Shown in pieces: positions 1 to 64,000 of a DNA stretch of 64,000 bases (position 1 is the first letter of the stretch; every line of letters starts with the position of its first letter). The position numbers and the translations under genes are program-made. The notes under the pieces were generated by a model. The model was not told where the DNA came from. It did not search any database and saw nothing but the letters and a program-made list of their open reading frames with translations. Source of the stretch: Gelidibacter gilvus (GTDB lineage Bacteria; Bacteroidota; Bacteroidia; Flavobacteriales; Flavobacteriaceae). The stretch is taken from NCBI RefSeq assembly GCF_004115975.1, contig NZ_SDDZ01000007.1, positions 124,001 to 188,000 of the forward strand, in the 5' to 3' direction.

Positions 1-70
1 CCATTTGAAGACCAATAAAACTTTAACAAAAAATTATAGCAAGATTAATCTTAGAAGTAAAAAACACCCC

Positions 71-98
71 TAAATTTGTATATACAATTGTTGTATAT
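71..98 (+). promoter_or_regulatory. Promoter -7 element overlapped by palindromic MarR-type operator
   Basis: TAAATTTG at 71-78 matches the Bacteroidota -7 consensus TAnnTTTG; no clear -33 TTTG is seen at the expected distance. A perfect 12-bp palindrome TTGTATATACAA (76-87) overlaps the -7 element, and a second half-site TTGTATAT (91-98) follows, so ATATACAA (80-87) and TTGTATAT (91-98) also form an inverted repeat that reaches the ATG at 97. MarR dimers bind AT-rich palindromes of this kind, so autorepression of the marR-yceI unit is the natural inference. Confidence 0.6.
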
Positions 99-552
99 GA
101 AAGAATTAGAAGACATCTTATTGACCACCTCCCAAATACCATTGGCGAAGAAGACCGTTCTGAATATTTCTTATACGAGTAATATCATCAGGGACAGTAT
201 TTCCAACATCCTTAAGCCTTTTGATATTTCCATTGAACAGTTTAACGTCCTTAGAATTTTACGAGGACAAAAAGGCAAGCCTACAAACCTTCAAGACATT
301 CAAGGTAGAATGGTCAGCAAAATGAGCAACACCACGAGATTGGTAGATAAGCTCATCTTGAAAGGTTATGTAGAGCGTTTTATATGTGAAGAAAATCGAC
401 GGAAAGTAGAAATCTTCATAACACCGAAAGGTTTGGAATTTTTAACGGAAATAGATCCTAAAGTAGAAGCAACGGAAACAGATATTACCTCTCCTTTATC
501 GCAAGAAGAACTTAAAACTTTAAATAGTTTATTAACAAAACTCAGAGATTAA
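97..552 (+). CDS. MarR family winged-helix transcriptional regulator
   Basis: The product is about 151 residues, the usual MarR length. The centre reads as a winged helix: FNVLRILRGQKGKPTNLQDI, then a recognition-helix region with KMSNTTRLVDKLILKGYVER and a wing containing CEENRRKVEIFITPKG, followed by a C-terminal dimerisation helix. The ATG at 97 is preferred over an upstream in-frame TTG at 76, because the TTG lies within the promoter -7 element. The gene is 34 bp upstream of a yceI-like gene on the same strand and probably shares its transcript. MarR-YceI pairs are common in Flavobacteriaceae; the ligand is unknown. Autoregulation is suggested by the palindrome over its promoter. Confidence 0.88.
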   Translation: MKELEDILLTTSQIPLAKKTVLNISYTSNIIRDSISNILKPFDISIEQFNVLRILRGQKGKPTNLQDIQGRMVSKMSNTTRLVDKLILKGYVERFICEENRRKVEIFITPKGLEFLTEIDPKVEATETDITSPLSQEELKTLNSLLTKLRD

Positions 553-586
553 CCATTAATTAATTACACTTTTTAAATCAAATTTT

Positions 587-1144
587 ATGAATAGTACACT
601 AATTTTAGCAATGGCTTTTGCAGCCAGTTCATTTATCACTACAATCGACAAGAAAGTTGATGTTGTCAACAGTAAAATCACCTGGAAAGGACATAAAGTA
701 ACCGGAGAACATGATGGATACATTATACTTCAGAAAGGTGCTTTGAAATTTGACGACAAGAATCAGTTGACAGGTGGCTCTTTCGTGATGGATATGCCAA
801 CCTTGACCGTAACTGATTTAGAAGGTGAATCGAAAGGCAAGCTTGAAGCACATTTAAAATCAGACGACTTTTTCAGTACAGACAAACATACTGCTGCTAC
901 TTTTGTCATTACAAACGTGTCAGGGAAAGACGGAAAACATAAAGTAACTGGCGATTTGACCATTAAAGGCATCACCAATCCAAACACTTTTGACATGGTT
1001 GTTTCTGGAAACACTGCTACTGCCGACCTTAAAGTTGATCGTACCAAATATGATATAAAATTTAGATCGGCGAGTTTCTTTGACGGTCTAAAGGATAAAG
1101 CCATCTATGATAATTTTGATCTCAATGTAAATTTAAAGTTTTAA
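587..1144 (+). CDS. YceI family periplasmic (polyisoprenoid-binding-like) protein
   Basis: The 185-residue product has a short hydrophobic N-terminus (about residues 4-18) that could act as a signal peptide. The rest is a YceI-type lipocalin-like beta barrel: VDVVNSKITWKGHKVTGEHDG at the start, LKSDDFFSTDKHTAATF in the middle and TGDLTIKGITNPNTFDM near residues 125-140. Family members bind isoprenoid or other amphipathic lipids in the periplasm; the ligand here is not deducible. It directly follows the MarR gene and is followed by a strong intrinsic terminator, so marR-yceI is a two-gene unit. Confidence 0.88.
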   Translation: MNSTLILAMAFAASSFITTIDKKVDVVNSKITWKGHKVTGEHDGYIILQKGALKFDDKNQLTGGSFVMDMPTLTVTDLEGESKGKLEAHLKSDDFFSTDKHTAATFVITNVSGKDGKHKVTGDLTIKGITNPNTFDMVVSGNTATADLKVDRTKYDIKFRSASFFDGLKDKAIYDNFDLNVNLKF

Positions 1145-1175
1145 GCTTAAATTTATTAAGAGTTTCATTTTAGTC

Positions 1176-1220
1176 AAAAAGAATCCTGCTTCGGAAGTTT
1201 CGTTTGCAGGATTCTTTTTT
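1176..1220 (+). terminator. Intrinsic terminator after yceI
   Basis: AAAAAGAATCCTGC (1176-1189) pairs with GCAGGATTCTTTTT (1206-1219) and ends in a T run. It separates the marR-yceI unit from the trp operon promoter 20 bp further on. Confidence 0.85.
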
Positions 1221-1238
1221 TATTTTCTTCCCAAATTA

Positions 1239-1269
1239 TTTGTAAACTTAATTTTGATTTCTATATTTG
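1239..1269 (+). promoter_or_regulatory. Bacteroidota-type promoter of the trp operon
   Basis: TTTG at 1239-1242 (-33) and TATATTTG at 1262-1269 (-7, consensus TAnnTTTG) are separated by 19 bp, a canonical arrangement for the Bacteroidota primary sigma factor. The leader-peptide ATG lies 14 bp downstream of the -7 element, so the transcript should begin only a few bases before the leader ORF. Confidence 0.75.
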
Positions 1270-1282
1270 GCAAAACAAAAAT

Positions 1283-1339
1283 ATGTACACAACTTTAAAT
1301 CATACTTGGTGGTGGAACTTTTCGAAACAAACTTCGTGA
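1283..1339 (+). CDS. trpL: trp operon leader peptide with three tandem Trp codons
   Basis: ATG at 1283 opens an 18-codon ORF, MYTTLNHTWWWNFSKQTS, ending at TGA 1337-1339. Three consecutive TGG codons occupy 1307-1315. The ORF sits just after a good promoter, 31 bp before a perfect intrinsic terminator, and upstream of trpE-G-D-C-F-B-A. This is the arrangement of a ribosome-mediated attenuator, in which stalling at Trp codons under tryptophan starvation prevents terminator formation. A segment ACAAACTT (1327-1334) is partly complementary to the AAGGCTTGT part of the terminator 5' arm and could act as antiterminator; that part is inference. It is only 18 residues long but strongly supported by context. 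Confidence 0.85.
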   Translation: MYTTLNHTWWWNFSKQTS

Positions 1340-1370
1340 GGTAATGCTATAGTATATTTAAATCTAATAT

Positions 1371-1404
1371 AAAAAAGGCTTGTCATTCACGACAAGCCTT
1401 TTTT
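1371..1404 (+). terminator. Attenuator terminator of the trp leader
   Basis: A perfect 14-bp inverted repeat, AAAAAAGGCTTGTC (1371-1384) and GACAAGCCTTTTTT (1391-1404), encloses a 6-nt loop and ends in a T run. It lies 31 bp after the stop codon of the Trp-rich leader ORF, with no complete gene between promoter and terminator, so it is read as a regulated (attenuation) terminator. Confidence 0.85.
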
Positions 1405-1418
1405 ATTTGCCATTGGTC

Positions 1419-1438
1419 ATTTCCGCGAAGGCGGAAAT
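1419..1438. repeat. Palindromic repeat (family A) upstream of GIY-YIG gene
   Basis: ATTTCCGC (1419-1426) and GCGGAAAT (1431-1438) form an 8-bp stem with a GAAG loop. It belongs to the same family as the hairpins in front of trpG, trpD, trpB, trpA, ddl and coaD, but is in the opposite orientation. A degenerate half copy (GATTTCCGCC) occurs at about 1775-1784, after the GIY-YIG gene, so the gene is bracketed by related sequence. Confidence 0.7.
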
Positions 1439-1466
1439 CCAAAGAATAAAGTAAGACTGTTACGCT

Positions 1467-1766
1467 ATGTTTCAAGAAAAGAACTTTTTTGTATATATCA
1501 TGATTAATAAAAACAACTCTGTAATTTATGTGGGTTTTTCAGGTCAAGTCTATGAACGGGTTCAACAACATAAGAAGAAATATAGCAAAGGATTTGCCAA
1601 CAAATACAATCTAAACAAACTTGTTTATTATGAAAAATTCGAATATCCAAACGAGGCCATTAAAAGAGAAAAACAAATCAAAAAGTGGAATCGTGAATGG
1701 AAAATTAACCTAATAAATGATTTTAATCCTAGTTGGGACGATTTATCACATTTTTTACAACCATAA
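1467..1766 (+). CDS. GIY-YIG domain nuclease-like protein
   Basis: The 99-residue protein is a minimal GIY-YIG domain of the short bacterial type: FFVYIMINKNN and VIYVGFSG form the two signature strands, followed by RVQQHKKK, a helix ending KREKQIKKWNREWKINLI and a short tail NPSWDDLSHF. Proteins of this length have a GIY-YIG nuclease fold, but their cellular role is not established. It lies between the trp attenuator and trpE, on the same strand, so it would be transcribed under tryptophan control. The gene is flanked by palindromic repeats of the family that permeates the operon, which suggests insertion of a mobile or repeat-associated unit. No intron or intein features are seen, so a homing role is not supported. 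Confidence 0.85.
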   Translation: MFQEKNFFVYIMINKNNSVIYVGFSGQVYERVQQHKKKYSKGFANKYNLNKLVYYEKFEYPNEAIKREKQIKKWNREWKINLINDFNPSWDDLSHFLQP

Positions 1767-1836
1767 AACATAAAGATTTCCGCCGAAGTTCAGCCTGAGC
1801 AATAGCCGAAACGCGTAAATAAATTCAGACATTCAA

Positions 1837-3240
1837 ATGAAGACCTACAGCCTACACACCCATCATAAAAAAATTCTCGCAGATACCATCACACCGGTGA
1901 GTATTTATTTGAAAATAAGGGATAAGTTCCCCAACAGTATTCTTTTGGAGAGTAGTGATTACCGCGCCAATGACAATAGTTTTTCCTATATCTGTTGCAA
2001 TCCTATCGCCTCCATTAAAGTTAAAAATGAGGTCATAACAGAAAGCTTTCCAGATAAAAGTCAGTCCATCCATCCCATTACACCAGAAACGAATGTAGCC
2101 AATGTGATCCATAAATTCACCAAACGTTTTAAAACGCATTCCGAAGATAAATTCAAGTTTATCAACAATGGTGTTTTCGGATATATCGCTTATGATGCGG
2201 TCCGTTATTTTGAAGACGTAGCCATTTCAAAAAAAGAAGGCCATCAAGATATTCCTGATATTTACTATGCAGTGTACCAAAACATCATCGCCATCAACCA
2301 TTTCAAAAATGAAGCGTATGTATTTGCCAATTGTTTTGATACAGAAAATAATATCCCGGAAATTCTACAACTCATCCAGTCAAAAAACTTTGCTGCTTTT
2401 AATTTTTCAACGGAGGGCGAAACAGTCTCCAACTTAACCGATGATGAATATAAAGACAATGTTGTCCTCGCAAAAAAACATTGTGCTAGAGGTGATGTCT
2501 TTCAACTTGTGCTGTCAAAAAAGTTTTCTCAGCAATTTAAAGGAGATGAATTCAATGTGTATCGCGCTTTACGCAGCATTAACCCCTCTCCTTACCTGTT
2601 CTATTTTGATTATGGCGATTTCAAGATTTTTGGAAGCTCTCCAGAAGCACAATTGGTCATAAATAAAGACAAAGCAGAAATCCATCCGATTGCAGGCACA
2701 TTCAAACGTACGGGTAACGACGAAAAGGATGCTGAACTCGCCAAACTCTTGGCTGTTGATGATAAGGAAAATGCAGAACACGTGATGCTTGTCGATTTGG
2801 CAAGAAACGATTTGAGTCGCCATGGAAGTCAGGTCACTGTGGAAAAATATAGAGAAGTACAATTCTTTTCCCACGTCATCCACTTGGTCAGCAAGGTGAC
2901 AGGTAAAAAACATAAGGACACCACCACCATGCAGATGGTCGCCGATACGTTTCCCGCAGGAACCTTAAGCGGGGCCCCTAAACACAAAGCCATGCAACTC
3001 ATTGAGAAATACGAAAAAACGAGTCGCGATTTTTACGGTGGCGCCATCGGATTCATGGATTTTAAAGGCAACTTCAATCATGCCATCATGATTCGGACAT
3101 TTTTGAGCAAGAATCATCAATTGCATTGGCAAGCTGGCGCAGGATTGGTTTCTAAGTCAAAACCCGAAGACGAATTGCAAGAAGTTTACAATAAGTTGGG
3201 GGCATTGACTAAGGCGATTGAGATGGCTAAAGATATTTAA
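1837..3240 (+). CDS. trpE: Anthranilate synthase component I
   Basis: TrpE converts chorismate and ammonia (delivered by TrpG) to anthranilate, the first committed step of tryptophan synthesis. The 467 residues are a normal length. The N-terminal domain has the LLESSD motif (about residues 35-40) used for tryptophan feedback inhibition. The chorismate-binding domain shows GDVFQLVLSKKF, PSPYLFYFDYGDF, GTFKRTGNDEKDAELA, MLVDLARNDLSR and FPAGTLSGAPKHKAM. It is the first biosynthetic gene after the attenuator and the GIY-YIG gene. A 194-bp gap containing two further palindromes separates it from trpG. Confidence 0.97.
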   Translation: MKTYSLHTHHKKILADTITPVSIYLKIRDKFPNSILLESSDYRANDNSFSYICCNPIASIKVKNEVITESFPDKSQSIHPITPETNVANVIHKFTKRFKTHSEDKFKFINNGVFGYIAYDAVRYFEDVAISKKEGHQDIPDIYYAVYQNIIAINHFKNEAYVFANCFDTENNIPEILQLIQSKNFAAFNFSTEGETVSNLTDDEYKDNVVLAKKHCARGDVFQLVLSKKFSQQFKGDEFNVYRALRSINPSPYLFYFDYGDFKIFGSSPEAQLVINKDKAEIHPIAGTFKRTGNDEKDAELAKLLAVDDKENAEHVMLVDLARNDLSRHGSQVTVEKYREVQFFSHVIHLVSKVTGKKHKDTTTMQMVADTFPAGTLSGAPKHKAMQLIEKYEKTSRDFYGGAIGFMDFKGNFNHAIMIRTFLSKNHQLHWQAGAGLVSKSKPEDELQEVYNKLGALTKAIEMAKDI

Positions 3241-3285
3241 TAGAATAAACAATGTCTAATACCAACCTGCAAGGTTTCAGAAACT

Positions 3286-3377
3286 AACCTGCAAGGTTTC
3301 AAAAACCTTGTAGGTTTAAAATGGCAAATAAAAATTATATAAAATTAGACCTGTCAGGTTTAAAAACCTAACAGGTC
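3286..3377. repeat. Two family-B palindromes in the trpE-trpG gap
   Basis: AACCTGCAAGGTTT (3286-3299) pairs with AAACCTTGTAGGTT (3303-3316), and GACCTGTCAGGTTT (3348-3361) pairs with AAACCTAACAGGTC (3364-3377), the second with one mismatch. An unpaired extra copy of AACCTGCAAGGTTTC lies at about 3264-3278. The same hairpin type, with different but matching arm bases, recurs in the trpF-trpB gap. There is no T run, so these are not intrinsic terminators. Confidence 0.75.
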
Positions 3378-3410
3378 TCAACCAAATAAATTAACATTTT
3401 AACACTCAGA

Positions 3411-3428
3411 TCCCCGCCTTCGCGGGGA
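3411..3428. repeat. Family-A palindrome abutting the trpG start
   Basis: TCCCCGC (3411-3417), loop CTTC, GCGGGGA (3422-3428). The ATG of trpG follows six bases later at 3435, so the 3' arm GGGGAA provides the only purine-rich ribosome-binding-like sequence. Confidence 0.75.
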
Positions 3429-3434
3429 ATAGAT

Positions 3435-4040
3435 ATGAAAATATTAGTTATAGACAATTACGACAGTTTTACTTATAATCTCGTCCATTATCTTGAAGAT
3501 TTGGGCTGTGAGGTCACTGTCCGACGCAACGATCAGCTCACGCTTGAAGAAGTAGATGCCTTTGAAAAGATCGTACTTTCTCCAGGACCAGGATTGCCTG
3601 ACGAAGCAGGATTATTAAAAGCCATCATTAAAACCTACGCACCCACAAAAAGTATTTTAGGAGTTTGCCTCGGTCAACAAGCCATTGCTGAAGTGTATGG
3701 CGGCACATTAATCAATCTCGATAATGTATATCACGGCGTAGCTACCAAAGTCACCAGTTGCGTTACCGATGAATCTCTCTTCAACGGCTTGGATAAAACC
3801 ATTGAAGTCGGCCGTTACCACTCTTGGGTGGTCAATCCTAATTTACCTGAAGTATTGGAAGCCACTTCCTTTGACGAAAATGGTCAGGTGATGTCCTTGC
3901 GCCACAGAACATACGATTTAAAAGGGGTACAATACCATCCTGAATCGGTGTTGACACCGGATGGGAAAAAGATATTGGAAAATTGGATTAAAATTCCTGC
4001 GCCTGCCCGTCCGGCAGGCGGGAAGGCAGGGATCTTATAG
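3435..4040 (+). CDS. trpG: Anthranilate synthase component II (glutamine amidotransferase)
   Basis: TrpG hydrolyses glutamine and passes ammonia to TrpE. It is a class I amidotransferase with the catalytic triad visible: Cys78 in GVCLGQQ, and His168 and Glu170 in GVQYHPES; VIDNYDSFTYNLVHYL opens the domain. The natural fold appears to end near KKILENWIKI (residue about 187). The remaining residues, PAPARPAGGKAGIL, are encoded by a composite palindrome (3993-4033), so the C-terminus has been extended by repeat sequence. The start at 3435 sits immediately after a palindrome that supplies a GGGGAA motif. Confidence 0.96.
   Translation: MKILVIDNYDSFTYNLVHYLEDLGCEVTVRRNDQLTLEEVDAFEKIVLSPGPGLPDEAGLLKAIIKTYAPTKSILGVCLGQQAIAEVYGGTLINLDNVYHGVATKVTSCVTDESLFNGLDKTIEVGRYHSWVVNPNLPEVLEATSFDENGQVMSLRHRTYDLKGVQYHPESVLTPDGKKILENWIKIPAPARPAGGKAGIL
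3993..4033. repeat. Composite palindrome encoding the TrpG C-terminal tail
   Basis: An inner stem GCCTGCC (4001-4007) and GGCAGGC (4013-4019) lies within outer arms that begin ATTCCTGC (3993-4000) and end GGCAGGGAT (4025-4033). It overlaps the last 12-14 codons of trpG and runs almost to its stop codon. A similar composite palindrome lies in trpF at 6703-6743. Confidence 0.65.
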
Positions 4041-4190
4041 GATCAACAACGTTAATCCTTTCGGCTCAGCGACATTAATCCTTAAGTTTAAGGTAAGCAA
4101 ACGCTTCGAGAAAAGAGGATGAAAACAAAAGGGGTTACATCGTATCAAAAATTAGTTGATCTAGAAAAAATTAAGTTTAACAACAAAAGA

Positions 4191-4208
4191 TCCCCACTTT
4201 CGTGAGGA
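4191..4208. repeat. Family-A palindrome abutting the trpD start
   Basis: TCCCCAC (4191-4197) and GTGAGGA (4202-4208) form a stem with one mismatch. The sequence GAGGAA at its 3' arm is placed as a ribosome-binding site for the ATG at 4215. Confidence 0.7.
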
Positions 4209-4214
4209 ATGAAC

Positions 4215-5210
4215 ATGAAACACATACTCAACAGACTCATCAACCAAGAAAGCATCTCTAGCGACGAAGCCAAACACGTCTTGGTCAACATATCAAAAGG
4301 AAACTACAATCAAAGTCAGATTGCCTCTTTCCTCACGGTTTATATGATGCGAAGTATTACCATCGAAGAATTGCAAGGTTTTAGGGATGCGCTCTTAGAA
4401 TTGTGCCTGCACGTGGATTTAGCCGATTATAACGGCATCGATTTATGTGGCACGGGAGGCGACGGAAAAGACACCTTTAATATTTCAACTCTGGCATCCT
4501 TTGTCACTGCCGGTGCTGGTGTCAATGTTACCAAACACGGTAACTACGGCGTTTCTTCTGCCTGCGGTTCTTCAAACGTTATGGAATATTTGGGCATTAA
4601 ATTTACCTCTGACCTTGATTTCTTAAAACGATCCTTGGACGAAGCCAGCATTTGCGTTTTGCACGCGCCGCTCTTCCACCCTGCCATGAAAAATGTAGCG
4701 CCCATCCGAAAGGATTTGGCAGTAAAAACCTTTTTTAATATGTTGGGACCTATGGTTAATCCCGCGTTTCCAAAAAACCAATTGGTAGGTGTTTTCAACC
4801 TAGAATTACTAAGAATGTATAGCTACCTTTATCAAAACACAGATATTAATTATACCATTCTTCATGCCTTGGATGGCTATGATGAAATCTCATTGACCGG
4901 TCCAACTAAAGTCATTCGGAACACTACAGAAACAATGATCTCACCCGAGTTTTTCGGATTAAACACTTTAAAACAAAGTGATATATATGGTGGTGATTCT
5001 GTAGCTGAAGCCGCCAAAATTTTTATACAGATATTGGATGGTCAAGGTAGCGAAGCACAAAATAACGTCGTATGTGCCAATGCCGCCATGGCGATTGCTA
5101 CGGTAAACAATACATCTGTAGAAGATAGTTTTGGACTGGCAAAAGATGCCCTATTGAGCGGAAAAGCAAAAGAGAAATTTGAGAGATTAGTTGAAATAAG
5201 TGGAGTTTAG
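4215..5210 (+). CDS. trpD: Anthranilate phosphoribosyltransferase
   Basis: TrpD transfers the phosphoribosyl group of PRPP to anthranilate. The glycine-rich PRPP site reads LCGTGGDGKDTFNIST, followed by TKHGNYGVSSACGSSNVMEYLG and the conserved HPAMKNVAPIRKDLAVKTFFNMLGPMVNPA. Length (331 residues) is normal. An in-frame ATG at 4209 overlaps the palindrome 3' arm; the ATG at 4215 is preferred because GAGGAA then lies at ribosome-binding distance and the layout matches trpA (ATG after TGAAC). A gap of about 170 bp with no other gene precedes it. Confidence 0.96.
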   Translation: MKHILNRLINQESISSDEAKHVLVNISKGNYNQSQIASFLTVYMMRSITIEELQGFRDALLELCLHVDLADYNGIDLCGTGGDGKDTFNISTLASFVTAGAGVNVTKHGNYGVSSACGSSNVMEYLGIKFTSDLDFLKRSLDEASICVLHAPLFHPAMKNVAPIRKDLAVKTFFNMLGPMVNPAFPKNQLVGVFNLELLRMYSYLYQNTDINYTILHALDGYDEISLTGPTKVIRNTTETMISPEFFGLNTLKQSDIYGGDSVAEAAKIFIQILDGQGSEAQNNVVCANAAMAIATVNNTSVEDSFGLAKDALLSGKAKEKFERLVEISGV

Positions 5211-5290
5211 TCCGGCAGTCTGCAGTTGGCAGTCAACAGAAAACACACAACACATAACAGACAACAGACCAATAATTAAAGATTTTTTAA

Positions 5291-6073
5291 ATGAATATTT
5301 TAGATCAAATAGTTAATGATAAGCGCAAAGAAGTCGATCTAAGACGATCACTCATTCCTACGTCACAATTGGAACAATCGGTTTTGTTTGAAAGAGATTC
5401 GATCTCACTAACGGAACGATTAAAAAACAGCGATTCAGGCATCATTGCTGAACATAAACGTCGTTCGCCTTCAAAATCCATCATAAATCAAAACCTTAAT
5501 GTGTTTGACGTAGCACAAGGTTATGAATCGGCTGGAGTTTGTGGGATGTCAGTTTTAACCGATGGCAAATATTTTGGAGGTTCTATGGACGATTTACTAT
5601 TGGCAAGAGCCAGTTGTAATTTGCCTTTGTTAAGAAAGGAATTTATCATCCATACGTACCAAATCTTGGAAGCCAAAGCTTATGGCGCAGACGTCATTTT
5701 GCTCATCGCGTCCATTTTATCAAACATAGAAATTAAGAGATTTTCAGAATTTGCAAAAAGCCTCAACCTCGAAGTGCTTTTGGAAATCCATAATGAGGAA
5801 GAATTGCATAAATCGGTGATGCCAAGTTTGGATATGATCGGCGTCAACAATAGAAATTTAAAAACCTTTGAGGTCAGTTTGGAGACAAGCAAACGTTTGA
5901 GCACGCTAATTCCAGATGACTTTATAAAAATATCAGAAAGTGGTATCAGCAACGTTTCATCTATTAAAGAGTTACAACCTTATGGTTACCAAGGTTTTTT
6001 AATAGGAGAAAACTTTATGAAAACCGATAATGCCGGGGAAAGTGCAAAATCATTTATCAAAAATCTAATTTAA
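5291..6073 (+). CDS. trpC: Indole-3-glycerol phosphate synthase
   Basis: TrpC converts CdRP (carboxyphenylamino-deoxyribulose phosphate) to indole-3-glycerol phosphate. The TIM-barrel signatures are present: ILDQIVNDKRKEV at the N-terminus, IIAEHKRRSPSKSII, GMSVLTDGKYFGGS, LLRKEFIIHTYQILEAKAYGAD, LEVLLEIHNEEEL, IGVNNRNLKTFEV and ISESGISN. The length of 260 residues is typical, with no palindrome inside the gene. The 80-bp gap before it contains a GCAGTCTGCAGTTGGCAGTC-type repeat at about 5214-5233 that recurs near 44.98 and 45.85 kb. trpF starts 9 bp downstream. Confidence 0.97.
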   Translation: MNILDQIVNDKRKEVDLRRSLIPTSQLEQSVLFERDSISLTERLKNSDSGIIAEHKRRSPSKSIINQNLNVFDVAQGYESAGVCGMSVLTDGKYFGGSMDDLLLARASCNLPLLRKEFIIHTYQILEAKAYGADVILLIASILSNIEIKRFSEFAKSLNLEVLLEIHNEEELHKSVMPSLDMIGVNNRNLKTFEVSLETSKRLSTLIPDDFIKISESGISNVSSIKELQPYGYQGFLIGENFMKTDNAGESAKSFIKNLI

Positions 6074-6082
6074 AAATCTAAA

Positions 6083-6862
6083 ATGAACGCTAAAAACTTC
6101 ATTCATAAGCCGAATCAAACTCCCTCTCCTTCGGAGAGGGCTGGGGTGAGGATAAAAGTCTGCGGTATGAAATACATCCAGAACATCACTGATATTGCGA
6201 CGCTTCAACCTGATTATCTCGGATTTATATTCTATGAAAAGTCCAGCAGATATTTCAATGGCACGATTCCGGAATTACCATCAGGCGTGAAAAAGGTCGG
6301 TGTTTTTGTAAACGCAACGGTTGAGGAAATTATAGACAAGGTTGAAAAACATAGTTTGGATTTGGTTCAACTGCATGGGGACGAATCGCCGGAGTTTTGT
6401 AAAGAACTAAATGGTCTTCTTACGAAAATAGATCGGGATAAAAATGCTGATAAGGATAAAAATTTAGAGATTCCTGCCTACGCAGGAATTTTGAAAGTGT
6501 TCTCAATCAAAGACCATTTCAATTTTGACGAATTAGAACCTTACGAATCGGTGTGTGATTACTTTTTGTTTGATACCAAAGGTAAGTTACCAGGCGGCAA
6601 CGGCTATACGTTCAATTGGGAAGTTTTAAAAGATTATCCTTCCAACAAGCCTTATTTTTTAAGTGGCGGGATTGGTTTGGAGGAAGTTAATAATGTAGCA
6701 GAATTCCTGCGCTCGCCTGACCGGCAGGCAGGCAGGCAGGAATCCCAATTTTGCCATGCCATCGATGTCAACAGTAAATTCGAAATTAAACCTGGATTGA
6801 AGGATTTGGAAAAGTTGACAAAATTTAAACAAATGATTAACAAGTTTGATACTATCAAATGA
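6083..6862 (+). CDS. trpF: Phosphoribosylanthranilate isomerase with three palindrome-encoded inserts
   Basis: TrpF isomerises phosphoribosylanthranilate to CdRP. Catalytic Cys27 (IKVCGMKY) and the Asp in LFDTKGKLPGGNGYTF are present, as are VGVFVN, LVQLHGDE, FLSGGIG and AIDVNSKFE. At 259 residues it is some 45-55 residues longer than usual. The excess maps to three palindromes read in frame: PSPSERAG in an N-terminal extension (6122-6140), EIPAYAGI in a loop after residue 110 (6470-6489, preceded by a charged KIDRDKNADKDKN stretch) and RSPDRQAGRQESQ between NVAEFL and CHAIDV (6703-6743). The core motifs around each insert remain intact, so the enzyme is probably active. A GTG at 6146, just upstream of IKVCGM, is an alternative start that would exclude the first insert. 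Confidence 0.93.
   Translation: MNAKNFIHKPNQTPSPSERAGVRIKVCGMKYIQNITDIATLQPDYLGFIFYEKSSRYFNGTIPELPSGVKKVGVFVNATVEEIIDKVEKHSLDLVQLHGDESPEFCKELNGLLTKIDRDKNADKDKNLEIPAYAGILKVFSIKDHFNFDELEPYESVCDYFLFDTKGKLPGGNGYTFNWEVLKDYPSNKPYFLSGGIGLEEVNNVAEFLRSPDRQAGRQESQFCHAIDVNSKFEIKPGLKDLEKLTKFKQMINKFDTIK
6122..6140. repeat. Palindrome 1 inside trpF (N-terminal extension)
   Basis: CCCTCTCC (6122-6129), loop TTC, GGAGAGGG (6133-6140), followed by CTGGGGTGAGGAT. It is translated in frame just before the first conserved TrpF motif, or forms part of the leader if the GTG at 6146 is the true start. Confidence 0.75.
6470..6489. repeat. Palindrome 2 inside trpF (family A)
   Basis: ATTCCTGC (6470-6477), loop CTAC, GCAGGAAT (6482-6489). 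It is identical in arms and loop to copies in the trpF-trpB gap (7414-7433 and 7505-7524), but here it is translated as IPAYAGI. Confidence 0.8.
6703..6743. repeat. Palindrome 3 inside trpF (composite family A)
   Basis: Outer arms ATTCCTGC (6703-6710) and GCAGGAAT (6736-6743) enclose an inner stem GCCTG (6715-6719) and CAGGC (6725-6729) and a short GGCA repeat. It is read in frame between two conserved TrpF segments. Confidence 0.75.
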
Positions 6863-6900
6863 ACTAAAAAGACGGAGTTTCCAGCCAGTTCAGGTCACCA

Positions 6901-7524
6901 GACCTGACAGGTTTCTAAAACCTGTCAGGTCTCTCAAACCATAAATGCGGTGATTAACTCTAGGTTGAATTTTAAAATTTCGAACAGATCAAGAATGGAA
7001 AATTATAGTTTAGAAAATCAAAGATTTAAAAGGAAAATAAACATTAGATTCCTGCCTGCGCAGGAATAAATTGGAATAACCCAGACCTCACAGGTTTTGA
7101 AAACCTGTGAGGTCTCTTGAACCATAAATGCGGTGATTAACTCTAGGTTGAACTTTAAAATTTCGAACAGATCAAAAATGGAAAATTATGGTTTAGTAAA
7201 TCAAAGATTTAAAAGGAAAATAAATATGAGATTCCTGCCTGCGCAGGAATAAATTGGAATAACCTGACCTGACAGGTTTTAGAAACCTGTCAGGTCTCTT
7301 GAATCATAAATGCGGTGATTAACTCTAGGTTGAATTTTATAATTTCGAACAGATCAAGAATGGAAAATTATAGTTTAGAAAAATCACAGATTTAAAAGGA
7401 AAATAAATATGAGATTCCTGCCTACGCAGGAATAAATTGGAATAACCTGACCTGACTGGTTTCTCCCGATAGCTATCGGGACTGAAAGGTCTTTTAAACA
7501 CGAGATTCCTGCCTACGCAGGAAT
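6901..7524. repeat. 182-183-bp tandem repeat array in the trpF-trpB gap
   Basis: Three full units begin at 6901, 7084 and 7266, and a shortened fourth begins at 7449. Each unit has a family-B hairpin (arms such as GACCTGACAGGTTT and AAACCTGTCAGGTC, 6901-6931, 7084-7114, 7266-7296), about 115 bp of AT-rich spacer beginning ATAAATGCGGTGATTAACTC (at 6941, 7124, 7306), and a family-A hairpin ATTCCTGC/GCAGGAAT (7048-7067, 7231-7250, 7414-7433). The fourth unit lacks the spacer, carries CCCGATAGCTATCGGG (7465-7480) and ends in the hairpin 7505-7524 next to trpB. The second unit's family-B arms changed on both sides (CTCACAGG with CCTGTGAG), preserving pairing. No gene was seen in the 670-bp gap. 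Confidence 0.85.
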
Positions 7525-7531
7525 GAGGAAT

Positions 7532-8713
7532 ATGACATACAACATCAACGAAAAAGGGTATTACGGCGAATTTGGCGGCGCATACATTCCAGAAATGCTC
7601 TACCCCAATGTGGAAGAATTACGTCAAAACTATTTGAAAGTTATGGCAGAACCTGAATTCCAAGAAGAATTCAATGCACTACTTAAGGATTATGTGGGAC
7701 GCCCTTCCCCTCTCTATTTCGCAAAGCGAATGAGTGAAAAGTACAACACCAAAATTTATTTAAAACGAGAAGACCTCAACCATACCGGCGCTCACAAAAT
7801 CAACAACACCATTGGTCAGATCTTGATGGCGAAACGCCTCGGAAAAAACCGCATCATTGCAGAAACTGGTGCGGGTCAACACGGTGTAGCCACAGCAACA
7901 GTATGTGCGCTTATGGGATTGGAATGCATCGTCTATATGGGCGAGATTGACATTGCGCGTCAGGCGCCCAACGTGGCACGCATGAAAATGTTGGGCGCTA
8001 CTGTAGTTCCCGCACTTTCTGGAAGTCGCACCTTAAAAGATGCTACCAATGAGGCCATTCGCGATTGGATCAACAATCCTGTGGATACCCATTATATTAT
8101 CGGTAGTGTGGTTGGCCCACATCCTTATCCTGATATGGTAGCGCGTTTCCAAGCTATTGTTTCCGAAGAAATCCAATGGCAACTCAAAGAAAAAGAAGGC
8201 ACAACAAAACCCAATTATGTGGTGGCCTGTGTTGGTGGCGGTAGTAATGCTGCAGGCGCTTTTTATCATTTCTTGGACGATACGGAGGTCAAGCTTATTG
8301 CTGTCGAAGCTGCCGGAAAAGGGGTGCATTCTGGAGAAAGTGCTGCTACCTCAATTTTAGGTAAGGAAGGCATCATCCACGGCAGTAAAACACTGTTGAT
8401 GCAAACACCCGACGGACAGATTACGGAACCTTACAGTATTTCGGCAGGACTGGATTATCCTGGTGTAGGGCCAATGCACGCCCATTTATACAAAAGTGGA
8501 CGTGCGGAATTCATCGCCATTACAGATGATGATGCCATGACCGCAGGTCTGCAGTTATGTAAAATGGAAGGTATCATTCCTGCCATTGAAAGTTCTCATG
8601 CTTTGGCAGTTTTTGAACATAAAAAGTTTCAACCTGAAGACATCGTTGTGGTTAGTCTTTCTGGACGTGGGGATAAGGATTTGGAGACTTATATCAATCA
8701 TTTTAAACTATAG
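7532..8713 (+). CDS. trpB: Tryptophan synthase beta chain
   Basis: TrpB condenses indole and serine to tryptophan using PLP. The sequence has [15 protein letters not shown] at the N-terminus, [15 protein letters not shown], the PLP lysine in [39 protein letters not shown] and [12 protein letters not shown]. The start at 7532 gives 393 residues and a normal N-terminus with GAGGAAT just upstream; an ATG at 7523 lies within the palindrome arm and is less likely. It is separated from trpF by the tandem repeat array and from trpA by a 371-bp gap. Confidence 0.97.
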
Positions 8714-9084
8714 TATTATAATTATTATGGCGTTACCCTAAAGGGTCAGGCTGTCGGCAGTCGCTCTCTTCGAGGAGTTCCAACAATGCCTCCATCCTTA
8801 ACGCAAATTCGGCATATCAATTAAAAATCGACATTTATATTTTATTGATTAAAATTAAATTCCTTACCTTTTTTTAAGGGAAGGTGGACTCAGTTTCAGT
8901 TTAGAAACTGAAGAAGGAAGGGTTTCTTTAAAATAAATAAACCCCTCAACTTCATCACGTTTTCTCGAGATGAACTTCTCCTTTTTAAGGAACAGAATTA
9001 AAAGTTTAAATTACGAAATGAGATTCCTGCATCCGCAGGAATATGGTTTAACTAATAAGATTCCCGCCTTCGCGGGAAGTGAAC
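8714..9084. repeat. trpB-trpA gap filled with palindromic repeats
   Basis: No gene is seen here. The gap contains ACCCTAAAGGGT (about 8735-8746), an AAGGTAAGGAA-type inverted pair around 8862-8884 (CCTTACC ... GGGAAGG), a segment TCAGTTTCAGTTTAGAAACTGA (about 8890-8911, quoted in part: CAGTTTAGAAACTG), ATTCCTGC/GCAGGAAT with loop ATCC (9023-9042) and TTCCCGC/GCGGGAA with loop CTTC (9061-9078). The last sits directly before the trpA start. None of them has the T run of an intrinsic terminator. Confidence 0.7.
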
Positions 9085-9858
9085 ATGAACAGAATCAATC
9101 AAAAATTACAAGAAAAAACTAACGAAAAGTTACTTTCAATCTATTTTACTGCCGGCTACCCCAACCTTAACGATACAACCAGCATCATCCAAGATCTGGA
9201 GAAAAGCGGTGTCGGCATGATAGAAATCGGATTGCCATTTAGTGATCCTCTAGCCGATGGTCCCACCATTCAGGCGAGTTCGACCCAAGCTTTAAAAAAC
9301 GGGATGACTACAGAAGTGCTTTTTAATCAGCTTAAAGATATCCGGAAAACAGTCAACATTCCGTTGGTCATCATGGGATATTTCAACCCGATCTTGCAAT
9401 ATGGTGTGGAAGCGTTTTGCAAGAAATGTCAGGAAATTGGTATTGACGGACTCATCATACCTGACTTACCTGTGGACGTCTATAATGATCAGTATAAAAC
9501 CATCTTTGAGAAGTACGACATCATCAATGTGTTCTTGATTACACCGCAGACCTCTGAGGAGCGCATCCGGTTTATTGATTCCATTTCAAAAGGCTTTATA
9601 TATATGGTCAGCAGTGCCAGCGTTACAGGAAGCAGTTCTGATTTTGGAGATGTCCAAACGGAGTATTTCAAACGCATTGCCAATATGAAACTAAAAAACC
9701 CACAAGTAATTGGTTTTGGCATTTCAGACCATACTTCCTTTATGCAAGCTACAACTGATGCCAGAGGTGCTATTATCGGAAGTGCATTTATCAAACATTT
9801 AAATTCTGAAGGCACAGGTAAAATCCATAGATTTATTGGTGATATTTTAGAAGCCTAA
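9085..9858 (+). CDS. trpA: Tryptophan synthase alpha chain
   Basis: TrpA cleaves indole-3-glycerol phosphate and channels indole to TrpB. Signatures include SIYFTAGYPNL, the catalytic Glu in MIEIGLPFSDPLADGPTIQ, VIMGYFNPILQYG, the catalytic Asp in DGLIIPDLPVD, MVSSASVTGSSSDF and GFGISDH. ATG 9085 gives a 257-residue protein of usual size; the in-frame GTG at 9079 overlaps the palindrome and is less likely. It closes the operon; no clear terminator follows it directly. Confidence 0.97.
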   Translation: MNRINQKLQEKTNEKLLSIYFTAGYPNLNDTTSIIQDLEKSGVGMIEIGLPFSDPLADGPTIQASSTQALKNGMTTEVLFNQLKDIRKTVNIPLVIMGYFNPILQYGVEAFCKKCQEIGIDGLIIPDLPVDVYNDQYKTIFEKYDIINVFLITPQTSEERIRFIDSISKGFIYMVSSASVTGSSSDFGDVQTEYFKRIANMKLKNPQVIGFGISDHTSFMQATTDARGAIIGSAFIKHLNSEGTGKIHRFIGDILEA

Positions 9859-9948
9859 TCCTTAGAGCGCAATTAAACTTTAAGATAACCTTAATACAGT
9901 TTTCGTTCTGTTTTCCTTATCTTATGAGTCACTTAAAAAGTAGAAATC

Positions 9949-10092
9949 ATGGGAACAATAAAGGATAATAAAAAGTTTAAAACCACAAAGGAACAAACCA
10001 ATCCTACGAATCCAACAGGAAATACCAGATTGGATACGAATCAGTTTGATATCGACAAAAAGACAATAAAGGATCAAAAATCGAAAAAATGA
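9949..10092 (+). CDS. Small hydrophilic protein (47 aa), unknown
   Basis: An ATG at 9949 opens 47 codons, beginning MGTIKDNKKFKTT and ending KTIKDQKSKK. The product is lysine-, asparagine- and threonine-rich, with no hydrophobic segment and probably little fixed structure. It lies 90 bp after trpA and is followed immediately by a strong intrinsic terminator (10109-10151), which supports a real transcribed unit. No family is recognised. It might be the last gene of the trp transcript or a separate small gene. Confidence 0.5.
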   Translation: MGTIKDNKKFKTTKEQTNPTNPTGNTRLDTNQFDIDKKTIKDQKSKK

Positions 10093-10108
10093 TTCGGTGA
10101 TATATATT

Positions 10109-10151
10109 AAAAAGAAACCTATTCTTATCTTTAACGAATAGGTTTCTTTTT
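10109..10151 (+). terminator. Intrinsic terminator after the 47-aa ORF and trp operon
   Basis: AAAAAGAAACCTATTC (10109-10124) pairs perfectly with GAATAGGTTTCTTTTT (10136-10151) around an 11-nt loop, with a T run at the end. It is the first convincing terminator downstream of trpA. Confidence 0.85.
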
Positions 10152-10184
10152 GGTTGATAACCCTCACAATAACCCATAGGAGTC

Positions 10185-10661
10185 ATGAAAAAACACTTTA
10201 AACTGATTATATTCGTTCTGTTTGTCATGGGAATTTCATGTAAAGAACAACCAGAAACCAAAACCACACAGGATGAGAACAAAGCTACAACTCAACAATA
10301 CGAAGAGTATTGCTATTTGTACGCCCAAAACAAAGACACAATAGCACTCATGTTAACGCAAAGCAAAAACCTTGTCATAGGTGAAATGTTCTACAATTTT
10401 TTCGAAAAAGACGGCAGTTATGGCTCCTTTGAAGGCATCGTAAAAGGGGATACCATATTTGGAGACTACGATTTCGAATCTGAAGGCACAACATCAAAAC
10501 GGGAACTTATCTTTCTTAAAAAAGGAAATACGCTACTTGAGGGTTATGGCGAGGTGGAAGTAGACCGGAATAATACAACCGTCTTTAAAAGCAATACAAG
10601 CATTACCTTTGATGAAAAGTTTCCTTTAACTGCTGTAAACTGTGATGAACTAAATTTTTGA
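10185..10661 (+). CDS. Putative lipoprotein, unknown function
   Basis: The 158-residue product starts with a lysine and hydrophobic signal (MKKHFKLIIFVLFVMGISC); Cys19 followed by KEQPE suggests lipidation. The rest is a soluble domain with beta-rich character (GEMFYNFFEKDGSYGSFEG, IVKGDTIFGDYDFESEG, TSKRELIFLKKGNTLLEGYGEV). It resembles uncharacterised flavobacterial lipoproteins, and no function can be assigned. AGGAG lies 4 bp before the ATG. trmL starts 1 bp after its stop codon, so the two are cotranscribed. Confidence 0.75.
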   Translation: MKKHFKLIIFVLFVMGISCKEQPETKTTQDENKATTQQYEEYCYLYAQNKDTIALMLTQSKNLVIGEMFYNFFEKDGSYGSFEGIVKGDTIFGDYDFESEGTTSKRELIFLKKGNTLLEGYGEVEVDRNNTTVFKSNTSITFDEKFPLTAVNCDELNF

Positions 10662-10662
10662 T

Positions 10663-11115
10663 ATGCCTTTAAACATTGTATTGATGGAGCCTGAAATCCC
10701 AAATAACACAGGAAATATTGGCAGATTAGCCTTAGCCTCTGGTGCACATTTACACTTAGTAAAACCTTTCGGATTCGAGATTACCGATGCTCGACTCAAA
10801 CGCGCCGGACTGGATTATTGGCCACATGTCAACATCACTACCTATGAAAATGTCAGTTCGTTTTTTGAATTACATCAAGGTGCGAAAATGGCGTTTTTAT
10901 CAAGCCATGGCGTTAAAGACTATTGGGACATCCCTTTTGAGGATAATTTGTTCTTGATTTTCGGTAAGGAATCCGTTGGTTTGTCAAAGGATATTTTAGA
11001 AACACATAAAGAACACTTATACAAAATCCCATTATTTAGCGAGCATGTACGCAGTTTAAACCTTGCCAATGCTGTAGCCATCGTGGCTTATGAAGGCATT
11101 AAAGCTTTGAAATAA
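10663..11115 (+). CDS. trmL: tRNA (cytidine(34)-2'-O)-methyltransferase
   Basis: TrmL 2'-O-methylates the wobble base of certain tRNA-Leu species. The 150 residues are a stand-alone SPOUT (SpoU) domain: NIVLMEPEIPNNTGNIGRLA, HLVKPFGFEITDARLKRAGLDYW, then the knot region LIFGKESVGLS and IPLFSEHVRSLNLANAVAIVAYE. The length is that of a minimal TrmL. The ATG at 10663 follows the lipoprotein stop by one base. Confidence 0.94.
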   Translation: MPLNIVLMEPEIPNNTGNIGRLALASGAHLHLVKPFGFEITDARLKRAGLDYWPHVNITTYENVSSFFELHQGAKMAFLSSHGVKDYWDIPFEDNLFLIFGKESVGLSKDILETHKEHLYKIPLFSEHVRSLNLANAVAIVAYEGIKALK

Positions 11116-11176
11116 AACACTATAAAATGAAGTTATAAATCTAGAAAACTTCAAACACCAACCACATTGAAACACC

Positions 11177-12697
11177 ATGGAAGACATTGAAAACATCGAA
11201 TTAAAATATTTAAACCTGGAAGATTATCAGGAATTGAAAGAAGCAATGATTGCCTCTTACACCACTATGCCCGATGCATTCTGGCAAGAACATCAAATTA
11301 AAAAGCTCACCGAAGAATTTCCAGAAGGTCAAGTGGTCATTAAGATCAATGATCAAATTGCAGGTTGTGCCTTGAGCATTATTGTAGATTATGAACAATT
11401 TGATGACAATCACACCTATAAGGATATTACCGGAAATTACACCTTTAGCACCCATACTAACACTGGCGATGTCATTTATGGCATTGATGTGTTTATCAAA
11501 CCGGAATTTAGGGGATTGCGTTTGGGACGTCGACTTTATGACTACCGTAAGGAACTATGCGAGCGTTTAAACTTAAGAGGTTTGGCCTTTGGAGGGCGAA
11601 TCCCGAACTATCATAAATTTGCAGACACCTTATCGCCCAAAGAATATATCGATAAAGTAAGACGTAAAGAAATCCATGATCCGGTGCTTAATTTTCAAAT
11701 CTCCAATGATTTCCACCCGACACGTATTTTAAAGAATTATCTTGAAGGTGATGCCTCCTCTCAGGATTATGCGGTATTGTTGGAATGGAGCAACATCTAC
11801 TACGAGAAAAAATCGAAAAAAGCAACGACCATCAAAAAGGTAGTCCGCCTCGGATTGGTGCAATGGCAAATGCGATTGTATAAGGATATGGACGAAATGA
11901 TGCAGCAAGCAGAATTCTTTATCGATTCGGTTTCAGGATATCGTAGTGATTTCGCTTTATTTCCAGAGTTTTTCAATGCCCCATTAATGGCAGGAAACAA
12001 CCATTTATCCACACCTGAAGCCATCAGGGAATTGGCAAAGCACACGGCAGAAATGGTACAGCGTTTTTCCAAACTTGCTATTTCTTACAACATCAATATT
12101 ATCACTGGGAGCATGCCAGAAGTTGTGGATAACATCCTCTATAATGTGGGTTATTTATGCAGACGTGATGGCAGCACAGAACGTTTTGAAAAACTACACA
12201 TCACTCCAGACGAAGCCAAGATTTGGGGAATGGTTGGCGGCAACAAACTCCAAGCCTTTGATACCGATTGTGGTAAAATAGGCATCCTAATTTGTTATGA
12301 TGTCGAGTTTCCTGAGTTGAGCCGTATTTTGGCCGACGAAGGCATGGACATCCTATTTGTGCCATTTTTGACCGATACTCAGAATGGTTTTTCCCGTGTG
12401 CGCCATTGCGCACAGGCAAGAGCCATTGAAAACGAATGCTATGTTGCCATTGCGGGCAGTGTGGGCAATTTACCGAATGTTGAAAATATGGACATTCAAT
12501 ATGCACAATCAGCGGTATTTACACCCTGCGATTTTGCGTTCCCAACCAACGGGGTTAAGGCAGAAGCCACACAAAACGCTGAAATGATCCTCATCGCCGA
12601 TGTGGACATTGATCTTTTAAGAGAGCTGAACCAATTTGGAAGCGTCAGAAACTTAAAAGACAGAAGAACAGATTTATTTGAACTAAAAAAGAAGTAA
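11177..12697 (+). CDS. GNAT acetyltransferase-nitrilase (carbon-nitrogen hydrolase) fusion
   Basis: This 506-residue fusion has an N-terminal GNAT domain (residues about 5-165; the acetyl-CoA loop is FRGLRLGRRLYDYRKEL) and a C-terminal carbon-nitrogen hydrolase (about 224-495). The nitrilase triad is complete: Glu264 in LFPEFF, Lys339 in FEKLHITPDE and Cys373 in ILICYDVEFPE. The same fusion is found widely in Bacteroidota and proteobacteria; substrates are not established. Two bases separate it from the downstream unknown gene, so they form an operon. Confidence 0.92.
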   Translation: MEDIENIELKYLNLEDYQELKEAMIASYTTMPDAFWQEHQIKKLTEEFPEGQVVIKINDQIAGCALSIIVDYEQFDDNHTYKDITGNYTFSTHTNTGDVIYGIDVFIKPEFRGLRLGRRLYDYRKELCERLNLRGLAFGGRIPNYHKFADTLSPKEYIDKVRRKEIHDPVLNFQISNDFHPTRILKNYLEGDASSQDYAVLLEWSNIYYEKKSKKATTIKKVVRLGLVQWQMRLYKDMDEMMQQAEFFIDSVSGYRSDFALFPEFFNAPLMAGNNHLSTPEAIRELAKHTAEMVQRFSKLAISYNINIITGSMPEVVDNILYNVGYLCRRDGSTERFEKLHITPDEAKIWGMVGGNKLQAFDTDCGKIGILICYDVEFPELSRILADEGMDILFVPFLTDTQNGFSRVRHCAQARAIENECYVAIAGSVGNLPNVENMDIQYAQSAVFTPCDFAFPTNGVKAEATQNAEMILIADVDIDLLRELNQFGSVRNLKDRRTDLFELKKK

Positions 12698-12699
12698 TT

Positions 12700-13359
12700 A
12701 TGAAATATCATATGGTAATCAACAGTGTTAATACTGTTGAAGAATTTAAAGACGCATGGACCAATGCCGATTATATTGAACTTTTAGATCGTTTCGGATT
12801 TCCGGATGGCGACAAATCCAAACCTGAAGATCTTGAGGAATTGCTGTTTATGGCGATTTCCGATTTTGAAGGTCCTGAAGCCGCAGCCATCCTCTTAGAT
12901 TATAAATTATCTGAGCATTTAACCGAAGGTCAAATTGAACAAATGTCGCACGACATGGTGCTCGATAAAATATCTGAAGAGTACAGTGACATTAGTTTGC
13001 ACCATGAGCTTTTCAATATCAATCAACTGCTATTTAAAGCTTATAACGGGACTTTCCCATCAGCAAAAGCGACCATTGTTGAATTTGAAATCACACCTAA
13101 CAAAGATGTATCCAAAGAAGTCATATTAAAAGTTCTGGACAAGACTTTGGCAAACAGCAACATCATCAAACGTTTATATTCTGAACAATTGGCGGGAAAT
13201 GAGGCTTTTGATGAATCAGAAGACATTGTCTGGGAGTTAAAAGCTACAGGCGACAATGGTTATATCATGACTACATCGGAATATTGGATCAGTAGGGATG
13301 AGTTTAAGGATGCGGAATTTGATGCTGAAATTTCGATTTTTGAGGAAGAGGAAGATTGA
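12700..13359 (+). CDS. Conserved hypothetical acidic protein
   Basis: The 219-residue protein is strongly acidic, ending FEEEED, and has no signal peptide or membrane segment. Visible segments include FGFPDGDKSKPEDLEELLFMAISDFEGPEAAAILLDYKL and, near the C-terminus, a stretch of alternating beta strands (VWELKATGDNGYIMTTSEYWISRDEF). No family is recognised with confidence. It starts two bases after the GNAT-nitrilase stop and is followed by an intrinsic terminator, so it is the last gene of that unit. Confidence 0.75.
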   Translation: MKYHMVINSVNTVEEFKDAWTNADYIELLDRFGFPDGDKSKPEDLEELLFMAISDFEGPEAAAILLDYKLSEHLTEGQIEQMSHDMVLDKISEEYSDISLHHELFNINQLLFKAYNGTFPSAKATIVEFEITPNKDVSKEVILKVLDKTLANSNIIKRLYSEQLAGNEAFDESEDIVWELKATGDNGYIMTTSEYWISRDEFKDAEFDAEISIFEEEED

Positions 13360-13439
13360 GAATAAGACCGCTTGCTTCGACAGTGCTCAGCACAGGTTGC
13401 TGTTAGATGTTAGAATCAAGACAGGATTTGTTAAATATT

Positions 13440-13475
13440 GAAGCTCCGGATTTTTATTTTAAATTCGGAGCTTTT
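13440..13475 (+). terminator. Intrinsic terminator after the GNAT-nitrilase unit
   Basis: AAGCTCCG (13441-13448) pairs with CGGAGCTT (13466-13473), followed by TTG and a T-rich stretch. A repeat of the GCTTCGACAGTGCTCAGCA type lies just upstream at about 13373-13391. Confidence 0.65.
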
Positions 13476-13573
13476 GTTTAGTTTCCAAAAGAGCGTTATG
13501 ACTGTTTTCTTGGACGGCGTTCAAGACAGGAATACGTGAAATCATGGTGAAATACCGATGACTAATGCTTAAT

Positions 13574-13967
13574 TATGTAGGTCAATTTCAAATTAGTGAA
13601 ATTTTTGAATCCGTGTAATCCGTGAAATTCGTGTCTAAAATCAATTTTGAAAGGAAGCTATGACACAGAGTTACACAAAGGAGTCACTAAGTTACACGAA
13701 GAACAATTTAATATAATATTTAGAATCTATGTATTATTATGTAGACAATTTAAAATTAGTGCAATTTTTGAATCCGTGTAATCCGTGAAATTCGTGTCCA
13801 AAATCCATTTTGAAAGGAAGCTATGACACAGAGTTACACAAAGGAGTCACTAAGTTACACGAAGAACGATTTAATATAATATTTAGGATCTATGTATTAT
13901 TATGTAGACAATTTCAAATTAGTGCCATTTTTGAATCCGTGTAATCCGTGAAATTCGTGTCTAAAAA
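13574..13967. repeat. 163-bp tandem repeat, about 2.4 copies
   Basis: The motif TGAATCCGTGTAATCCGTG begins at 13606, 13769 and 13932, a period of 163 bp, with near-identical flanks (TATGTAG at 13574, 13738, 13901). Each unit also holds the AAAGGAGTCACTAAGTTACA segment and GTGAAATTCGTGTC. The reading frames contain stops and no protein is encoded. The gap 13360-14076 otherwise holds only a terminator and dispersed repeat sequence. Confidence 0.85.
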
Positions 13968-14076
13968 AAACAATACAATTAGTGATTCAAAAAGTTAAAA
14001 GTCTTAATAAAACCCTATCGATACACTATATTTAGCCATTCTCATAAAACCAAAAGCATCCAAATTATTCCCTATA

Positions 14077-14916
14077 ATGAAACACCTTTTTTTAAGTATT
14101 TTTTTGATTGCGATTGCCCTCAATTCTTCCGAAGCACAGAACGCCTTAAAAGAAAATATAAAATCACCCCTAACCATTGGGGAAGTGGTTATAATCGATT
14201 CCAAAATTCTGTCAGAATCCAGAACGCTTAACATTTACTTGCCGGATGGTTTTAAAACTTCGGATACCTTAAAATATCCGGTAATCTATGTATTGGACGG
14301 CAGCATGAATGAAGATTTCATGCATATTGTGGGTTTGGTTCAGTTTTTTAATTTACAGATGAACATGCCAAAAACCATTGTGGTGGGCATCGCCAATATC
14401 GATCGGAAACGGGATTTCACCTTTCCTACTATCGACAGAAAGTTAAAAATGGATTATCCAACTACAGGAGGTTCGAGAAAATTCATCGACTTTTTAGAAA
14501 GCGAAGTCCAACCTTATATCAACGCCAATTATCCAACAACCAACCAAAAAATGCTCATCGGGCAGTCGTTGGGAGGTTTGCTTGCCACAGAAATACTATT
14601 CAAAAAACCTAAGCTTTTCACGGATTATATTATTGTAAGTCCAAGTTTATGGTGGGATAACGAATCGCTCCTTAAAGATGCCAAAATGTTCTTGGGTGCG
14701 CATTCTAAGATGCCAGCAAATGTTTATGTAGCCGTAGGTTCTGAAGGCGAAATTATGGAACGTGAGGCAAAAATGTTAGCCGAGCTACTCAAAAATTCTG
14801 GGAAACCAAATCTTAAATCGGAGTTTCTGTTTTTACCCAAGGAAAATCACGCCACTATTTTACATCAAAGTGTGAATGACGCTTTTCAATTAATATATCC
14901 TTATAAAGAAAATTGA
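14077..14916 (+). CDS. Secreted alpha/beta-hydrolase, putative esterase family
   Basis: The 279-residue product has a signal peptide (residues 1-20, cleaved near NSSEAQ) and an esterase D/enterobactin-esterase-like alpha/beta-hydrolase domain. Signatures are LNIYLPDGFKTSDTLKYPVIYVLDG, VVGIANIDRKRDF, the nucleophile serine in IGQSLGGLLATEIL and a terminal histidine in PKENHATIL. Such proteins hydrolyse siderophore or carbohydrate esters, but no iron-uptake genes lie nearby, so the substrate is open. TATATTTA at 14027-14034 is a near-match to the -7 promoter element. Confidence 0.85.
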   Translation: MKHLFLSIFLIAIALNSSEAQNALKENIKSPLTIGEVVIIDSKILSESRTLNIYLPDGFKTSDTLKYPVIYVLDGSMNEDFMHIVGLVQFFNLQMNMPKTIVVGIANIDRKRDFTFPTIDRKLKMDYPTTGGSRKFIDFLESEVQPYINANYPTTNQKMLIGQSLGGLLATEILFKKPKLFTDYIIVSPSLWWDNESLLKDAKMFLGAHSKMPANVYVAVGSEGEIMEREAKMLAELLKNSGKPNLKSEFLFLPKENHATILHQSVNDAFQLIYPYKEN

Positions 14917-15001
14917 CCGTTTGTCCAATAACAGAGCTTTTTGAGGTGATTATTTAGAAATCTTTCTATTTTAGCACTAACCTCAACCCAAACTACAGCT
15001 T

Positions 15002-15412
15002 ATGAATTGGTATTTAGACACTTTCAAAAACAAATACGCCGACTTTAGCGGACGTGCAAGACGAACGGAATATTGGATGTTTATGGCTTTTCACTTTCCA
15101 ATCATCTTTTTTCTATCTTTTTTATCGGGATTTTTGGAAGAACTTGGGTTCGGGTTTGTTCCTTCAAGTCTCTTGATTATTTATGCCCTGCTTTCTTTTA
15201 TCCCAGCAATGGCAATATCTATCAGAAGATTACATGACACAGGAAAAAGTGGTTGGTATTATTTATTATCGGTAATTCCGTATATCGGATGGGTTATCGT
15301 TTTGATTTTCACTATTAAAGACAGTGAACCGATGCAGAACAAATGGGGACCGAATCCTAAAGGTCCAAATATAGACGAGATCAACGACATTGGAAATCCT
15401 GTTGAGTTTTAG
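15002..15412 (+). CDS. DUF805 family small membrane protein
   Basis: The 136-residue protein has the DUF805 (YhaH-like) pattern: an N-terminal [14 protein letters not shown] motif, hydrophobic segments at about residues 27-45, 55-70 and 88-104, and the [17 protein letters not shown] motif between them, ending KWGPNPKG. It is an inner-membrane protein of unknown role. Its 3' end overlaps the convergent VF530 gene by 4 bp. Confidence 0.9.
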
Positions 15413-15627
15413 CGTTTTTTAGCCAACATATTTAGGTACATCCGTTCCACTTTGGTGCGCGCCCATGGGGTACGTCTTAAAAACTTCAAACTGGATTTGA
15501 CCGATGGATCTTCATTAAAACACTTGATTTTAATTACCGTGCCCATATATTCCCATCCGTAATGCGCCACCAAATCATTTATGATTTGTTCGAGTTTTAT
15601 GCCGTGAAGGGGATTGTTGGGTTGCAT
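15409..15627 (-). CDS. VF530 family DNA-binding protein
   Basis: The 72-residue product matches the VF530 (DUF2132) family: [25 protein letters not shown], then [28 protein letters not shown] and YLNML. The family has a helical fold proposed to bind DNA; its role is not defined. The last bases overlap the end of the DUF805 gene on the other strand. Confidence 0.88.
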
Positions 15628-15836
15628 TTTTGGAAAAGTTTCTTGTTTGTAGTTTCTTGTTTGACAATGGAACGCTGAAAACGCTGATTTGCTTAGAATG
15701 CTAAATTATTAATTCTTCAGACATTTCTTCTGGAATTTGGAATTTAGTTTTTTGTCTTCCTATCGACAGTGAGCAAATTTCGTCCTTGGTTTTTGCAATG
15801 CAACTTTGCGCCCCTCGACTCTGCAAGAAAACAATC

Positions 15837-16052
15837 TTAGTCCTTCACCATCGCCAATATCTTCACCGCTTTCTCAAAATGATCCAGCTTGTGCGTCATG
15901 ATCCACCAAGTGGCAGCTTCCATTAACAATTCAGGCGTCTCGTTTTTGTTGGCGAAAAAAGCATAAAAGGATAACCCTACATTCGGACCTTTCAGAGCAA
16001 TCTTCGCTTCACAAACCGCAATCATTTTATCTTTTAAGGACTGACTTAGCAT
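15837..16052 (-). CDS. Small conserved protein, DUF6500-like
   Basis: The 71-residue product starts MLSQSLKDKMIAVCEAKIALKG and contains VGLSFYAFFANKNETPELLMEAATWWI and LDHFEKAVKI. I associate this pattern with a small uncharacterised family (DUF6500), with moderate confidence. An upstream extension of the frame to 16313 overlaps the helicase gene and encodes low-complexity EIEIEIEVE from a hexamer repeat, so the internal ATG at 16052 is preferred. It lies 88 bp downstream of the helicase gene on the same strand. Confidence 0.65.
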   Translation of the reverse strand: MLSQSLKDKMIAVCEAKIALKGPNVGLSFYAFFANKNETPELLMEAATWWIMTHKLDHFEKAVKILAMVKD

Positions 16053-16103
16053 TTTTAAGAGTTTCTCGTAAGCTGTCAAACTTATATAGTTGAAGTTTTC
16101 GAC

Positions 16104-16139
16104 TTCAATTTCAATTTCAATTTCAGTTTCAGTTTCAAA
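16104..16139. repeat. Hexanucleotide repeat array between helicase and DUF6500-like gene
   Basis: Six consecutive hexamers, TTCAAT x3, TTCAGT x2 and TTCAAA, occupy 16104-16139, immediately after the helicase stop codon on the minus strand. The last helicase codons are themselves a hexamer repeat giving RNRNRN. Copy-number change in units of six would keep reading frame. Confidence 0.75.
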
Positions 16140-16140
16140 C

Positions 16141-17421
16141 TTAATTCCGTCTATTCCTATTTCTATTTCTGCCAGAGCCAGTTCCAGAACTTGAGCTCTT
16201 CGTAGTTGTTCTAGGAGTAGCTGCTTTTCTCTGTTGTGGTCTGCCGCCTCTGCCTTGTCCTTGTTTGATAGGCTCGGTAGATGCGTTTGGATCCGGTTCA
16301 AAACCTTCAACAATCTCCACAGGAATACGTTCCCCTATCAGTTTTTGGATCTCCTGAAGGTAACTTGTTTCATCGGCACTGACTAAGGAAATCGCCAATC
16401 CGCTAGCTCCTGCTCTTCCAGTTCTACCAATACGATGCACATAATCTTCGGCAATGTTAGGCAGTTCAAAGTTGACAACATGTGGCAATAACGGTATATC
16501 CAATCCGCGGGCCGCAATATCCGTTGCCACCAAAACACGTACAGAACCTCTTTTGAATCCGTCCAAAGCTTTGGTTCTTGCGCCTTGGCTTTTATTGCCA
16601 TGGATGGCCATTGCCGTAATGTTACTACTGGTCAATTTCTTGGTCAGTTTATTAGCGCCATGCTTAGTTCGTGTAAAAACCAAAACTTGCTCCCAATTAC
16701 CGTCAGAAATCAACTTTACCAACAAATCCGGTTTTAAACCTTTGGCAACGCGGTAGACCTGTTGGTCAATCGCGTCAACCGTTGTGTTTTCCGGAGTGGC
16801 TTCCACCAATACTGGGTGGTTTAGGATATCATTGGCAAGTGCTTTAATATCTTTTGAAAACGTTGCCGAAAACAAAAGGTTTTGGCGTTTTGCTGGCATC
16901 ACTGCCATGATTTTTTTGATATCGCGTAAAAAGCCCATATCCAACATTCGGTCGGCTTCATCCAATACGAGGATCTCAACATTGGCAAGCGACAATAAGC
17001 GTTGGTTATGCAAATCTAATAAGCGTCCTGGAGTGGCGACAAGTACATCCACACCATTCCGAAGTGTTGCCACTTGCGGATTTTGATTCACACCACCAAA
17101 AATAACGGTGCTTCTAATATCTAAATACGTACTGTATTGTTTAACGTTTTGGTACACTTGAGCCGCCAATTCGCGGGTTGGTGTCAACACCAAAGCCCGT
17201 ACTGGGCGTTGGCGCAAAGGTTGTCCTTGCGATAATAATTGTAGTAATGGCAGTGTAAAACCTGCTGTTTTTCCAGTACCCGTTTGCGCCGATGCTAAAA
17301 CATCTTTACCTTCTAATATTAACGGGATGGCTTTTTGTTGAATTGGTGAAGGCGTTGTATAGCCTTGTTTGCTGACCGCTTTAAGTAAAGCATCAGATAA
17401 TCCTAATGAATTGAATGACAT
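16141..17421 (-). CDS. rhlE: DEAD-box RNA helicase, RhlE type
   Basis: The 426-residue helicase has all core motifs: Q motif ([14 protein letters not shown] and TPIQQKAIP-like SPIQQKAIP), [10 protein letters not shown] (I), PTRELAAQV (Ia), TPGRLLDL (Ib), [11 protein letters not shown] (II), SATF (III), [14 protein letters not shown] (IV), [12 protein letters not shown] (V) and [10 protein letters not shown] (VI). The N-terminus closely resembles RhlE. The C-terminal 50 residues are basic and low-complexity ([20 protein letters not shown]), as in RNA-annealing tails of cold-induced helicases. It is probably involved in RNA remodelling or ribosome maturation. TACATTTG (minus strand, 17478-17485) provides a -7 promoter element. 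Confidence 0.93.
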
Positions 17422-17477
17422 AAATTGTGTTTACGAAGCAAACACTATTAATTTAGGTCACTCCTTTAAATTTTGTG

Positions 17478-17485
17478 CAAATGTA
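17478..17485 (-). promoter_or_regulatory. Candidate -7 promoter element of rhlE
   Basis: The minus strand reads TACATTTG (TAnnTTTG) here, about 56 bp upstream of the helicase ATG. No TTTG is present at the -33 position, so this rests on the -7 motif only. Confidence 0.4.
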
Positions 17486-17924
17486 CGGCTAAATTGATCG
17501 TAACTACGCTATGTGTTGTATTATATTGCAAAACAGAGGCCACATAATCGGTCACAAACCTCCACTCTACAAGCGTTATCCCAGCATTGATCCTACATTA
17601 AAACCATACCATAGATGTCGGGTTTTGTCTGCTTTTGTCTGCTTTTGTCGGGTTAGTGGTGTTTTTTAGGGGTTTTCTCCCAGTCTTGTTCGACACTTGT
17701 TCGAGTGAGCTTCGGTAAAATGGTGTTTTGCAGGAGGATTGTCGAAGGATTGTGCAAGGAAATCCAAAGAAAACCCTCTTTAGAGACTAATAAAACGTGG
17801 TTCTACTATAGGAAATAAGACTGAAATAGGGTATTTTGGTGGACTGCAATAGAGCATTCTGTTAAAGCGATTCAGATAGTACGTTGATGTCTATATTCAG
17901 AAATACTGTGCAATTATAAAAACT
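17486..17924. other. Gene-free gap with short direct repeats
   Basis: No coding sequence is supported in this 439-bp gap between divergent genes. At about 17615-17652 there are three 10-bp direct repeats of the TTTTGTCTGC/TTTTGTCGGG type. Downstream are CTTGTTCGACACTTGTTCGA and GGATTGTCGAAGGATTGTGC, each an imperfect doubled word. No promoter or RNA gene is recognised. Confidence 0.5.
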
Positions 17925-18542
17925 ATGGAAGATTTTTGGAATAACAGATATAAGGAAAAAGACTTCGCATACGGAAAAAATCCCAATGTATATTTTAAGA
18001 ATACGATTGACAAACTAAGCTTAGAGGGAACACTACTTTTACCAGCGGAAGGAGAAGGAAGAAACGCTGTCTATGCAGCAAAAAAAGGACTGAATGTAGT
18101 CGCTTTTGATATAAGCGAAGAAGGCAAAAACAAGGCCATGGAATTAGCGAATTCAGAACACGTCGACATCGATTATGAGGTGGGAGAGTTAAAACAACTG
18201 TATCTAAAAAAGAATAGCTTTGATGCTCTTGCCCTAATTTACGCTCATTTTCCGGCCAACGAAAAAGAGAAATTACACAAGGATTTAGCTGAATTGATAA
18301 AACCAAATGGCTATCTGATTTTGGAAGGTTTTAGCTTCAACAATCTTGAACTTCGAGAAAAAAATCCTAAGGTGGGCGGTCCCGCGAATAGAGAGATGCT
18401 ATATTCCAAACAGGAAATTACAGACACCTTCACAGATTTTGAAATCATTGAACTCGAAGAAGCTCTGATAGAGTTAAACGAAGGCAGTTTTCACAACGGA
18501 TTAGCAAGCGTGATTCGGTTTACCGGAAAGAAAAAGGCATAG
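17925..18542 (+). CDS. Class I SAM-dependent methyltransferase
   Basis: The 205-residue product starts MEDFWNNRYKEKDFAYGKNPN and has a Rossmann methyltransferase core: motif I LLPAEGEGRNAVYAAKKG, the acidic loop VVAFDISEEG, and ALIYAHFPANEKEKLHKDLAELIKPNGYLILEGF for motifs III-IV. The start resembles small methyltransferases of the thiopurine or tellurite (TehB) type; the substrate is unknown. It is first of three genes (methyltransferase, hydrolase, methyltransferase) spaced by fewer than 50 bp and probably cotranscribed. Confidence 0.85.
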   Translation: MEDFWNNRYKEKDFAYGKNPNVYFKNTIDKLSLEGTLLLPAEGEGRNAVYAAKKGLNVVAFDISEEGKNKAMELANSEHVDIDYEVGELKQLYLKKNSFDALALIYAHFPANEKEKLHKDLAELIKPNGYLILEGFSFNNLELREKNPKVGGPANREMLYSKQEITDTFTDFEIIELEEALIELNEGSFHNGLASVIRFTGKKKA

Positions 18543-18590
18543 GACTTACACGTTTAATTGATTACAAAGTCAGATTCAAAATAGAAACCT

Positions 18591-19553
18591 ATGAACTATA
18601 GCTTTGATGATTATACTCCTGACATACTTGGTGAAGGGTTCGAACAATTGACCTTAACCTTCAACGATGATTATGAGGGTAAAGTCATTGCAACATTAAT
18701 TCGCAGGCAACCTCTAACGCCATCCACTAAAGCTGTTTTATACATTCACGGTTTTAGCGATTATTTCTTTCAGGATCAAATGGCCAAAAGGTTCAATAAA
18801 GCGGGCTATACGTTCTATGCTTTGGACCTTAGAAAGTACGGCCGATCGTATCTGGACCATCAAAAAATGAATAATGTCCGTTCGCTTTTAGAGTATGATG
18901 AAGAGATCAATGCAGCTCTAGAAATCATTAAAACAGAAAAGCACACGGAAGTGATCTTAATGGGCCATTCTACGGGTGGGCTCATCATAACCTATTTTGC
19001 AGGACGGCATTTAAACAGTAATTTATTCCATGGCATCATCTGCAACAGTCCGTTTTATGAATTTAATCTCAGTGCTTTTGAAAGAAGAATAGGGATTCCG
19101 ATACTTTCATTTTTAAGTAAATATGTCCCCGACAAATTAATCTCAGGTGGCCTTTCAAGATTCTATGGCTATAGTCTTCATCGTGAGGAATATGGGGAAT
19201 GGGACTATAATATTGCATGGAAACCACATGACCTCCCAAAAGTGACACTGAGTTTTATCAGCGCCATTCACAAGGCTCATAAAATAACACACAACAAGCT
19301 GAGATTGGACGTGCCTACCTTGGTGCTTTACAGCAGTCAATCTATAAATGATAAAAAATGGTCTGAGAACTTCATGGAAGGAGATGCCGTATTGAATGTT
19401 GACCACATCCATCAATTTGCCAGTCAACTCCAGGGTGATATTACCAGTTGTGAAATTGAAAACGGCATGCACGATTTAGTGCTCTCAAAAGAACCCGTAA
19501 GAGAACAGGTTTATAAAACAATATTTGAATGGATAAAGGTGAATTTTAGATAA
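18591..19553 (+). CDS. Alpha/beta-hydrolase, serine aminopeptidase S33-like
   Basis: The 320-residue cytoplasmic-type hydrolase (no signal peptide) has AVLYIHGFSDYFFQDQMAKRF for the oxyanion region, FYALDLRKYGRSYL, the nucleophile elbow ILMGHSTGGLI, a late Asp in the PTLVLYSS-SIND region and His in ENGMHDLVLS. This pattern is that of monoacylglycerol lipase-like or S33-type hydrolases. It sits between two methyltransferase genes; no substrate can be read from the context. Confidence 0.87.
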   Translation: MNYSFDDYTPDILGEGFEQLTLTFNDDYEGKVIATLIRRQPLTPSTKAVLYIHGFSDYFFQDQMAKRFNKAGYTFYALDLRKYGRSYLDHQKMNNVRSLLEYDEEINAALEIIKTEKHTEVILMGHSTGGLIITYFAGRHLNSNLFHGIICNSPFYEFNLSAFERRIGIPILSFLSKYVPDKLISGGLSRFYGYSLHREEYGEWDYNIAWKPHDLPKVTLSFISAIHKAHKITHNKLRLDVPTLVLYSSQSINDKKWSENFMEGDAVLNVDHIHQFASQLQGDITSCEIENGMHDLVLSKEPVREQVYKTIFEWIKVNFR

Positions 19554-19589
19554 GAATCTGATGACAACAAATTCAAAAGCATAAAAAAA

Positions 19590-20195
19590 ATGACAGAATT
19601 CTGGGAAGAGGCATTTAAAAACAAACAGGAAATGTGGGGATTTGAACCCGCAACCTCTACTGTTTTGGTAAATGACCTCTTTATTGAACAACATGTGAAA
19701 AACGTGCTTATTCCTGGCATAGGGTATGGAAGAAATGCTCAAATATTCAGGGATAATGGCATGACTGTAACCGGTATTGAGATTTCCAAAACCGCCATTG
19801 AGTTGGCCCATAAACATTTTGGAAACGACTTGCATATTCATCACGGTTCTGTAACCGAAATGCCATTTGACAAACAGCTTTATGATGGCATCTATTGTTA
19901 TGCTTTAATTCACCTCTTGAATAAAAAAGAGCGAGAAAAACTAATTCAGGATTGCTTTAACCAGCTTTCCGAAAATGGACTTATGGTGTTTACGACGGTC
20001 ACTAAAGAGGCTCAGATTTATGGGCACGGGACCTCCATTGATAAAGACCGATTTGAAATATTTGGCGGCGTAAAAATGTTCTTTTACGATAAAGACAGCA
20101 TACAAGAAGAATTTGGCAAAGCAGGTCTTTTTGAAGTTTTAAAGGTGATGGACATTTATCCTTTTTATGTTATAAAATGTCAGAAAAGAGCATAA
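19590..20195 (+). CDS. Class I SAM-dependent methyltransferase
   Basis: The 201-residue protein is distantly similar in plan to the methyltransferase two genes upstream: MTEFWEEAFKNKQEMWGFEPA at the N-terminus, motif I VLIPGIGYGRNAQIF, the acidic loop VTGIEISKTAIELA, then DGIYCYALIHLLNKKEREKL and LSENGLMVFTTVTK. It is likely a small-molecule methyltransferase of unknown substrate. It ends the three-gene unit; no clear terminator follows in the 245-bp gap. Confidence 0.85.
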   Translation: MTEFWEEAFKNKQEMWGFEPATSTVLVNDLFIEQHVKNVLIPGIGYGRNAQIFRDNGMTVTGIEISKTAIELAHKHFGNDLHIHHGSVTEMPFDKQLYDGIYCYALIHLLNKKEREKLIQDCFNQLSENGLMVFTTVTKEAQIYGHGTSIDKDRFEIFGGVKMFFYDKDSIQEEFGKAGLFEVLKVMDIYPFYVIKCQKRA

Positions 20196-20440
20196 AAACC
20201 ACCTTCTGAAATGCTGTTTAGAACACGAGTTCTCTCGGATGTTGGTGTTTTCCGCCAACAACTTCATCAGCTAAAATCGTCTTTACCCACGGTAATCTTT
20301 ACTGTAGCCATCCCGACCCTATTCAAACGCAAGACACTACGCATAAGTGCCGTTCTAAAGATTATTTTCATTAGGTAACCTCACCGACTATTTATTTTAA
20401 TTATCTTTAAAAATCCTACGAAAGACATTAAAAAATCGTC

Positions 20441-21205
20441 ATGACCAAAAAACTGACCCTATTATTCCTAGTTGTTTTCCAAATTAGTGTCGCCCAACAC
20501 TACGATACAGTCGTTATGGACACGAACAACATTGACGCTTCCAATGAGGTGTATTTGGTGGGAAACGCTTATATATTTGATTACGAAATCATCAAGGACG
20601 GCAAAGTATTGAAACTCAAAACCAATAAAGGCATGTATGAACATGCCGAATTTGAATTGGTGCCTTTAGCTACTGCAGATATTGAAGTGGACAAAATCCG
20701 ATTGGTGGTACAACAAGTTTCAGATGAAGAAAGAACCAACGAAGGTCAAACGGAGGTCTCCTATATTCAAGATCCGTTGGCAACGGGCATGAGTTTAACT
20801 GGATTGGTAGATAATTCCAACAACATTTGGCTCCGCCCTATCCGAACAGGGTTTTTTAACGCCCTGCAAACCGCACCGTTTCCATTCGTAAAAAAACCTT
20901 TAAAAGTGGGCGCAGAATGGTCAGATAAAATGGCCATTGGGAAAAACTGGAGCAATGCGCTTTGGGGAACCTGGGAAGAGCCTTTGTTACTCTCTCACCA
21001 TTACAAAGTAAGCAAAATGGAAAAGATTAAAACGGTTTTTGGAACCCTAGAATGTTTTGTCATAGAAAGTTCTGCCACCTCGGATATTGGTACGACCAAA
21101 CTGACAAGTTATTTTTCCGATCTCTACGGTTTTGTGAGAATGGAATACGAATTGCTGAACGGTCTTAAAGTGAACTTTTGGTTAGTGGATTTAAAAAAAG
21201 GTTAA
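20441..21205 (+). CDS. Secreted protein of unknown function
   Basis: The 254-residue product has a signal peptide (MTKKLTLLFLVVFQISVAQ, cleavage near residue 19). The mature part has the look of a beta-rich periplasmic protein related to DUF3108/TapB-like families: VGAEWSDKMAIG, then KMEKIKTVFGTLECFVIESSATSDIG and a YFSDLYGFVRMEY ending. Its role is not known. TATCTTTA at 20402-20409 is one base off the -7 consensus. Confidence 0.65.
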   Translation: MTKKLTLLFLVVFQISVAQHYDTVVMDTNNIDASNEVYLVGNAYIFDYEIIKDGKVLKLKTNKGMYEHAEFELVPLATADIEVDKIRLVVQQVSDEERTNEGQTEVSYIQDPLATGMSLTGLVDNSNNIWLRPIRTGFFNALQTAPFPFVKKPLKVGAEWSDKMAIGKNWSNALWGTWEEPLLLSHHYKVSKMEKIKTVFGTLECFVIESSATSDIGTTKLTSYFSDLYGFVRMEYELLNGLKVNFWLVDLKKG

Positions 21206-21477
21206 GACACTACTTAATAAAGTTTCAGTTTTCAAAACACTAATATCTAAGCTAAAAGGAGATCAAGAACGATTATTTATGTTGCTTCATTTTAGACAGT
21301 TCGATTTATAAGCTCAAATTTCTGCACAATAACGTTACCGATAGTTACGCTACTTAAACTTCATAAAACAAAAAATCGGGCAACCTCTTAAACATATTGT
21401 AACTATAAGCCTATTTTTGTATGGACGCCTTCTTAATCGCATTCATCCTATATTGAACAATAAAAAGAGCACTGCAA

Positions 21478-22152
21478 ATGTCCAAACTTGAAATAGTACA
21501 TGAAAACAACGATTATATAGTTGTCAATAAATCAGCTGGACTTATCAGTGAAAAAAGCCCTTACGAGAGCAATACCGTTGAAGACCAAGTATACCAGCAT
21601 TTATTAAAGAAAAAACCAAAGCCCTATGTTGGCGTCATACATCGCTTGGATCGTGTGACCAGTGGCATCTTGATTTTCGCCAAGAAAAAAAGTATTCTTG
21701 TGGAATTTAATGAACTCTTTAGCAGTCGAAAAGTTCAAAAAACGTATTTGGCCATTGTTAAAAACAAACCACAAAAGGACAAAGATAACTTAACAAATTT
21801 TCTCGTTAAAAACACCCTCGAAAAAAGAGCAGATATCGTCCAATCAAAATCAAAGGATTCGCAAAGCTGTATGCTTTCTTATGAAGTTATCGGCAAAAAT
21901 GAGTTTGGATATCTGTTAGAAGTCAAGCCAAAAACTGGGCGGTTCCATCAAATAAGAGCGCAATTGGCGCATATAGGTCTGCCTATTATTGGAGATGACA
22001 AATATGGCTCAGATCAAAGCTACTTCCCGCTATCTGTTTGTCTTCATGCTTATAAATTAAGCTATCAAACCTCAGGATCCAAAGAACCCATCACCTTGGA
22101 AGCAAAGGCGCCAAAAAACGCATTTTGGAAATTCCAATCGCTTTCAACTTAG
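21478..22152 (+). CDS. RluA family pseudouridine synthase
   Basis: The 224-residue enzyme lacks an S4 domain and has the RluA catalytic motif VIHRLDRVTSGILIFAK with catalytic Asp58, preceded by IVVNKSAGLIS and followed by TGRFHQIRAQLAHIGLPIIGDDKYG. It isomerises uridine in rRNA or tRNA; the target cannot be told from sequence alone. It is monocistronic by position. Confidence 0.9.
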   Translation: MSKLEIVHENNDYIVVNKSAGLISEKSPYESNTVEDQVYQHLLKKKPKPYVGVIHRLDRVTSGILIFAKKKSILVEFNELFSSRKVQKTYLAIVKNKPQKDKDNLTNFLVKNTLEKRADIVQSKSKDSQSCMLSYEVIGKNEFGYLLEVKPKTGRFHQIRAQLAHIGLPIIGDDKYGSDQSYFPLSVCLHAYKLSYQTSGSKEPITLEAKAPKNAFWKFQSLST

Positions 22153-22287
22153 TAGGAAAACGCATACCACAGACTCTATACCTTGCTGAAGTTTTCAACA
22201 CGAACATCCTCCCCACAAATAATCAGAAGTTTAAAAGAATAAAAAAATCTTGTTACCTTTCTAGCTTTCATTAAAATTCTACCACTA

Positions 22288-23331
22288 ATGTTTAGAACTG
22301 TTTACTATCTAAGTTTTTATCTTTTTCTTGCCCTCACCTTTTCCTGTACGTCAAAAAACGAACAGTCCTTAAAAGTTTTACAGTTTAATATTTGGCAAGA
22401 AGGCACTATTGTTCCCGGTGGTTTTGATGCCATTATTAACGAGGTCATTCGAACAGATGCCGATTTGATCGCCTTGAGTGAGGTCAGAAATTATGACGCA
22501 GAGAGCCTTGCGGAACATTTGGTTAAAGCCTTGGCAGAAAAAGGACACACTTATTATTCAGAGCGAAGTGAAGATTCTGGTATTCTTTCGCGCTATCCAA
22601 TCCTTTCCCAAACCGCGGTGTACCCGTTAAAAAACGACCAAGGTTCCGTTACAAAAGCAATCATAAAGATTAAAAACATCGACATCGCATTTTATAGCGC
22701 GCATTTAGATTATCGCCATTGCAGCCTTTATTTACCAAGGGGTTATCACAGTTCTACTTGGGAAAAGTTAGACCATATCATCACGGATTCCCTAACTATT
22801 GCAGCTGATAATTTAGCTTCTAGGCGCGATGAGGCCATTAGCGCCTTAATTACAGACGCCATGAAAGAAAAAGCGCTCGGGCGATTGGTGATTTTTGGTG
22901 GCGATCTTAACGAACCATCTTTTTTGGACTGGACGGAAGCCACTAAAGACCTCTATGATCATAATGGCGTCGTCATGCCATGGCACAATACCTTGGAACT
23001 GGACAAAGCAGGCTTTATTGATACCTATCGCAAAATATTTCCGAACCCTGTAACGCACCCAGGATTTACATTTCCAGCCGATACTCCTTTGGTACCGATT
23101 GAAAAACTGGCTTGGGCACCGGACGCAGATGATAGAGATCGGATTGATTATATGTTTTATCTGCCATCTGATAAACTACAACTTATGGATGCCAGGGTCA
23201 TTGGACCAAAAGGTTCTATTGTTCGGAATAAACGCCAATTGGAAACCTCAAAGGATCCTATTGAAACACCCGATGGGATTTGGCCGACGGATCATAAAAA
23301 CGTGTTGGCTGTTTTTAAGATTACAAATTGA
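22288..23331 (+). CDS. Endonuclease/exonuclease/phosphatase family protein, probable lipoprotein
   Basis: The 347-residue protein has a hydrophobic signal ending FSCTSK, so Cys20 may be lipidated. The EEP fold is recognisable: LKVLQFNIWQEG at the start, DLIALSEVRNY (metal-binding Glu), YSERSEDSGILSRYPI, IAFYSAHLDY, the catalytic Asn in FGGDLNEPSF, and the terminal DHKNVLAVF with DRIDYMFYLPSD ahead of it. Such secreted EEP proteins hydrolyse phosphodiesters, nucleic acid or phospholipids. A terminator follows at 23453-23493. Confidence 0.87.
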   Translation: MFRTVYYLSFYLFLALTFSCTSKNEQSLKVLQFNIWQEGTIVPGGFDAIINEVIRTDADLIALSEVRNYDAESLAEHLVKALAEKGHTYYSERSEDSGILSRYPILSQTAVYPLKNDQGSVTKAIIKIKNIDIAFYSAHLDYRHCSLYLPRGYHSSTWEKLDHIITDSLTIAADNLASRRDEAISALITDAMKEKALGRLVIFGGDLNEPSFLDWTEATKDLYDHNGVVMPWHNTLELDKAGFIDTYRKIFPNPVTHPGFTFPADTPLVPIEKLAWAPDADDRDRIDYMFYLPSDKLQLMDARVIGPKGSIVRNKRQLETSKDPIETPDGIWPTDHKNVLAVFKITN

Positions 23332-23452
23332 CCCTTTTTAATCCGCTTTTGATTTTTATTATTGCAACTAATAAAGAACGGACCATAGGGCTGGGTTGGT
23401 ACAACCAATTATCCGCAAAAAAGCACCAACCATACACGAAAAATGACCATCC

Positions 23453-23493
23453 ACACATTAAAAGGCGCTAAGAAGGCTTTAATGTGTATTTTT
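23453..23493 (+). terminator. Intrinsic terminator after the EEP gene
   Basis: ACACATTAAA (23453-23462) pairs with TTTAATGTGT (23478-23487), followed by ATTTTTAT. Confidence 0.65.
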
Positions 23494-23566
23494 ATAGTGG
23501 AATTCTTACAAGAAAAAGATGTAAGAACTACCAATAAAACAATTTAACCCTAAATCATTATTAATT

Positions 23567-23980
23567 ATGAAACAATTTAAGATTTTAACACTTGTATTGG
23601 TGGCCATGCTCACTTTCAACTGTAGCAGTGACGACGACAGCCCAGCGCCACAGCCAACTGCCCACGAACTTTTAATGTCTGGAAAATGGTTAATTACTTC
23701 CACTACAGGTGTCACCTTGGACAATTGTATGAAAATGTCCTATTTTCATTTTACAACTCAAGACACCTTGATTTCTGAATCCTTTAATACAGGTGATGAC
23801 GGTAAATGTCAATCTGATGGAACATCAGTTGTTAAATACACGCTCATAGATAATGATAAGAAACTGCGGATAGATTTGGGCGATGGAGATGATGTGATCA
23901 TGTCCATTGAATCAATTTCAGAATCGAAATTAATATTGAAAAGCCAAGATCTTACGACAACTTTAGAAAAGAAAAACTAA
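23567..23980 (+). CDS. Surface-type lipoprotein, lipocalin-like
   Basis: The 137-residue product has a short signal peptide with the lipidated Cys in FNCSSDDDSPAP. Ser-Asp-Asp-Asp right after the cysteine is the flavobacterial lipoprotein export signal, predicting exposure on the outer-membrane surface. The mature part has LLMSGKWLITSTTGV and beta strands typical of the Lipocalin_4-like small barrels of Bacteroidota. The function is unknown. It stands alone with its own terminator (24004-24034). Confidence 0.75.
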   Translation: MKQFKILTLVLVAMLTFNCSSDDDSPAPQPTAHELLMSGKWLITSTTGVTLDNCMKMSYFHFTTQDTLISESFNTGDDGKCQSDGTSVVKYTLIDNDKKLRIDLGDGDDVIMSIESISESKLILKSQDLTTTLEKKN

Positions 23981-24003
23981 ACTCTTGTTATAAGTCCACA
24001 TGA

Positions 24004-24034
24004 CAAAACCGAAGTTCATAACTTCGGTTTTTTT
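24004..24034 (+). terminator. Intrinsic terminator after lipocalin-like lipoprotein
   Basis: AAAACCGAAGTT (24005-24016) pairs with AACTTCGGTTTT (24020-24031), with a 3-nt loop and a run of T. Confidence 0.85.
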
Positions 24035-24182
24035 GTTTCTGGATAAGTTGTCACCAAAAAAATCAAACAGAACCAACGATTGTTTCCTTTATTGGTATAA
24101 AAACTTTCATTCGCCTATTTATTTCCTAAATTAGAGGTTGAAAAAATCCTTACATTCGTCATAACATCATAGAAACATTATC

Positions 24183-25880
24183 ATGAAACACATCAACACC
24201 TCATTTATCATCGGCCTTTTGTTGGCAACATTTATAATTTCCACGGATAGTTTCAGTCAAACCTACGGCCAAAACGGCATGGTCGTTTCTGATAATGCCG
24301 TGGCATCACAAGTTGGTACAGACATTCTAAAAAAAGGAGGCAATGCTATTGACGCCTCTATTGCCACAGCTTTTGCACTTGCCGTAACCCATCCGCAAGC
24401 TGGAAATATTGGTGGTGGCGGATTTATCGTTTATACGGACGCCACTGGCAAATCAACAACCATCGATTTTAGAGAAAAAGCGCCATTGCTGGCTACTGCA
24501 GAGATGTTTTTAGATAGCTCAGGAAACCTCGTCAAAGGCAGCAATCATGAAGGTTTAAAATCTGTTGGCGTACCCGGAACTGTTGCCGGTTTATATTTAG
24601 CCCATCAAAAATATGGAGCCTTGCCTTGGAAAGATCTAGTCCAACCGTCTGTGGATTTAGCCGAAAAAGGCGTGGTACTTTCTTATGCCCTTGCTGAGCA
24701 TGCTAAGAACTTCAATGCGAGTTCAAGTTCAAAACCTCAGTTTTTGAAAGATTATTATAAAAAACCAAACGGAGAAGTGGTCAAGTTTGGCGAATTATGG
24801 GTTCAGAAGAACTTAGCCGAAACCTTAAAACTGATTCGTGACAAAGGTAAAGATGGTTTTTACAAAGGTGCTGTTGCCCAAGAAATTGCTTCATTTATGA
24901 AAGCGAATGGTGGGATCATTACTCTTGAAGATTTGGCTAAATATGATGCCATAGAACGCGAAGCGATTACAGGAACCTATAAAGACTATGGTATTGTTTC
25001 TATGCCACCACCAAGTTCTGGAGGTGTTGCGATTATTGAGATGCTGAACATTATGGAGCAAGCCAATTTGGATTCCATTCCTTTTAACTCCACCCAATAT
25101 GTGCACTTGGTTGCCGAAACCATGCGACGTGCTTTTGCCGACCGAGCGGAACATCTTGGTGATCCCGATTTCAATTTGGAAATGCCGTTGGAGCGCTTGA
25201 CTTCAAAAGAATTTGCAAAAATGCGTTATGAGAATATCGATATGAACAGAGCATCTGTGAGCGATTCGTTAAAATTTGGTCAGCTTTATGATGGCCCAAA
25301 TACGACGCACTTATCGGTCGTAGATAAAGCAGGAAATGCCGTATCCCTTACTTATACCATTGAACAATCTTATGGATCAGGATTGGGCTCACCAAAGCTT
25401 GGCTTCATTTTTAACAATGAAATGGGCGACTTTAATCCGCAACCTGGATATACCGATACGGGCTGGTTGATTGGCACGAATCCGAATATAATCCAACCCG
25501 AAAAACGGATGTTGAGCAGCATGAGCCCAACGATTATTACCAAAAACGGAAAGCCTTATTTGGTGATCGGCAGTCCGGGTGGGAGAACCATTATCAATAC
25601 GGTGTTTCAAACCATTTTAAACGTCATTGCTTATGACATGCCTATTGAAAAAGCTATTGAAGCTATGAAAATCCACCATCAGTGGTTTCCTGATCAAATC
25701 ACCTTTGAAAAGGACTTGATGTCGCCAGACACGCAATTGAACCTGATACAAATGGGCCATACACTTAAAGGCACAAACAACTTAGGCCGTTTGATGGGTA
25801 TTTTGATTCCTACGGATGGCGACGTTTATATTGGCGCAGCGGATTCATCGAGTCCGGATGGTGGTGCGGTGGGATATTAA
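24183..25880 (+). CDS. ggt: Gamma-glutamyltransferase, secreted
   Basis: The 565-residue precursor has a signal peptide (residues 1-25). GGT self-cleaves before a threonine to form two subunits; that residue is Thr374 in GPNTTHLSVVDKAGNAVS. Other signatures are GGNAIDASIATAFALAVTHPQAGNIGGGGF, IDFREKAP, VGVPGTVAGL, MPPPSSGGVAI and the small-subunit MLSSMSPTI and GSPGGRTIINTV. It hydrolyses glutathione and other gamma-glutamyl compounds in the periplasm. It stands alone in the same direction as its neighbours. Confidence 0.95.
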   Translation: MKHINTSFIIGLLLATFIISTDSFSQTYGQNGMVVSDNAVASQVGTDILKKGGNAIDASIATAFALAVTHPQAGNIGGGGFIVYTDATGKSTTIDFREKAPLLATAEMFLDSSGNLVKGSNHEGLKSVGVPGTVAGLYLAHQKYGALPWKDLVQPSVDLAEKGVVLSYALAEHAKNFNASSSSKPQFLKDYYKKPNGEVVKFGELWVQKNLAETLKLIRDKGKDGFYKGAVAQEIASFMKANGGIITLEDLAKYDAIEREAITGTYKDYGIVSMPPPSSGGVAIIEMLNIMEQANLDSIPFNSTQYVHLVAETMRRAFADRAEHLGDPDFNLEMPLERLTSKEFAKMRYENIDMNRASVSDSLKFGQLYDGPNTTHLSVVDKAGNAVSLTYTIEQSYGSGLGSPKLGFIFNNEMGDFNPQPGYTDTGWLIGTNPNIIQPEKRMLSSMSPTIITKNGKPYLVIGSPGGRTIINTVFQTILNVIAYDMPIEKAIEAMKIHHQWFPDQITFEKDLMSPDTQLNLIQMGHTLKGTNNLGRLMGILIPTDGDVYIGAADSSSPDGGAVGY

Positions 25881-26003
25881 CTATTGCAACTTAACATTAG
25901 TTACAATTGTTCTAGCGTAATTGATTTTTGAAATTAAGATGCATTCAAGTTAAGAACTCCAACTTTCGAACTTAAAAAAGCCATTATCAACTCTTAAAAA
26001 AAC

Positions 26004-26531
26004 ATGCGCACACCAATCCACACTACAAAAAAACTAGAAAAACTAATCAAAAAAATAGTTAAGCCACAAAGCTCCGGCGAGGTCTGTGGCATTTTGGGGA
26101 AATGGAATGCCACTATTTTCTATGTTGACCGCAAAAAATGTTGGCTAATTTCAAATGCCAGAACTCAGTATGTCATTATTTTGACAGACATAAAAGCATC
26201 CGACTTACGAAACATTGAAGACATCTTCAAAAATGCATTTTACGGGCAATTAGTTTATGACGGAATGATCACCGATTTTGAAAGAATTGAATCACTTATT
26301 GGGGGATTGGATTTTTTACCAACGGATAACGACAAGAAGACCACAGGTTTTCAAAACCACCGACTTCAAGACTTGAGATTATGGCACTATCAATTTGGAA
26401 GTTTAGAAGATATGCCAATGAAAGAATTGAGCAGTCGTATGAACAGAATGATCATTCACCTTGGTGCTGGTAAAAAGAAGTCTGACTACACCACAGCTAC
26501 AGATGCTATGAAATTACTTTTAAATTTTTAA
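26004..26531 (+). CDS. DUF6933-like protein of unknown function
   Basis: The 175-residue soluble protein has FYVDRKKCWLISNARTQYVIIL and a later helical part (RLWHYQFGSLEDMPMKELSSRMNRMIIHLGAGKKKSDYTTATDAMKLLL). The motif in which a residue before the cysteine reads DRKKC and the later SSRMNRM section resemble proteins annotated DUF6933; this assignment is moderate. No domain of known function is seen. The next gene starts 40 bp downstream. Confidence 0.6.
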   Translation: MRTPIHTTKKLEKLIKKIVKPQSSGEVCGILGKWNATIFYVDRKKCWLISNARTQYVIILTDIKASDLRNIEDIFKNAFYGQLVYDGMITDFERIESLIGGLDFLPTDNDKKTTGFQNHRLQDLRLWHYQFGSLEDMPMKELSSRMNRMIIHLGAGKKKSDYTTATDAMKLLLNF

Positions 26532-26571
26532 AATATAATTGAATCAACCTCGATCGGTTAAAAAAACTCTT

Positions 26572-27219
26572 ATGAAAATAAGTGTAGGCATCGGAATTCT
26601 ATTGTGTGCTATATCATTATCGTGCCTTAAAGAGAACGATGAACGCTACATTTTCTTACTTCACAACCGGTTTTTGGAAACCCATGATCTGAATGAATCT
26701 CATCCAGAATACGGTAAGACGGCATATTTTGAAATCATCAAAGAATTTAAAGATAATGGATTCACCGTAATCAGCGAACAAAGAAATGGAAACGTCAATG
26801 CTCGTGAATATGCTAATTTAGTCACTGCGCAAATTAACAGTTTAATTCAAAAAGGTATCTCCCCTAAAAACATAACGATTGTAGGTACTTCAAAAGGCGG
26901 CTATATTGCCCAATATGTTTCGACCCTTGCCAATAATAAATATTTAAATTTTGTATTTATCGCGAGTTTCAGGAAAAATGATCTTCAAGATCTACCTAAC
27001 ATCAACTATTGCGGTCATATTTTAACTATTTACGAAGCTTCTGATCCTTTTGGTGTTTCGGCAGTAAAACGCAAAGAAAACTCCACTTGTTATATAGAAC
27101 ATTTCAAAGAAATTGAACTGCATACGGGTTTGGGTCATGGGTTCTTGTTTCAACCAATGGACGAATGGATGCAACCTACAATGAAATGGGCCAAAGGGAA
27201 TTATAATTTCGAGGACTGA
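26572..27219 (+). CDS. Alpha/beta-hydrolase-fold lipoprotein
   Basis: The ATG at 26572 gives a 215-residue product with a lipoprotein signal (MKISVGIGILLCAISLSC, Cys18); a TTG further upstream would add 11 residues ahead of the signal and is less likely. The sequence FLLHNRFLETHDL, YFEIIKEFKDNGFTVISEQRNG, IVGTSKGGYIAQYVS (nucleophile elbow GTSKGG) and a late HTGLGHGFLF give an alpha/beta-hydrolase outline. The function is unknown. It follows the DUF6933-like gene on the same strand. Confidence 0.7.
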   Translation: MKISVGIGILLCAISLSCLKENDERYIFLLHNRFLETHDLNESHPEYGKTAYFEIIKEFKDNGFTVISEQRNGNVNAREYANLVTAQINSLIQKGISPKNITIVGTSKGGYIAQYVSTLANNKYLNFVFIASFRKNDLQDLPNINYCGHILTIYEASDPFGVSAVKRKENSTCYIEHFKEIELHTGLGHGFLFQPMDEWMQPTMKWAKGNYNFED

Positions 27220-27362
27220 TTTTATTTAGATACAACTTCTACAACAGGTTTAAGATTTGCCCTTATTGGAGTAGAAGCCTCTTTGTATACCTCTGTGTAA
27301 TAGCAAAACTGTATCGTTAATTCTATTGATTAGCACTGATTTTAACACACGACATTCCTAAA

Positions 27363-27393
27363 TTGTTAGGTGTTAAAAATAGGGCTATCTTTG
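27363..27393 (+). promoter_or_regulatory. Promoter of the DoxD-linked small gene, close to its start codon
   Basis: TTG (27363-27365) and TATCTTTG (27386-27393) are 20 bp apart, a canonical Bacteroidota promoter. The GTG of the downstream ORF lies only 4 bp after the -7 element, so the transcript should begin at or within the start codon. Confidence 0.7.
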
Positions 27394-27397
27394 CCGC

Positions 27398-27754
27398 GTG
27401 AAAGAAAACCTGCACATAAAAAAAGCATTGACCTTGGTCTCTTTAATCGGGCTGATGACGTTGCTGCTGCTTGCACCTTGCAAGGTCAGGAAGTCGGTTC
27501 AAACAGCACTTGAAATGCCACCTACTGAGGTTTCAAACAAAAGTGTCTGCCAGGTTTATGAAGATGTTGAATGGGCAGTTTCAATCACAAAGACTGTGCA
27601 GCAAACTGCTCCAGCAATCCTTGATACAAATCCGCAACTCCTTAGTGATGTTGATTTATCAATACATCCAATCACACAGTTTACGGATAAGAGTAAATCT
27701 GTGGCACGTATTCCCTACTACATTCTCTATCAGAATCTCAAAGTGCATCTCTAA
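27398..27754 (+). CDS. Small membrane-anchored or secreted protein upstream of DoxD/DoxA
   Basis: The 118-residue ORF starts with GTG and has a hydrophobic segment at about residues 10-27 (LTLVSLIGLMTLLLLAPC) followed by a CKVRKSVQ motif, a second cysteine (SVCQVYE) and an otherwise soluble C-terminus. No family is recognised. It lies 75 bp before the DoxD/DoxA gene, with a strong promoter directly before it and none seen in the gap, so the two are likely one operon. The start codon is uncertain because the transcript may be leaderless. Confidence 0.6.
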   Translation: MKENLHIKKALTLVSLIGLMTLLLLAPCKVRKSVQTALEMPPTEVSNKSVCQVYEDVEWAVSITKTVQQTAPAILDTNPQLLSDVDLSIHPITQFTDKSKSVARIPYYILYQNLKVHL

Positions 27755-27829
27755 CTAATTTCTTATATAGCACGGCTATTATCCAACCATAGCCAACAGA
27801 AATTAGTAACCACATTTGAGATAAACACA

Positions 27830-28843
27830 ATGAAAACACATATTAAAAACGATGCAGGGCTTTTAGCGCTTGCAGTACGAATGGTCATAGGCTGGACCTA
27901 CTTTTCAGCTTTTTACCGAAGAGTCATTTTAGCCAATAAATTAGATCCAGAAGTTGCCGGGTATATCGGCGAGAAGTTCAATAATTTCCTTCCTAATGCT
28001 TTAGGAATTAAACCCATCATTCAGTATTTGGTCGAAAATCCTGACAGCCTTTATTGGGCCATGGTGAGTTTTACCATTATTGAAGGTATTGTAGGCTTGT
28101 TAATGATTTTTGGATTTTTCACCCGACTTATGAGTATAGGTGTCTTCGGATTAGCAATGGGCATTCTATTAGGTTCCGGATGGATTGGCACGACCTGCTT
28201 GGATGAATGGCAAATTGGCGTTCTGGGGATTGCCACGGGCTTTATGCTCTTCTTAACCGGAAGCGGCAAATATTCAATGGATAATTACTTCATGAAAAAG
28301 AATTATGCCTTTACCAAAAAGAAATGGTTTGCCTGGTTAGGATCTGGCGTTTTGCCAATTAAAGACCGCCTATTCCCGAAAATAGTCTTGGTGGGAGCAC
28401 TTTTTATTTTTGGATTGACCCTTTATACCAATCAAGTTTTCCATGGTGGCGTTTGGGGAACATTGCACAATAAATCAGTCAAGCCAAAACTTGAAATCAC
28501 CGAGGGTAAAATTGATGGTAACGGACTTTCATTTGACGTTTACCGAACGGAAGGCGTAGATGTTTACGGCGCATGGATGATTGATATTACCCTAACAGAT
28601 ACTCAGGGCAATACAGTCATTAGTTACCAAAAAGATGATTTGGCAAGCATGGATAAGAACTTAATTGACAATTATTATATTGCCAAAGTAAAACCGGGCG
28701 CTCACAGCCTTATCATTCCCTTAGGCGCAAAGGCCAATATCAAGTTTAAAGATGAAGTGCTCCTAAACCTTCCAAAAGGTGAATACACTTTAAAAATAAC
28801 AGATATCAGTGGTGCCAATTGGGAGCATTTGATTATTAAATAG
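27830..28843 (+). CDS. DoxD/DoxA fusion, thiosulfate:quinone oxidoreductase-like membrane protein
   Basis: The 337-residue protein has an N-terminal DoxD (DoxX-like) membrane domain with helices at about residues 8-25, 62-90, 95-115 and 120-145 (VRMVIGWTYFSAFYRR, WAMVSFTIIEGIVGLLMIFGFFTR, MGILLGSGWIGTTCLDEWQIGVLGIATGFMLFLTG), a further helix near 182-200, and a C-terminal DoxA-like periplasmic domain (FDVYRTEGVDVYGAWMIDITLTD, TLKITDISGANWEH). DoxD and DoxA together form thiosulfate:quinone oxidoreductase in Acidianus. No sulfur-oxidation genes lie nearby, so the electron donor is uncertain. Confidence 0.85.
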   Translation: MKTHIKNDAGLLALAVRMVIGWTYFSAFYRRVILANKLDPEVAGYIGEKFNNFLPNALGIKPIIQYLVENPDSLYWAMVSFTIIEGIVGLLMIFGFFTRLMSIGVFGLAMGILLGSGWIGTTCLDEWQIGVLGIATGFMLFLTGSGKYSMDNYFMKKNYAFTKKKWFAWLGSGVLPIKDRLFPKIVLVGALFIFGLTLYTNQVFHGGVWGTLHNKSVKPKLEITEGKIDGNGLSFDVYRTEGVDVYGAWMIDITLTDTQGNTVISYQKDDLASMDKNLIDNYYIAKVKPGAHSLIIPLGAKANIKFKDEVLLNLPKGEYTLKITDISGANWEHLIIK

Positions 28844-28855
28844 TACATTATAAAC

Positions 28856-28903
28856 AGCCTTCTAAAACGTAAGTCTATCTTATTTTTTGGGAGGCTTTTT
28901 TTT
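28856..28903 (+). terminator. Intrinsic terminator after DoxD/DoxA
   Basis: AGCCTTCTAAAA (28856-28867) pairs with TTTTGGGAGGCT (28885-28896), including two G-T pairs, and is followed by TTTTTTT. Confidence 0.65.
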
Positions 28904-29186
28904 AATGAATAAACCAATTGAGATGTCGTACAGAAGTCTTCATACGTCTATTCTTGAGGGCGTTATTGCTCGATTCGAGATCACAAAGGCAAAACATCTT
29001 GACCTTGAAATGCGTTGAAATAGCTACTTTATTATCCTTCCACCTGTTCATTATACACCTTTGTTTCTAACACACAACGATATAAATTCATGATACTTGG
29101 CGGTGAATAGCTAACTATTTCCACGAAATACGTAACTTTTACAGATATAAAACTACTGATTAAGTAATCAACCAAACCAATAGGTC

Positions 29187-30986
29187 ATGAAAAAATTCAT
29201 TTGTATTTTCTTTTGTCTCGCCCTTTTCACCTCTACCTACGCACAAACCGACAAACGTCTTAAAGGTCTTGATAAAGATCTCAACACTATTCTTGAAGTC
29301 ACAAAAGCACCTGGTTTTGCAGTGGCCGTAGTGGATGGTGACAAAATTATTTACTCAAAGGGCTTTGGTTACAGCGATTATGAAAATAAAACACCTGTAG
29401 ATGCCAATACGCTTTTCGCCATTGGATCATCCACAAAAGCATTTACCTCGGCTATCTTAGGGCAATTGAGATCTGAAGACAAATTATCTTTTGACGACAG
29501 TCCCTTAAAACACATTCCCGAATTAAAATTCTATAATGACAATTTAAACAATCACGTCATCATCAAAGACTTGATGCGTCATAGCACAGGCTTGCCACGC
29601 CATGATTTAAGCTGGTATTTGTTTCCATCGGCAGATAAGGACAGTCTCATTGCTCGGATTGCCTATCAAGAACCTTTTACGGGTATCCGACAGGAATGGC
29701 ACTACAATAATTTTATGTTTTTGGCACAAGGGGTCATTGCAGAAAAAATTACGGGCCAATCTTGGGAAGAAAATATCAAAACGCGATTTTTCGAACCTTT
29801 GGGGATGTCGCGCTCACAAACCTTATTGAGCGAATTGCAAAAAACCGACAATGCTGCCTTTGGCTATGAACTCAAGAAAGATGGTAAAATCAGCAAAATG
29901 GATTATTACGACATTTCAGGCATGAGCCCAGCCGGGAGCATTTACAGCAGTGCCAACGATATGGCAAAATGGCTAAGAATGTGGATCAATAAAGGAAAAC
30001 ACAACGACCAAGAGATTTTATCTGAAGCCTATATTAATGAAGCCATAAGTTCTCAAGTGGTGATGAATGCCGCTTTACCCGAAGAAGAAAACCCCGATCT
30101 GTTTTTCGCCAATTATGGGTATGGTTGGATGACCATGTCCTACAGAGGACATTATCGCGTAGAACATGGTGGTAATATTGATGGGTTTTCAGCAAGTGCC
30201 GCTTTTTTTCCGAGTGATAAATTAGGGATTGTGGTCTTGGCAAATCAAAATGGTTCTTCAGTGCCCAGCTTAGTAAGAAATACCATTGCAGATAGACTCT
30301 TGGGTGGAAAAACCACAGATTGGGTCAAACGTTTTGTTGATGCTCAGGAAAAAGCAAAAAAGATGGAAACCGAATTGAAACTGGAAGACAGCGAAACCAC
30401 TCAAGTCAAAAACACCAGACCCTCTCATGTGATGCAAGAGTATACAGGAAGTTATGAGAATGCAGGCTATGGCAGTTTTAATATAGTTGTGATAAACGAC
30501 TCCCTATTTTTGAATTTCAAACGCAAAAAATTGTATTTAAAACATTACCATTATGATGTTTTTGAACCTTATGAAGTGAACAAAACTGGCATTGACACCA
30601 CTGCCTCAGGCACCATGCGTCTGAACTTTGCAACTGGTGATGGTGGAAATATCATTCAAGTCGCCATGAAAACGGAAGCAGCACTTGACCCAATCGCATT
30701 TAAGCGTACGCCAAACACTATAGACGTAAGCTCTGCCGATTTGGAAATGTATGTAGGCGATTACAATTTGATGGGCACCACTTTAAAAATCTACATCAAA
30801 AACGAGACAGTACTTTACCTCTTTGTTCCCGGGCAACCAGAATATGAACTGATGCCAACAGAAAAACATAAGTTTTCATTAAAAGTTGCCGATGGCTTTA
30901 AAATCGAGTTTTTTGAAACTGACAATACTATTACGGACATGAATCTTATTCAGCCAAATGGGACATTTAAGGCAAAGAAAGAATAA
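29187..30986 (+). CDS. Secreted serine hydrolase, beta-lactamase class C family
   Basis: The 599-residue product has a signal peptide (residues 1-20) and a class C beta-lactamase/DD-peptidase domain (about 30-375). The SxxK motif is S81-STK84 (FAIGSSTKAFTS), the YxN motif is in WHYNNFMFL and the third motif is HGGNIDGF. The C-terminal half (about 400-599) resembles the DUF3471-type beta domain seen in many such Bacteroidota proteins. Members hydrolyse D-amino acid peptides or esters; a role in resistance is not implied. A small membrane-anchored gene follows 18 bp later. Confidence 0.9.
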   Translation: MKKFICIFFCLALFTSTYAQTDKRLKGLDKDLNTILEVTKAPGFAVAVVDGDKIIYSKGFGYSDYENKTPVDANTLFAIGSSTKAFTSAILGQLRSEDKLSFDDSPLKHIPELKFYNDNLNNHVIIKDLMRHSTGLPRHDLSWYLFPSADKDSLIARIAYQEPFTGIRQEWHYNNFMFLAQGVIAEKITGQSWEENIKTRFFEPLGMSRSQTLLSELQKTDNAAFGYELKKDGKISKMDYYDISGMSPAGSIYSSANDMAKWLRMWINKGKHNDQEILSEAYINEAISSQVVMNAALPEEENPDLFFANYGYGWMTMSYRGHYRVEHGGNIDGFSASAAFFPSDKLGIVVLANQNGSSVPSLVRNTIADRLLGGKTTDWVKRFVDAQEKAKKMETELKLEDSETTQVKNTRPSHVMQEYTGSYENAGYGSFNIVVINDSLFLNFKRKKLYLKHYHYDVFEPYEVNKTGIDTTASGTMRLNFATGDGGNIIQVAMKTEAALDPIAFKRTPNTIDVSSADLEMYVGDYNLMGTTLKIYIKNETVLYLFVPGQPEYELMPTEKHKFSLKVADGFKIEFFETDNTITDMNLIQPNGTFKAKKE

Positions 30987-31004
30987 AACAGAAATAAAGA
31001 TGTT

Positions 31005-31286
31005 ATGGACGGCAGTTTAAGTCATTTCAAAGCCACATTACAAAGACGGAAAGAACGGAAAGATAAAAACACCGGAAAGTTCGGAAAAACACCTTTTCAT
31101 TCTCATTATAATTCCGGCTCCGAGTACGACTTTCCTAAATTGTCGGTAATGGAAATGGAAGTATTTAAAAAAACCATTAGTGAAAAAATCAAACGACAGC
31201 AAAGGAAACAGACCATTTTAAGCTTAACGATCTTGATAGTGATCTGTTGTAGCGTTTGCATTCTGATCCATACCTATCTTTTATAA
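31005..31286 (+). CDS. Small tail-anchored hydrophilic protein, unknown
   Basis: The 93-residue product is strongly basic at the N-terminus (KATLQRRKERKDKNTGKF), with a mid segment FPKLSVMEMEVFKKTISEKIKR and a single hydrophobic segment near the C-terminus (residues 70-92, ILSLTILIVICCSVCILIH). It resembles a small tail-anchored membrane protein. No family is recognised. It starts 18 bp after the serine hydrolase and is probably cotranscribed. Confidence 0.65.
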   Translation: MDGSLSHFKATLQRRKERKDKNTGKFGKTPFHSHYNSGSEYDFPKLSVMEMEVFKKTISEKIKRQQRKQTILSLTILIVICCSVCILIHTYLL

Positions 31287-31396
31287 ATACGTACTCAGGA
31301 CTATTCTTAAAAACAAAATGCTTTTGGTTAAAATCTAAACTAACTGAATTTATCTTGTTATCCATAGTATATGGGTTAAGGTAAACAACACGAAGT

Positions 31397-32194
31397 CTAT
31401 TTACTGAAATGCTCCTTCAACTTCTCCATCGGATTTGTAGCTTTATTGATATAGGCATGAAACAAGCTGCTCGCAATTAGAACAAGGGCAGCACCGCCAG
31501 CCACATAGGCAATTGTGACTTCCTGCTCATAATTCGCATAAGCAATGGCAATGAGTGCCCAGGCACCAACCAAAGCAAATTCGCGCATGTTTCGGGTCCA
31601 AGTGACCATCAAATTAATTATTAAGGCCACAATGATCATGAAAATTGTCCATGCTTCTTCAGACATTCCAAAGCCACTCCACTCTATTTTGGTTAAATAA
31701 GAAGACACATTGGCAATACTTGCGACGGTAACCCAGCCACTATAAAAGACAAAAGGCCACCATAAAAATGCGATCACAGAAATGGGCGCATCCCACAATT
31801 CCATATCATTGTTCATGACAATTTTTAATAAAGAGAACAACAGCAAAAAGATGAACACACAGGAAAGCCCCGTATAACCGTAAATCCATAAAAACACCCA
31901 CGCGGAATTGGCCACGCAGGAAATCACAAACCACCAGCCAATTTTTAGTACAAACTCATCATTCCTTACCGGAACAAAAAGACTTCGACCTTGATAAAAG
32001 ATAAAACCCAAAAGCAATAGGTAAATAAATCCCCAAATGGCAAAAGCGTAGCCTGCCGGAGTGAAAAGTGAGTTTAAATCACGTGAAACTTCACCAATAG
32101 TCATGTTATTAATGGCACCGGTATTGGAAAGATAATTGATGATAACGGTGGAAACGAGCGCAAGACCATTGCTAATTTGTAAAACTTTTTTCAT
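31397..32194 (-). CDS. TspO/MBR-related tryptophan-rich membrane protein
   Basis: The 265-residue protein is almost entirely hydrophobic helices, about eight. The motif FTPAGYAFAIWGFIYLLLLGFIFYQ and the tryptophan-rich WWFVISCVANSAWVFLWIYG and AFLWWPFVFYSGW segments are those of the extended TspO-like proteins of Flavobacteriaceae, which are longer than the five-helix TspO. The ligand (porphyrin or sterol in true TspO) is not inferable. It is separate from its neighbours by about 110 bp on each side. Confidence 0.75.
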   Translation of the reverse strand: MKKVLQISNGLALVSTVIINYLSNTGAINNMTIGEVSRDLNSLFTPAGYAFAIWGFIYLLLLGFIFYQGRSLFVPVRNDEFVLKIGWWFVISCVANSAWVFLWIYGYTGLSCVFIFLLLFSLLKIVMNNDMELWDAPISVIAFLWWPFVFYSGWVTVASIANVSSYLTKIEWSGFGMSEEAWTIFMIIVALIINLMVTWTRNMREFALVGAWALIAIAYANYEQEVTIAYVAGGAALVLIASSLFHAYINKATNPMEKLKEHFSK

Positions 32195-32305
32195 AAGAAT
32201 GTTCTGCAGGATCGCGACATGTTAAATTAAAATCAACTCTTTAATGAAAGATTGAAGCTACGAAATAAGCTGCAATAAATTAACACATTCAATCGAGGTT
32301 TTAAC

Positions 32306-33040
32306 TCAAATAAACTCCCGGTATTGAAGCACTCTAAAATCGAACGTATTAAAATTGGGATTCTTGGCTTTTAGATGTTGGTATAAAGGCATTCTGCTGA
32401 TGGAAATATTGGCAGCACCAGATCCTGAAGTAAGCGAAACCGTTTTGATGGTTCTGCTCTTAAGCTTTGTTGAATTTACTTGAGATGATACGTTTGGTGG
32501 CGTTGGAAGGTTTGGCACATCTACCGGGTTCAGTGCGACCGGAAGTTCAAATTTATGGATCCGAGGCACCTCATCAGACACCACTTCCAATTTCAAACCA
32601 TAAGTTTTCAATTGTTTTCTGAAGAAATATTCCGGGCCATTTTTACTATTGCCGCCCGTAAATAATAAGGTGTCAATATTGGGATACTTTTGAAGATAGC
32701 CTATAAGGTTGCGTAAGTGGATGTTGGTCAAGCCCAAATCGGACGCGTTTATCTTTTCACGTTCGGCACTTTCAACAATGTCGCAGATCCCAATTTTATG
32801 TTCTATTAGAAAGTTCTTTCGCTGGATAACGGCCTCTTCAGAATTGTCAAACCTCAAATCAAGGTGATAGATTTTGTCAATAAAAAGCCAAAGGGAATTG
32901 AAATAACTACCATAACAAAAATCGACATCCTTTTCCAACAGCTCGCCTACCGAAAAACGTGGCGGCGGCAAGGTTCCAACAATCAGTTTTGTGGTATCCT
33001 TTTTAATAAATGGCGGATATGGATGCTGATGAAAAAACAT
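32306..33040 (-). CDS. Uracil-DNA glycosylase superfamily protein
   Basis: The 244-residue protein begins MFFHQHPYPPFIKKDTTKLIVGTLPPPRF, with the GxxPP site of the UDG superfamily, and then DVDFCYGSYFNSLW. The C-terminal catalytic-loop equivalent is SLTSGSGAANISISRMPLY. This is a divergent branch; whether it excises uracil is not shown by sequence alone. Its ATG directly abuts the stop codon of the upstream TPR gene, so the two are cotranscribed. Confidence 0.75.
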   Translation of the reverse strand: MFFHQHPYPPFIKKDTTKLIVGTLPPPRFSVGELLEKDVDFCYGSYFNSLWLFIDKIYHLDLRFDNSEEAVIQRKNFLIEHKIGICDIVESAEREKINASDLGLTNIHLRNLIGYLQKYPNIDTLLFTGGNSKNGPEYFFRKQLKTYGLKLEVVSDEVPRIHKFELPVALNPVDVPNLPTPPNVSSQVNSTKLKSRTIKTVSLTSGSGAANISISRMPLYQHLKAKNPNFNTFDFRVLQYREFI

Positions 33041-33763
33041 TTACAAACCACGATTCAATTTCTCAACTTCAAGGATGGTCTCTTTGTAAATACTTCGGTT
33101 CATTTTTGTCATGTTTTGCATTTCCACTTGGAGTTCCTTCAAAATAGCTTTCGCCTCGTTGATTTTATCACTGCTCAATAGCATTTTTGAAAACGCCACA
33201 CGTTCAATATAGTTAGAGTACGGCCTATCAATGAGTTTTAATAGCGCTTCTGCCTCCTCAGTTCTACCCTTTTCTGCTAAAGCCATCCCATAAAGAAATG
33301 GAATTTCTGATTTTTCAAACTCTTTATGGCTTTCCAATCCTTTACTATGTACAATCACCTGATCAAAATCTTTGATATTATAATAAGCTTTGATCAAATG
33401 CTCTTTTACAAAGAAGTCATTTTGGGTCGTGTCTTCCAGGGCAATATTATAGTGCTCAATGGCCTTGGAATATTCATTTGCCTCAAGATAGGCATCGGCG
33501 AGATTGACCCTATGGAGATAAGTGTCAGCAAAGTCAAGCTTTTCTTCCAATGCTTTTAGTTTATTGGAAGGATTGATTCTCTTCTTTATGTTGTCCTGTA
33601 TTTTCTCAGGATTGTTCTTTGTGGAAACTTGGGTAACCAAATACGCAAGACAGCCCACTAAGGGCAAAAAAACGATGGCAAGAATCCAATAGAATGATTT
33701 TCTATTCTTGAATAGATGATAGATACAAAAGGCTTGAAAAGCAATAATAAAATAAAAATACAT
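33041..33763 (-). CDS. Membrane-anchored TPR protein
   Basis: The 240-residue protein has a PLDc_N-like N-terminal membrane segment (residues 2-40, FKNRKSFYWILAIVFLPLVGCLAYLV), then TPR-like helices from about residue 75 (HRVNLADAYLEANEYSKAIEHYNIALED, HLIKAYYNIKDFDQVIVHSKGLE, FLYGMALAEKGRTEEAEALLKLI). It probably tethers partner proteins at the inner membrane; no partner is known. The UDG-like gene follows with no gap. Confidence 0.85.
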   Translation of the reverse strand: MYFYFIIAFQAFCIYHLFKNRKSFYWILAIVFLPLVGCLAYLVTQVSTKNNPEKIQDNIKKRINPSNKLKALEEKLDFADTYLHRVNLADAYLEANEYSKAIEHYNIALEDTTQNDFFVKEHLIKAYYNIKDFDQVIVHSKGLESHKEFEKSEIPFLYGMALAEKGRTEEAEALLKLIDRPYSNYIERVAFSKMLLSSDKINEAKAILKELQVEMQNMTKMNRSIYKETILEVEKLNRGL

Positions 33764-33784
33764 CTGTTAAATTATGATTAAAGT

Positions 33785-33827
33785 CTGAAGGTATCGGTTT
33801 GTAGTTCTAAAAATTTAGTACCTTCAG
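33785..33827. promoter_or_regulatory. Inverted repeat in the divergent TPR-THX intergenic region
   Basis: CTGAAGGTA (33785-33793) and TACCTTCAG (33819-33827) are perfect complements 25 bp apart, between the divergent TPR gene and the THX gene. It may be a regulator site or a stem-loop; there is no T run. Confidence 0.4.
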
Positions 33828-33865
33828 GATTACTTCATTTTAACTACAATTAAACTAAAAACAAC

Positions 33866-33997
33866 ATGGGAAAAGGCGATAAAAAAACGAGACGAGGAAA
33901 AATCAACCGTGGATCTTACGGCGTAAAACGTCTTAGAATAAAGAAAAGACCAACAACACTTGAAAAAATAAATTTAGAAAAGAAATCTAAAGCTTAA
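33866..33997 (+). CDS. 30S ribosomal protein THX
   Basis: A 43-codon ORF begins MGKGDKKTRRGKINRGSYG and continues VKRLRIKKRPTTLEK. It is the very basic Thx/S31e-like small ribosomal protein typical of Bacteroidota, in which the MGKGDKKTRRGKI start is nearly invariant. Thx was first found in Thermus as a stabiliser at the top of the 30S head. It lies between the divergent TPR gene and the convergent yaaA gene. Confidence 0.9.
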   Translation: MGKGDKKTRRGKINRGSYGVKRLRIKKRPTTLEKINLEKKSKA

Positions 33998-34031
33998 AAG
34001 TGGGGTTGATTTTAATTCAATTATCATAAGG

Positions 34032-34790
34032 CTATCTCGTAAAAACCAATTTATTTTCTACAGATAGCCTTTCTTGAAATCTGTAGTTTTCCACGTCAAA
34101 GCCCTTAACGTCATCAATGGTCTTTGCATTATTATCTATAATGTAGCGGGTCATGAGGCCGCGTGCTAATTTGGCATAAATTCCTATGGTCTTATACTCC
34201 CCATTTTTCAATTCCTTGAAATCCACATCTACCACCGGAACTTTTAAAGTTTTCCTATCTATTGCTTTAAAATATTCGACACTTGCTAAATTAAGAAATA
34301 GTTCGTCATCTTTTAGTTCGGCATTCAAAGCTTTTGTAATATCGGCCTTCCAAAATTCGTATAAATTCTTATCTTTTCCGATGCTTAATTTGGTGCCCAT
34401 TTCCAATCGGTAAGGCTGCATCAAATCCAACGGTTTCAAAACACCATACAATCCAGAAAGAATGCGCACAGTATCCTGAACCTTCTCTATTTTACTTTTC
34501 GGAATGGTATAGGCATCCAGACCTCGGTACACATCGCCGCTAAACGCATAAATTGCAGGTCTTGCATTATCTTTTGTAAATGGCATTTCCCAGTCCTGAT
34601 TGCGTTCATAATTGAGTTGGCTCAAATCTTTAGAAATCCCCATGAGTTCTGATAGCGCTTTAACCGATTTCTTTTTGAGTACTTTATTGAGACGCTCTGA
34701 TTGCTTTAAAAACTCAGGTTGCGTGGTTTCATCCGTGGGTAATTCCGTTTCAAAATCTAAGGTTTTCGCTGGTGACAATACAAGTTTCAT
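34032..34790 (-). CDS. yaaA: Peroxide stress protein YaaA (UPF0246)
   Basis: The 252-residue product starts MKLVLSPAKTLDFE and contains ALSELMGISKDLSQLNYERNQDW, ARPAIYAFSGDVYRGLDA, LYGVLKPLDLMQPYRLEMGTKL and IGIYAKLARGLMTRYII. In E. coli YaaA limits DNA damage from iron-driven hydroxyl radicals. A longer frame to 34835 adds 15 residues that are not family-like, so the ATG at 34790 is chosen. TAACTTTG on the minus strand (34847-34854) is a -7 promoter candidate. Confidence 0.92.
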   Translation of the reverse strand: MKLVLSPAKTLDFETELPTDETTQPEFLKQSERLNKVLKKKSVKALSELMGISKDLSQLNYERNQDWEMPFTKDNARPAIYAFSGDVYRGLDAYTIPKSKIEKVQDTVRILSGLYGVLKPLDLMQPYRLEMGTKLSIGKDKNLYEFWKADITKALNAELKDDELFLNLASVEYFKAIDRKTLKVPVVDVDFKELKNGEYKTIGIYAKLARGLMTRYIIDNNAKTIDDVKGFDVENYRFQERLSVENKLVFTR

Positions 34791-34846
34791 AGTTTTTCCC
34801 ACTAAAGTGGCTATCTTTTTATTAGAATTAATCAACTCTTAATATG

Positions 34847-34854
34847 CAAAGTTA
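34847..34854 (-). promoter_or_regulatory. Candidate -7 promoter element of yaaA
   Basis: The minus strand reads TAACTTTG, about 57 bp upstream of the yaaA ATG. No clear -33 element is present. Confidence 0.4.
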
Positions 34855-34942
34855 CGAATCAAATTGCAATAACTAGGCGACGTATTTGTCAACAACATTT
34901 TTTCCGTGCACAAATGCCGAATTTTCTAACTTAATAGGCAAA

Positions 34943-35473
34943 TCAAAGAGATAGTTTATCTATATTATTAATGTGAATTCCAATGAAACAATCATCCATA
35001 CAGCCGTTTATGACATAGCCACAGCTGGAGATCATTCCGTTATTTCCAGTTTCAAAGTAGGTATTGGCATTGTTTCTTTTGATCAACCATTCACTTTCAG
35101 CTTTAGCATAGATATCGTCCAAAGTTAAGGGTTCCGCAGCCTGATTTTTATGACCTCCTACTTCTTGTCCATCCTCAATCCATTCAACATCCTCCTCAGG
35201 AATATCGCCTAAATCACCAGGAGCGACATACTTAAAATGCCTCTGAATTACTTTTCCATCAGCTACTGTGATCGTGGTTTCCCATGAAAAACCAACCCAA
35301 GAACTGCCGATAACTGTGTATTTATAGGAATTTCCAGATTGTTCTTTAAAATTCAACCATGCTTCACGGCTTTTTTCGAAGTCATTTTGATAGTTTAAAT
35401 CATCATCAGAGGAGCAAGAAATAACAAAGCCACCGATCATCAAAAATGCAATAAGATAAATTTTACTTCTCAT
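34943..35473 (-). CDS. Surface-type lipoprotein of unknown function
   Basis: The 176-residue product has a lipoprotein signal (MRSKIYLIAFLMIGGFVISC) followed by SSDDDLNY, the flavobacterial surface-export motif. The mature part has ITVADGKVIQRHFKYV and LDDIYAKAESEW, then a cysteine-rich C-terminus (SSCGYVINGCMDDCFIG). This resembles DUF6174-type lipoproteins, but only loosely. A TATCTTTG promoter element lies 80 bp upstream on the minus strand. Confidence 0.7.
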   Translation of the reverse strand: MRSKIYLIAFLMIGGFVISCSSDDDLNYQNDFEKSREAWLNFKEQSGNSYKYTVIGSSWVGFSWETTITVADGKVIQRHFKYVAPGDLGDIPEEDVEWIEDGQEVGGHKNQAAEPLTLDDIYAKAESEWLIKRNNANTYFETGNNGMISSCGYVINGCMDDCFIGIHINNIDKLSL

Positions 35474-35809
35474 AATTCTATATATTATACGTTAATGATG
35501 AGATGTGAATACATTCATTTGGTTGCGTCAAAATAGTGCCTATTTCCTATCTGCAAAGATACAAAACAAAACACTAAGCACCTGTGACACTGCGATAAAG
35601 GGCTAACATCTATTCTTTTGTGATACTTATGGAGTCTTGAATACGTAGTTTTGAAGTGGGATATTTTAAATTCCCAACAGAACTGGTATTCTGGCGCTAA
35701 GAAAACGATTAGTAAAAACATGTTCTACTAGATGCTTATTGGAAGATAACAGAAATTATAACTTTGATCGGAATTAACGATAGTGATAAAAAGCTATGGC
35801 GAAGGCCTT
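35474..35809. promoter_or_regulatory. Gap with a lipoprotein promoter element
   Basis: No gene is seen in this 336-bp gap. The minus strand reads TATCTTTG at 35554-35561, a perfect -7 element for the surface-type lipoprotein gene; no -33 TTTG is found at the right spacing. Confidence 0.5.
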
Positions 35810-36862
35810 TTATTCTTCCGGTTCCATGTCTTTATGTTTGGCGTAATGTTGCCATTTTGCAATACATTCCATCATATCCTGTGGAATTTCAGAATCGAAA
35901 CTCATAAACTTCCCTGTTGTAGGATGCTCAAAGCCTAAGGTTTTGGCGTGAAGTGCCTGTCGTGGCAATATTTTGAAGCAATTGTCAACAAACTGTTTGT
36001 ACTTTGAAAACGTAGTGCCTTTTAAGATTTTCTCTCCACCATAACGCGCATCGTTAAAGAGGGTATGCCCAATATGTTTCATGTGGACACGGATTTGGTG
36101 CGTACGACCTGTTTCCAACTTACAGGACACTAAAGTCACGTAGCCCAAACGTTCAATAACTTTATAATGTGTGACGGCAGGCTTGCCCTTGCCTTCATCA
36201 TCATCTAAATACACCGTGTTTTGCAATCTATTTTTGGGATGTCTGCCAATATTACCTTCAATAGTACCTTCGTCTTCTTCGACATTTCCCCAAACAATCG
36301 CGATATACTCGCGCTCACTAGTTTTATTGAAGAATTGCTTTGACAGATTTGCCATGGCAGCTTCGGTTTTGGCAATGACCAACAATCCGCTGGTATCTTT
36401 ATCAATCCGATGCACCAAACCAGGTCTGTTGCTGGAGTTGTTGGGCAGATTATCAAAATGATAAATTAAGGCATTGATAAGGGTTCCCGAATAATTGCCA
36501 TGACCAGGATGCACCACCATGCCGGCTTCTTTATTGACCACGAGCAAGTCATCATCTTCATAGACAATATTAAGTGGAATGTCTTCTGGGGTCAGCAAAT
36601 ACTCATAAGGCGGATGCTCAAAAAGCACTCGGATCTCATCAAAAGGTTTGACCTTATAGTTGGATTTTACTGGAATATCATTAACGTAAATACTGCCGTT
36701 TTTGGCAGCTGCCTGAATTTTATTACGCGTTGCATTTTCGATAAAATTCATCAGGTATTTATCAATACGCAATGGATTCTGACCTTTTACCGCTGTAAAT
36801 GCGTAATGCTCATATAAGTCGTCATCGTTTTGATCTTCTAAATCGGGAGTGTTTTCTATCAT
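35810..36862 (-). CDS. rluD: Large-subunit rRNA pseudouridine synthase D
   Basis: The 350-residue enzyme has an N-terminal S4 RNA-binding domain (about residues 28-90, PLRIDKYLMNFI) and the RluD catalytic core. The motif HRIDKDTSGLLVIAK places the catalytic Asp at 154, and TGRTHQIRVHMKHIGH follows. RluD modifies helix 69 of 23S rRNA. Its ATG overlaps the PASTA gene stop by 4 bp (ATGA), so the two are translationally coupled. Confidence 0.93.
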   Translation of the reverse strand: MIENTPDLEDQNDDDLYEHYAFTAVKGQNPLRIDKYLMNFIENATRNKIQAAAKNGSIYVNDIPVKSNYKVKPFDEIRVLFEHPPYEYLLTPEDIPLNIVYEDDDLLVVNKEAGMVVHPGHGNYSGTLINALIYHFDNLPNNSSNRPGLVHRIDKDTSGLLVIAKTEAAMANLSKQFFNKTSEREYIAIVWGNVEEDEGTIEGNIGRHPKNRLQNTVYLDDDEGKGKPAVTHYKVIERLGYVTLVSCKLETGRTHQIRVHMKHIGHTLFNDARYGGEKILKGTTFSKYKQFVDNCFKILPRQALHAKTLGFEHPTTGKFMSFDSEIPQDMMECIAKWQHYAKHKDMEPEE

Positions 36863-37425
36863 TCTTCCTCTATACCTCTATTACCATTCCCCAAAACGAT
36901 ATCAATTTTGGAGGTCATGGGCAGTAAATCGCCCGCTTTGACCGATTCGCCTTCAAATGAAATAGATTGTACTTCATCTTTACCAATATCGTCAATGTAC
37001 GATATTCTGCCTACTTCAAAACCGATGGCTTCTAAAGTTGGTTTGGCTTGACGGAAGGTACGCCCAACCACAATAGGCACTTCCACTTTGCGGTAGCCTG
37101 ATGGATTTAGGATCAAATATATTTTTCGATCTTCCTTTACCTGGTTTCCTGCTTTTGGATATTGTTCAATTACTGAATATTTAGGATATTTAGGATTATA
37201 GTTTGCAGAATCCTGAATTTCCATAGTCAACTGATTATCTTTCAATAAGATTCCAGCCGTTTCAATGGTTTTTCCTGCCAAATCCGGAACCGTTACAAAA
37301 CTCCCATGGTTGGTGCGATAATCTAACCACTTCAACATTAAGAAAGACAACACTACAAGTGCCACAACAGCAAGTATAATTTGTTTCAAAAATGCTTTAC
37401 TCGTTAAAAATTTTATTAGACTCAT
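36859..37425 (-). CDS. PASTA-domain membrane protein
   Basis: The 188-residue protein has one N-terminal membrane helix (residues 12-32), then two PASTA domains (about 42-110 and 114-180: TVPDLAGKTIETAGILLKDN, YNPKYPKYSVIEQYPKAGN and VEVPIVVGRTFRQAKPTLEAIGFEVG). PASTA domains bind peptidoglycan precursors in other bacteria; no kinase domain is present. TATCTTTG (minus, 37445-37452) is just upstream. The neighbours are rluD and the divergent ddl, which fits a cell-wall setting. Confidence 0.9.
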   Translation of the reverse strand: MSLIKFLTSKAFLKQIILAVVALVVLSFLMLKWLDYRTNHGSFVTVPDLAGKTIETAGILLKDNQLTMEIQDSANYNPKYPKYSVIEQYPKAGNQVKEDRKIYLILNPSGYRKVEVPIVVGRTFRQAKPTLEAIGFEVGRISYIDDIGKDEVQSISFEGESVKAGDLLPMTSKIDIVLGNGNRGIEEE

Positions 37426-37444
37426 GAAAATTTGTTATAAGTGG

Positions 37445-37452
37445 CAAAGATA
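37445..37452 (-). promoter_or_regulatory. -7 promoter element of PASTA-rluD
   Basis: The minus strand reads TATCTTTG, 20 bp upstream of the PASTA-gene ATG. The rest of the 381-bp gap to ddl holds TATTTTTG on the plus strand (37491-37498) and palindromes near 37741-37800. Confidence 0.5.
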
Positions 37453-37740
37453 TATAAATCCAACCGTTTTTTCTTTTCCTTTTAATGTGATATTTTTGTT
37501 TTGAAATATCGTCCATTAATTTACGAATGTATAACCTTTATAACGTCTAAATATTGTTATTTCAATACATGAAATAAAATAGTTTTATTTAAGCATTTAT
37601 AAACTACCAGAAAAGTATTCGTGTATTTGTAGCCGAAAAGATTAACTTAAATTAGATGCCTACTTTAGTGGTGATTAAAAATGCCTCTGTTTGTTGCAAG
37701 ATAGGTTTCTAAAACCAAATATGAATTCTAATTAATAAGA

Positions 37741-37800
37741 TTCCCTCCCGACAGTTATCGGGATCGTGGGAAATAAATAAGATTCCCGTTTTCGCGGGAA
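37741..37800. repeat. Two family-A palindromes before ddl
   Basis: A composite palindrome with arms TTCCC (37741-37745) and GGGAA (37768-37772) and an inner CCCGA...TCGGG stem is followed by TTCCCG (37783-37788) and CGGGAA (37795-37800). The ddl ATG at 37807 follows six bases later, so the 3' arm CGGGAA is the only purine-rich element at ribosome-binding distance. Confidence 0.7.
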
Positions 37801-37806
37801 ATAGAT

Positions 37807-38784
37807 ATGAAAAAGAACATTGCCATCATCATGGGAGGTTATTCGAGCGAATTCGAGATTTCCCTCAAAAGCGGACAAGTAGTTTATGAAACCCTTGACC
37901 CAACCAAATATAATGCTTTTCGCATCCATATTTTTAAAGACAAATGGGTGTATGTCGATGCCAAAAACACCGAACATCCGATAGATAAAAATGACTTTTC
38001 TATTTCTGTTGATGGACTCAAAACCAATTTCGACTGTGTATTTAACGCCATACATGGCACTCCTGGAGAAGATGGTTTTATGCAAGGGTATTTGGAACTG
38101 CTCGATATTCCACAGACCAGTTGCAACATGTACCAAGCTGCCTTGACCTTTAATAAAAGAGATTGTTTGAGCACTTTAAAACCTTATGGGATTAAGACAG
38201 CAGTCTCCTATTATGTAAATCTAGGTGATGCTATTAATGAAGACGCCATTATTGCCAAAGTGGGCTTGCCTTGTTTCGTGAAAGCCAACAAAGCTGGAAG
38301 TAGTTTTGGGATCAGTAAAGTCTACAAAAGGGAGGAATTTAACAAAGCACTGGAAGTGGCCTTTAAAGAAGACGATGAAGTGATCATTGAATCCTTTTTA
38401 GACGGCGTAGAAGTGTCTGTTGGTGTCATCACATACAAAGGTGAAGTGACCGTTCTGCCCATTACCGAAATTGTGAGCGACAATGATTTTTTTGACTATC
38501 AAGCTAAATACTTAGGCCAGTCCCAAGAAATAACCCCAGCAAGGTTGACTGAAGAACAAGAGGAAAAAGTTAGAACGGTGGCCAAAAAAGTCTATGAGAT
38601 TTTAAAAATGAAAGGCTTTAGTCGCAGTGAATTTATCTTTAAGGATGGCGAACCGCATTTTCTGGAAATTAACACGGTTCCCGGAATGACCGCAGCAAGT
38701 ATTTTACCACAACAAGCAGCCGCTGCAGGCATTAGTCTAAAGGATTTGTTTGGAAATGCGATTGAAGAGTGTTTGAAAAAATAA
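37807..38784 (+). CDS. ddl: D-alanine--D-alanine ligase
   Basis: The 325-residue ATP-grasp enzyme makes D-Ala-D-Ala for peptidoglycan. Signatures include NIAIIMGGYSSEFEISLKSG, FNAIHGTPGEDGFMQGYLELLDIPQTS, the ATP-grasp core LPCFVKANKAGSSFGISKV, IIESFLDGVEVSVGVI and the metal-binding end FSRSEFIFKDGEPHFLEINTVPGMTAASILPQQA. coaD follows 109 bp downstream. The start lies directly after a palindrome of the family that precedes the trp genes. Confidence 0.95.
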   Translation: MKKNIAIIMGGYSSEFEISLKSGQVVYETLDPTKYNAFRIHIFKDKWVYVDAKNTEHPIDKNDFSISVDGLKTNFDCVFNAIHGTPGEDGFMQGYLELLDIPQTSCNMYQAALTFNKRDCLSTLKPYGIKTAVSYYVNLGDAINEDAIIAKVGLPCFVKANKAGSSFGISKVYKREEFNKALEVAFKEDDEVIIESFLDGVEVSVGVITYKGEVTVLPITEIVSDNDFFDYQAKYLGQSQEITPARLTEEQEEKVRTVAKKVYEILKMKGFSRSEFIFKDGEPHFLEINTVPGMTAASILPQQAAAAGISLKDLFGNAIEECLKK

Positions 38785-38858
38785 GATTCCTAGAGATAAA
38801 TTACCTGTAAAATCTCTCTGAAAAAGAATTGTATATTTAGATCAAATTAAAAATGAAG

Positions 38859-38878
38859 ATTCCCTCCTACGAGGGAAT
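38859..38878. repeat. Family-A palindrome before coaD
   Basis: ATTCCCTC (38859-38866), loop CTAC, GAGGGAAT (38871-38878). It lies 15 bp before the coaD ATG, further than in trpG, trpD, trpA and ddl. Its arm sequence differs from the other copies while pairing is kept. Confidence 0.7.
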
Positions 38879-38893
38879 GATAAAGGTTTATAG

Positions 38894-39349
38894 ATGAAAC
38901 GAGCACTATTCCCAGGATCCTTTGATCCGCTTACTTTAGGTCATTTTGACATCATCAATCGCGGATTAAAAGTGTTTGATGAAGTGGTGGTTGCCATTGG
39001 CATCAATGCCGATAAAAAATATATGTTCACTTTAGAAGAGCGCTTAATTTTCATTAAGGAGGCGTTTAAAGATCAACCTAAAGTTAAAGTGATGACCTAT
39101 AAGGGTTTGACCATTGACTTTTGTAAGGAAATCGATGCGCAGTTTATTTTAAGAGGCTTACGCAATCCCGCCGATTTCGAATTTGAAAAAGCCATTGCGC
39201 ATACTAACAGAAAGCTTTCCAAGATAGAAACTGTCTTTTTACTGACTGCGGCAAGTACATCTTATATCTCTTCTTCTATTGTTAGGGATGTGATCAGAAA
39301 CAATGGGGATTATACGGTTTTGGTACCTGAGAGTGTTGTTATCAAATAA
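38894..39349 (+). CDS. coaD: Phosphopantetheine adenylyltransferase
   Basis: CoaD adenylylates 4'-phosphopantetheine in coenzyme A synthesis. The 151-residue nucleotidyltransferase has the FPGSFDPLTLGHFDII start with the TxGH motif, EERLIFIKEAF, LRGLRNPADFEFEKAIAHTNRK and the end STSYISSSIVRD. This length and order are normal. It lies downstream of ddl and is likely cotranscribed. Confidence 0.95.
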   Translation: MKRALFPGSFDPLTLGHFDIINRGLKVFDEVVVAIGINADKKYMFTLEERLIFIKEAFKDQPKVKVMTYKGLTIDFCKEIDAQFILRGLRNPADFEFEKAIAHTNRKLSKIETVFLLTAASTSYISSSIVRDVIRNNGDYTVLVPESVVIK

Positions 39350-39707
39350 TCTTACCTTATAACATCATCTACCGAATTCATTTATATGTATAAGAGATTG
39401 AATTTTATTTCAACTGTAGGGTGTGGTTTGAGCAGATTTTAAACTTAACCTTCAGGTTCTTATATTAAGCATATCATATTAAAAAAGCATCAATAGCAAA
39501 CCATATTTGACTATGATGTTTACAGCTGATGCTTTTCAAGAAAATTGACTAATAGCAACTTGAATATAATACTAAATAAATTCTCAAAATCATTTTATCG
39601 ACAAACAGTACTAAAAAAAGATAACCCGTAATTGCCTGATAATCGTAGCCCATTTATCTAAAAAGCGAATACTTAAAGAGTTCCTCTCCTATTTCCGTGG
39701 AAACATA
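39350..39707. other. Gene-free gap with a long inverted repeat
   Basis: No gene is seen between the convergent coaD and alaS genes. AAAAGCATCA (39483-39492) and TGATGCTTTT (39528-39537) are perfect complements with a 35-nt spacer; the T run after the second arm is short, so it is only a possible bidirectional terminator. Confidence 0.45.
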
Positions 39708-42320
39708 TCATTTCAAATACCCTTCCGCATCCTCCAAAGCCTTTTCAATTCCAGCAGGATTCTTACCACCTGCAGTTGCAAAGAATGGCTGTCCGCCACC
39801 ACCACCTTGGATATGTTTACCCAATTCGCGCACAATCGTGCCAGCATTTAAACCTTTGCTTTCCACCAATTCTTTGGATATATAACAGGACAATAAGGCC
39901 TTTCCATCATTTTCGGCTGCAAACAGCAAGAATAAATTATCGTATTGCTGGCCTATTTCAAAAGAGAGGTCTTTGATTCCTGAGGCATCCAAATCCACTT
40001 TTTTGGCAAGAAATTGAACACCATTAACCTCTTTCAATTCGTTTTTAAGATCACCTTTTAAGTTTTTGGCTTTCTCTTTTAATAGACTCTCGATTTGCTT
40101 CTTTAATTCGGCATTCTCGCTTTGCAAGTTTTGGATGGCCTTTACGGGTTCTTGGGCGTTATTTAAAAGACCTTTGATTTTATAAAACGCACGGTCATGC
40201 TCTTGGTAATAATCCTTTACGGCATCATTTGTGATCGCCTCTATACGACGGATCCCTGAGGCTACTGCACCTTCTGAAATAATCTTAAAATACCAAATAT
40301 CTGCGGTATTCTTAACATGGGTACCGCCACAAAGCTCAAACGATTTTCCATAACGAACGGTACGAACAGTATCACCATATTTTTCCCCAAAAAGAGCGAT
40401 GGCACCTTCCTCAATCGCCAATTCCATCGGAATGTTGCGCTGTTCTTGAAGCTGCAATTTTCCATCAATACGAGCATTGACAAAATTTTCAACATCGTTT
40501 AATTCCTCTGGAGTCATTTTTGAAAAATGCGAGAAATCAAAACGCAGATACTTTGAATGTACCGCACTTCCCTTTTGCTCTACGTGTTCGCCCAAAACTT
40601 CACGTAAGGCTTGATGCAACAAATGCGTTGCGGTATGGTTGGACTCCGTTCTTCTGCGCTGTTTTGCATCTACTGAAGCTTTAAAAGTTCCTCTTAGATC
40701 CTTTGGTAAATTTTTAGTGAAATGAATGGCCACGTTGCTTTCCTTCTTAGTATCCAGAATATAAACAATATCACCATTGCTATCGGTCAAATAGCCCTTA
40801 TCACCAACTTGTCCGCCACCTTCGGCATAAAATGGCGTCAGATTGAATACCAATTGGTACATTTCGCCATCCTTTTTGGAAACTACTTTTCTGTATCGCG
40901 CAATTTTCACATTGGTTTCAAGAAAATCATACCCGATAAATTCCTGCACGTCATCTTCCATTAAAACTGTCCAGTCTTCTGTGGACATTTCACTGGCTGC
41001 ACGAGATCGGTCTTTTTGTTTTTTCATTTCAAGATGAAACCCTTCTTCGTTCAATTCCAGTCCTTTTTCTCTCAGAATCAATGCCGTTAGGTCAAGCGGA
41101 AATCCGAAGGTATCGTAAAGTTCAAAAACCTTTTCACCTGAAATAATGTTAGAATTCGATTCTTCAACTACTCTGTTCAATAACACCAAACCTTGATCTA
41201 AAGTTCTTAAAAACGATTGTTCTTCTTCTTTAATGACGTTTTCAATCAGTTGTTTCTGTGATTTCAATTCAGGAAAAGCATCCCCCATCTTCTTGCTCAA
41301 CACATCCACCAAGCGGTAAATAAAAGGGTCTTTCTGATCTAAAAAGGTAAAACTATAGCGAATGGCTCTTCTTAAAATTCGACGGATAACATACCCTGCC
41401 CCTGTATTGCTTGGCAACTGTCCGTCAGCAATAGAAAATGCTACGGCACGTACGTGATCGGAAATGACTCGTATGGCAATGTCAACGTCCTCATTCTCTC
41501 CATAAGGTTTTTCCGCAATGGTTTCTATCTCACGGATAATTGGTGTAAAGACGTCCGTATCATAATTTGACTGCACACCTTGCAATACCATGCAAAGACG
41601 TTCAAAGCCCATGCCTGTATCAATATGTTTTTGTGGTAATGGCTCTAAAGATCCGTTGGCCTTTCTATTGTATTGCATGAACACAAGATTCCATATTTCA
41701 ACCACTTGAGGGTGATCCATATTCACCAAGGTCTTGCCGTCAACAGCAGCTTTTTCTTCTGCTGAACGGATATCCACATGGATTTCACTACATGGTCCGC
41801 ATGGGCCTTGCTCGCCCATTTCCCAAAAGTTATCATTCTTATTGCCCATCAAGATGCGATCTTCAGAAATAAAAGATTTCCACAAATCATAAGCTTCCTG
41901 ATCCATTGGCAAATTATCTTCTTTACTACCTTCAAAGACGGTGACGTAGAGGATGTCTTTATCCACTCCATAAACGTCCACCAAGAGCTCCCAAGCCCAG
42001 GCAATAGCTTCTTTCTTAAAATAGTCACCAAAACTCCAGTTACCCAACATTTCAAACAAGGTATGGTGGTAGGTGTCATAACCAACCTCCTCCAAATCGT
42101 TGTGCTTGCCTGAAACGCGAAGGCATTTTTGACTATCGGCAATGCGATTATTTTTGGGCTGTGCATTGCCTAAAAAATATTCCTTAAAAGGTGCCATTCC
42201 AGAATTGACGAACATTAAAGTAGGATCATCCTTTAAAACCATTGGCGCAGATGGCACAATACTATGTTGTTTGTCCTTAAAGAAGTTTAAAAATGTGGAA
42301 CGTATGTCTTGAGATTTCAT
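39708..42320 (-). CDS. alaS: Alanyl-tRNA synthetase
   Basis: The 870-residue enzyme has the class II catalytic core ([23 protein letters not shown], then [13 protein letters not shown]), the editing domain with [19 protein letters not shown] and [12 protein letters not shown] (zinc and editing residues), and the C-terminal Ala domain ending [19 protein letters not shown]. Length is normal. It charges tRNA-Ala. TAAATTTG on the minus strand (42378-42385) is a candidate -7 element. Confidence 0.97.
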
Positions 42321-42377
42321 TTTGATAAATTGATGTCTTATTTTTATATTAAAATTGGGATATGACGGATTTTTTCA

Positions 42378-42385
42378 CAAATTTA
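42378..42385 (-). promoter_or_regulatory. Candidate -7 promoter element of alaS
   Basis: The minus strand reads TAAATTTG, about 58 bp upstream of the alaS ATG. No TTTG at the -33 position was found. Confidence 0.4.
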
Positions 42386-42540
42386 TTTTAAAGTTTGCAT
42401 ATCACAGGCCTAGTTTAATCGAGAATCATTTAGTTTTACTAAATTTACAAATAAAATATTTTGTAGGTTTGTTCGTTTGGTTCATGTGTAAAGACCATTT
42501 ACAGTCTTTTTAACTGTGCAAAAATAGTATAAATTAGGAA

Positions 42541-43512
42541 ATGAGTAAGGTAAAATATTATTACGATTCTGATACCCTCTCTTATAAGAAAATAGAGCGT
42601 AGAAAAAGGAATACTTTTAAGTATGCCTCCATTTTCATTTTAGGCTCAGCCTTGTTTGGTTTCTTATTTGTGTTTTTGGCGAGTCAGTTCATTCAATCGC
42701 CCAAAGAACGTGCTTTGGCAAGAGAACTCCAGCATATGGAATTGCAATATCAATTGCTTAACAGAAAAATGGATGAGGCACAATCTGTTTTGGCCAATGT
42801 TGAACAACGTGACAACGCCATTTACCGTCTCTATTTTGCAGCCAATCCTATTCCAGAAGAACAGCGTAAAGCGGGTTTTGGTGGGATCAATCGGTATAAA
42901 GCATTGGAAGGTTTTGATAATTCAAAAATAATTATTGAAGCCAATAGACGTATGGACATCTTACAAAAACAAATTGTAGTCCAGTCCAAATCTTTAGATG
43001 AAATAGCCGTTTTAGCTGAGGATAAAGAGAAATTCTTAGCATCCATTCCAGCAATTCAGCCTATAAACATTGACGATTTAACTCGGATGGCTTCAGGTTA
43101 TGGCTACCGGACCGATCCATTTACGAAGGTTAGAAAGTTTCATTACGGCATGGATTTTACCGCACCACAAGGCACACCAATTTATGCTGCAGGAGATGGC
43201 GTCGTGACACGGGCAGATAATTCTGCAACTGGTTATGGCAACCACATCCGCATTGATCATGGCTATGGCTATGTCACATTATACGCCCACTTGTACAAAT
43301 ATAATGTACGTGCAAATCAAAAGGTGAAACGCGGTGATTTAATTGGTTTTGTTGGTAGTACAGGACGTTCGGAAGCGCCACATTTACATTATGAAGTATT
43401 TAAGGATGATGATCGCATCAATCCTATCAATTTCTATTATGGTAACTTATCTGCCGAAGAATACAGCAAATTATTGGAGCACGCTGCCCTAGAAAATCAA
43501 TCCCTGGATTAA
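42541..43512 (+). CDS. Membrane-anchored M23 (LytM-type) metallopeptidase
   Basis: The 323-residue protein has a single transmembrane segment (about residues 30-49), a coiled-coil-like stretch (55-165) and a C-terminal M23 domain. The zinc ligands are intact: His201 and Asp205 in FHYGMDF, and His283 in PHLHYEV, with His250 in LYAHLY. The enzyme would cleave cross-links in peptidoglycan, or activate other hydrolases. The MerR gene starts one base after its stop codon, and LemA and TPM genes follow, a conserved cluster in Flavobacteriaceae. Confidence 0.93.
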   Translation: MSKVKYYYDSDTLSYKKIERRKRNTFKYASIFILGSALFGFLFVFLASQFIQSPKERALARELQHMELQYQLLNRKMDEAQSVLANVEQRDNAIYRLYFAANPIPEEQRKAGFGGINRYKALEGFDNSKIIIEANRRMDILQKQIVVQSKSLDEIAVLAEDKEKFLASIPAIQPINIDDLTRMASGYGYRTDPFTKVRKFHYGMDFTAPQGTPIYAAGDGVVTRADNSATGYGNHIRIDHGYGYVTLYAHLYKYNVRANQKVKRGDLIGFVGSTGRSEAPHLHYEVFKDDDRINPINFYYGNLSAEEYSKLLEHAALENQSLD

Positions 43513-43513
43513 T

Positions 43514-43843
43514 ATGCTGATCGATCTTCCAGAAAAAAGGTATTATGGTATTGGCGAAGTGGCCAAAGCTTTTAAGGTCAATACATCCTTGATCCGATTT
43601 TGGGAAAAGGAATTTGACATCTTAAAACCAAAAAAGAATGCTAAGGGCAACCGAAAGTTCACACCAGAAGACATAAAAAATCTTCAGTTTATTTACCATT
43701 TGGTCAAAGTAAGGGGGTTTACCCTTGAAGGTGCAAAGACGCATCTAAAAGAACAAAAACAAGAAGCGCTCAGCACATTCGAAATTATCAGTAAATTAAA
43801 AGGCATAAAAGCTCAACTTATAAAAATTAAAACACAACTCTAA
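43514..43843 (+). CDS. MerR family transcriptional regulator
   Basis: The 109-residue product has an N-terminal MerR winged helix (KRYYGIGEVAKAFKVNTSLIRFWEKEFDILKPKK, then NRKFTPEDIKNLQFIYHLVK), with a helical continuation KGFTLEGAK-like (RGFTLEGAKTHLKEQK). The C-terminal ligand domain is very short. It starts one base after the M23 stop. Its target is not known; location in the M23-LemA cluster suggests local envelope control, but this is inference. Confidence 0.88.
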   Translation: MLIDLPEKRYYGIGEVAKAFKVNTSLIRFWEKEFDILKPKKNAKGNRKFTPEDIKNLQFIYHLVKVRGFTLEGAKTHLKEQKQEALSTFEIISKLKGIKAQLIKIKTQL

Positions 43844-43855
43844 AACCAATATCAC

Positions 43856-44455
43856 ATGAAAAAATGGCTCGTTCCTGTAATTATCATTGCATTAATTGCA
43901 ATAGCACTTTACTCTTGGGGAAAAAACTTTAACAATACAGCGGTAGAACTCAAAGAAACTGCCACGAGAAGCTGGGGCGATGTTGAAAGCAGCTACCAAC
44001 GCCGTAATGACCTTATTGGCAATCTTGTGAAAACAGTGCAAGGTGCCGCCGATTTTGAGCGTACCACATTGACTGAAGTTATTGAAGCAAGAGCAAAAGC
44101 AACATCTACAACCATTGACGCCAACAATTTGACTCCAGAAAACATGGCTCAATTTCAAGAAGCACAAAGCGGATTAAGCGGTGCCTTATCAAAACTTTTG
44201 GTATCTGTGGAGCGTTATCCAGAATTAAAAGCGAATCAAAACTTCCTGGAATTACAGTCGCAATTGGAAGGTACCGAAAACAGGATCAACGTTGCGAGAG
44301 ATCGTTTTAACGGCAACGTGGAACCTTATAATAAACACATCAAAACCTTCCCTAACAGTGTGTTGGCAGGTCTTTTTAATTTTGATGACATGAGTTACTA
44401 TAAGGCAGATGCAGGCGCTGAGAACGCTCCAGACGTAGATTTTGATTTTAAATAA
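43856..44455 (+). CDS. lemA: LemA family membrane protein
   Basis: The 199-residue protein has an N-terminal membrane helix (residues 4-20) and the LemA helical body with the RRNDLIGNLVKTVQGAADFERTTLTEVIEARAKA, LSKLLVSVERYPELKANQNFLELQSQLEGTENRI and RDRFNGNVEPYNKHIKTFPN blocks. The function is not settled. The neighbouring TPM-domain genes are its common partners. Confidence 0.93.
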   Translation: MKKWLVPVIIIALIAIALYSWGKNFNNTAVELKETATRSWGDVESSYQRRNDLIGNLVKTVQGAADFERTTLTEVIEARAKATSTTIDANNLTPENMAQFQEAQSGLSGALSKLLVSVERYPELKANQNFLELQSQLEGTENRINVARDRFNGNVEPYNKHIKTFPNSVLAGLFNFDDMSYYKADAGAENAPDVDFDFK

Positions 44456-44525
44456 ATCGGTCTCATGATTCAAGTACTACTACTTGCATTCAAAGCCCAA
44501 ATATCTATAAAAAGAAACTAGAAGA

Positions 44526-44963
44526 ATGTCTAAAATAGAAGATTTCCTTACCGCAGCAGAGGAGCAACAAGTGATTGATGCCATCAGAACTGCAGAAAAG
44601 AATACCTCAGGAGAAATACGTGTACATCTCGAAAAAACCTCTAAAAAGGATTCCTATGAACGTGCATTGGAAGTATTCCGTATGCTTAAAATGGACAATA
44701 CAAAACTCCAAAATGGTGTGTTGATCTACGTTGCTGTAGAAGATAAGAACTTTGTGATTTTTGGTGATGAGGGCATTAACGATGTTGTAGATGATGATTT
44801 TTGGGAAAGCACCAAAAACGTGATGCAAGGCCATTTTAAAAGAGGCCATTTCAAACAAGGATTAGTCGATGGCATTTTGAAAGCAGGCAAACAATTGGAA
44901 ACTTATTTTCCATGGGAAACCGGCGATAAAAATGAAATTTCTGATGATATCTCCATAGGATAA
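44526..44963 (+). CDS. TPM domain protein (first copy), cytoplasmic type
   Basis: The 145-residue product is a short TPM-fold protein: TAAEEQQVIDAIRTAEKNTSGEIRVHLE, ALEVFRMLKMDNTKLQNGVLIYVAVEDKNFVIFGDEGIND and FKQGLVDGILKAGKQLETYFPW. It lacks a signal peptide, unlike the next gene. TPM proteins are linked to LemA proteins and to photosystem II maintenance in plants; the bacterial function is unsettled. Confidence 0.85.
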   Translation: MSKIEDFLTAAEEQQVIDAIRTAEKNTSGEIRVHLEKTSKKDSYERALEVFRMLKMDNTKLQNGVLIYVAVEDKNFVIFGDEGINDVVDDDFWESTKNVMQGHFKRGHFKQGLVDGILKAGKQLETYFPWETGDKNEISDDISIG

Positions 44964-44973
44964 TAAATTAAAT

Positions 44974-45837
44974 ATGCAGTTAGCAGTCAACAGTCAGGAA
45001 CTATATAATTTCAAAAAAAGCGTTTTTAAACGCTTTCTTTTTAGCGTACTGTTGGTTTTATGCAGTATCCAACTGGGATATTCCCAATTTAACATCCCTG
45101 ATAAACCATCAAAAACCACGGAGCAAACGAGTGTTTACCAATTCATTCCATTATTATCCGAAAGTCAGAAAAATAGTCTAGAACAAAAGCTGATAAAATA
45201 TTCGGATACTACCTCCACACAGATTGTTATTGCGATAATAAGTTCTACACAAGGAGAAAACATCAATTACTTAGGTGCACAATGGGGACAAAAATGGGGC
45301 ATTGGGCAAGAAAAAGAAGACAATGGCATTTTGATCCTGTTGGCTAGAGACGACCGTAAAATTGCGATCAGCACAGGATACGGCACAGAACATTTATTGA
45401 CAGACGCCATGTCCAAACGGATCATTGAGCGTGATATCCTCCCCTATTTTAGACAAAACGATTACTACGGCGGCCTCAATCGAGGTGCTGATGCTATTTT
45501 TGAAGTGATGACCGGTGAATATCAAGGCACGCGACAAAACAACTCGGAGGAGGGAATTCCCGTTGGATTTATTTTCCTTCTCTTTATCATCTTCATCATC
45601 ATTATGATTTCCATTTCCAAGAACAACAAAGGTGGTGGCGGGCCAGGCAGCAAGAGAGGCGGCGATTTTAGTATCTGGGATGCCATAATCTTAAGCAATC
45701 TGGGACGAGGCGGTTTTGGCGGCGGCGGTAGATCATCAGGAGGTGGTTTTGGCGGCGGCTTCGGCGGAGGTGGTGGTTTCGGAGGTGGATTTGGTGGCGG
45801 TGGCTTTGGAGGTGGCGGCGCTTCTGGAGGATGGTAG
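44974..45837 (+). CDS. TPM domain protein with signal peptide and glycine-rich tail
   Basis: The 287-residue product has a signal sequence (RFLFSVLLVLCSIQLGYSQ, cleavage near residue 38), a TPM domain (about 62-175, ISSTQGENINYLGAQWGQKWGIG, DNGILILLARDDRKIAISTGYGTEHLLTD), a membrane helix (about 193-210) and a glycine-rich tail (GGGFGGGFGGGGGFGGG). This is the YgcG-like arrangement. Its first codons (MQLAVNSQ) are made from a dispersed repeat, and a hairpin (45017-45036) lies in its 5' coding region, so the true start is uncertain. Confidence 0.85.
   Translation: MQLAVNSQELYNFKKSVFKRFLFSVLLVLCSIQLGYSQFNIPDKPSKTTEQTSVYQFIPLLSESQKNSLEQKLIKYSDTTSTQIVIAIISSTQGENINYLGAQWGQKWGIGQEKEDNGILILLARDDRKIAISTGYGTEHLLTDAMSKRIIERDILPYFRQNDYYGGLNRGADAIFEVMTGEYQGTRQNNSEEGIPVGFIFLLFIIFIIIMISISKNNKGGGGPGSKRGGDFSIWDAIILSNLGRGGFGGGGRSSGGGFGGGFGGGGGFGGGFGGGGFGGGGASGGW
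45017..45036. repeat. Hairpin within the 5' end of the second TPM gene
   Basis: AAAGCGTTT (45017-45025) and AAACGCTTT (45028-45036) are complements, followed by CTTTTT. It looks like an intrinsic terminator but lies inside the coding region, so it could cause premature termination or simply be codon-driven. Confidence 0.45.
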
Positions 45838-45840
45838 GAT

Positions 45841-46005
45841 TTCAGTTGGCAGTCTGGTAGTGGTCAATCTGCAGATAGCAGTGGTCCCGCATTCGCAAAT
45901 GCTACGGACGGGCAGGCAGTGGTTTAAGTTAAAAATATTTTATGTTCCGAATTCAACTTCAACTAGGATACTGAGCTTGTCGAAGTATCAATTTCAACTT
46001 CTAAT
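45841..46005. repeat. Dispersed short repeats before the VOC gene
   Basis: CAGTTGGCAGTCTGG and a ggtcaatctgcagatagcagtgg-type stretch are related to the repeats at 5214-5233 and 44975-44997. GCATTCGCAAATGC (about 45890-45903), ACGGACGGGCAGGCA and ACTGAGCTTGTCGAAGT (about 45971-45987) are further repeat words. No gene is seen. Confidence 0.55.
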
Positions 46006-46404
46006 ATGTCTTCATACAAACCAAAAAACTACAATTCCCTATCGCCATATCTCATTGTGGACGATGCGGAAAAACTTGTCGATCTTTTAAAAATCGTTTT
46101 TGATGCTAAGGAATTAAGACGGTATCACCGAGAGGATGGCTCCATAATGCACTTGGAGCTCCAACTGGATGATTCTGTAATGATGATCAGCGACAGTACA
46201 GAAAATTATCCCGCTATTACTGCGATGTTGCACATTTATGTCCCCGATGTTTTTGAAACCTTTGATTTGGCTATAGAAAATGATTGTCTTCTTTTAGAGC
46301 GGCCAACAACCAAAGCCGATGACACAGATGCTAGAGGTGCTTTTATGGATTATGCTGGGAACTATTGGTCGGTGAGCACACAACAAGACATAACAATTCA
46401 ATGA
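46006..46404 (+). CDS. VOC (glyoxalase/PhnB-like) family protein
   Basis: The 132-residue product has the two-module VOC pattern: SLSPYLIVDDAEKLVDLLKIVFDAKE, RYHREDGSIMHLELQLDDSVMMISDS in the first half and MLHIYVPDVFETFDLAI, FMDYAGNYWSVS in the second. Such proteins are metal-dependent or substrate-binding, of very varied function; the one here is unknown. Confidence 0.88.
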   Translation: MSSYKPKNYNSLSPYLIVDDAEKLVDLLKIVFDAKELRRYHREDGSIMHLELQLDDSVMMISDSTENYPAITAMLHIYVPDVFETFDLAIENDCLLLERPTTKADDTDARGAFMDYAGNYWSVSTQQDITIQ

Positions 46405-46473
46405 CAAACTTTCATAGCTATACCAGGATTTAATGCTTAATTTTGTACCTCGCCAAGAGGCCGTTCATCGATT

Positions 46474-46535
46474 ATACTCTAAATCACTTGCATTTTATCG
46501 GATATTTAATACCTTTAATAGATGATTTAGAGTAT
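46474..46535. other. 13-bp inverted repeat upstream of the small Fe-S gene
   Basis: ATACTCTAAATCA (46474-46486) and TGATTTAGAGTAT (46523-46535) are perfect complements with a 36-nt spacer, between the VOC gene and the ATG at 46590. It could be a regulator site or a leader stem-loop. No riboswitch class is recognised. Confidence 0.5.
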
Positions 46536-46589
46536 TTATATGTAAATTATTTAAATTCAAAGAGAGTCAAACCCCAAATTGATCTACTT

Positions 46590-46817
46590 ATGGAAACAAA
46601 TGCTAATCATTTTAGTAATAGCGATATTACTATTACTTACGAACCATCTGTTTGCATCAACGCTGGACGTTGTGCGAAAGAACTTTCCGATGTATTTAGA
46701 AATTCAGTAATCCCATGGATTGACATAGATGGCGCTCCATCTGAAAGAATCATTGATCAAGTCAGAAAATGTCCATCAGGTGCCCTGAAAGTTTATCTTA
46801 ATCAGAAAGTAGCCTAA
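46590..46817 (+). CDS. Small (4Fe-4S)-binding protein, Fer4_19 domain
   Basis: The 75-residue protein starts METNANHFSNSDITITYEPSVC and has Cys22, Cys28 (VCINAGRCAK) and Cys61 in RKCPSGALKVY, the pattern of the divergent mono-cluster domain family Fer4_19. A frame extension to 46443 (TTG) would add 49 residues that cross an inverted repeat and are not family-like, so the ATG at 46590 is chosen. It probably binds one iron-sulfur cluster; the partner is unknown. Confidence 0.75.
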   Translation: METNANHFSNSDITITYEPSVCINAGRCAKELSDVFRNSVIPWIDIDGAPSERIIDQVRKCPSGALKVYLNQKVA

Positions 46818-46834
46818 TCATTAACAGTCAAAAG

Positions 46835-46872
46835 AAAATCCCTTTGAATTTAATTTCAAAGGGATTTTTTTA
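46835..46872. terminator. Bidirectional terminator between Fe-S gene and first oxidase gene
   Basis: AAAATCCCTTTGAA (46835-46848) pairs with TTCAAAGGGATTTT (46855-46868), flanked by T runs on the plus strand and A-rich sequence upstream. It lies between two convergent genes, so it can serve both. Confidence 0.8.
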
Positions 46873-46893
46873 TGAGGTTATTTCGTTATGAAA

Positions 46894-49800
46894 TTATTTA
46901 ATGATCAACTTTTGTGTTTTAACTTGATTGTCGTTATTAAGCTTTATAACATAAACACCCCTACTCATTGTGGAGATATCCATGGTGTTCTCCGTAACAT
47001 GAGGATTAAGAGCTTGACTCAAAACCAATCGGCCTTGTAGGTCATAAAGATGTGCGGTTGTTGCTGATGTCAATTGGCCTCTAATCACCAAGACCTTAGG
47101 AATAAACGTCGTGTAAATGCGTAAATTATCATTAATATCCATATCTATAATAGATAACGTTCGAGATGAATAATGTACTCTAAACCGATCCGCATCATTC
47201 ATATCAGATTCTGGTGTAAAGGTATAGGCGCCATTGTTCAATAAGGTCAACGTATTGTCTTGCCTGTCTTCCAAATACACATTAATACTTTTTGGAATGG
47301 TGGAAAGGGCATCAATATTTATTTTCAGATCGACGCCCGCTTTAGATTTAATTCCTAAAGACACAATAACATCGTTAAAATCGTCATAAGGTAATGACTG
47401 GATGGCAATGTCAAGATCTGTTTGACCTTCCACCAAATTGGTAAATATTGAAAAATCGACATCTTTAGCTGAATAAACTGAAGCGTCATAACCCGGATCT
47501 AATCCTCTGGAGGTTCCTTCGATAAAATAAATTTTCGTTGATTCGGTACTGGAAGCGTAGCTTAATTCAAGCGTACTTAATACCTTCGATAAACTTGAAG
47601 ATCTGTTAGGAATAAAATCATCAGAAGCTCCAATTCTCCTCATTGCTGGTGTAAACTGGACATTAATTATATCTCCAACAGGTTTTGCTTTAACAAAGAA
47701 TGCTTGACCAGGCGCAATTAGAACGCCCTCTTCGGTTGTAGCAAAATTTAAGATCTCCCATTTATCTGATGCACCACCGTTATATCCATAAATTGCTTGA
47801 AAGGCTTCTTCGGCATCAAAAGCATGCAAATTAGTATTAAAGAATGTATGAAAATCAATATAAGATGGATATGGATTTCCAATTAAATTCCAAGCTTTTC
47901 CTTTGGATGCATTTGAAATAGGAACATTAACATTCGTTTTACTAGTCCTACCTGTAAAGATTAAAGTGCTTCCATGAGTGGTTGCGACTCGGTAGCCAAC
48001 TCCTGAATTTATTATTGTTGAGGCATTTGTCTGGATATTATAATTTTGATAGAAGCCGGTAGTAGTAATAAAAGGCGCAAATGCTAATGTATTTCCCGTA
48101 GTTGCCAATTGATCTTGATTTGCAGAGGCAAAAGATCCAAAAACCTGACTTTCTACAGGGGCAGAAATTAAATCATTTCCACCCCCTGCGGAAGTTCCCA
48201 TTTTATTGACATAACGCTCATAATTGATGGCTCTATCAATTTCACCATTCAAAATTAAACTAGAATACACCTGAGATGTTGATTTTAAAGTAATAGTGTT
48301 GGCGGTTATTTTCACTCCTTGATCCACAGTTAAAGCTGCACCAGGTTCAACAATTAAATCATGACAAAAGGTATTTTTAGAAATTACGCTTTCACCTGAA
48401 ATAATTCTGATATTATTATTTGAAGTGGCTATACCACTTGGATCTCTCGGAGACCATGTACCATTATAAATATAAGTAATTGCAGGAGTAACATTTATCT
48501 GAATTGTCTTGACGCATTTTGCATCAACTGCTCTGATAACTGTAATTTCCGCAGCAGATGCCCAAGCCTGTCCTGAAACAGCTGGTTTCCGCGCTACAAA
48601 GCGCACATATCTTGCGGAAGTTTCGGGAAAACTAACCGTAATTAAATCCTTATTATTTCCTCCTATACCATTTGCAATCCGGTTGCCCCAGTTGGATGTG
48701 GAATTACTCACATAAATATCAAAATCACCTATCCTTCCATTTTCATTATTTTGACGCGGCAGGTAAGTAAAGCCAGTCAATATTGAATTGGGACCCATAT
48801 CTAATTGCAGTTCATGTGGGTATCCCGGGTTTGCTCCTCCTTTTGTAGACCACTCCGTATGCCAATAGGTATTAGGATTGCCATCCAGAGCATATGATGC
48901 AGGGGCAGTTTCATCAACAGTCTCTTGACTATCCACAAAAATTAATTTTGGAGCCACTTCCTCGCCTCCTGCGAGGTTTGATGGCCAAATTGAATATACC
49001 CCAGCCTGAGCGGTGGTGATATTATTAATGATAGGACTACTGAGAACAGCGCCATCTGGATTGGTCACGGTATAATCCACATTATTTAAATTAAGGAACA
49101 ATCCAACATCATCACCCTCAGTGACCGATATTTCTATGGTTTCACTACCTCTTTGACCATTTATTTCATAAACTATCGCTAAATTTTCACAAGCGTTGTC
49201 TTCAATGATGGGGTCAATTAATTCCAACTCCTGATTATAAATGCTTAATACTTCTTGTTGTGTCAGTGCAACATTATATAATTTAAACTTGTCCATACTG
49301 CCATCAAGTTCATCAGTAATACCACTTTTGTTTCCATAACTCACAACAGGAGCTGCACGTTTATCATAAAAACCAGAAAGTGTAAATGTGCTATATAAAG
49401 GGTCTTGCGTATTTATCCTTAAGTCACCTGTTACGGTGTTCCTACAGATTTCTCGGCCATTGACATAAAGTATAGCAGTACCGCCATCATAAGTCCCTAC
49501 AATATGCTCCCATTCACCAGGTGTATATGTTCCAATATAACAACTTGCCCGACCACCACTCTTCGTGTAAAATTCTAACTTATACATTGAATTATGATAA
49601 CCAAAGAAAAAGGATGAATAATCATGTGCAAAAATAGCCACATTTGGAATTTTCCCATTTTGAGGAATGACACTTCCTTCCTTCCTATTGACCCAAGCCA
49701 TGACCGTTATTTTATTTTTCAATGACGCTAACGAGGCGGAAGAGGGAATTTCCACAATCGAATTACTGGTGTGTTCCAAACCATCCATTTGAAGGGAAGT

Positions 49801-51507
49801 CCCTGGAACACCAAATTCATTCCAATAATCACCACTAAGTGCTACCGGATTCCCATTATTATCACGTTGTTTAATTTGACCATTATTTTTTTTCCCCGAG
49901 GTGTCTTCAATCAAAGATCCACTTCCCTCAGAAAATTCAAATTCTACCAATAAATTATCAGGATTAACTATCGCATCTGGAGGACCTACCAAAACGGTTT
50001 TGGAAATGCTCGGTACTCCGTCTGAATTTATTGCGAACAACATATAATAACCCGGAGGCATCAAATTTGCATTGGGCATATCTAATTGATAATTCCCATT
50101 ACTTCCTGTAAATGCTACAGGAATTCTGCGTTGTTCATTATTAACACTATGGGTTGCCGATGACATTCTTACGAAAGCAAATTCAGCAATGGCAGGTGTG
50201 CTTTTGACAGCTAATGATCTTCCATAAAAGGCCTCCAATGGGGCATTTAACGTAGGACGAACCGCCAACTGACCATTAGCATTAAATAAGTAGGGAGGGC
50301 TATAAATTTCCGCATCGGGATGATTAGCACCTGCGGGAGGACAATGGTCACCACAGAGACCGCCGCCACCCATAAATACACGACCATCGTTTAATAGAAT
50401 AGCCGCGCTATGATAGGTTCTTGGAACTTGCATACTTGCCAAAGTTCTAAACGAATTAGTATCTGGATTATATAGCTCAGCAGACAAATAAGCACCCGCA
50501 TCTGAAAATACCTTGGACGTTCTCATACCTCCCAAAACCAAGACTTCTCCGGTAGGAAGCACTACACTACTCACATAAATTCTCGCATGTTGCATATCAT
50601 TTGAGGTAGGAGAAACTGAAACAACATCTCCATTATTTATAGAAATTACATAACCTTTAGTACTACCAGTACTCCCACCATCATAGGAGCCAGTGCCTCC
50701 TACTTTTAAAATCTTTCCAATATCAAACATTACGGCGTTACCATTCATTGAAGATCTATCATCGCCTCTTCGCCCCATCTCTCTTGAGGAACCATTACCT
50801 GAAACATCAATCCAATGCATGGTTTCACCAGGACCAGCATGAAAAACTTTACCATTAGGTGCGGCAAATAGCCAAGCATGGTTATCCAATCTATATGTCC
50901 CTGCTGGCTCTCTGTTCCTATCATTGGTATTCCAAAGTAACTCACCTGGCAAGCCATTAAGTACACGCCAACCTGATCCCTTCGTCCACATCTCTGCAGC
51001 TCTCCCTCCATAAGCTCCGCCACTCCAGGAACCACCTATAGTCAACGCCGATCCATTTGCCAAGGTAACTGCACCTTGATAGCCTCTTCCAATATTCAGG
51101 TTCTCTGCCCTAATCCAGGTTTCTGTATTAGGGTCATAAATACTGGCACGTTGACTGGAGCTTCCTCCTGTAGCTAAAATTCTGCCATCCGGCAGATTGT
51201 TAATACCTGGACAAAACATATCGTGATTGGTATCTGTCCTAGTGCTTGGCAGAACCCTACCATCTTTGCCAATGGAAGGGTCAAAAATTTGAGTAAAGGT
51301 AAAACCATCGTTACCTCCAAAATCATCATGATACTTGGATGACCAGGTCAGCAATCTACCATCTGGCAAATTGGCTAAAGCAACTGGTACAATTTGGAAA
51401 GGGATTGGTTCACTCCAATGTCCAATTAACCCAGGGTTTTGAGCAAAAGTTTTAAAAGCTATTAATAGTAATAGAGAGATAAAAGTTGAATAAGCACGGT
51501 TATTCAT
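46894..51507 (-). CDS. Galactose oxidase-like copper radical oxidase, T9SS-exported (copy 1)
   Basis: The 1537-residue precursor has a signal peptide (residues 1-22). Residues 25-510 are a Kelch-type propeller and C-terminal domain of the galactose oxidase type. The active-site residues of fungal galactose oxidase are all present: Cys99 in HDMFCPG (thioether partner), Tyr143 in GRGYQGA, Trp161 in IGGSWSGG, Tyr365-His366 in RTYHSA and His453 in SATHSVNNEQRR. LamG-like (about 518-775) and discoidin-like (about 865-1000) modules follow, then a type IX secretion tail (LYDLQGRLVLSQAL and MDISTMSRGVYVIKLNN at the end). It would be an extracellular alcohol or sugar oxidase making hydrogen peroxide; the substrate is unknown. 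Confidence 0.85.
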   Translation of the reverse strand: MNNRAYSTFISLLLLIAFKTFAQNPGLIGHWSEPIPFQIVPVALANLPDGRLLTWSSKYHDDFGGNDGFTFTQIFDPSIGKDGRVLPSTRTDTNHDMFCPGINNLPDGRILATGGSSSQRASIYDPNTETWIRAENLNIGRGYQGAVTLANGSALTIGGSWSGGAYGGRAAEMWTKGSGWRVLNGLPGELLWNTNDRNREPAGTYRLDNHAWLFAAPNGKVFHAGPGETMHWIDVSGNGSSREMGRRGDDRSSMNGNAVMFDIGKILKVGGTGSYDGGSTGSTKGYVISINNGDVVSVSPTSNDMQHARIYVSSVVLPTGEVLVLGGMRTSKVFSDAGAYLSAELYNPDTNSFRTLASMQVPRTYHSAAILLNDGRVFMGGGGLCGDHCPPAGANHPDAEIYSPPYLFNANGQLAVRPTLNAPLEAFYGRSLAVKSTPAIAEFAFVRMSSATHSVNNEQRRIPVAFTGSNGNYQLDMPNANLMPPGYYMLFAINSDGVPSISKTVLVGPPDAIVNPDNLLVEFEFSEGSGSLIEDTSGKKNNGQIKQRDNNGNPVALSGDYWNEFGVPGTSLQMDGLEHTSNSIVEIPSSASLASLKNKITVMAWVNRKEGSVIPQNGKIPNVAIFAHDYSSFFFGYHNSMYKLEFYTKSGGRASCYIGTYTPGEWEHIVGTYDGGTAILYVNGREICRNTVTGDLRINTQDPLYSTFTLSGFYDKRAAPVVSYGNKSGITDELDGSMDKFKLYNVALTQQEVLSIYNQELELIDPIIEDNACENLAIVYEINGQRGSETIEISVTEGDDVGLFLNLNNVDYTVTNPDGAVLSSPIINNITTAQAGVYSIWPSNLAGGEEVAPKLIFVDSQETVDETAPASYALDGNPNTYWHTEWSTKGGANPGYPHELQLDMGPNSILTGFTYLPRQNNENGRIGDFDIYVSNSTSNWGNRIANGIGGNNKDLITVSFPETSARYVRFVARKPAVSGQAWASAAEITVIRAVDAKCVKTIQINVTPAITYIYNGTWSPRDPSGIATSNNNIRIISGESVISKNTFCHDLIVEPGAALTVDQGVKITANTITLKSTSQVYSSLILNGEIDRAINYERYVNKMGTSAGGGNDLISAPVESQVFGSFASANQDQLATTGNTLAFAPFITTTGFYQNYNIQTNASTIINSGVGYRVATTHGSTLIFTGRTSKTNVNVPISNASKGKAWNLIGNPYPSYIDFHTFFNTNLHAFDAEEAFQAIYGYNGGASDKWEILNFATTEEGVLIAPGQAFFVKAKPVGDIINVQFTPAMRRIGASDDFIPNRSSSLSKVLSTLELSYASSTESTKIYFIEGTSRGLDPGYDASVYSAKDVDFSIFTNLVEGQTDLDIAIQSLPYDDFNDVIVSLGIKSKAGVDLKINIDALSTIPKSINVYLEDRQDNTLTLLNNGAYTFTPESDMNDADRFRVHYSSRTLSIIDMDINDNLRIYTTFIPKVLVIRGQLTSATTAHLYDLQGRLVLSQALNPHVTENTMDISTMSRGVYVIKLNNDNQVKTQKLIIK

Positions 51508-52193
51508 AGTAGTATGAATTTAAATTAGGAAACTGGTCAATTATGCGGAAGCTTGAAGATCTGAGGAATGTGCTTAGCCTACATTTAAAGTACAATCTTA
51601 AATTCACGTCCTAGCATTTTCAAGTCAAACTACCGTTTTTTCCGACAAAGCATTTGATTTAACAAAAAACAGAGTCTTTGAAACCCCTAAAAGTCAATAG
51701 CTTACCTCTTTAAATTCTAATAACAGGGCTCATATCACCTTAAAGTTGGAATGAAATATATGGTCTAAATCTTAAGATCAAATAAATTAAATGAGAAGTA
51801 ATTCTATAGGCTATATGTCATCAAAGAAATCCCAGATCAGATGCTATTACCGTTAATTTAACACACTAAAGTTGGAATTGTAATGTGATAAGATCTCTAG
51901 AGGATGGCCAGTGTCCTCACATAAAAACCTAAGCGGTTTACAAGATGCTAATTAACCAAAGAAAATCGAAGTTATTAAAATCTTGCTTAATACTTGAAAG
52001 CCACAGAATTTCCATTAAAAGATTTTTTGTATAGTGGTTTTCTGAATCGAAAGGATATTTTGCCAGATCAATAGCTAAGCGTATTCAAACAACATTCAAT
52101 AAAAAAAGAAATTAAAAAGCTGAACAATAAGGTTATTGTTCAGCTTTAATTATTCTATAATGCTCAAGAATGATGAGCATTTATTTTATTGTT
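51508..52193. other. Gap between the two oxidase genes, no gene
   Basis: No coding sequence or clear promoter is seen in this 686-bp AT-rich gap; only the terminator at 52114-52147 is recognised. TTAAAGTTGGAATG and CTAAAGTTGGAATTG words (about 51742 and 51869) are short direct repeats. Confidence 0.5.
52114..52147. terminator. Terminator of the second oxidase gene
   Basis: AAAGCTGAACAATAA (52116-52130) and TTATTGTTCAGCTTT (52133-52147) form a 15-bp stem; on the minus strand the second arm is followed by T-rich sequence. Confidence 0.7.
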
Positions 52194-55100
52194 TTATTTA
52201 ACTATCACCTTTTGCGTCTTAATTTGATGGTCATTGTTAAGCTTCACCACATAAACACCAGTGCTCATCGTTGAGATATCCATAGTGTTCTCCGTCGTAT
52301 GCGGATTGAGGGCTTTATTCAAAACCAATCGGCCTTGGATGTCATAAAGATATGCTGTTGTTGCACCGGTTAGTTGCCCCGTTATATATAAGGTCTTAGG
52401 CGATGCTGTTGTATAAATTCGCAAATTATCATTGGCATCCAAATCACCAAGGGATAGGGTTTTGGATGAATAATGCACATTAAATCGTCCAGAACCATCT
52501 ATGTCCATAGTAGGCGTAAACTTAAAGACATCATCATTCAATAAGGTCAGTGTATTGTTTTGGGTATCTTCCAAATAGACCTTCACATTAGAAGGCAATG
52601 TGGAAAGATCATCAATGCTGATGGTCAACTCTTCACCACCTTTAGCTCTTATGCCCAAAGGAACGATCACATCATTGAAATCCTCATAAGGCAGCGCTTG
52701 GATGGCAATATCTAAACCTTTATTACCCTCTATCAAATTGGTGAAAAGTAAAAAATCAACCTTGGTGGCAGCATATGCGGCGGCATCATAACCGGGGTCT
52801 ATTCCTTTGGTGCTCCCGTCCACAAAATACACGCTAGTACTCACATTACTGGCCCCTCTTATCAAGTTAAGTTTGCTCAACGCAATATTTTTGTTAGGTC
52901 TGCCTTGGATAAAGTCATCCGATGTGCCTGGTTTTCTCATCTCAGGCGTAAACTGAACTATTCCACCACCAATTTTTGATTTCACAAAGAATCCTTGGCC
53001 TGGTGCAATTTTCGGTTGTAAATTCGGATCCTCAAAACTTAAATTATTGAGAATTGTCCATTGGCCCGATTTACCCGTATAACCATACACGGCCTGATAG
53101 GCTTCTGCAGCTTCAAATTGATCCTTATTAACTTCAAAGAACATTTCAAAATCAAGATAAGATGAATATGGGTTTCCAATCAAGTTCCATAATCCCTTTT
53201 CAGGTGACCCAAAAATGGCTATTTCTATTGGATTGTTAGTAATTGATCCTTTAAAAACCAAGGCATTACCATTGTAGGTAGCTGTTCTATATCCTTTACC
53301 TGAAACAATTGGTTCTTCCAAAGTATGTGCACTTCCAATATTAATATTCTCATACCGATTGGCAGTGACACTAAATGGAGCAAACGCAAATTCTCCAGGA
53401 TTTTCAGGATTCTCAGGCAAATTTGAATTTTCCGCTACAAACTGAGCATCAAATTGACCGCCAAATATTGGAGACGAAATTAAATCATTACCGCCGCCTT
53501 CTGAAGTACCCATTTTATTAACATGGCGGTAATAGTGCACTTGTCCAGTAACCCAACCATTATGGATCAAACTCGAAAACGAATCAGAGCGTGAATTTAA
53601 AATGGTAGTGTTTACTGTTAAAATAACATCCTTATCATCAATCCGTAATGCTGCCCCAGGTTGGATGGTTACGGTGTTTGCCATGGTAGGCTTTGATAGT
53701 AGGGCCACACCACTTTCGATTATAATATCATCAATTAGTTTAGACTCTCCGCTTGGATTGTCAGTCACCCAACCGTCATTAAATACATAGGTTTGGGGCT
53801 GATGCACATTTATTTTGACAACTTGTTCACATTCTGTAATCACTGAAGTTTTTATTCGAATTTCTGCAGCGGATGCCCAAGGTCGTTCTTCTTTCATACT
53901 TTCATCCCAAGGTCCTAAGGATACCAAGCTCACATATCGGCCTTGCATAGCTGGGAATTTAATGGTTTTAAGGTTATCATTATATTCCCACACACCGTCT
54001 GCCACTTTTTCCCCCCAATTTTCTTCAGTTGGTGGATCACTACTAACATATATTTCATATTTTTCAATAGTCCCATTTAAATGGTCTTGTCTTGGTAAAT
54101 ATTCTAAACCAGAGACATGAACAGTTTCTTCTAACCTTAATACGATATAATGAGGTGGATATTTCAAATCTAATTTAGGTAGCCACTGAGTGTGCCAGAA
54201 GCTACTTGGGTTACCATCAATTGCACGGACAGCAGGAGCATGCTGAGTTTGACCTTCCGGTTGCTCACTACTAACACTTTCCACACTCAAATTTTTAGCT
54301 GTAAAATCTTGTTGTAGGGTAACATTTATGGTGTATTCCCCCGACTGTGCCGTAGTCATATTTTGTAAAACATGACCATCAAGAAGATCACCCTGAGGGT
54401 TTTTTATTGTAAATTCAGCTTTATCATCATCAATAAAGAAGTTAACCTTATCATTCACAACTACTGAAATCTCCTTTCTCAAATTAAATCGATCGTCTTC
54501 ATTTACTTCGTAACTGAGGGTAAAATCATCACATGGACCTTCAGACACCAGATCTTGACGTTCTTTGTTGTAAATAGCCAATATTTCGGCTTCTGAAAGT
54601 GCTACATCGTACAATTTGAATTTATCCATTCGTCCATCCAGCTCATCAGAAATTCCGTTATAATTGGTATAAGATGGCAAACCTGACTTACGGGAATCGT
54701 AAAACCCAGAAAGAGTAAAAGTGTTGTTGGTTAAGTTATCAGGTGCGTTGATTTTCAAATCACCAGTTACAGATTCAGATTTAATCATTTCACCGTTCAC
54801 GTATACTTTTGCAATTGAACTATCACTATCGTAAGTCGTTACAAAATGCTCCCACTCTCCAGGAGTATAATATTCCCCTGTATAACCGTTGAAATGACCA
54901 CTTGGGCCACTTGTATGTGTCCAAAATTCCACCTTAAATTGTCCGTCATGGTAGCCCATAAAGAAAGAACGATCATAATCATGTGAAAATATGGCAACAT
55001 TTGGAATTTTATTACCCGCTTCTGGGACCACACTGCCTGTATTTCTATTGACCCATGCCATGACGGTGATTTTATTTTTAATTCCGTCTAAAGATGGCGA

Positions 55101-56885
55101 CGATGGTATTTCTAGAATAGAATGACTTAAATGTTCCTTCCCATCCATCTCCAAAGCATTTCCGGATAAACCATCTGAACTCCAATACTCTCGAGATAAA
55201 TTTGTTTCATTACCCTCGTCATCGCGTTCTTTAATGGTACCATGATTGTTTTTACCTGAAGTATCATGAACCAAATCCCCTTCACCTTCATAAAAGTCAA
55301 ACTCTACCAAAAGGTGTTCACCTTTAATTTTAGAATCTGTTTTCCCCACCATTACAGTTTCTGCTATACTTGGCACATCTGCTTGATTGATGGCGAATAG
55401 CATATAATAGCCCGGAGGCATCAGCAGAGCATCTGGCATAGTAATGGTGTAGTTACCATTATTTCCTTCAGTGAACTGTACAGGAACGCGACGTTGCTCA
55501 TTATTGATACTGTGCGTTGCCGAAGACATTCTAATAAAGGAAAATTCTTTAATGTTCGGCGTCGCTTTTACTGTCAATTCGGTGTTATAGTAAGCATTCT
55601 CAGGCGCATTTAATTCGGGACGGTCGGCCAAATCACCATTGGCATTAAAAAGATAAGGCGGACTAAAAATTTCAGCATCTTTATGGTTTCTATCTTCACA
55701 ATTACCACAAAGGCCGCCGCCGCCCATAAATACGCGTCCATCCTTTAAAAGAATACCGGCACTATGGTAGGTTCTTGGCACTGTCATACTTGCTACTGTT
55801 CTAAATTCTTTACTATCTGGATTAAATATTTCCGCAGTTAATATATGTGGTCTATCCCAAAACACCACTGCTCTATCTAAACCTCCTAAGATTAAAACTT
55901 CCCCATTTGGAAGAACCACACTACTCACGTAGGTTCTTGCTTTGGATATGTTATTTTCTGTAGGAGTTACTATGACATCTTCATCATTAAAATCAATAAT
56001 AAGCGATATTTCACTGCTGGGTGTGCTTTTAGAATAAGATCTACTTCCCCCCACTTTCAAAATTTTACCGATATCATACATGGCGGTTGTTCCGTTCATA
56101 GACATAGGATCATTACCTCTTTTACCAATGAATTCATATGAACCTAGCTTACCATTAGAATCAATCCCATCCACATCAATCCAATGCATATTCTCTCCTG
56201 GACCCGCATGAAAAATTTTACCATTTGGGGCAGCATATAACCACGCGTGATTATCTAGTCGATATTCACCTTCAGGCTCACCACTGGAATCATTTTGATT
56301 CCAAAGCATATTGCCCGGCAGGCCTGGAAGGTGTACCCATCCAGTTTTTTCCGTCCATAATTCCCCATCTTTGCCCCCGTCAGGAGTGCTTTCATTCCAT
56401 GAACCTCCTATAGTAAATGCAGAACCATTTGATAAAGTTACGGCACCTTGATAACCTCTAGGAATATTCATGTCTTGCGCAGCGGTCCAAACTTCGGTTT
56501 TAGGATCATAAATGCTGGTCTTTTCATCCGAGCTCCCTCCGGTGACCATTAGTCTCCCATCTGCGAGGTTGTTGATACCAGGGCAAAACATATCGTGATT
56601 GGTGTCAGTCACCGTACTTGGCAAGACTGCTCCATGTTCGCCAATACTTGGATCAAAAATTTGAGTAAAGGTGTAACCGTCGGCGCCACCAAAATTATCA
56701 TGATATTTGGATGACCAAGTCACTAATCTCCCATCAGGCAGGTTAGCAACGGCAACAGGAACGATCTCAAACTGAATTGGAGGGCTCCATCGCCCCACGT
56801 CTTGAGGACTTTGAGAAAAACCATTAAATCCTACAAATAAAAGTAGCATAAATAGTTTAAAATAATCTGAAGTATAAATATTCAT
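52194..56885 (-). CDS. Galactose oxidase-like copper radical oxidase, T9SS-exported (copy 2)
   Basis: Starting at 56885 the protein has 1563 residues and a signal peptide (MNIYTSDYFKLFMLLLFVG); a frame extension to 56927 adds 14 residues before the signal and is less likely. It shares the layout of the downstream copy. Numbered from this start, the metal and radical residues are Cys101 (HDMFCPG), Tyr145 (PRGYQGA), Trp163 (IGGSWNE), Tyr373-His374 (RTYHSA) and His458 (SATHSINNEQRR). LamG-like and discoidin-like modules and a T9SS tail follow (LYDIQGRLVLNKAL). The two genes probably arose by duplication. Confidence 0.85.
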   Translation of the reverse strand: MNIYTSDYFKLFMLLLFVGFNGFSQSPQDVGRWSPPIQFEIVPVAVANLPDGRLVTWSSKYHDNFGGADGYTFTQIFDPSIGEHGAVLPSTVTDTNHDMFCPGINNLADGRLMVTGGSSDEKTSIYDPKTEVWTAAQDMNIPRGYQGAVTLSNGSAFTIGGSWNESTPDGGKDGELWTEKTGWVHLPGLPGNMLWNQNDSSGEPEGEYRLDNHAWLYAAPNGKIFHAGPGENMHWIDVDGIDSNGKLGSYEFIGKRGNDPMSMNGTTAMYDIGKILKVGGSRSYSKSTPSSEISLIIDFNDEDVIVTPTENNISKARTYVSSVVLPNGEVLILGGLDRAVVFWDRPHILTAEIFNPDSKEFRTVASMTVPRTYHSAGILLKDGRVFMGGGGLCGNCEDRNHKDAEIFSPPYLFNANGDLADRPELNAPENAYYNTELTVKATPNIKEFSFIRMSSATHSINNEQRRVPVQFTEGNNGNYTITMPDALLMPPGYYMLFAINQADVPSIAETVMVGKTDSKIKGEHLLVEFDFYEGEGDLVHDTSGKNNHGTIKERDDEGNETNLSREYWSSDGLSGNALEMDGKEHLSHSILEIPSSPSLDGIKNKITVMAWVNRNTGSVVPEAGNKIPNVAIFSHDYDRSFFMGYHDGQFKVEFWTHTSGPSGHFNGYTGEYYTPGEWEHFVTTYDSDSSIAKVYVNGEMIKSESVTGDLKINAPDNLTNNTFTLSGFYDSRKSGLPSYTNYNGISDELDGRMDKFKLYDVALSEAEILAIYNKERQDLVSEGPCDDFTLSYEVNEDDRFNLRKEISVVVNDKVNFFIDDDKAEFTIKNPQGDLLDGHVLQNMTTAQSGEYTINVTLQQDFTAKNLSVESVSSEQPEGQTQHAPAVRAIDGNPSSFWHTQWLPKLDLKYPPHYIVLRLEETVHVSGLEYLPRQDHLNGTIEKYEIYVSSDPPTEENWGEKVADGVWEYNDNLKTIKFPAMQGRYVSLVSLGPWDESMKEERPWASAAEIRIKTSVITECEQVVKINVHQPQTYVFNDGWVTDNPSGESKLIDDIIIESGVALLSKPTMANTVTIQPGAALRIDDKDVILTVNTTILNSRSDSFSSLIHNGWVTGQVHYYRHVNKMGTSEGGGNDLISSPIFGGQFDAQFVAENSNLPENPENPGEFAFAPFSVTANRYENINIGSAHTLEEPIVSGKGYRTATYNGNALVFKGSITNNPIEIAIFGSPEKGLWNLIGNPYSSYLDFEMFFEVNKDQFEAAEAYQAVYGYTGKSGQWTILNNLSFEDPNLQPKIAPGQGFFVKSKIGGGIVQFTPEMRKPGTSDDFIQGRPNKNIALSKLNLIRGASNVSTSVYFVDGSTKGIDPGYDAAAYAATKVDFLLFTNLIEGNKGLDIAIQALPYEDFNDVIVPLGIRAKGGEELTISIDDLSTLPSNVKVYLEDTQNNTLTLLNDDVFKFTPTMDIDGSGRFNVHYSSKTLSLGDLDANDNLRIYTTASPKTLYITGQLTGATTAYLYDIQGRLVLNKALNPHTTENTMDISTMSTGVYVVKLNNDHQIKTQKVIVK

Positions 56886-57273
56886 AGCAATATAGAAATT
56901 ATGAAAGTCATTGAATGTAATTTTCAATTCTTGCTTTCATAGTTAATTTAAAAGTTAATCAAAAGGGGGATGGTTGTTGGCTACTAAGCACAAAATTATG
57001 CACAAAAAATGACAACGAATTTTATATTAGTTCAACTGCTGAAATTGTCGACAAACCATCGTTTTTGTCTACCAATAAAGAGGATAACTCCTTTGTTTTA
57101 ATAAGCTTAGACTTATAACAAAATAACCGATGAAGCATTCAGTAATTGAAGTGAAACCAACGAAGTAAAATTTATATGAAGTGAATATTAAAATTGGATC
57201 TTGTTTAAATATTTATAGTTCCATTAAGGAGTTTTAAAATTCAAACGGATGAAAATCATGTGAATATCTTTGA
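56886..57273. promoter_or_regulatory. Gap with a candidate oxidase promoter
   Basis: No gene is seen. The minus strand reads TAATTTTG at 56991-56998, a -7 element 106 bp upstream of the copy-2 ATG; the -33 element is not clear. Confidence 0.4.
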
Positions 57274-58653
57274 TTACACCATCGACTCCAAAATCATCTC
57301 AATATCCCTTTCCGTAGTGTCAGGATTGATGAAACAAAAACGTGAGACGGTTTCAAAGGTATCGCCGTTTTTCCATTTGGTAGGGGTGACCAAAGCAAAA
57401 CCTTTACGATGGTTTTCGTAGGTCCATTCGGTATAATCTTCGGGTTGCCATCCTTTTCTTCGGTATAATACACAGGATAAACTGGGTTCTCGCACCAATT
57501 CCAGATCAGGATGGGCTGTAATCATTCTCCCGGCAATCTGCGCCAGTTCAATGCCACGCTCTACCGCTTCCTTATACCGATCTGTACCGTGGGTAGCCAA
57601 TGAAAACCATAAGGGCAAGCCTCGGACACGACGGGTCAACTGGATCTGATAATCGGTGGGATTGAAACCATGTGCGCCTTCGTCCTTAAAAATATCCAAA
57701 TAAGAACCTTGTTGGGAATGGGCGTTCTTTGCGAGTTCTGGTTCTTTATAAATAACGGCACCACAATCGTAGGGCGAAAACATCCATTTATGCGGATCGA
57801 TGGTCACGCTATCTGCCTTTTCGATGCCATTAAACAAATGACGCACCGAATCGGCTACCAATGCGCCACCGCCGTAGGCCGCATCCACATGGAACCATAA
57901 GTTTTCTTGCTGGCAAACGGTCGCAATATCGTCTAAATCATCAATAATTCCTGCATTGGTTGTGCCAGCGGTAGCAACCACTGCAAACAATCGTTTGCGT
58001 TCATGCACGGTCAAGTTTTGAATCTGCGATTTTAAATCCTCGCCAGTTAATCGCTCTTCAGAATCGACCAAAAGAATATCGACATCGGCTACTTTAGCCA
58101 TCGCCTTAATGGACGAATGCGCACCAATTGAGGTGATGATCAATCCCTTTTCTCTTTGATATTCTGGATTTTCACGCCAATGTTCTCTTGCCGTTACAAT
58201 GGCCGATAAATTTGCTGCGGTACCACCACTCGTAAACACACCAAATGAACCTTCTGGCATCCCGGTTAATGATACGATCCATTTCATGGCTTCATTTTCA
58301 CAAAAAATACCGCCAGCACCTTCCATCCAATAAGCCCCGTGGATGCTGGATGCCGAGGTGACCAAATCAAACATGATGGCTGCCTTTGTAGGCGATGCTG
58401 GCACAAAGGCAAGATTTCGAGGATGGTCTACAGGCACATTCGCCGTTGCCAAATGGTCTTTCCATAAATTGAAGGCATATTCGCCACCAATCCCTTTAGC
58501 GGTAATGGTTTCTCCGACCAAACTTTTGAGTTCTGATTCTTTTTTGGGCTTGCCTATGGTATGTTCGGTAGCTGAGATACGTCCAATGGCATATTTCATA
58601 ATGTCCAAGGTCATCTCAATCAAGTTCAAATCGATTTTGTGCATGCTTTTCAT
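57274..58653 (-). CDS. PLP-dependent decarboxylase (group II, glutamate/aromatic type)
   Basis: The 459-residue enzyme is a group II pyridoxal-phosphate decarboxylase: VFTSGGTAANLSAIV, VVATAGTTNAGIIDDLDDIA, the PLP-binding HVDAAYGGG (His255, Asp257) and the Schiff-base lysine Lys289 in TIDPHKWMFS. The substrate could be glutamate, an aromatic amino acid or an aspartate/cysteine-type amino acid; sequence alone does not settle it. It starts 4 bp after the bshC stop on the minus strand, so the two are an operon. Confidence 0.87.
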   Translation of the reverse strand: MKSMHKIDLNLIEMTLDIMKYAIGRISATEHTIGKPKKESELKSLVGETITAKGIGGEYAFNLWKDHLATANVPVDHPRNLAFVPASPTKAAIMFDLVTSASSIHGAYWMEGAGGIFCENEAMKWIVSLTGMPEGSFGVFTSGGTAANLSAIVTAREHWRENPEYQREKGLIITSIGAHSSIKAMAKVADVDILLVDSEERLTGEDLKSQIQNLTVHERKRLFAVVATAGTTNAGIIDDLDDIATVCQQENLWFHVDAAYGGGALVADSVRHLFNGIEKADSVTIDPHKWMFSPYDCGAVIYKEPELAKNAHSQQGSYLDIFKDEGAHGFNPTDYQIQLTRRVRGLPLWFSLATHGTDRYKEAVERGIELAQIAGRMITAHPDLELVREPSLSCVLYRRKGWQPEDYTEWTYENHRKGFALVTPTKWKNGDTFETVSRFCFINPDTTERDIEMILESMV

Positions 58654-58657
58654 AGCT

Positions 58658-60274
58658 TCAAAAGTATTGATTTGAAACGTCTAAAATTAAAAATTCGGGT
58701 CTTAAAGGTTCTAAATTTTCAACCAAATGCTGAATGATACCGTCGCCATATTCCAAATAAAACTCTGAAATATTTAGGTGCCGCTCTTGCAGACTTTGCC
58801 TTGGAAACAATTCATCCTGTAGGATTTTAACGCGTTCCAATACATCTTCCATTTTTCGCTTTTGTGCTTTTAATAAGCGCTGCTCAAGATTCTCAATCCC
58901 TTTGATTTGCTTCACTTCCTGTGCGGCAACCGCACCCTTAAAGGATTTATCGGTTTGCTCTGCCAAAGTATATAAATCTTCAAATTGCTTCTTTAAATGT
59001 TCTTTTTGAGGCGTAAAATCGATGTTGATATCAGAAATGGACTTGGTGACCTTAGTCATCAAATCATTTTGATTTAAAAATAGATCAGCAACGGAAACAT
59101 TCAATTTATTAAGTTTTTCCTTTTGTCTTTCAGTGATGAGCAATACCGAATTTCTTAAAAGCAAAATTGGAAAGGTCACGTCCTGTGCTTCAAAATTGGA
59201 TTTTAATTGCAGCCAATAGGCCAATTCTCCGCCCCCGCCGATATAACATAGATTGGGAAGAATAATTTCTTGATACATGGGACGCAAAATCACATTCGGA
59301 CTGAACCGTTCGGGATGCTCGTTAACCTCAGCAAGCAATTCGTCTTTTGTCCAACGGATATCAGTATCCAAAACACCAAACACGCCATCGGTCTCTAAAA
59401 TGCGTTCTCTTAAGTTTTTATTGAGATAGAATAAATTAATTTCTCTGGGATTGACTTGTATTTTATAGTTGGAAGGCAATGTATTGATGGCCTCATTGGT
59501 TTTGGATACGTTTTCAAATGCTGTTTGCTGAATCAATTCTTCAGCAATATAGGGCATGTACATTTTTTTTAATATAGGATCGTTCCCATCCAAAATGACC
59601 AAACCATAAATCGCAAACAATTTATTCACCAAAAACCGAGTGGCCTCTGTTAAATTACCATGCTCCAAATACGCTTGTTGGAATAGCTTTTTTAAAGATT
59701 TAGCATTTTCACTTTTGTCCAACTGTGCCGCAAACACTTCATAAACATGATCTAAACCTTCCAAATCCAGTTCGCCTACAGCGCCAGATGCATCACGATT
59801 CCACTGTACTTTTTTGCCCTTAAAATTAAAGAAGTTGATTTCTTCAAAATCATGGTCTTCTGTAGCCATCCAAAACACAGGCACAAAATTAAAATTGGGA
59901 TAGGCGGCTTTTAATTCCTTACATAGATTAATCGTAGAAACAATCTTGTAGAAAAAATACAAAGGTCCCGTAAACAAATTCAGCTGATGCCCTGTAGTAA
60001 CCGTAAACGTTGTGCCGTGTTTTAGGAGATCAATATTGGTGAGGGTCATGGAAGAAATACTCAACCCTTCATATTGCAGCATGAGTGCCTTGACCAAATC
60101 TGCTCTATTGTTCTTATTATAATTTAATTGTTTTTCTTCAATCTGCTTTTCAAAATTCTCGAGTTTTGGAAAACGATTATAAAATGGTTTGAGATTTTCC
60201 TTTTCATCTAAATAATCGCAAATCAATGAAGAAAAATAATTGGTGTCTTTAAATGGGATATAATGGGTTGGCAT
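58658..60274 (-). CDS. bshC: Bacillithiol biosynthesis cysteine-adding enzyme
   Basis: BshC adds cysteine to glucosaminyl-malate, the last step of bacillithiol synthesis. The 538-residue protein has the BshC signatures TVTTGHQLNLFTGPLYFFYKIVSTI, PNFNFVPVFWMATEDHDFEEINFF, SPNVILRPMYQEIILPNLCYIGGGGELAYWLQLKSNFE and a coiled-coil insertion in the C-terminal part. Its presence shows bacillithiol is the likely low-molecular-weight thiol. A PLP decarboxylase follows 4 bp after its stop. Confidence 0.93.
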   Translation of the reverse strand: MPTHYIPFKDTNYFSSLICDYLDEKENLKPFYNRFPKLENFEKQIEEKQLNYNKNNRADLVKALMLQYEGLSISSMTLTNIDLLKHGTTFTVTTGHQLNLFTGPLYFFYKIVSTINLCKELKAAYPNFNFVPVFWMATEDHDFEEINFFNFKGKKVQWNRDASGAVGELDLEGLDHVYEVFAAQLDKSENAKSLKKLFQQAYLEHGNLTEATRFLVNKLFAIYGLVILDGNDPILKKMYMPYIAEELIQQTAFENVSKTNEAINTLPSNYKIQVNPREINLFYLNKNLRERILETDGVFGVLDTDIRWTKDELLAEVNEHPERFSPNVILRPMYQEIILPNLCYIGGGGELAYWLQLKSNFEAQDVTFPILLLRNSVLLITERQKEKLNKLNVSVADLFLNQNDLMTKVTKSISDINIDFTPQKEHLKKQFEDLYTLAEQTDKSFKGAVAAQEVKQIKGIENLEQRLLKAQKRKMEDVLERVKILQDELFPRQSLQERHLNISEFYLEYGDGIIQHLVENLEPLRPEFLILDVSNQYF

Positions 60275-60395
60275 ATTCGAATTTAAATTTGAATTGTAAA
60301 GATAATGCTCTTAACTTTTTTTGAGTACTAAATTAAAGTTAATTCACTTTGGCTTCCTATCTTTACTCAACTAATTTATTCCACACCTCTTCATT

Positions 60396-62879
60396 ATGCA
60401 TAAACTGCCCGTTTTTCTTTTTGTTCTATTGAGCCCTATTTTTGTATCACAAGCGCAAAAACTCCAATCCCCATCAGAGTTTCTTGGTTATCAATTGGGC
60501 ACCGAGTTTTCAAGGCACCATCAAGTGGTGGACTATTTTAAGATGGTAGCGGCTCAAATGCCCAATCACGTGAAACTTGAATCATACGGAGAGACTTATG
60601 AAAGACGACCACTTTACACGGCGATTATCTCTTCCGAAGAAAACATAAAAAACCTTGAAACTATCCGACAAAACCATCTAAAAAATGCGGGTATTCTTGA
60701 TGGGAATCTAACCTCCAACGACATTGCCGTGGTTTGGTTGAGCTATAATGTGCATGGGAATGAGGCGTCAAGTACTGAAGCTTCAATGAAAACCATTTAC
60801 ACCTTATTAAAAGAAAAACAAGAGTGGTTGAAAAACACTGTGGTAATCATTGATCCATGCTTGAATCCCGATGGTCGTGACCGATACGTCAATTGGTACA
60901 ATCAAACAAAAAGCACACCTTATGATATTGATCAACAAGCCAGCGAACAAAACGAACCTTGGCCAAGAGGCAGAGCCAACCACTACCTATTTGACCTCAA
61001 CCGAGATTGGGTTTGGGCGAGCCAAAAAGAAACTCAGGCACGACTAAAGGTTTATAACAAATGGTTGCCGCAAATCCACGTCGATTTCCACGAACAGGGC
61101 ATCAATGATCCGTATTATTTTGCGCCAGCCGCCGAACCTTTTCACGACATCATCACCGATTGGCAACGTGATTTTCAGACGCAAATTGGAGAAAATCACG
61201 CAAAATATTTTGACGCCAACGGTTGGCTGTACTTTACACAAGAGCGTTTTGATTTGCTCTACCCAAGTTATGGCGATACTTACCCAACTTATATGGGTGC
61301 TATTGGAATGACCTATGAGCAAAGTGGTCAAAAAGGCTTAGGGGTTTTGAATGACGAAGGTGACATTCTAACCTTAGTGGACCGTTTGGAACATCATTAT
61401 ATCACAGGTTTGTCTACGGTAGAGATGGCGTCTAAAAATGCTGAAAAACTGAATGCAGAATTCAAGAAGTTCTTCACAAACAAGAATCTCAAGTACAAAA
61501 GTTATGTTTTACGTGGTTCTTCTGATAAAATAGACGGACTGAAAGCATTATTAGATAAACACGAAATCACTTATGGTGCCGCGGCGTCAGGAAAGATTTC
61601 AGGTTACAGCTATAATGACAGCAAAAACGGCAACCGCAATGTGAATTCTGAAGACTTAGTGATCAGTGCCCATCAACCAAAGGGTCAGATGGTTCAAGTG
61701 CTATTTGAACCCCACACACATTTGGCTGATTCCATTACTTACGATATTACCGCTTGGAGTTTGCCTTATGCCTATGGATTGGATGCTGTGGCGAGCGCTA
61801 ATTTGGTCGGAACAACAACGATTGAAAAGACTCTAGAATTAAATGCTAAAAACGCCAATGCCGTAGCATATGTCGCCAAATGGGACCATATGAAGGACGC
61901 TGAGTTTTTAGCCGAATTATTAAAACAAAACATCAAAATCCGTTTCACAGAAAAACCTTTAACTACCAGGAATTCGGAATCTTTTGATCGGGGTGCCCTA
62001 ATTATAATCAGAGGTGACAATAAAAAAGTTGAAAATTTTGATGATATCGTCATTGCCGCCGCCAACAAGTTTAAGAGGAAAACGGTTGCTGTTACTAGCG
62101 GATTCTCAAAATCAGGTCCTGATTTTGGCTCGCCCGATGTCAAGTTGGTCAATAAACATAATATTGCAGTGCTCTCTGGCAACTACACCTCGTCTTTGGG
62201 CTATGGTGAATTGTGGCATTTCTTTGAACAGCAATTGCATTATCCTGTTACCTCAATCAATACCGATAATTTTGCAAGAACTAACCTCGACAAATACACG
62301 GTTTTGGTCATTCCAAACGGATATTACAGCAAATTCTTTAACGATTCCAATTTGGAAAAACTTCAAACTTGGGTCAAAAAAGGAGGGAAAGTGATTGCGA
62401 TTGATGGCGCTTTAAACATTTTCGCAGATCATAAAGATTTCGGTTTGAAGACCAACGCATCTAAAGACACTACCACTGTAAAAACTAACCTTATTGCATA
62501 TGCAGAACGCGAGCGTGAGGACACCAATAATTTGATTACGGGCACTATTTTTAAAACGGAAGTGGATCATACGCATCCACTGGCATTTGGCTATGACAAA
62601 AATTATTTTACTTTAAAATCAGGATCTACCGCTTATAGTTTGCTGGAAAAAGGCTACAATGTGGCCTACTTAGGTCAAACCCCGAAAAAAGCATCTGGAT
62701 TTGCCGGAAAGAACACCTTAAAAAATCTTGAAAACTCTCTGATTTTCGGTGAAGAACGCCTTGGTAACGGAAGTATCATCTATATGGTTGACAACATCCT
62801 TTTCAGGAACTTTTGGGAAAATGGCAAATTATTTTTTGTAAATGCCATTTTCTTCGTGAACAATAGTGCCTTCGAATAA
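60396..62879 (+). CDS. Secreted M14 zinc carboxypeptidase-family protein
   Basis: The 827-residue product has a signal peptide (residues 1-20, MHKLPVFLFVLLSPIFVSQA). The M14 domain (about 30-350) shows the zinc ligands His120 and Glu123 in NVHGNEASSTEAS and the third ligand in QIHVDFHEQG, plus NPDGRDRYVNW and the catalytic Glu in MTYEQSG. The remaining 470 residues are an uncharacterised C-terminal region with a class I GATase-like beta-alpha pattern (TVLVIPNGYYSKFF and KVIAIDGALNIF). It degrades peptides outside the cytoplasm. TATCTTTA at 60358-60365 is a near-consensus -7 element. Confidence 0.88.
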   Translation: MHKLPVFLFVLLSPIFVSQAQKLQSPSEFLGYQLGTEFSRHHQVVDYFKMVAAQMPNHVKLESYGETYERRPLYTAIISSEENIKNLETIRQNHLKNAGILDGNLTSNDIAVVWLSYNVHGNEASSTEASMKTIYTLLKEKQEWLKNTVVIIDPCLNPDGRDRYVNWYNQTKSTPYDIDQQASEQNEPWPRGRANHYLFDLNRDWVWASQKETQARLKVYNKWLPQIHVDFHEQGINDPYYFAPAAEPFHDIITDWQRDFQTQIGENHAKYFDANGWLYFTQERFDLLYPSYGDTYPTYMGAIGMTYEQSGQKGLGVLNDEGDILTLVDRLEHHYITGLSTVEMASKNAEKLNAEFKKFFTNKNLKYKSYVLRGSSDKIDGLKALLDKHEITYGAAASGKISGYSYNDSKNGNRNVNSEDLVISAHQPKGQMVQVLFEPHTHLADSITYDITAWSLPYAYGLDAVASANLVGTTTIEKTLELNAKNANAVAYVAKWDHMKDAEFLAELLKQNIKIRFTEKPLTTRNSESFDRGALIIIRGDNKKVENFDDIVIAAANKFKRKTVAVTSGFSKSGPDFGSPDVKLVNKHNIAVLSGNYTSSLGYGELWHFFEQQLHYPVTSINTDNFARTNLDKYTVLVIPNGYYSKFFNDSNLEKLQTWVKKGGKVIAIDGALNIFADHKDFGLKTNASKDTTTVKTNLIAYAEREREDTNNLITGTIFKTEVDHTHPLAFGYDKNYFTLKSGSTAYSLLEKGYNVAYLGQTPKKASGFAGKNTLKNLENSLIFGEERLGNGSIIYMVDNILFRNFWENGKLFFVNAIFFVNNSAFE

Positions 62880-62958
62880 TAAAGTACGACAACTAACAGC
62901 TAAAGTCATTTGGTACCTCTGTTTTATTTTGTATTTTAATAACAAAAAATAATAGGTT

Positions 62959-64000
62959 ATGAAAACTAAAATAAGTTTCGCGTTCCTCGCTTATAAATAC
63001 CATTTGCTCTGTGTCCTATTTATTGTTTTTGGCGGGATGACTAGTTTTGCACTCAACCTTTTCCAGGACCAAGAAGTAGTACAAACTTTTTCCGAATTTA
63101 AAGGCGTTGTGGTTGATAGCAAATCCAAAGCACCTTTATCATTTGCAACTTTAACTCTTGATGGAACGAATATCAGTACGGTGACCAATTCTGATGGCGA
63201 ATTCTTATTAAAAGTTCCGAATTCAATGCTCAACAACGCTATCAGTATCTCTTTTTTAGGATATCAAGTCAAGACAATTCCGCTTTCTAACTTAAATGGT
63301 GATGATATTCAAATTTTACTTGAAGAATCTATGATGCAGCTTTCAGAAGTTAAAATTAATGTACCCAAAGATGCGCAAACCTTGGTGAAGGCCGCTTTGG
63401 ACAAAAAGGGAGAACATTATATCAATGAAGAAACAATGATGACCGCTTTTTATAGGGAAACCATCAAAAAAAGACGTCGCGATGCCTCTTTATCTGAAGC
63501 GATCGTTGAAATTTATAGAGAACCTTATAGCTCTACTAAAGTAGATAAAATCAAACTTGTTAAAGCACGAAAAAGCACGGATTATACCCGACTGGACACC
63601 TTGGCGGTCAGATTGCAAGGCGGTCCTTTTAGCGCCCTTTATGCCGACATGATTAAATATCCACAATATATATTTCCTGAAAACAATCTTTCCGAGTATG
63701 AATTCTCTTTTGATACCCCAACTGAAATCAATGACCGTTCGGTTTATGTGGTAAAATTCAAACCACGAGCAGAACTTGAACAACCGTTGTATTATGGAAA
63801 ACTTTATATTGATGCCGAAACTTTTGCACTGATCAGCGCCATTTATAATTTGAATGTTGACAATCGGGAATTGGTATCACAAATGTTTGTCAGAAAAAAA
63901 CCCAATAAAGTTACCGTTTATCCAACAGAAGCCGCGTATCGCGTAGATTATAGAATCAAAGACGGCAAATGGTTTTATGGATATAGCAACCTTCAATTAA
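62959..64000 (+). CDS. CarboxypepD_reg-domain envelope protein (incomplete, runs off the window)
   Basis: An open frame from ATG 62959 continues to the end of the window, about 347 residues so far. A hydrophobic N-terminus (HLLCVLFIVFGGMTSF) is followed by a CarboxypepD_reg-like domain (about 45-128, FKGVVVDSKSKAPLSFATLTLDGTNI, TVTNSDGEFLLKVPN and ISISFLGYQ). The later part (FRETIKKRRR-like TAFYRETIKKRRRDASLSEAIVEIY) is that of a large Bacteroidota family of unknown function. It is probably outer-membrane or periplasmic. The 3' end is outside the window. Confidence 0.8.
   Translation, partial: MKTKISFAFLAYKYHLLCVLFIVFGGMTSFALNLFQDQEVVQTFSEFKGVVVDSKSKAPLSFATLTLDGTNISTVTNSDGEFLLKVPNSMLNNAISISFLGYQVKTIPLSNLNGDDIQILLEESMMQLSEVKINVPKDAQTLVKAALDKKGEHYINEETMMTAFYRETIKKRRRDASLSEAIVEIYREPYSSTKVDKIKLVKARKSTDYTRLDTLAVRLQGGPFSALYADMIKYPQYIFPENNLSEYEFSFDTPTEINDRSVYVVKFKPRAELEQPLYYGKLYIDAETFALISAIYNLNVDNRELVSQMFVRKKPNKVTVYPTEAAYRVDYRIKDGKWFYGYSNLQL

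What the first reader, a model, noticed from the sequence alone, without database searches (positions are those of the whole stretch)
6083..6862. Three in-frame palindromic insertions in trpF
TrpF is about 45-55 residues longer than usual, and each surplus segment coincides with a palindrome (6122-6140, 6470-6489, 6703-6743) read in frame. Motifs on either side stay intact (IKVCGM, VGVFVN, LVQLHGDE, DTKGKLPGGNG, AIDVNSKF). The arms and loop of the second insert are identical to non-coding copies 7414-7433 and 7505-7524. This parallels Rickettsia palindromic elements that insert in-frame into protein genes (Ogata and colleagues described those). In-frame insertion at three sites in one enzyme points to a mobile or copyable unit with a strong bias to tolerated loops.
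Basis: partly seen in the sequence, partly recalled or inferred. Interest (0 to 1): 0.8.

Follow-up and report, generated by a model that had tools for sequence, protein, structure and literature searches.

The report
Palindromic repeats colonise a tryptophan enzyme
A tryptophan-making enzyme of marine bacteria has repeatedly taken copied DNA hairpins into the same harmless loops of its protein, and the hairpins appear to belong to small nuclease genes that may be the machines that spread them.

Summary
trpF (6083-6862) of this Gelidibacter genome is intact but about 50 residues longer than usual. Site 2 is a CGTC-type REP (8-bp stem starting AT, 4-nt loop; 63 sites in the genome). Site 1 is another repeat family, in an N-terminal extension. 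Site 3 in sisters is a REP-like stem at unchanged length, expanded by 21 nt here.

The site-2 loop (alpha4-beta5, non-catalytic barrel face) is a landing site across Flavobacteriaceae: 35 of 101 distinct TrpFs carry one of six repeat families there, 30 are empty; the adjacent TrpC and TrpB hardly vary in length. In-frame REPs were known (Rickettsia; Di Nocera 2013); my searches listed no such hot spot.

Following the repeats led further. Di Nocera 2013 found no enzyme for CGTC REPs. Small GIY-YIG nuclease genes, one at the head of this trp operon, tend to be flanked by these repeats (tagged elements on both sides in 8 of 12 usable plasmid loci, all eight alphaproteobacterial), and protein clades match repeat families (15 label changes; shuffled minimum 33). 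I propose that small GIY-YIG nucleases mobilise CGTC REPs and that TrpF's tolerant loops keep in-frame survivors. Mobilisation is inferred.

The parts
6083..6862 (+). trpF, phosphoribosylanthranilate isomerase, 259 aa, intact
   Evidence: PF00697 E 4.5e-32; in 110 of 110 trpF loci the best ORF covers the TrpF profile end to end without a stop
6120..6151 (+). Site 1: CTCCCTCTCC-TTC-GGAGAGGG-CTGGGGTGAGG repeat inside the N-terminal extension (residues 1-22); not a CGTC element
   Evidence: same unit also at G000:C12:29954 just before another start codon; extension present in 6 Gelidibacter genomes, absent from L007-L009
6413..6489 (+). Site 2: probable decayed head-to-head REP dimer in the alpha4-beta5 loop (left half degenerate GGTC..., right half CGTC-1)
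   Evidence: compared by eye with CGTC...GAC dimers at the same codon in L005, L006, L090; the dimer reading is inference
6470..6489 (-). CGTC-1 type element ATTCCTGC-CTAC-GCAGGAAT, read IPAYAGI (flanking tag lost)
   Evidence: 63 sites of ATTCCTGCNNNNGCAGGAAT in the genome, control 0
6703..6743 (+). Site 3: expanded element in the alpha7-beta8 loop, nested palindrome GCCTGACCGGCAGGC inside the ATTCCTGC...GCAGGAAT stem
   Evidence: 20-nt form at the same codons in L002 (perfect) and L004, L005 (one mismatch); the same expanded form in another gene of G006, L232
7048..7067 (+). non-coding copy in the trpF-trpB spacer (183-bp array)
7231..7250 (+). non-coding copy in the trpF-trpB spacer (183-bp array)
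7414..7433 (+). non-coding copy identical to 6470-6489
7505..7524 (+). copy identical to 6470-6489, just before the trpB start
9023..9042 (+). copy in the trpB-trpA spacer
3993..4033 (+). expanded element within the last 15 codons of trpG (IPAPARPAGGKAGIL)
   Evidence: TrpG-type profile matches end at residues 184-187 of 201
1415..1441 (+). CGTC-1 type REP with tag, stem and tail: GGTC-ATTTCCGC-GAAG-GCGGAAAT-CCA
   Evidence: same place in L253 with a TGTC tag
1467..1766 (+). small GIY-YIG nuclease gene (99 aa) at the head of the trp operon, 25 nt after the REP; proposed REP-mobilising enzyme
   Evidence: PF01541 E 4.9e-17; same gene in L253

Best explanation
The inserts in trpF are copies of dispersed palindromic repeats, for sites 2 and 3 CGTC-type REPs. 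Such repeats are scattered through Flavobacteriaceae genomes. Copies that land inside a conserved gene survive only if they keep the frame and fall where the fold tolerates them; TrpF's alpha4-beta5 loop, and to a lesser degree its alpha7-beta8 loop and N-terminus, all on the face of the TIM barrel away from the active site, are such places and have been used repeatedly by different repeat families. Once there, elements decay, expand and are exchanged. The most likely mobiliser is a small GIY-YIG nuclease whose gene is flanked by the same repeats. Shown: repeat identity, in-frame state, hot spot, empty sites, GIY-YIG association. Inferred: mobilisation by GIY-YIG, survivorship as the cause of the hot spot, exchange between copies.
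For: Dispersal: ATTCCTGCNNNNGCAGGAAT 63 sites in the own genome, in 14 of 44 genomes, controls 0; ATGCTGAANNNNNTTCAGCAT in 22 of 27 genomes, control in 1; TCGAGCGNAGTCGAGA in 23 of 27, control 0. Hot spot: site-2 loop 6-65 aa long over 101 distinct TrpFs; 35 of 101 carry a strict match to one of six families, 30 are empty, 36 other; perfect stems >=8: 18 in 7.09 kb of loop against 13 in 195.4 kb of trpC+trpB, 38-fold; TrpC and TrpB lengths vary only -1..+2 and -1..0. At least four distinct left junctions: tag at 0 (6 loops), 3 (10), 9 (8), 13 (3) nt from the anchor, of 32 tagged loops among 70 loops of 14 aa or more. Site 3: 13 of 101 within 2 mismatches of the element against mean 0.3, maximum 3, in 400 synonymous resamplings; 5 of 101 are complete with tag and tail. 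In all 110 loci the ORF is whole. Structure: residues 1-20, 121-130 and 211-220 have block means of pLDDT 38-60; the IPAYAGI residues lead into beta5 at about 85. In L100 the loop 102-145 is under 50 while 159 of 255 residues are at 90 or more. Genomes with an occupied loop (17) carry more TCGAGCGNAGTCGAGA copies than those with an empty one (10), median 9 against 1.5, one-sided p 0.004. GIY-YIG evidence: see the section on the most novel reading.
Against: Survivorship alone does not explain why TrpC, also a TIM barrel in the same operon, has none; a target preference is possible. Site 3 keeps its length when it becomes a REP, which simple insertion cannot do. Rows are phylogenetically related, so test values are optimistic, and the genomes compared were chosen by loop state, some counts including the trpF copy itself. 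For the ATGCTGAA family the load difference is weak (p 0.07). The own copy at site 2 has lost its tag. 36 of 101 loops are long but match no family. Ancient insertion followed by diversification and loss can replace many independent gains: changes on the tree (at least 13 occupied/empty) do not tell gain from loss.
Confidence: 0.8

Rival explanations
1. The repeats are moved by RAYT (Y1) transposases, as GTAG REPs are thought to be, and the GIY-YIG genes are passengers.
For: Y1_Tnp matches occur in 7 of 9 Gelidibacter genomes and are numerous in the repeat-rich G000, G004 and G008 and in G006 (4, 8, 7, 9).
Against: None of the 10 Y1_Tnp loci fetched (L057-L066, 2.3-3.3 kb each) has a perfect CGTC-like stem; Di Nocera 2013 reports the same for other species (passage). 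GIY-YIG clades track repeat families; this was not tested for Y1 genes.
Confidence: 0.15
2. A few ancient insertions near the root of Flavobacteriaceae have since decayed, been lost or had their halves exchanged; no ongoing insertion.
For: Tags fall at only a few left junctions; Gelidibacter L001-L004 and L005-L006 share the left position but differ in the right half.
Against: Complete elements with perfect stems and current genomic consensus persist in scattered genera; at least four junctions with different families; 24 of 25 TrpF matches from other families of the class have no surplus above 1 residue (arithmetic).
Confidence: 0.3
3. The loop is simply length-variable, low-complexity coding sequence, and the palindromes are coincidence.
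For: 36 of 101 loops are long but match no repeat family, and a 15-nt direct repeat (6431/6449) marks an ordinary tandem expansion in the window loop.
Against: 38-fold excess of perfect stems over trpC and trpB, and exact dispersed-repeat consensus.
Confidence: 0.04
4. The inserted hairpins are kept because they act in the mRNA (stability, translation coupling) or in regulation of the trp operon.
For: The operon is rich in the elements: 7 of 9 CGTC-like stems of the window lie at 1419-9042. In four species the site-2 stem keeps 4 of 4 fourfold sites against 25 of 49 elsewhere.
Against: That conservation is not significant (0.51 to the fourth power, about 0.07), and many sister genes have no element.
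Confidence: 0.12

Closest known systems
CGTC-tagged REPs (Di Nocera, De Gregorio and Rocco 2013, PMC3733652; abstract, passages and section 15 seen)
   Same: 8-bp stem starting AT, loop 4 or 5, CGTC/TGTC tag, CCA-like tail, head-to-head dimers, dispersed copies, some inside ORFs, no RAYT flank
   Different: Here one enzyme loop is used by several repeat families across a bacterial family, and a candidate enzyme gene is flanked by the repeats; [quoted passage not shown]
Rickettsia palindromic elements (Ogata and colleagues; known here only through Di Nocera 2013)
   Same: in-frame palindromic insertions in functional protein genes; RPE-4 and RPE-6 are CGTC elements according to that paper
   Different: other phylum and families; no Rickettsia sequence was examined here
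Neisserial dRS3
   Same: called CGTC-1 by Di Nocera 2013; ATTCC...GGAAT 20-nt layout (the layout is recalled)
   Different: mostly in large clusters in Neisseria according to that paper; not examined here
RAYT REPtrons (GTAG REPs)
   Same: nuclease or transposase gene flanked by the repeats it is thought to mobilise
   Different: here a GIY-YIG domain protein instead of an HUH/Y1 transposase

Membership tests
CGTC-1 REP (Di Nocera 2013) | 8-bp stem beginning AT, 4-nt loop | tested here: met
   6470-6489 and spacer copies; stem and loop sizes from the paper
CGTC-1 REP (Di Nocera 2013) | CGTC/TGTC/CCTC tag at one end | tested here: inconclusive
   not met in the window's trpF copy (TAGAG left, TTTGA right); YGTCW present in 32 of 70 TrpF loops of 14 aa or more, 7.7 per kb against 1.8 in trpC/trpB; at site 3 complete in 5 of 101 genes
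CGTC-1 REP (Di Nocera 2013) | dispersed, multi-copy | tested here: met
   63 sites in G000, reversed-pattern control 0
CGTC-1 REP (Di Nocera 2013) | RAYT genes not flanked by the element | tested here: met
   0 of 10 Y1_Tnp loci (perfect stems only)
Rickettsia palindromic elements | in-frame insertion in a functional protein gene | tested here: met
   in-frame and intact; enzyme activity itself not tested
Rickettsia palindromic elements | sequence identity to RPE families | not tested
   no Rickettsia sequence was examined
REPtron-like unit (enzyme gene between REPs) | gene flanked on both sides by the same tagged repeat | tested here: met
   8 of 12 usable plasmid loci, all eight alphaproteobacterial, two of them the same neighbourhood in two Shinella strains; the nearest pair is inverted in 6 of the 8; also L345, inverted, and the L346 array. 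L318, L321 and L324 do not score. In Gelidibacter the tagged form is nearly absent: either side in 1 of 30 and 1 of 18 genes
REPtron-like unit (enzyme gene between REPs) | enzyme cleaves and moves the repeat | not testable with these tools
   -
PRAI (TrpF) | PF00697 profile and beta/alpha barrel | tested here: met
   E 4.5e-32; AlphaFold model, mean pLDDT 83

The most novel reading that the evidence does not exclude
Small GIY-YIG nucleases (about 80-150 aa, PF01541) are the dedicated mobilising enzymes of CGTC-type REPs, a partner that Di Nocera 2013 reported missing; nuclease clades own repeat families, and TrpF's alpha4-beta5 loop is a recurrent landing site of these repeats. Evidence: in 12 usable plasmid loci (9 alphaproteobacterial, 1 gammaproteobacterial, 1 Bacteroidota, 1 cyanobacterial) tagged elements lie upstream in 8, downstream in 9, on both sides in 8 (all alphaproteobacterial), against 5 of 72 farther windows, p 2e-9. 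In 24 loci of other Flavobacteriaceae genera 13 have a family element upstream against 4 of 72 far windows, p 9e-7. 31 labelled Flavobacteriaceae proteins need 7 changes of repeat family on the protein tree, shuffled mean 18.7, minimum 14; 55 labelled domains need 15, shuffled mean 38.7, minimum 33. The trpF site-2 family itself flanks such a gene on both sides, inverted, in L345.
Probability: 0.5. Interest if true: 0.88.

Novelty: new variant of a known kind. Interest (0 to 1): 0.78.

Why it matters
It shows a small selfish-looking repeat reshaping the same loops of one core metabolic enzyme over and over, a natural insertion-tolerance experiment on a classic TIM barrel. It also gives a testable candidate for a question left open in print in 2013: which enzyme spreads CGTC REPs, the repeats that by that paper include neisserial dRS3 and two Rickettsia palindromic elements. 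If small GIY-YIG nucleases do it, a very common gene family would get a job, and a second REP-mobilising chemistry beside the HUH transposases would exist.

Tried and rejected
RAYT as the mobiliser: searched in the genus; no perfect CGTC-like stem in 10 of 10 fetched loci. Pseudogene: rejected, the ORF is whole in 110 of 110 loci (a first regex extraction failed and missed 38 loci, and was replaced). Synonymous-site conservation of the site-2 stem: 4 of 4 against 25 of 49, not significant. A test of small GIY-YIG upstream regions for perfect stems alone was not significant: 16 of 52 against 2 of 19 long GIY-YIG genes, p 0.12 (4 cut loci and 1 control skipped). The tagged-element test in Gelidibacter alone was not significant (up 1 and down 0 of 30; up 0 and down 1 of 18), and in the first Flavobacteriaceae set weak (up 4 and down 2 of 27 against 4 of 181, p 0.011); in these genomes the tags look eroded. 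The second Flavobacteriaceae set (6 and 6 of 21 against 3 of 78) is not used as evidence, because I fetched L345 and L346 knowing that repeats lay beside them, and L346 counts several times. The regex families were drawn up after reading Gelidibacter upstream regions, so its Gelidibacter count (15 of 28 against 14 of 84) is not independent; the upstream sequences of the 24 loci of other genera had not been read then, apart from perfect hairpins listed. The label classes were refined after seeing the loci, part of that signal is taxonomic (the alphaproteobacterial rows group together), and shuffles do not keep relatedness. The six ATTCCTGC rows taken alone are not clustered (5 changes; 54 of 500 shuffles as low). 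The six families were defined after reading the loops. The first loose family patterns gave many chance hits (family B in 32 of 100 trpC and 20 of 100 trpB) and were tightened; families C-F were kept at the settings, where trpC/trpB gave one hit. 'The only REP inside a conserved gene of this genome is in trpF' was considered and dropped: a copper-ATPase-like gene has them too, and not all 63 copies were looked at. Paper searches were word searches in one open-access library; the titles and abstract starts listed (some lists capped, e.g. 25 of 50) showed nothing on trpF insertions or on GIY-YIG with bacterial REPs, which is not proof of absence.

Full report
WHAT IS THERE. The window lies in a Gelidibacter (Flavobacteriaceae). 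The operon runs trpE-G-D-C-F-B-A (G, C and F by family search; E, D, B and A by my reading of the ORFs). trpF (6083-6862) codes for 259 aa and is an intact PRAI.

SITE BY SITE. Site 2 (6470-6489) is ATTCCTGC-CTAC-GCAGGAAT, read IPAYAGI. Its pattern ATTCCTGCNNNNGCAGGAAT occurs 63 times in the genome and in 14 of 44 genomes searched, with reversed-pattern controls at 0. Sisters L002, L003 and L004 carry it too (IPACAGI, IPAFAGI), L005 and L006 carry a different repeat there (RLPRFARND type), and L007-L009 have neither. Site 1 (6120-6151) is another family, in a 21-22 residue extension present in 6 Gelidibacter genomes and absent from 3; the same unit sits before another start codon at G000:C12:29954. 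Site 3 (6703-6743) is a nested, expanded version of the ATTCCTGC element; in L002 (perfect), L004 and L005 (one mismatch) the plain 20-nt form occupies the same codons with no extra length. The same plain/expanded alternation occurs in a copper-ATPase-like gene: plain between the first two metal-binding domains in the own genome (L149) and expanded at what reads as the matching place in G006 (L232).

A HOT SPOT IN THE FAMILY. I collected 110 trpF loci (30 from the genome search, 80 named ones from the genome collection), 101 of them with distinct core proteins. In all 110 the best ORF covers the profile end to end. The site-2 loop is 6-65 aa long. With strict patterns 35 of 101 loops hold at least one of six repeat families (B 16, E 9, D 6, A 5, C 5, F 4), 30 are empty (12 aa or less) and 36 are long but unmatched. 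Controls: strict A and B patterns hit 1 of 100 trpC and 2 of 100 trpB; C-F at their settings hit 1 of 100 trpC and 0 of 100 trpB. Perfect stems of 8 or more: 18 in 7.09 kb of loop, 7 in 77.7 kb of trpC, 6 in 117.7 kb of trpB. TrpC and TrpB hardly change length. Many inserts look like head-to-head dimers CGTC...GACG. The tag lies 0, 3, 9 or 13 nt from the anchor codon in 27 of 32 tagged loops, so at least four separate junctions; how many of the at least 13 occupied/empty changes on the tree are gains cannot be told. Among 25 TrpF matches from other families of the class, 24 show no surplus above one residue and one, G137, shows 12 (my arithmetic on the coordinates).

SITE 3 IS ODD. 13 of 101 genes match the element within two mismatches, against a mean of 0.3 and a maximum of 3 when the same peptides are given random synonymous codons. 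Five are complete to the tag and tail, TGTC-ATTCCTGC-NNNN-GCAGGAAT-YYA. Yet 95 of 101 genes have the same length there. Replacement by copying from another element, or an old insertion that most lineages have eroded, are both open.

STRUCTURE. AlphaFold models put site 1 before beta1, site 2 between alpha4 and beta5, and site 3 between alpha7 and beta8. In a TIM barrel these are all on the side away from the active site (established knowledge). The IPAYAGI residues themselves lead into beta5. In L100 the 65-residue loop is predicted with low confidence while most of the barrel stays confident; shallow alignments contribute to low confidence in the insert.

OTHER GENES. Of 75 element copies in stretches of four genomes, 9 copies lie well inside six ORFs: trpF, two purL, one argS, one ketoacyl-synthase-like and one membrane protein (names by my reading of the sequences, not by a family search); 11 are at ORF edges and 55 are in no ORF of 120 aa or more. 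Intragenic landing is thus general but uncommon. This sample cannot rank trpF against other genes, because G072, which supplied the trpF copies, is the genome of a known carrier (L116).

THE ENZYME QUESTION. [quoted passage not shown] In this window a small GIY-YIG gene (1467-1766, PF01541 E 4.9e-17) stands 25 nt after a complete CGTC-1 type element at the head of the trp operon. In G007 and G001 a related gene sits directly after trpB between two ATTTCCGC elements. In the own genome a GIY-YIG gene follows four ATTCCTGC elements spaced about 265 bp with truncated copies of itself. In 24 loci of other genera, 13 have a family element upstream and 8 downstream, against 4 of 72 windows farther out. 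Of 33 plasmid-collection hits I fetched 14; 12 passed the script's filters (L316 and L320 did not; I did not check which filter) and have tagged elements upstream in 8, downstream in 9 and on both sides in 8, against 5 of 72 far windows. All eight are alphaproteobacterial (L311-L315, L317, L322, L323; L313 and L315 are one neighbourhood in two Shinella strains); the nearest pair is inverted in L311, L312, L313, L315, L322 and L323. L317 lies between sufB and sufC of Azospirillum. L318 and L319 have elements with other tags or on one side; L321 (Spirosoma) and L324 (Planktothrix) do not score, though by eye inverted TGTCAT...ATGACA repeats stand beside them. L345 (another Flavobacteriaceae genus) has the trpF family itself on both sides, inverted. 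On a tree of 52 Flavobacteriaceae proteins 31 labelled rows need 7 changes of repeat family against a shuffled mean of 18.7 and minimum of 14; on a tree of 97 domains 55 labelled rows need 15 against 38.7 and 33. Near-copies and taxonomy inflate this, but groups V, E and CD each span several genera. The six ATTCCTGC rows alone are not one clade (5 changes).

RESULTS AGAINST. Tag-based tests in Gelidibacter alone fail. Perfect-stem tests near GIY-YIG genes were not significant. Physical association does not prove mobilisation: the genes could be hitchhikers inside repeat pairs.

VERDICT. It is an in-frame REP phenomenon of a known kind (RPE, intragenic CGTC REPs), in a new and much larger setting, a family-wide hot spot in TrpF, and it leads to a strong candidate for the missing enzyme of these repeats.

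Noticed in passing
6898-7445: Three tandem copies of about 183 bp between trpF and trpB (second copy 93%, third 74% to the first), each with two palindromes: AGACCTGACAGGTTT...AAACCTGTCAGGTCT and ATTCCTGCCTRCGCAGGAAT.
   Followed up: partly
3993-4033: The last 15 codons of TrpG hold an expanded REP, past the end of the TrpG profile matches.
   Followed up: partly
L149 1703-2604 and beyond (own genome C11): Copper-ATPase-like ORF with three similar N-terminal metal-binding domains joined by REP-encoded linkers (EEIPASAGIM, EEISAFLPAGQAGAGIM), as if domain duplication had run through the repeats.
   Followed up: partly
L016, L018, L019: trpF and trpB are one open frame of 609-623 aa; in L016 the junction is a REP read IPAFAGMTEI. 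L089 and L139 also run on into trpB.
   Followed up: no
L194, L215 (purL-like), L185 (argS-like), L173, L230: In-frame REPs inside other conserved genes; purL carries one in two genomes at the same linker.
   Followed up: partly
L246, L258, L284: Another group of small GIY-YIG genes is preceded by what looks by eye like a 5' piece of a tRNA interrupted by a GC-rich palindrome.
   Followed up: no
L346 (G026 C20:45100-47700): Tandem array of small GIY-YIG genes or pieces alternating with TGTC-ATTCCTGC REPs.
   Followed up: no
L317: In Azospirillum lipoferum the REP-flanked GIY-YIG gene sits between sufB and sufC.
   Followed up: no
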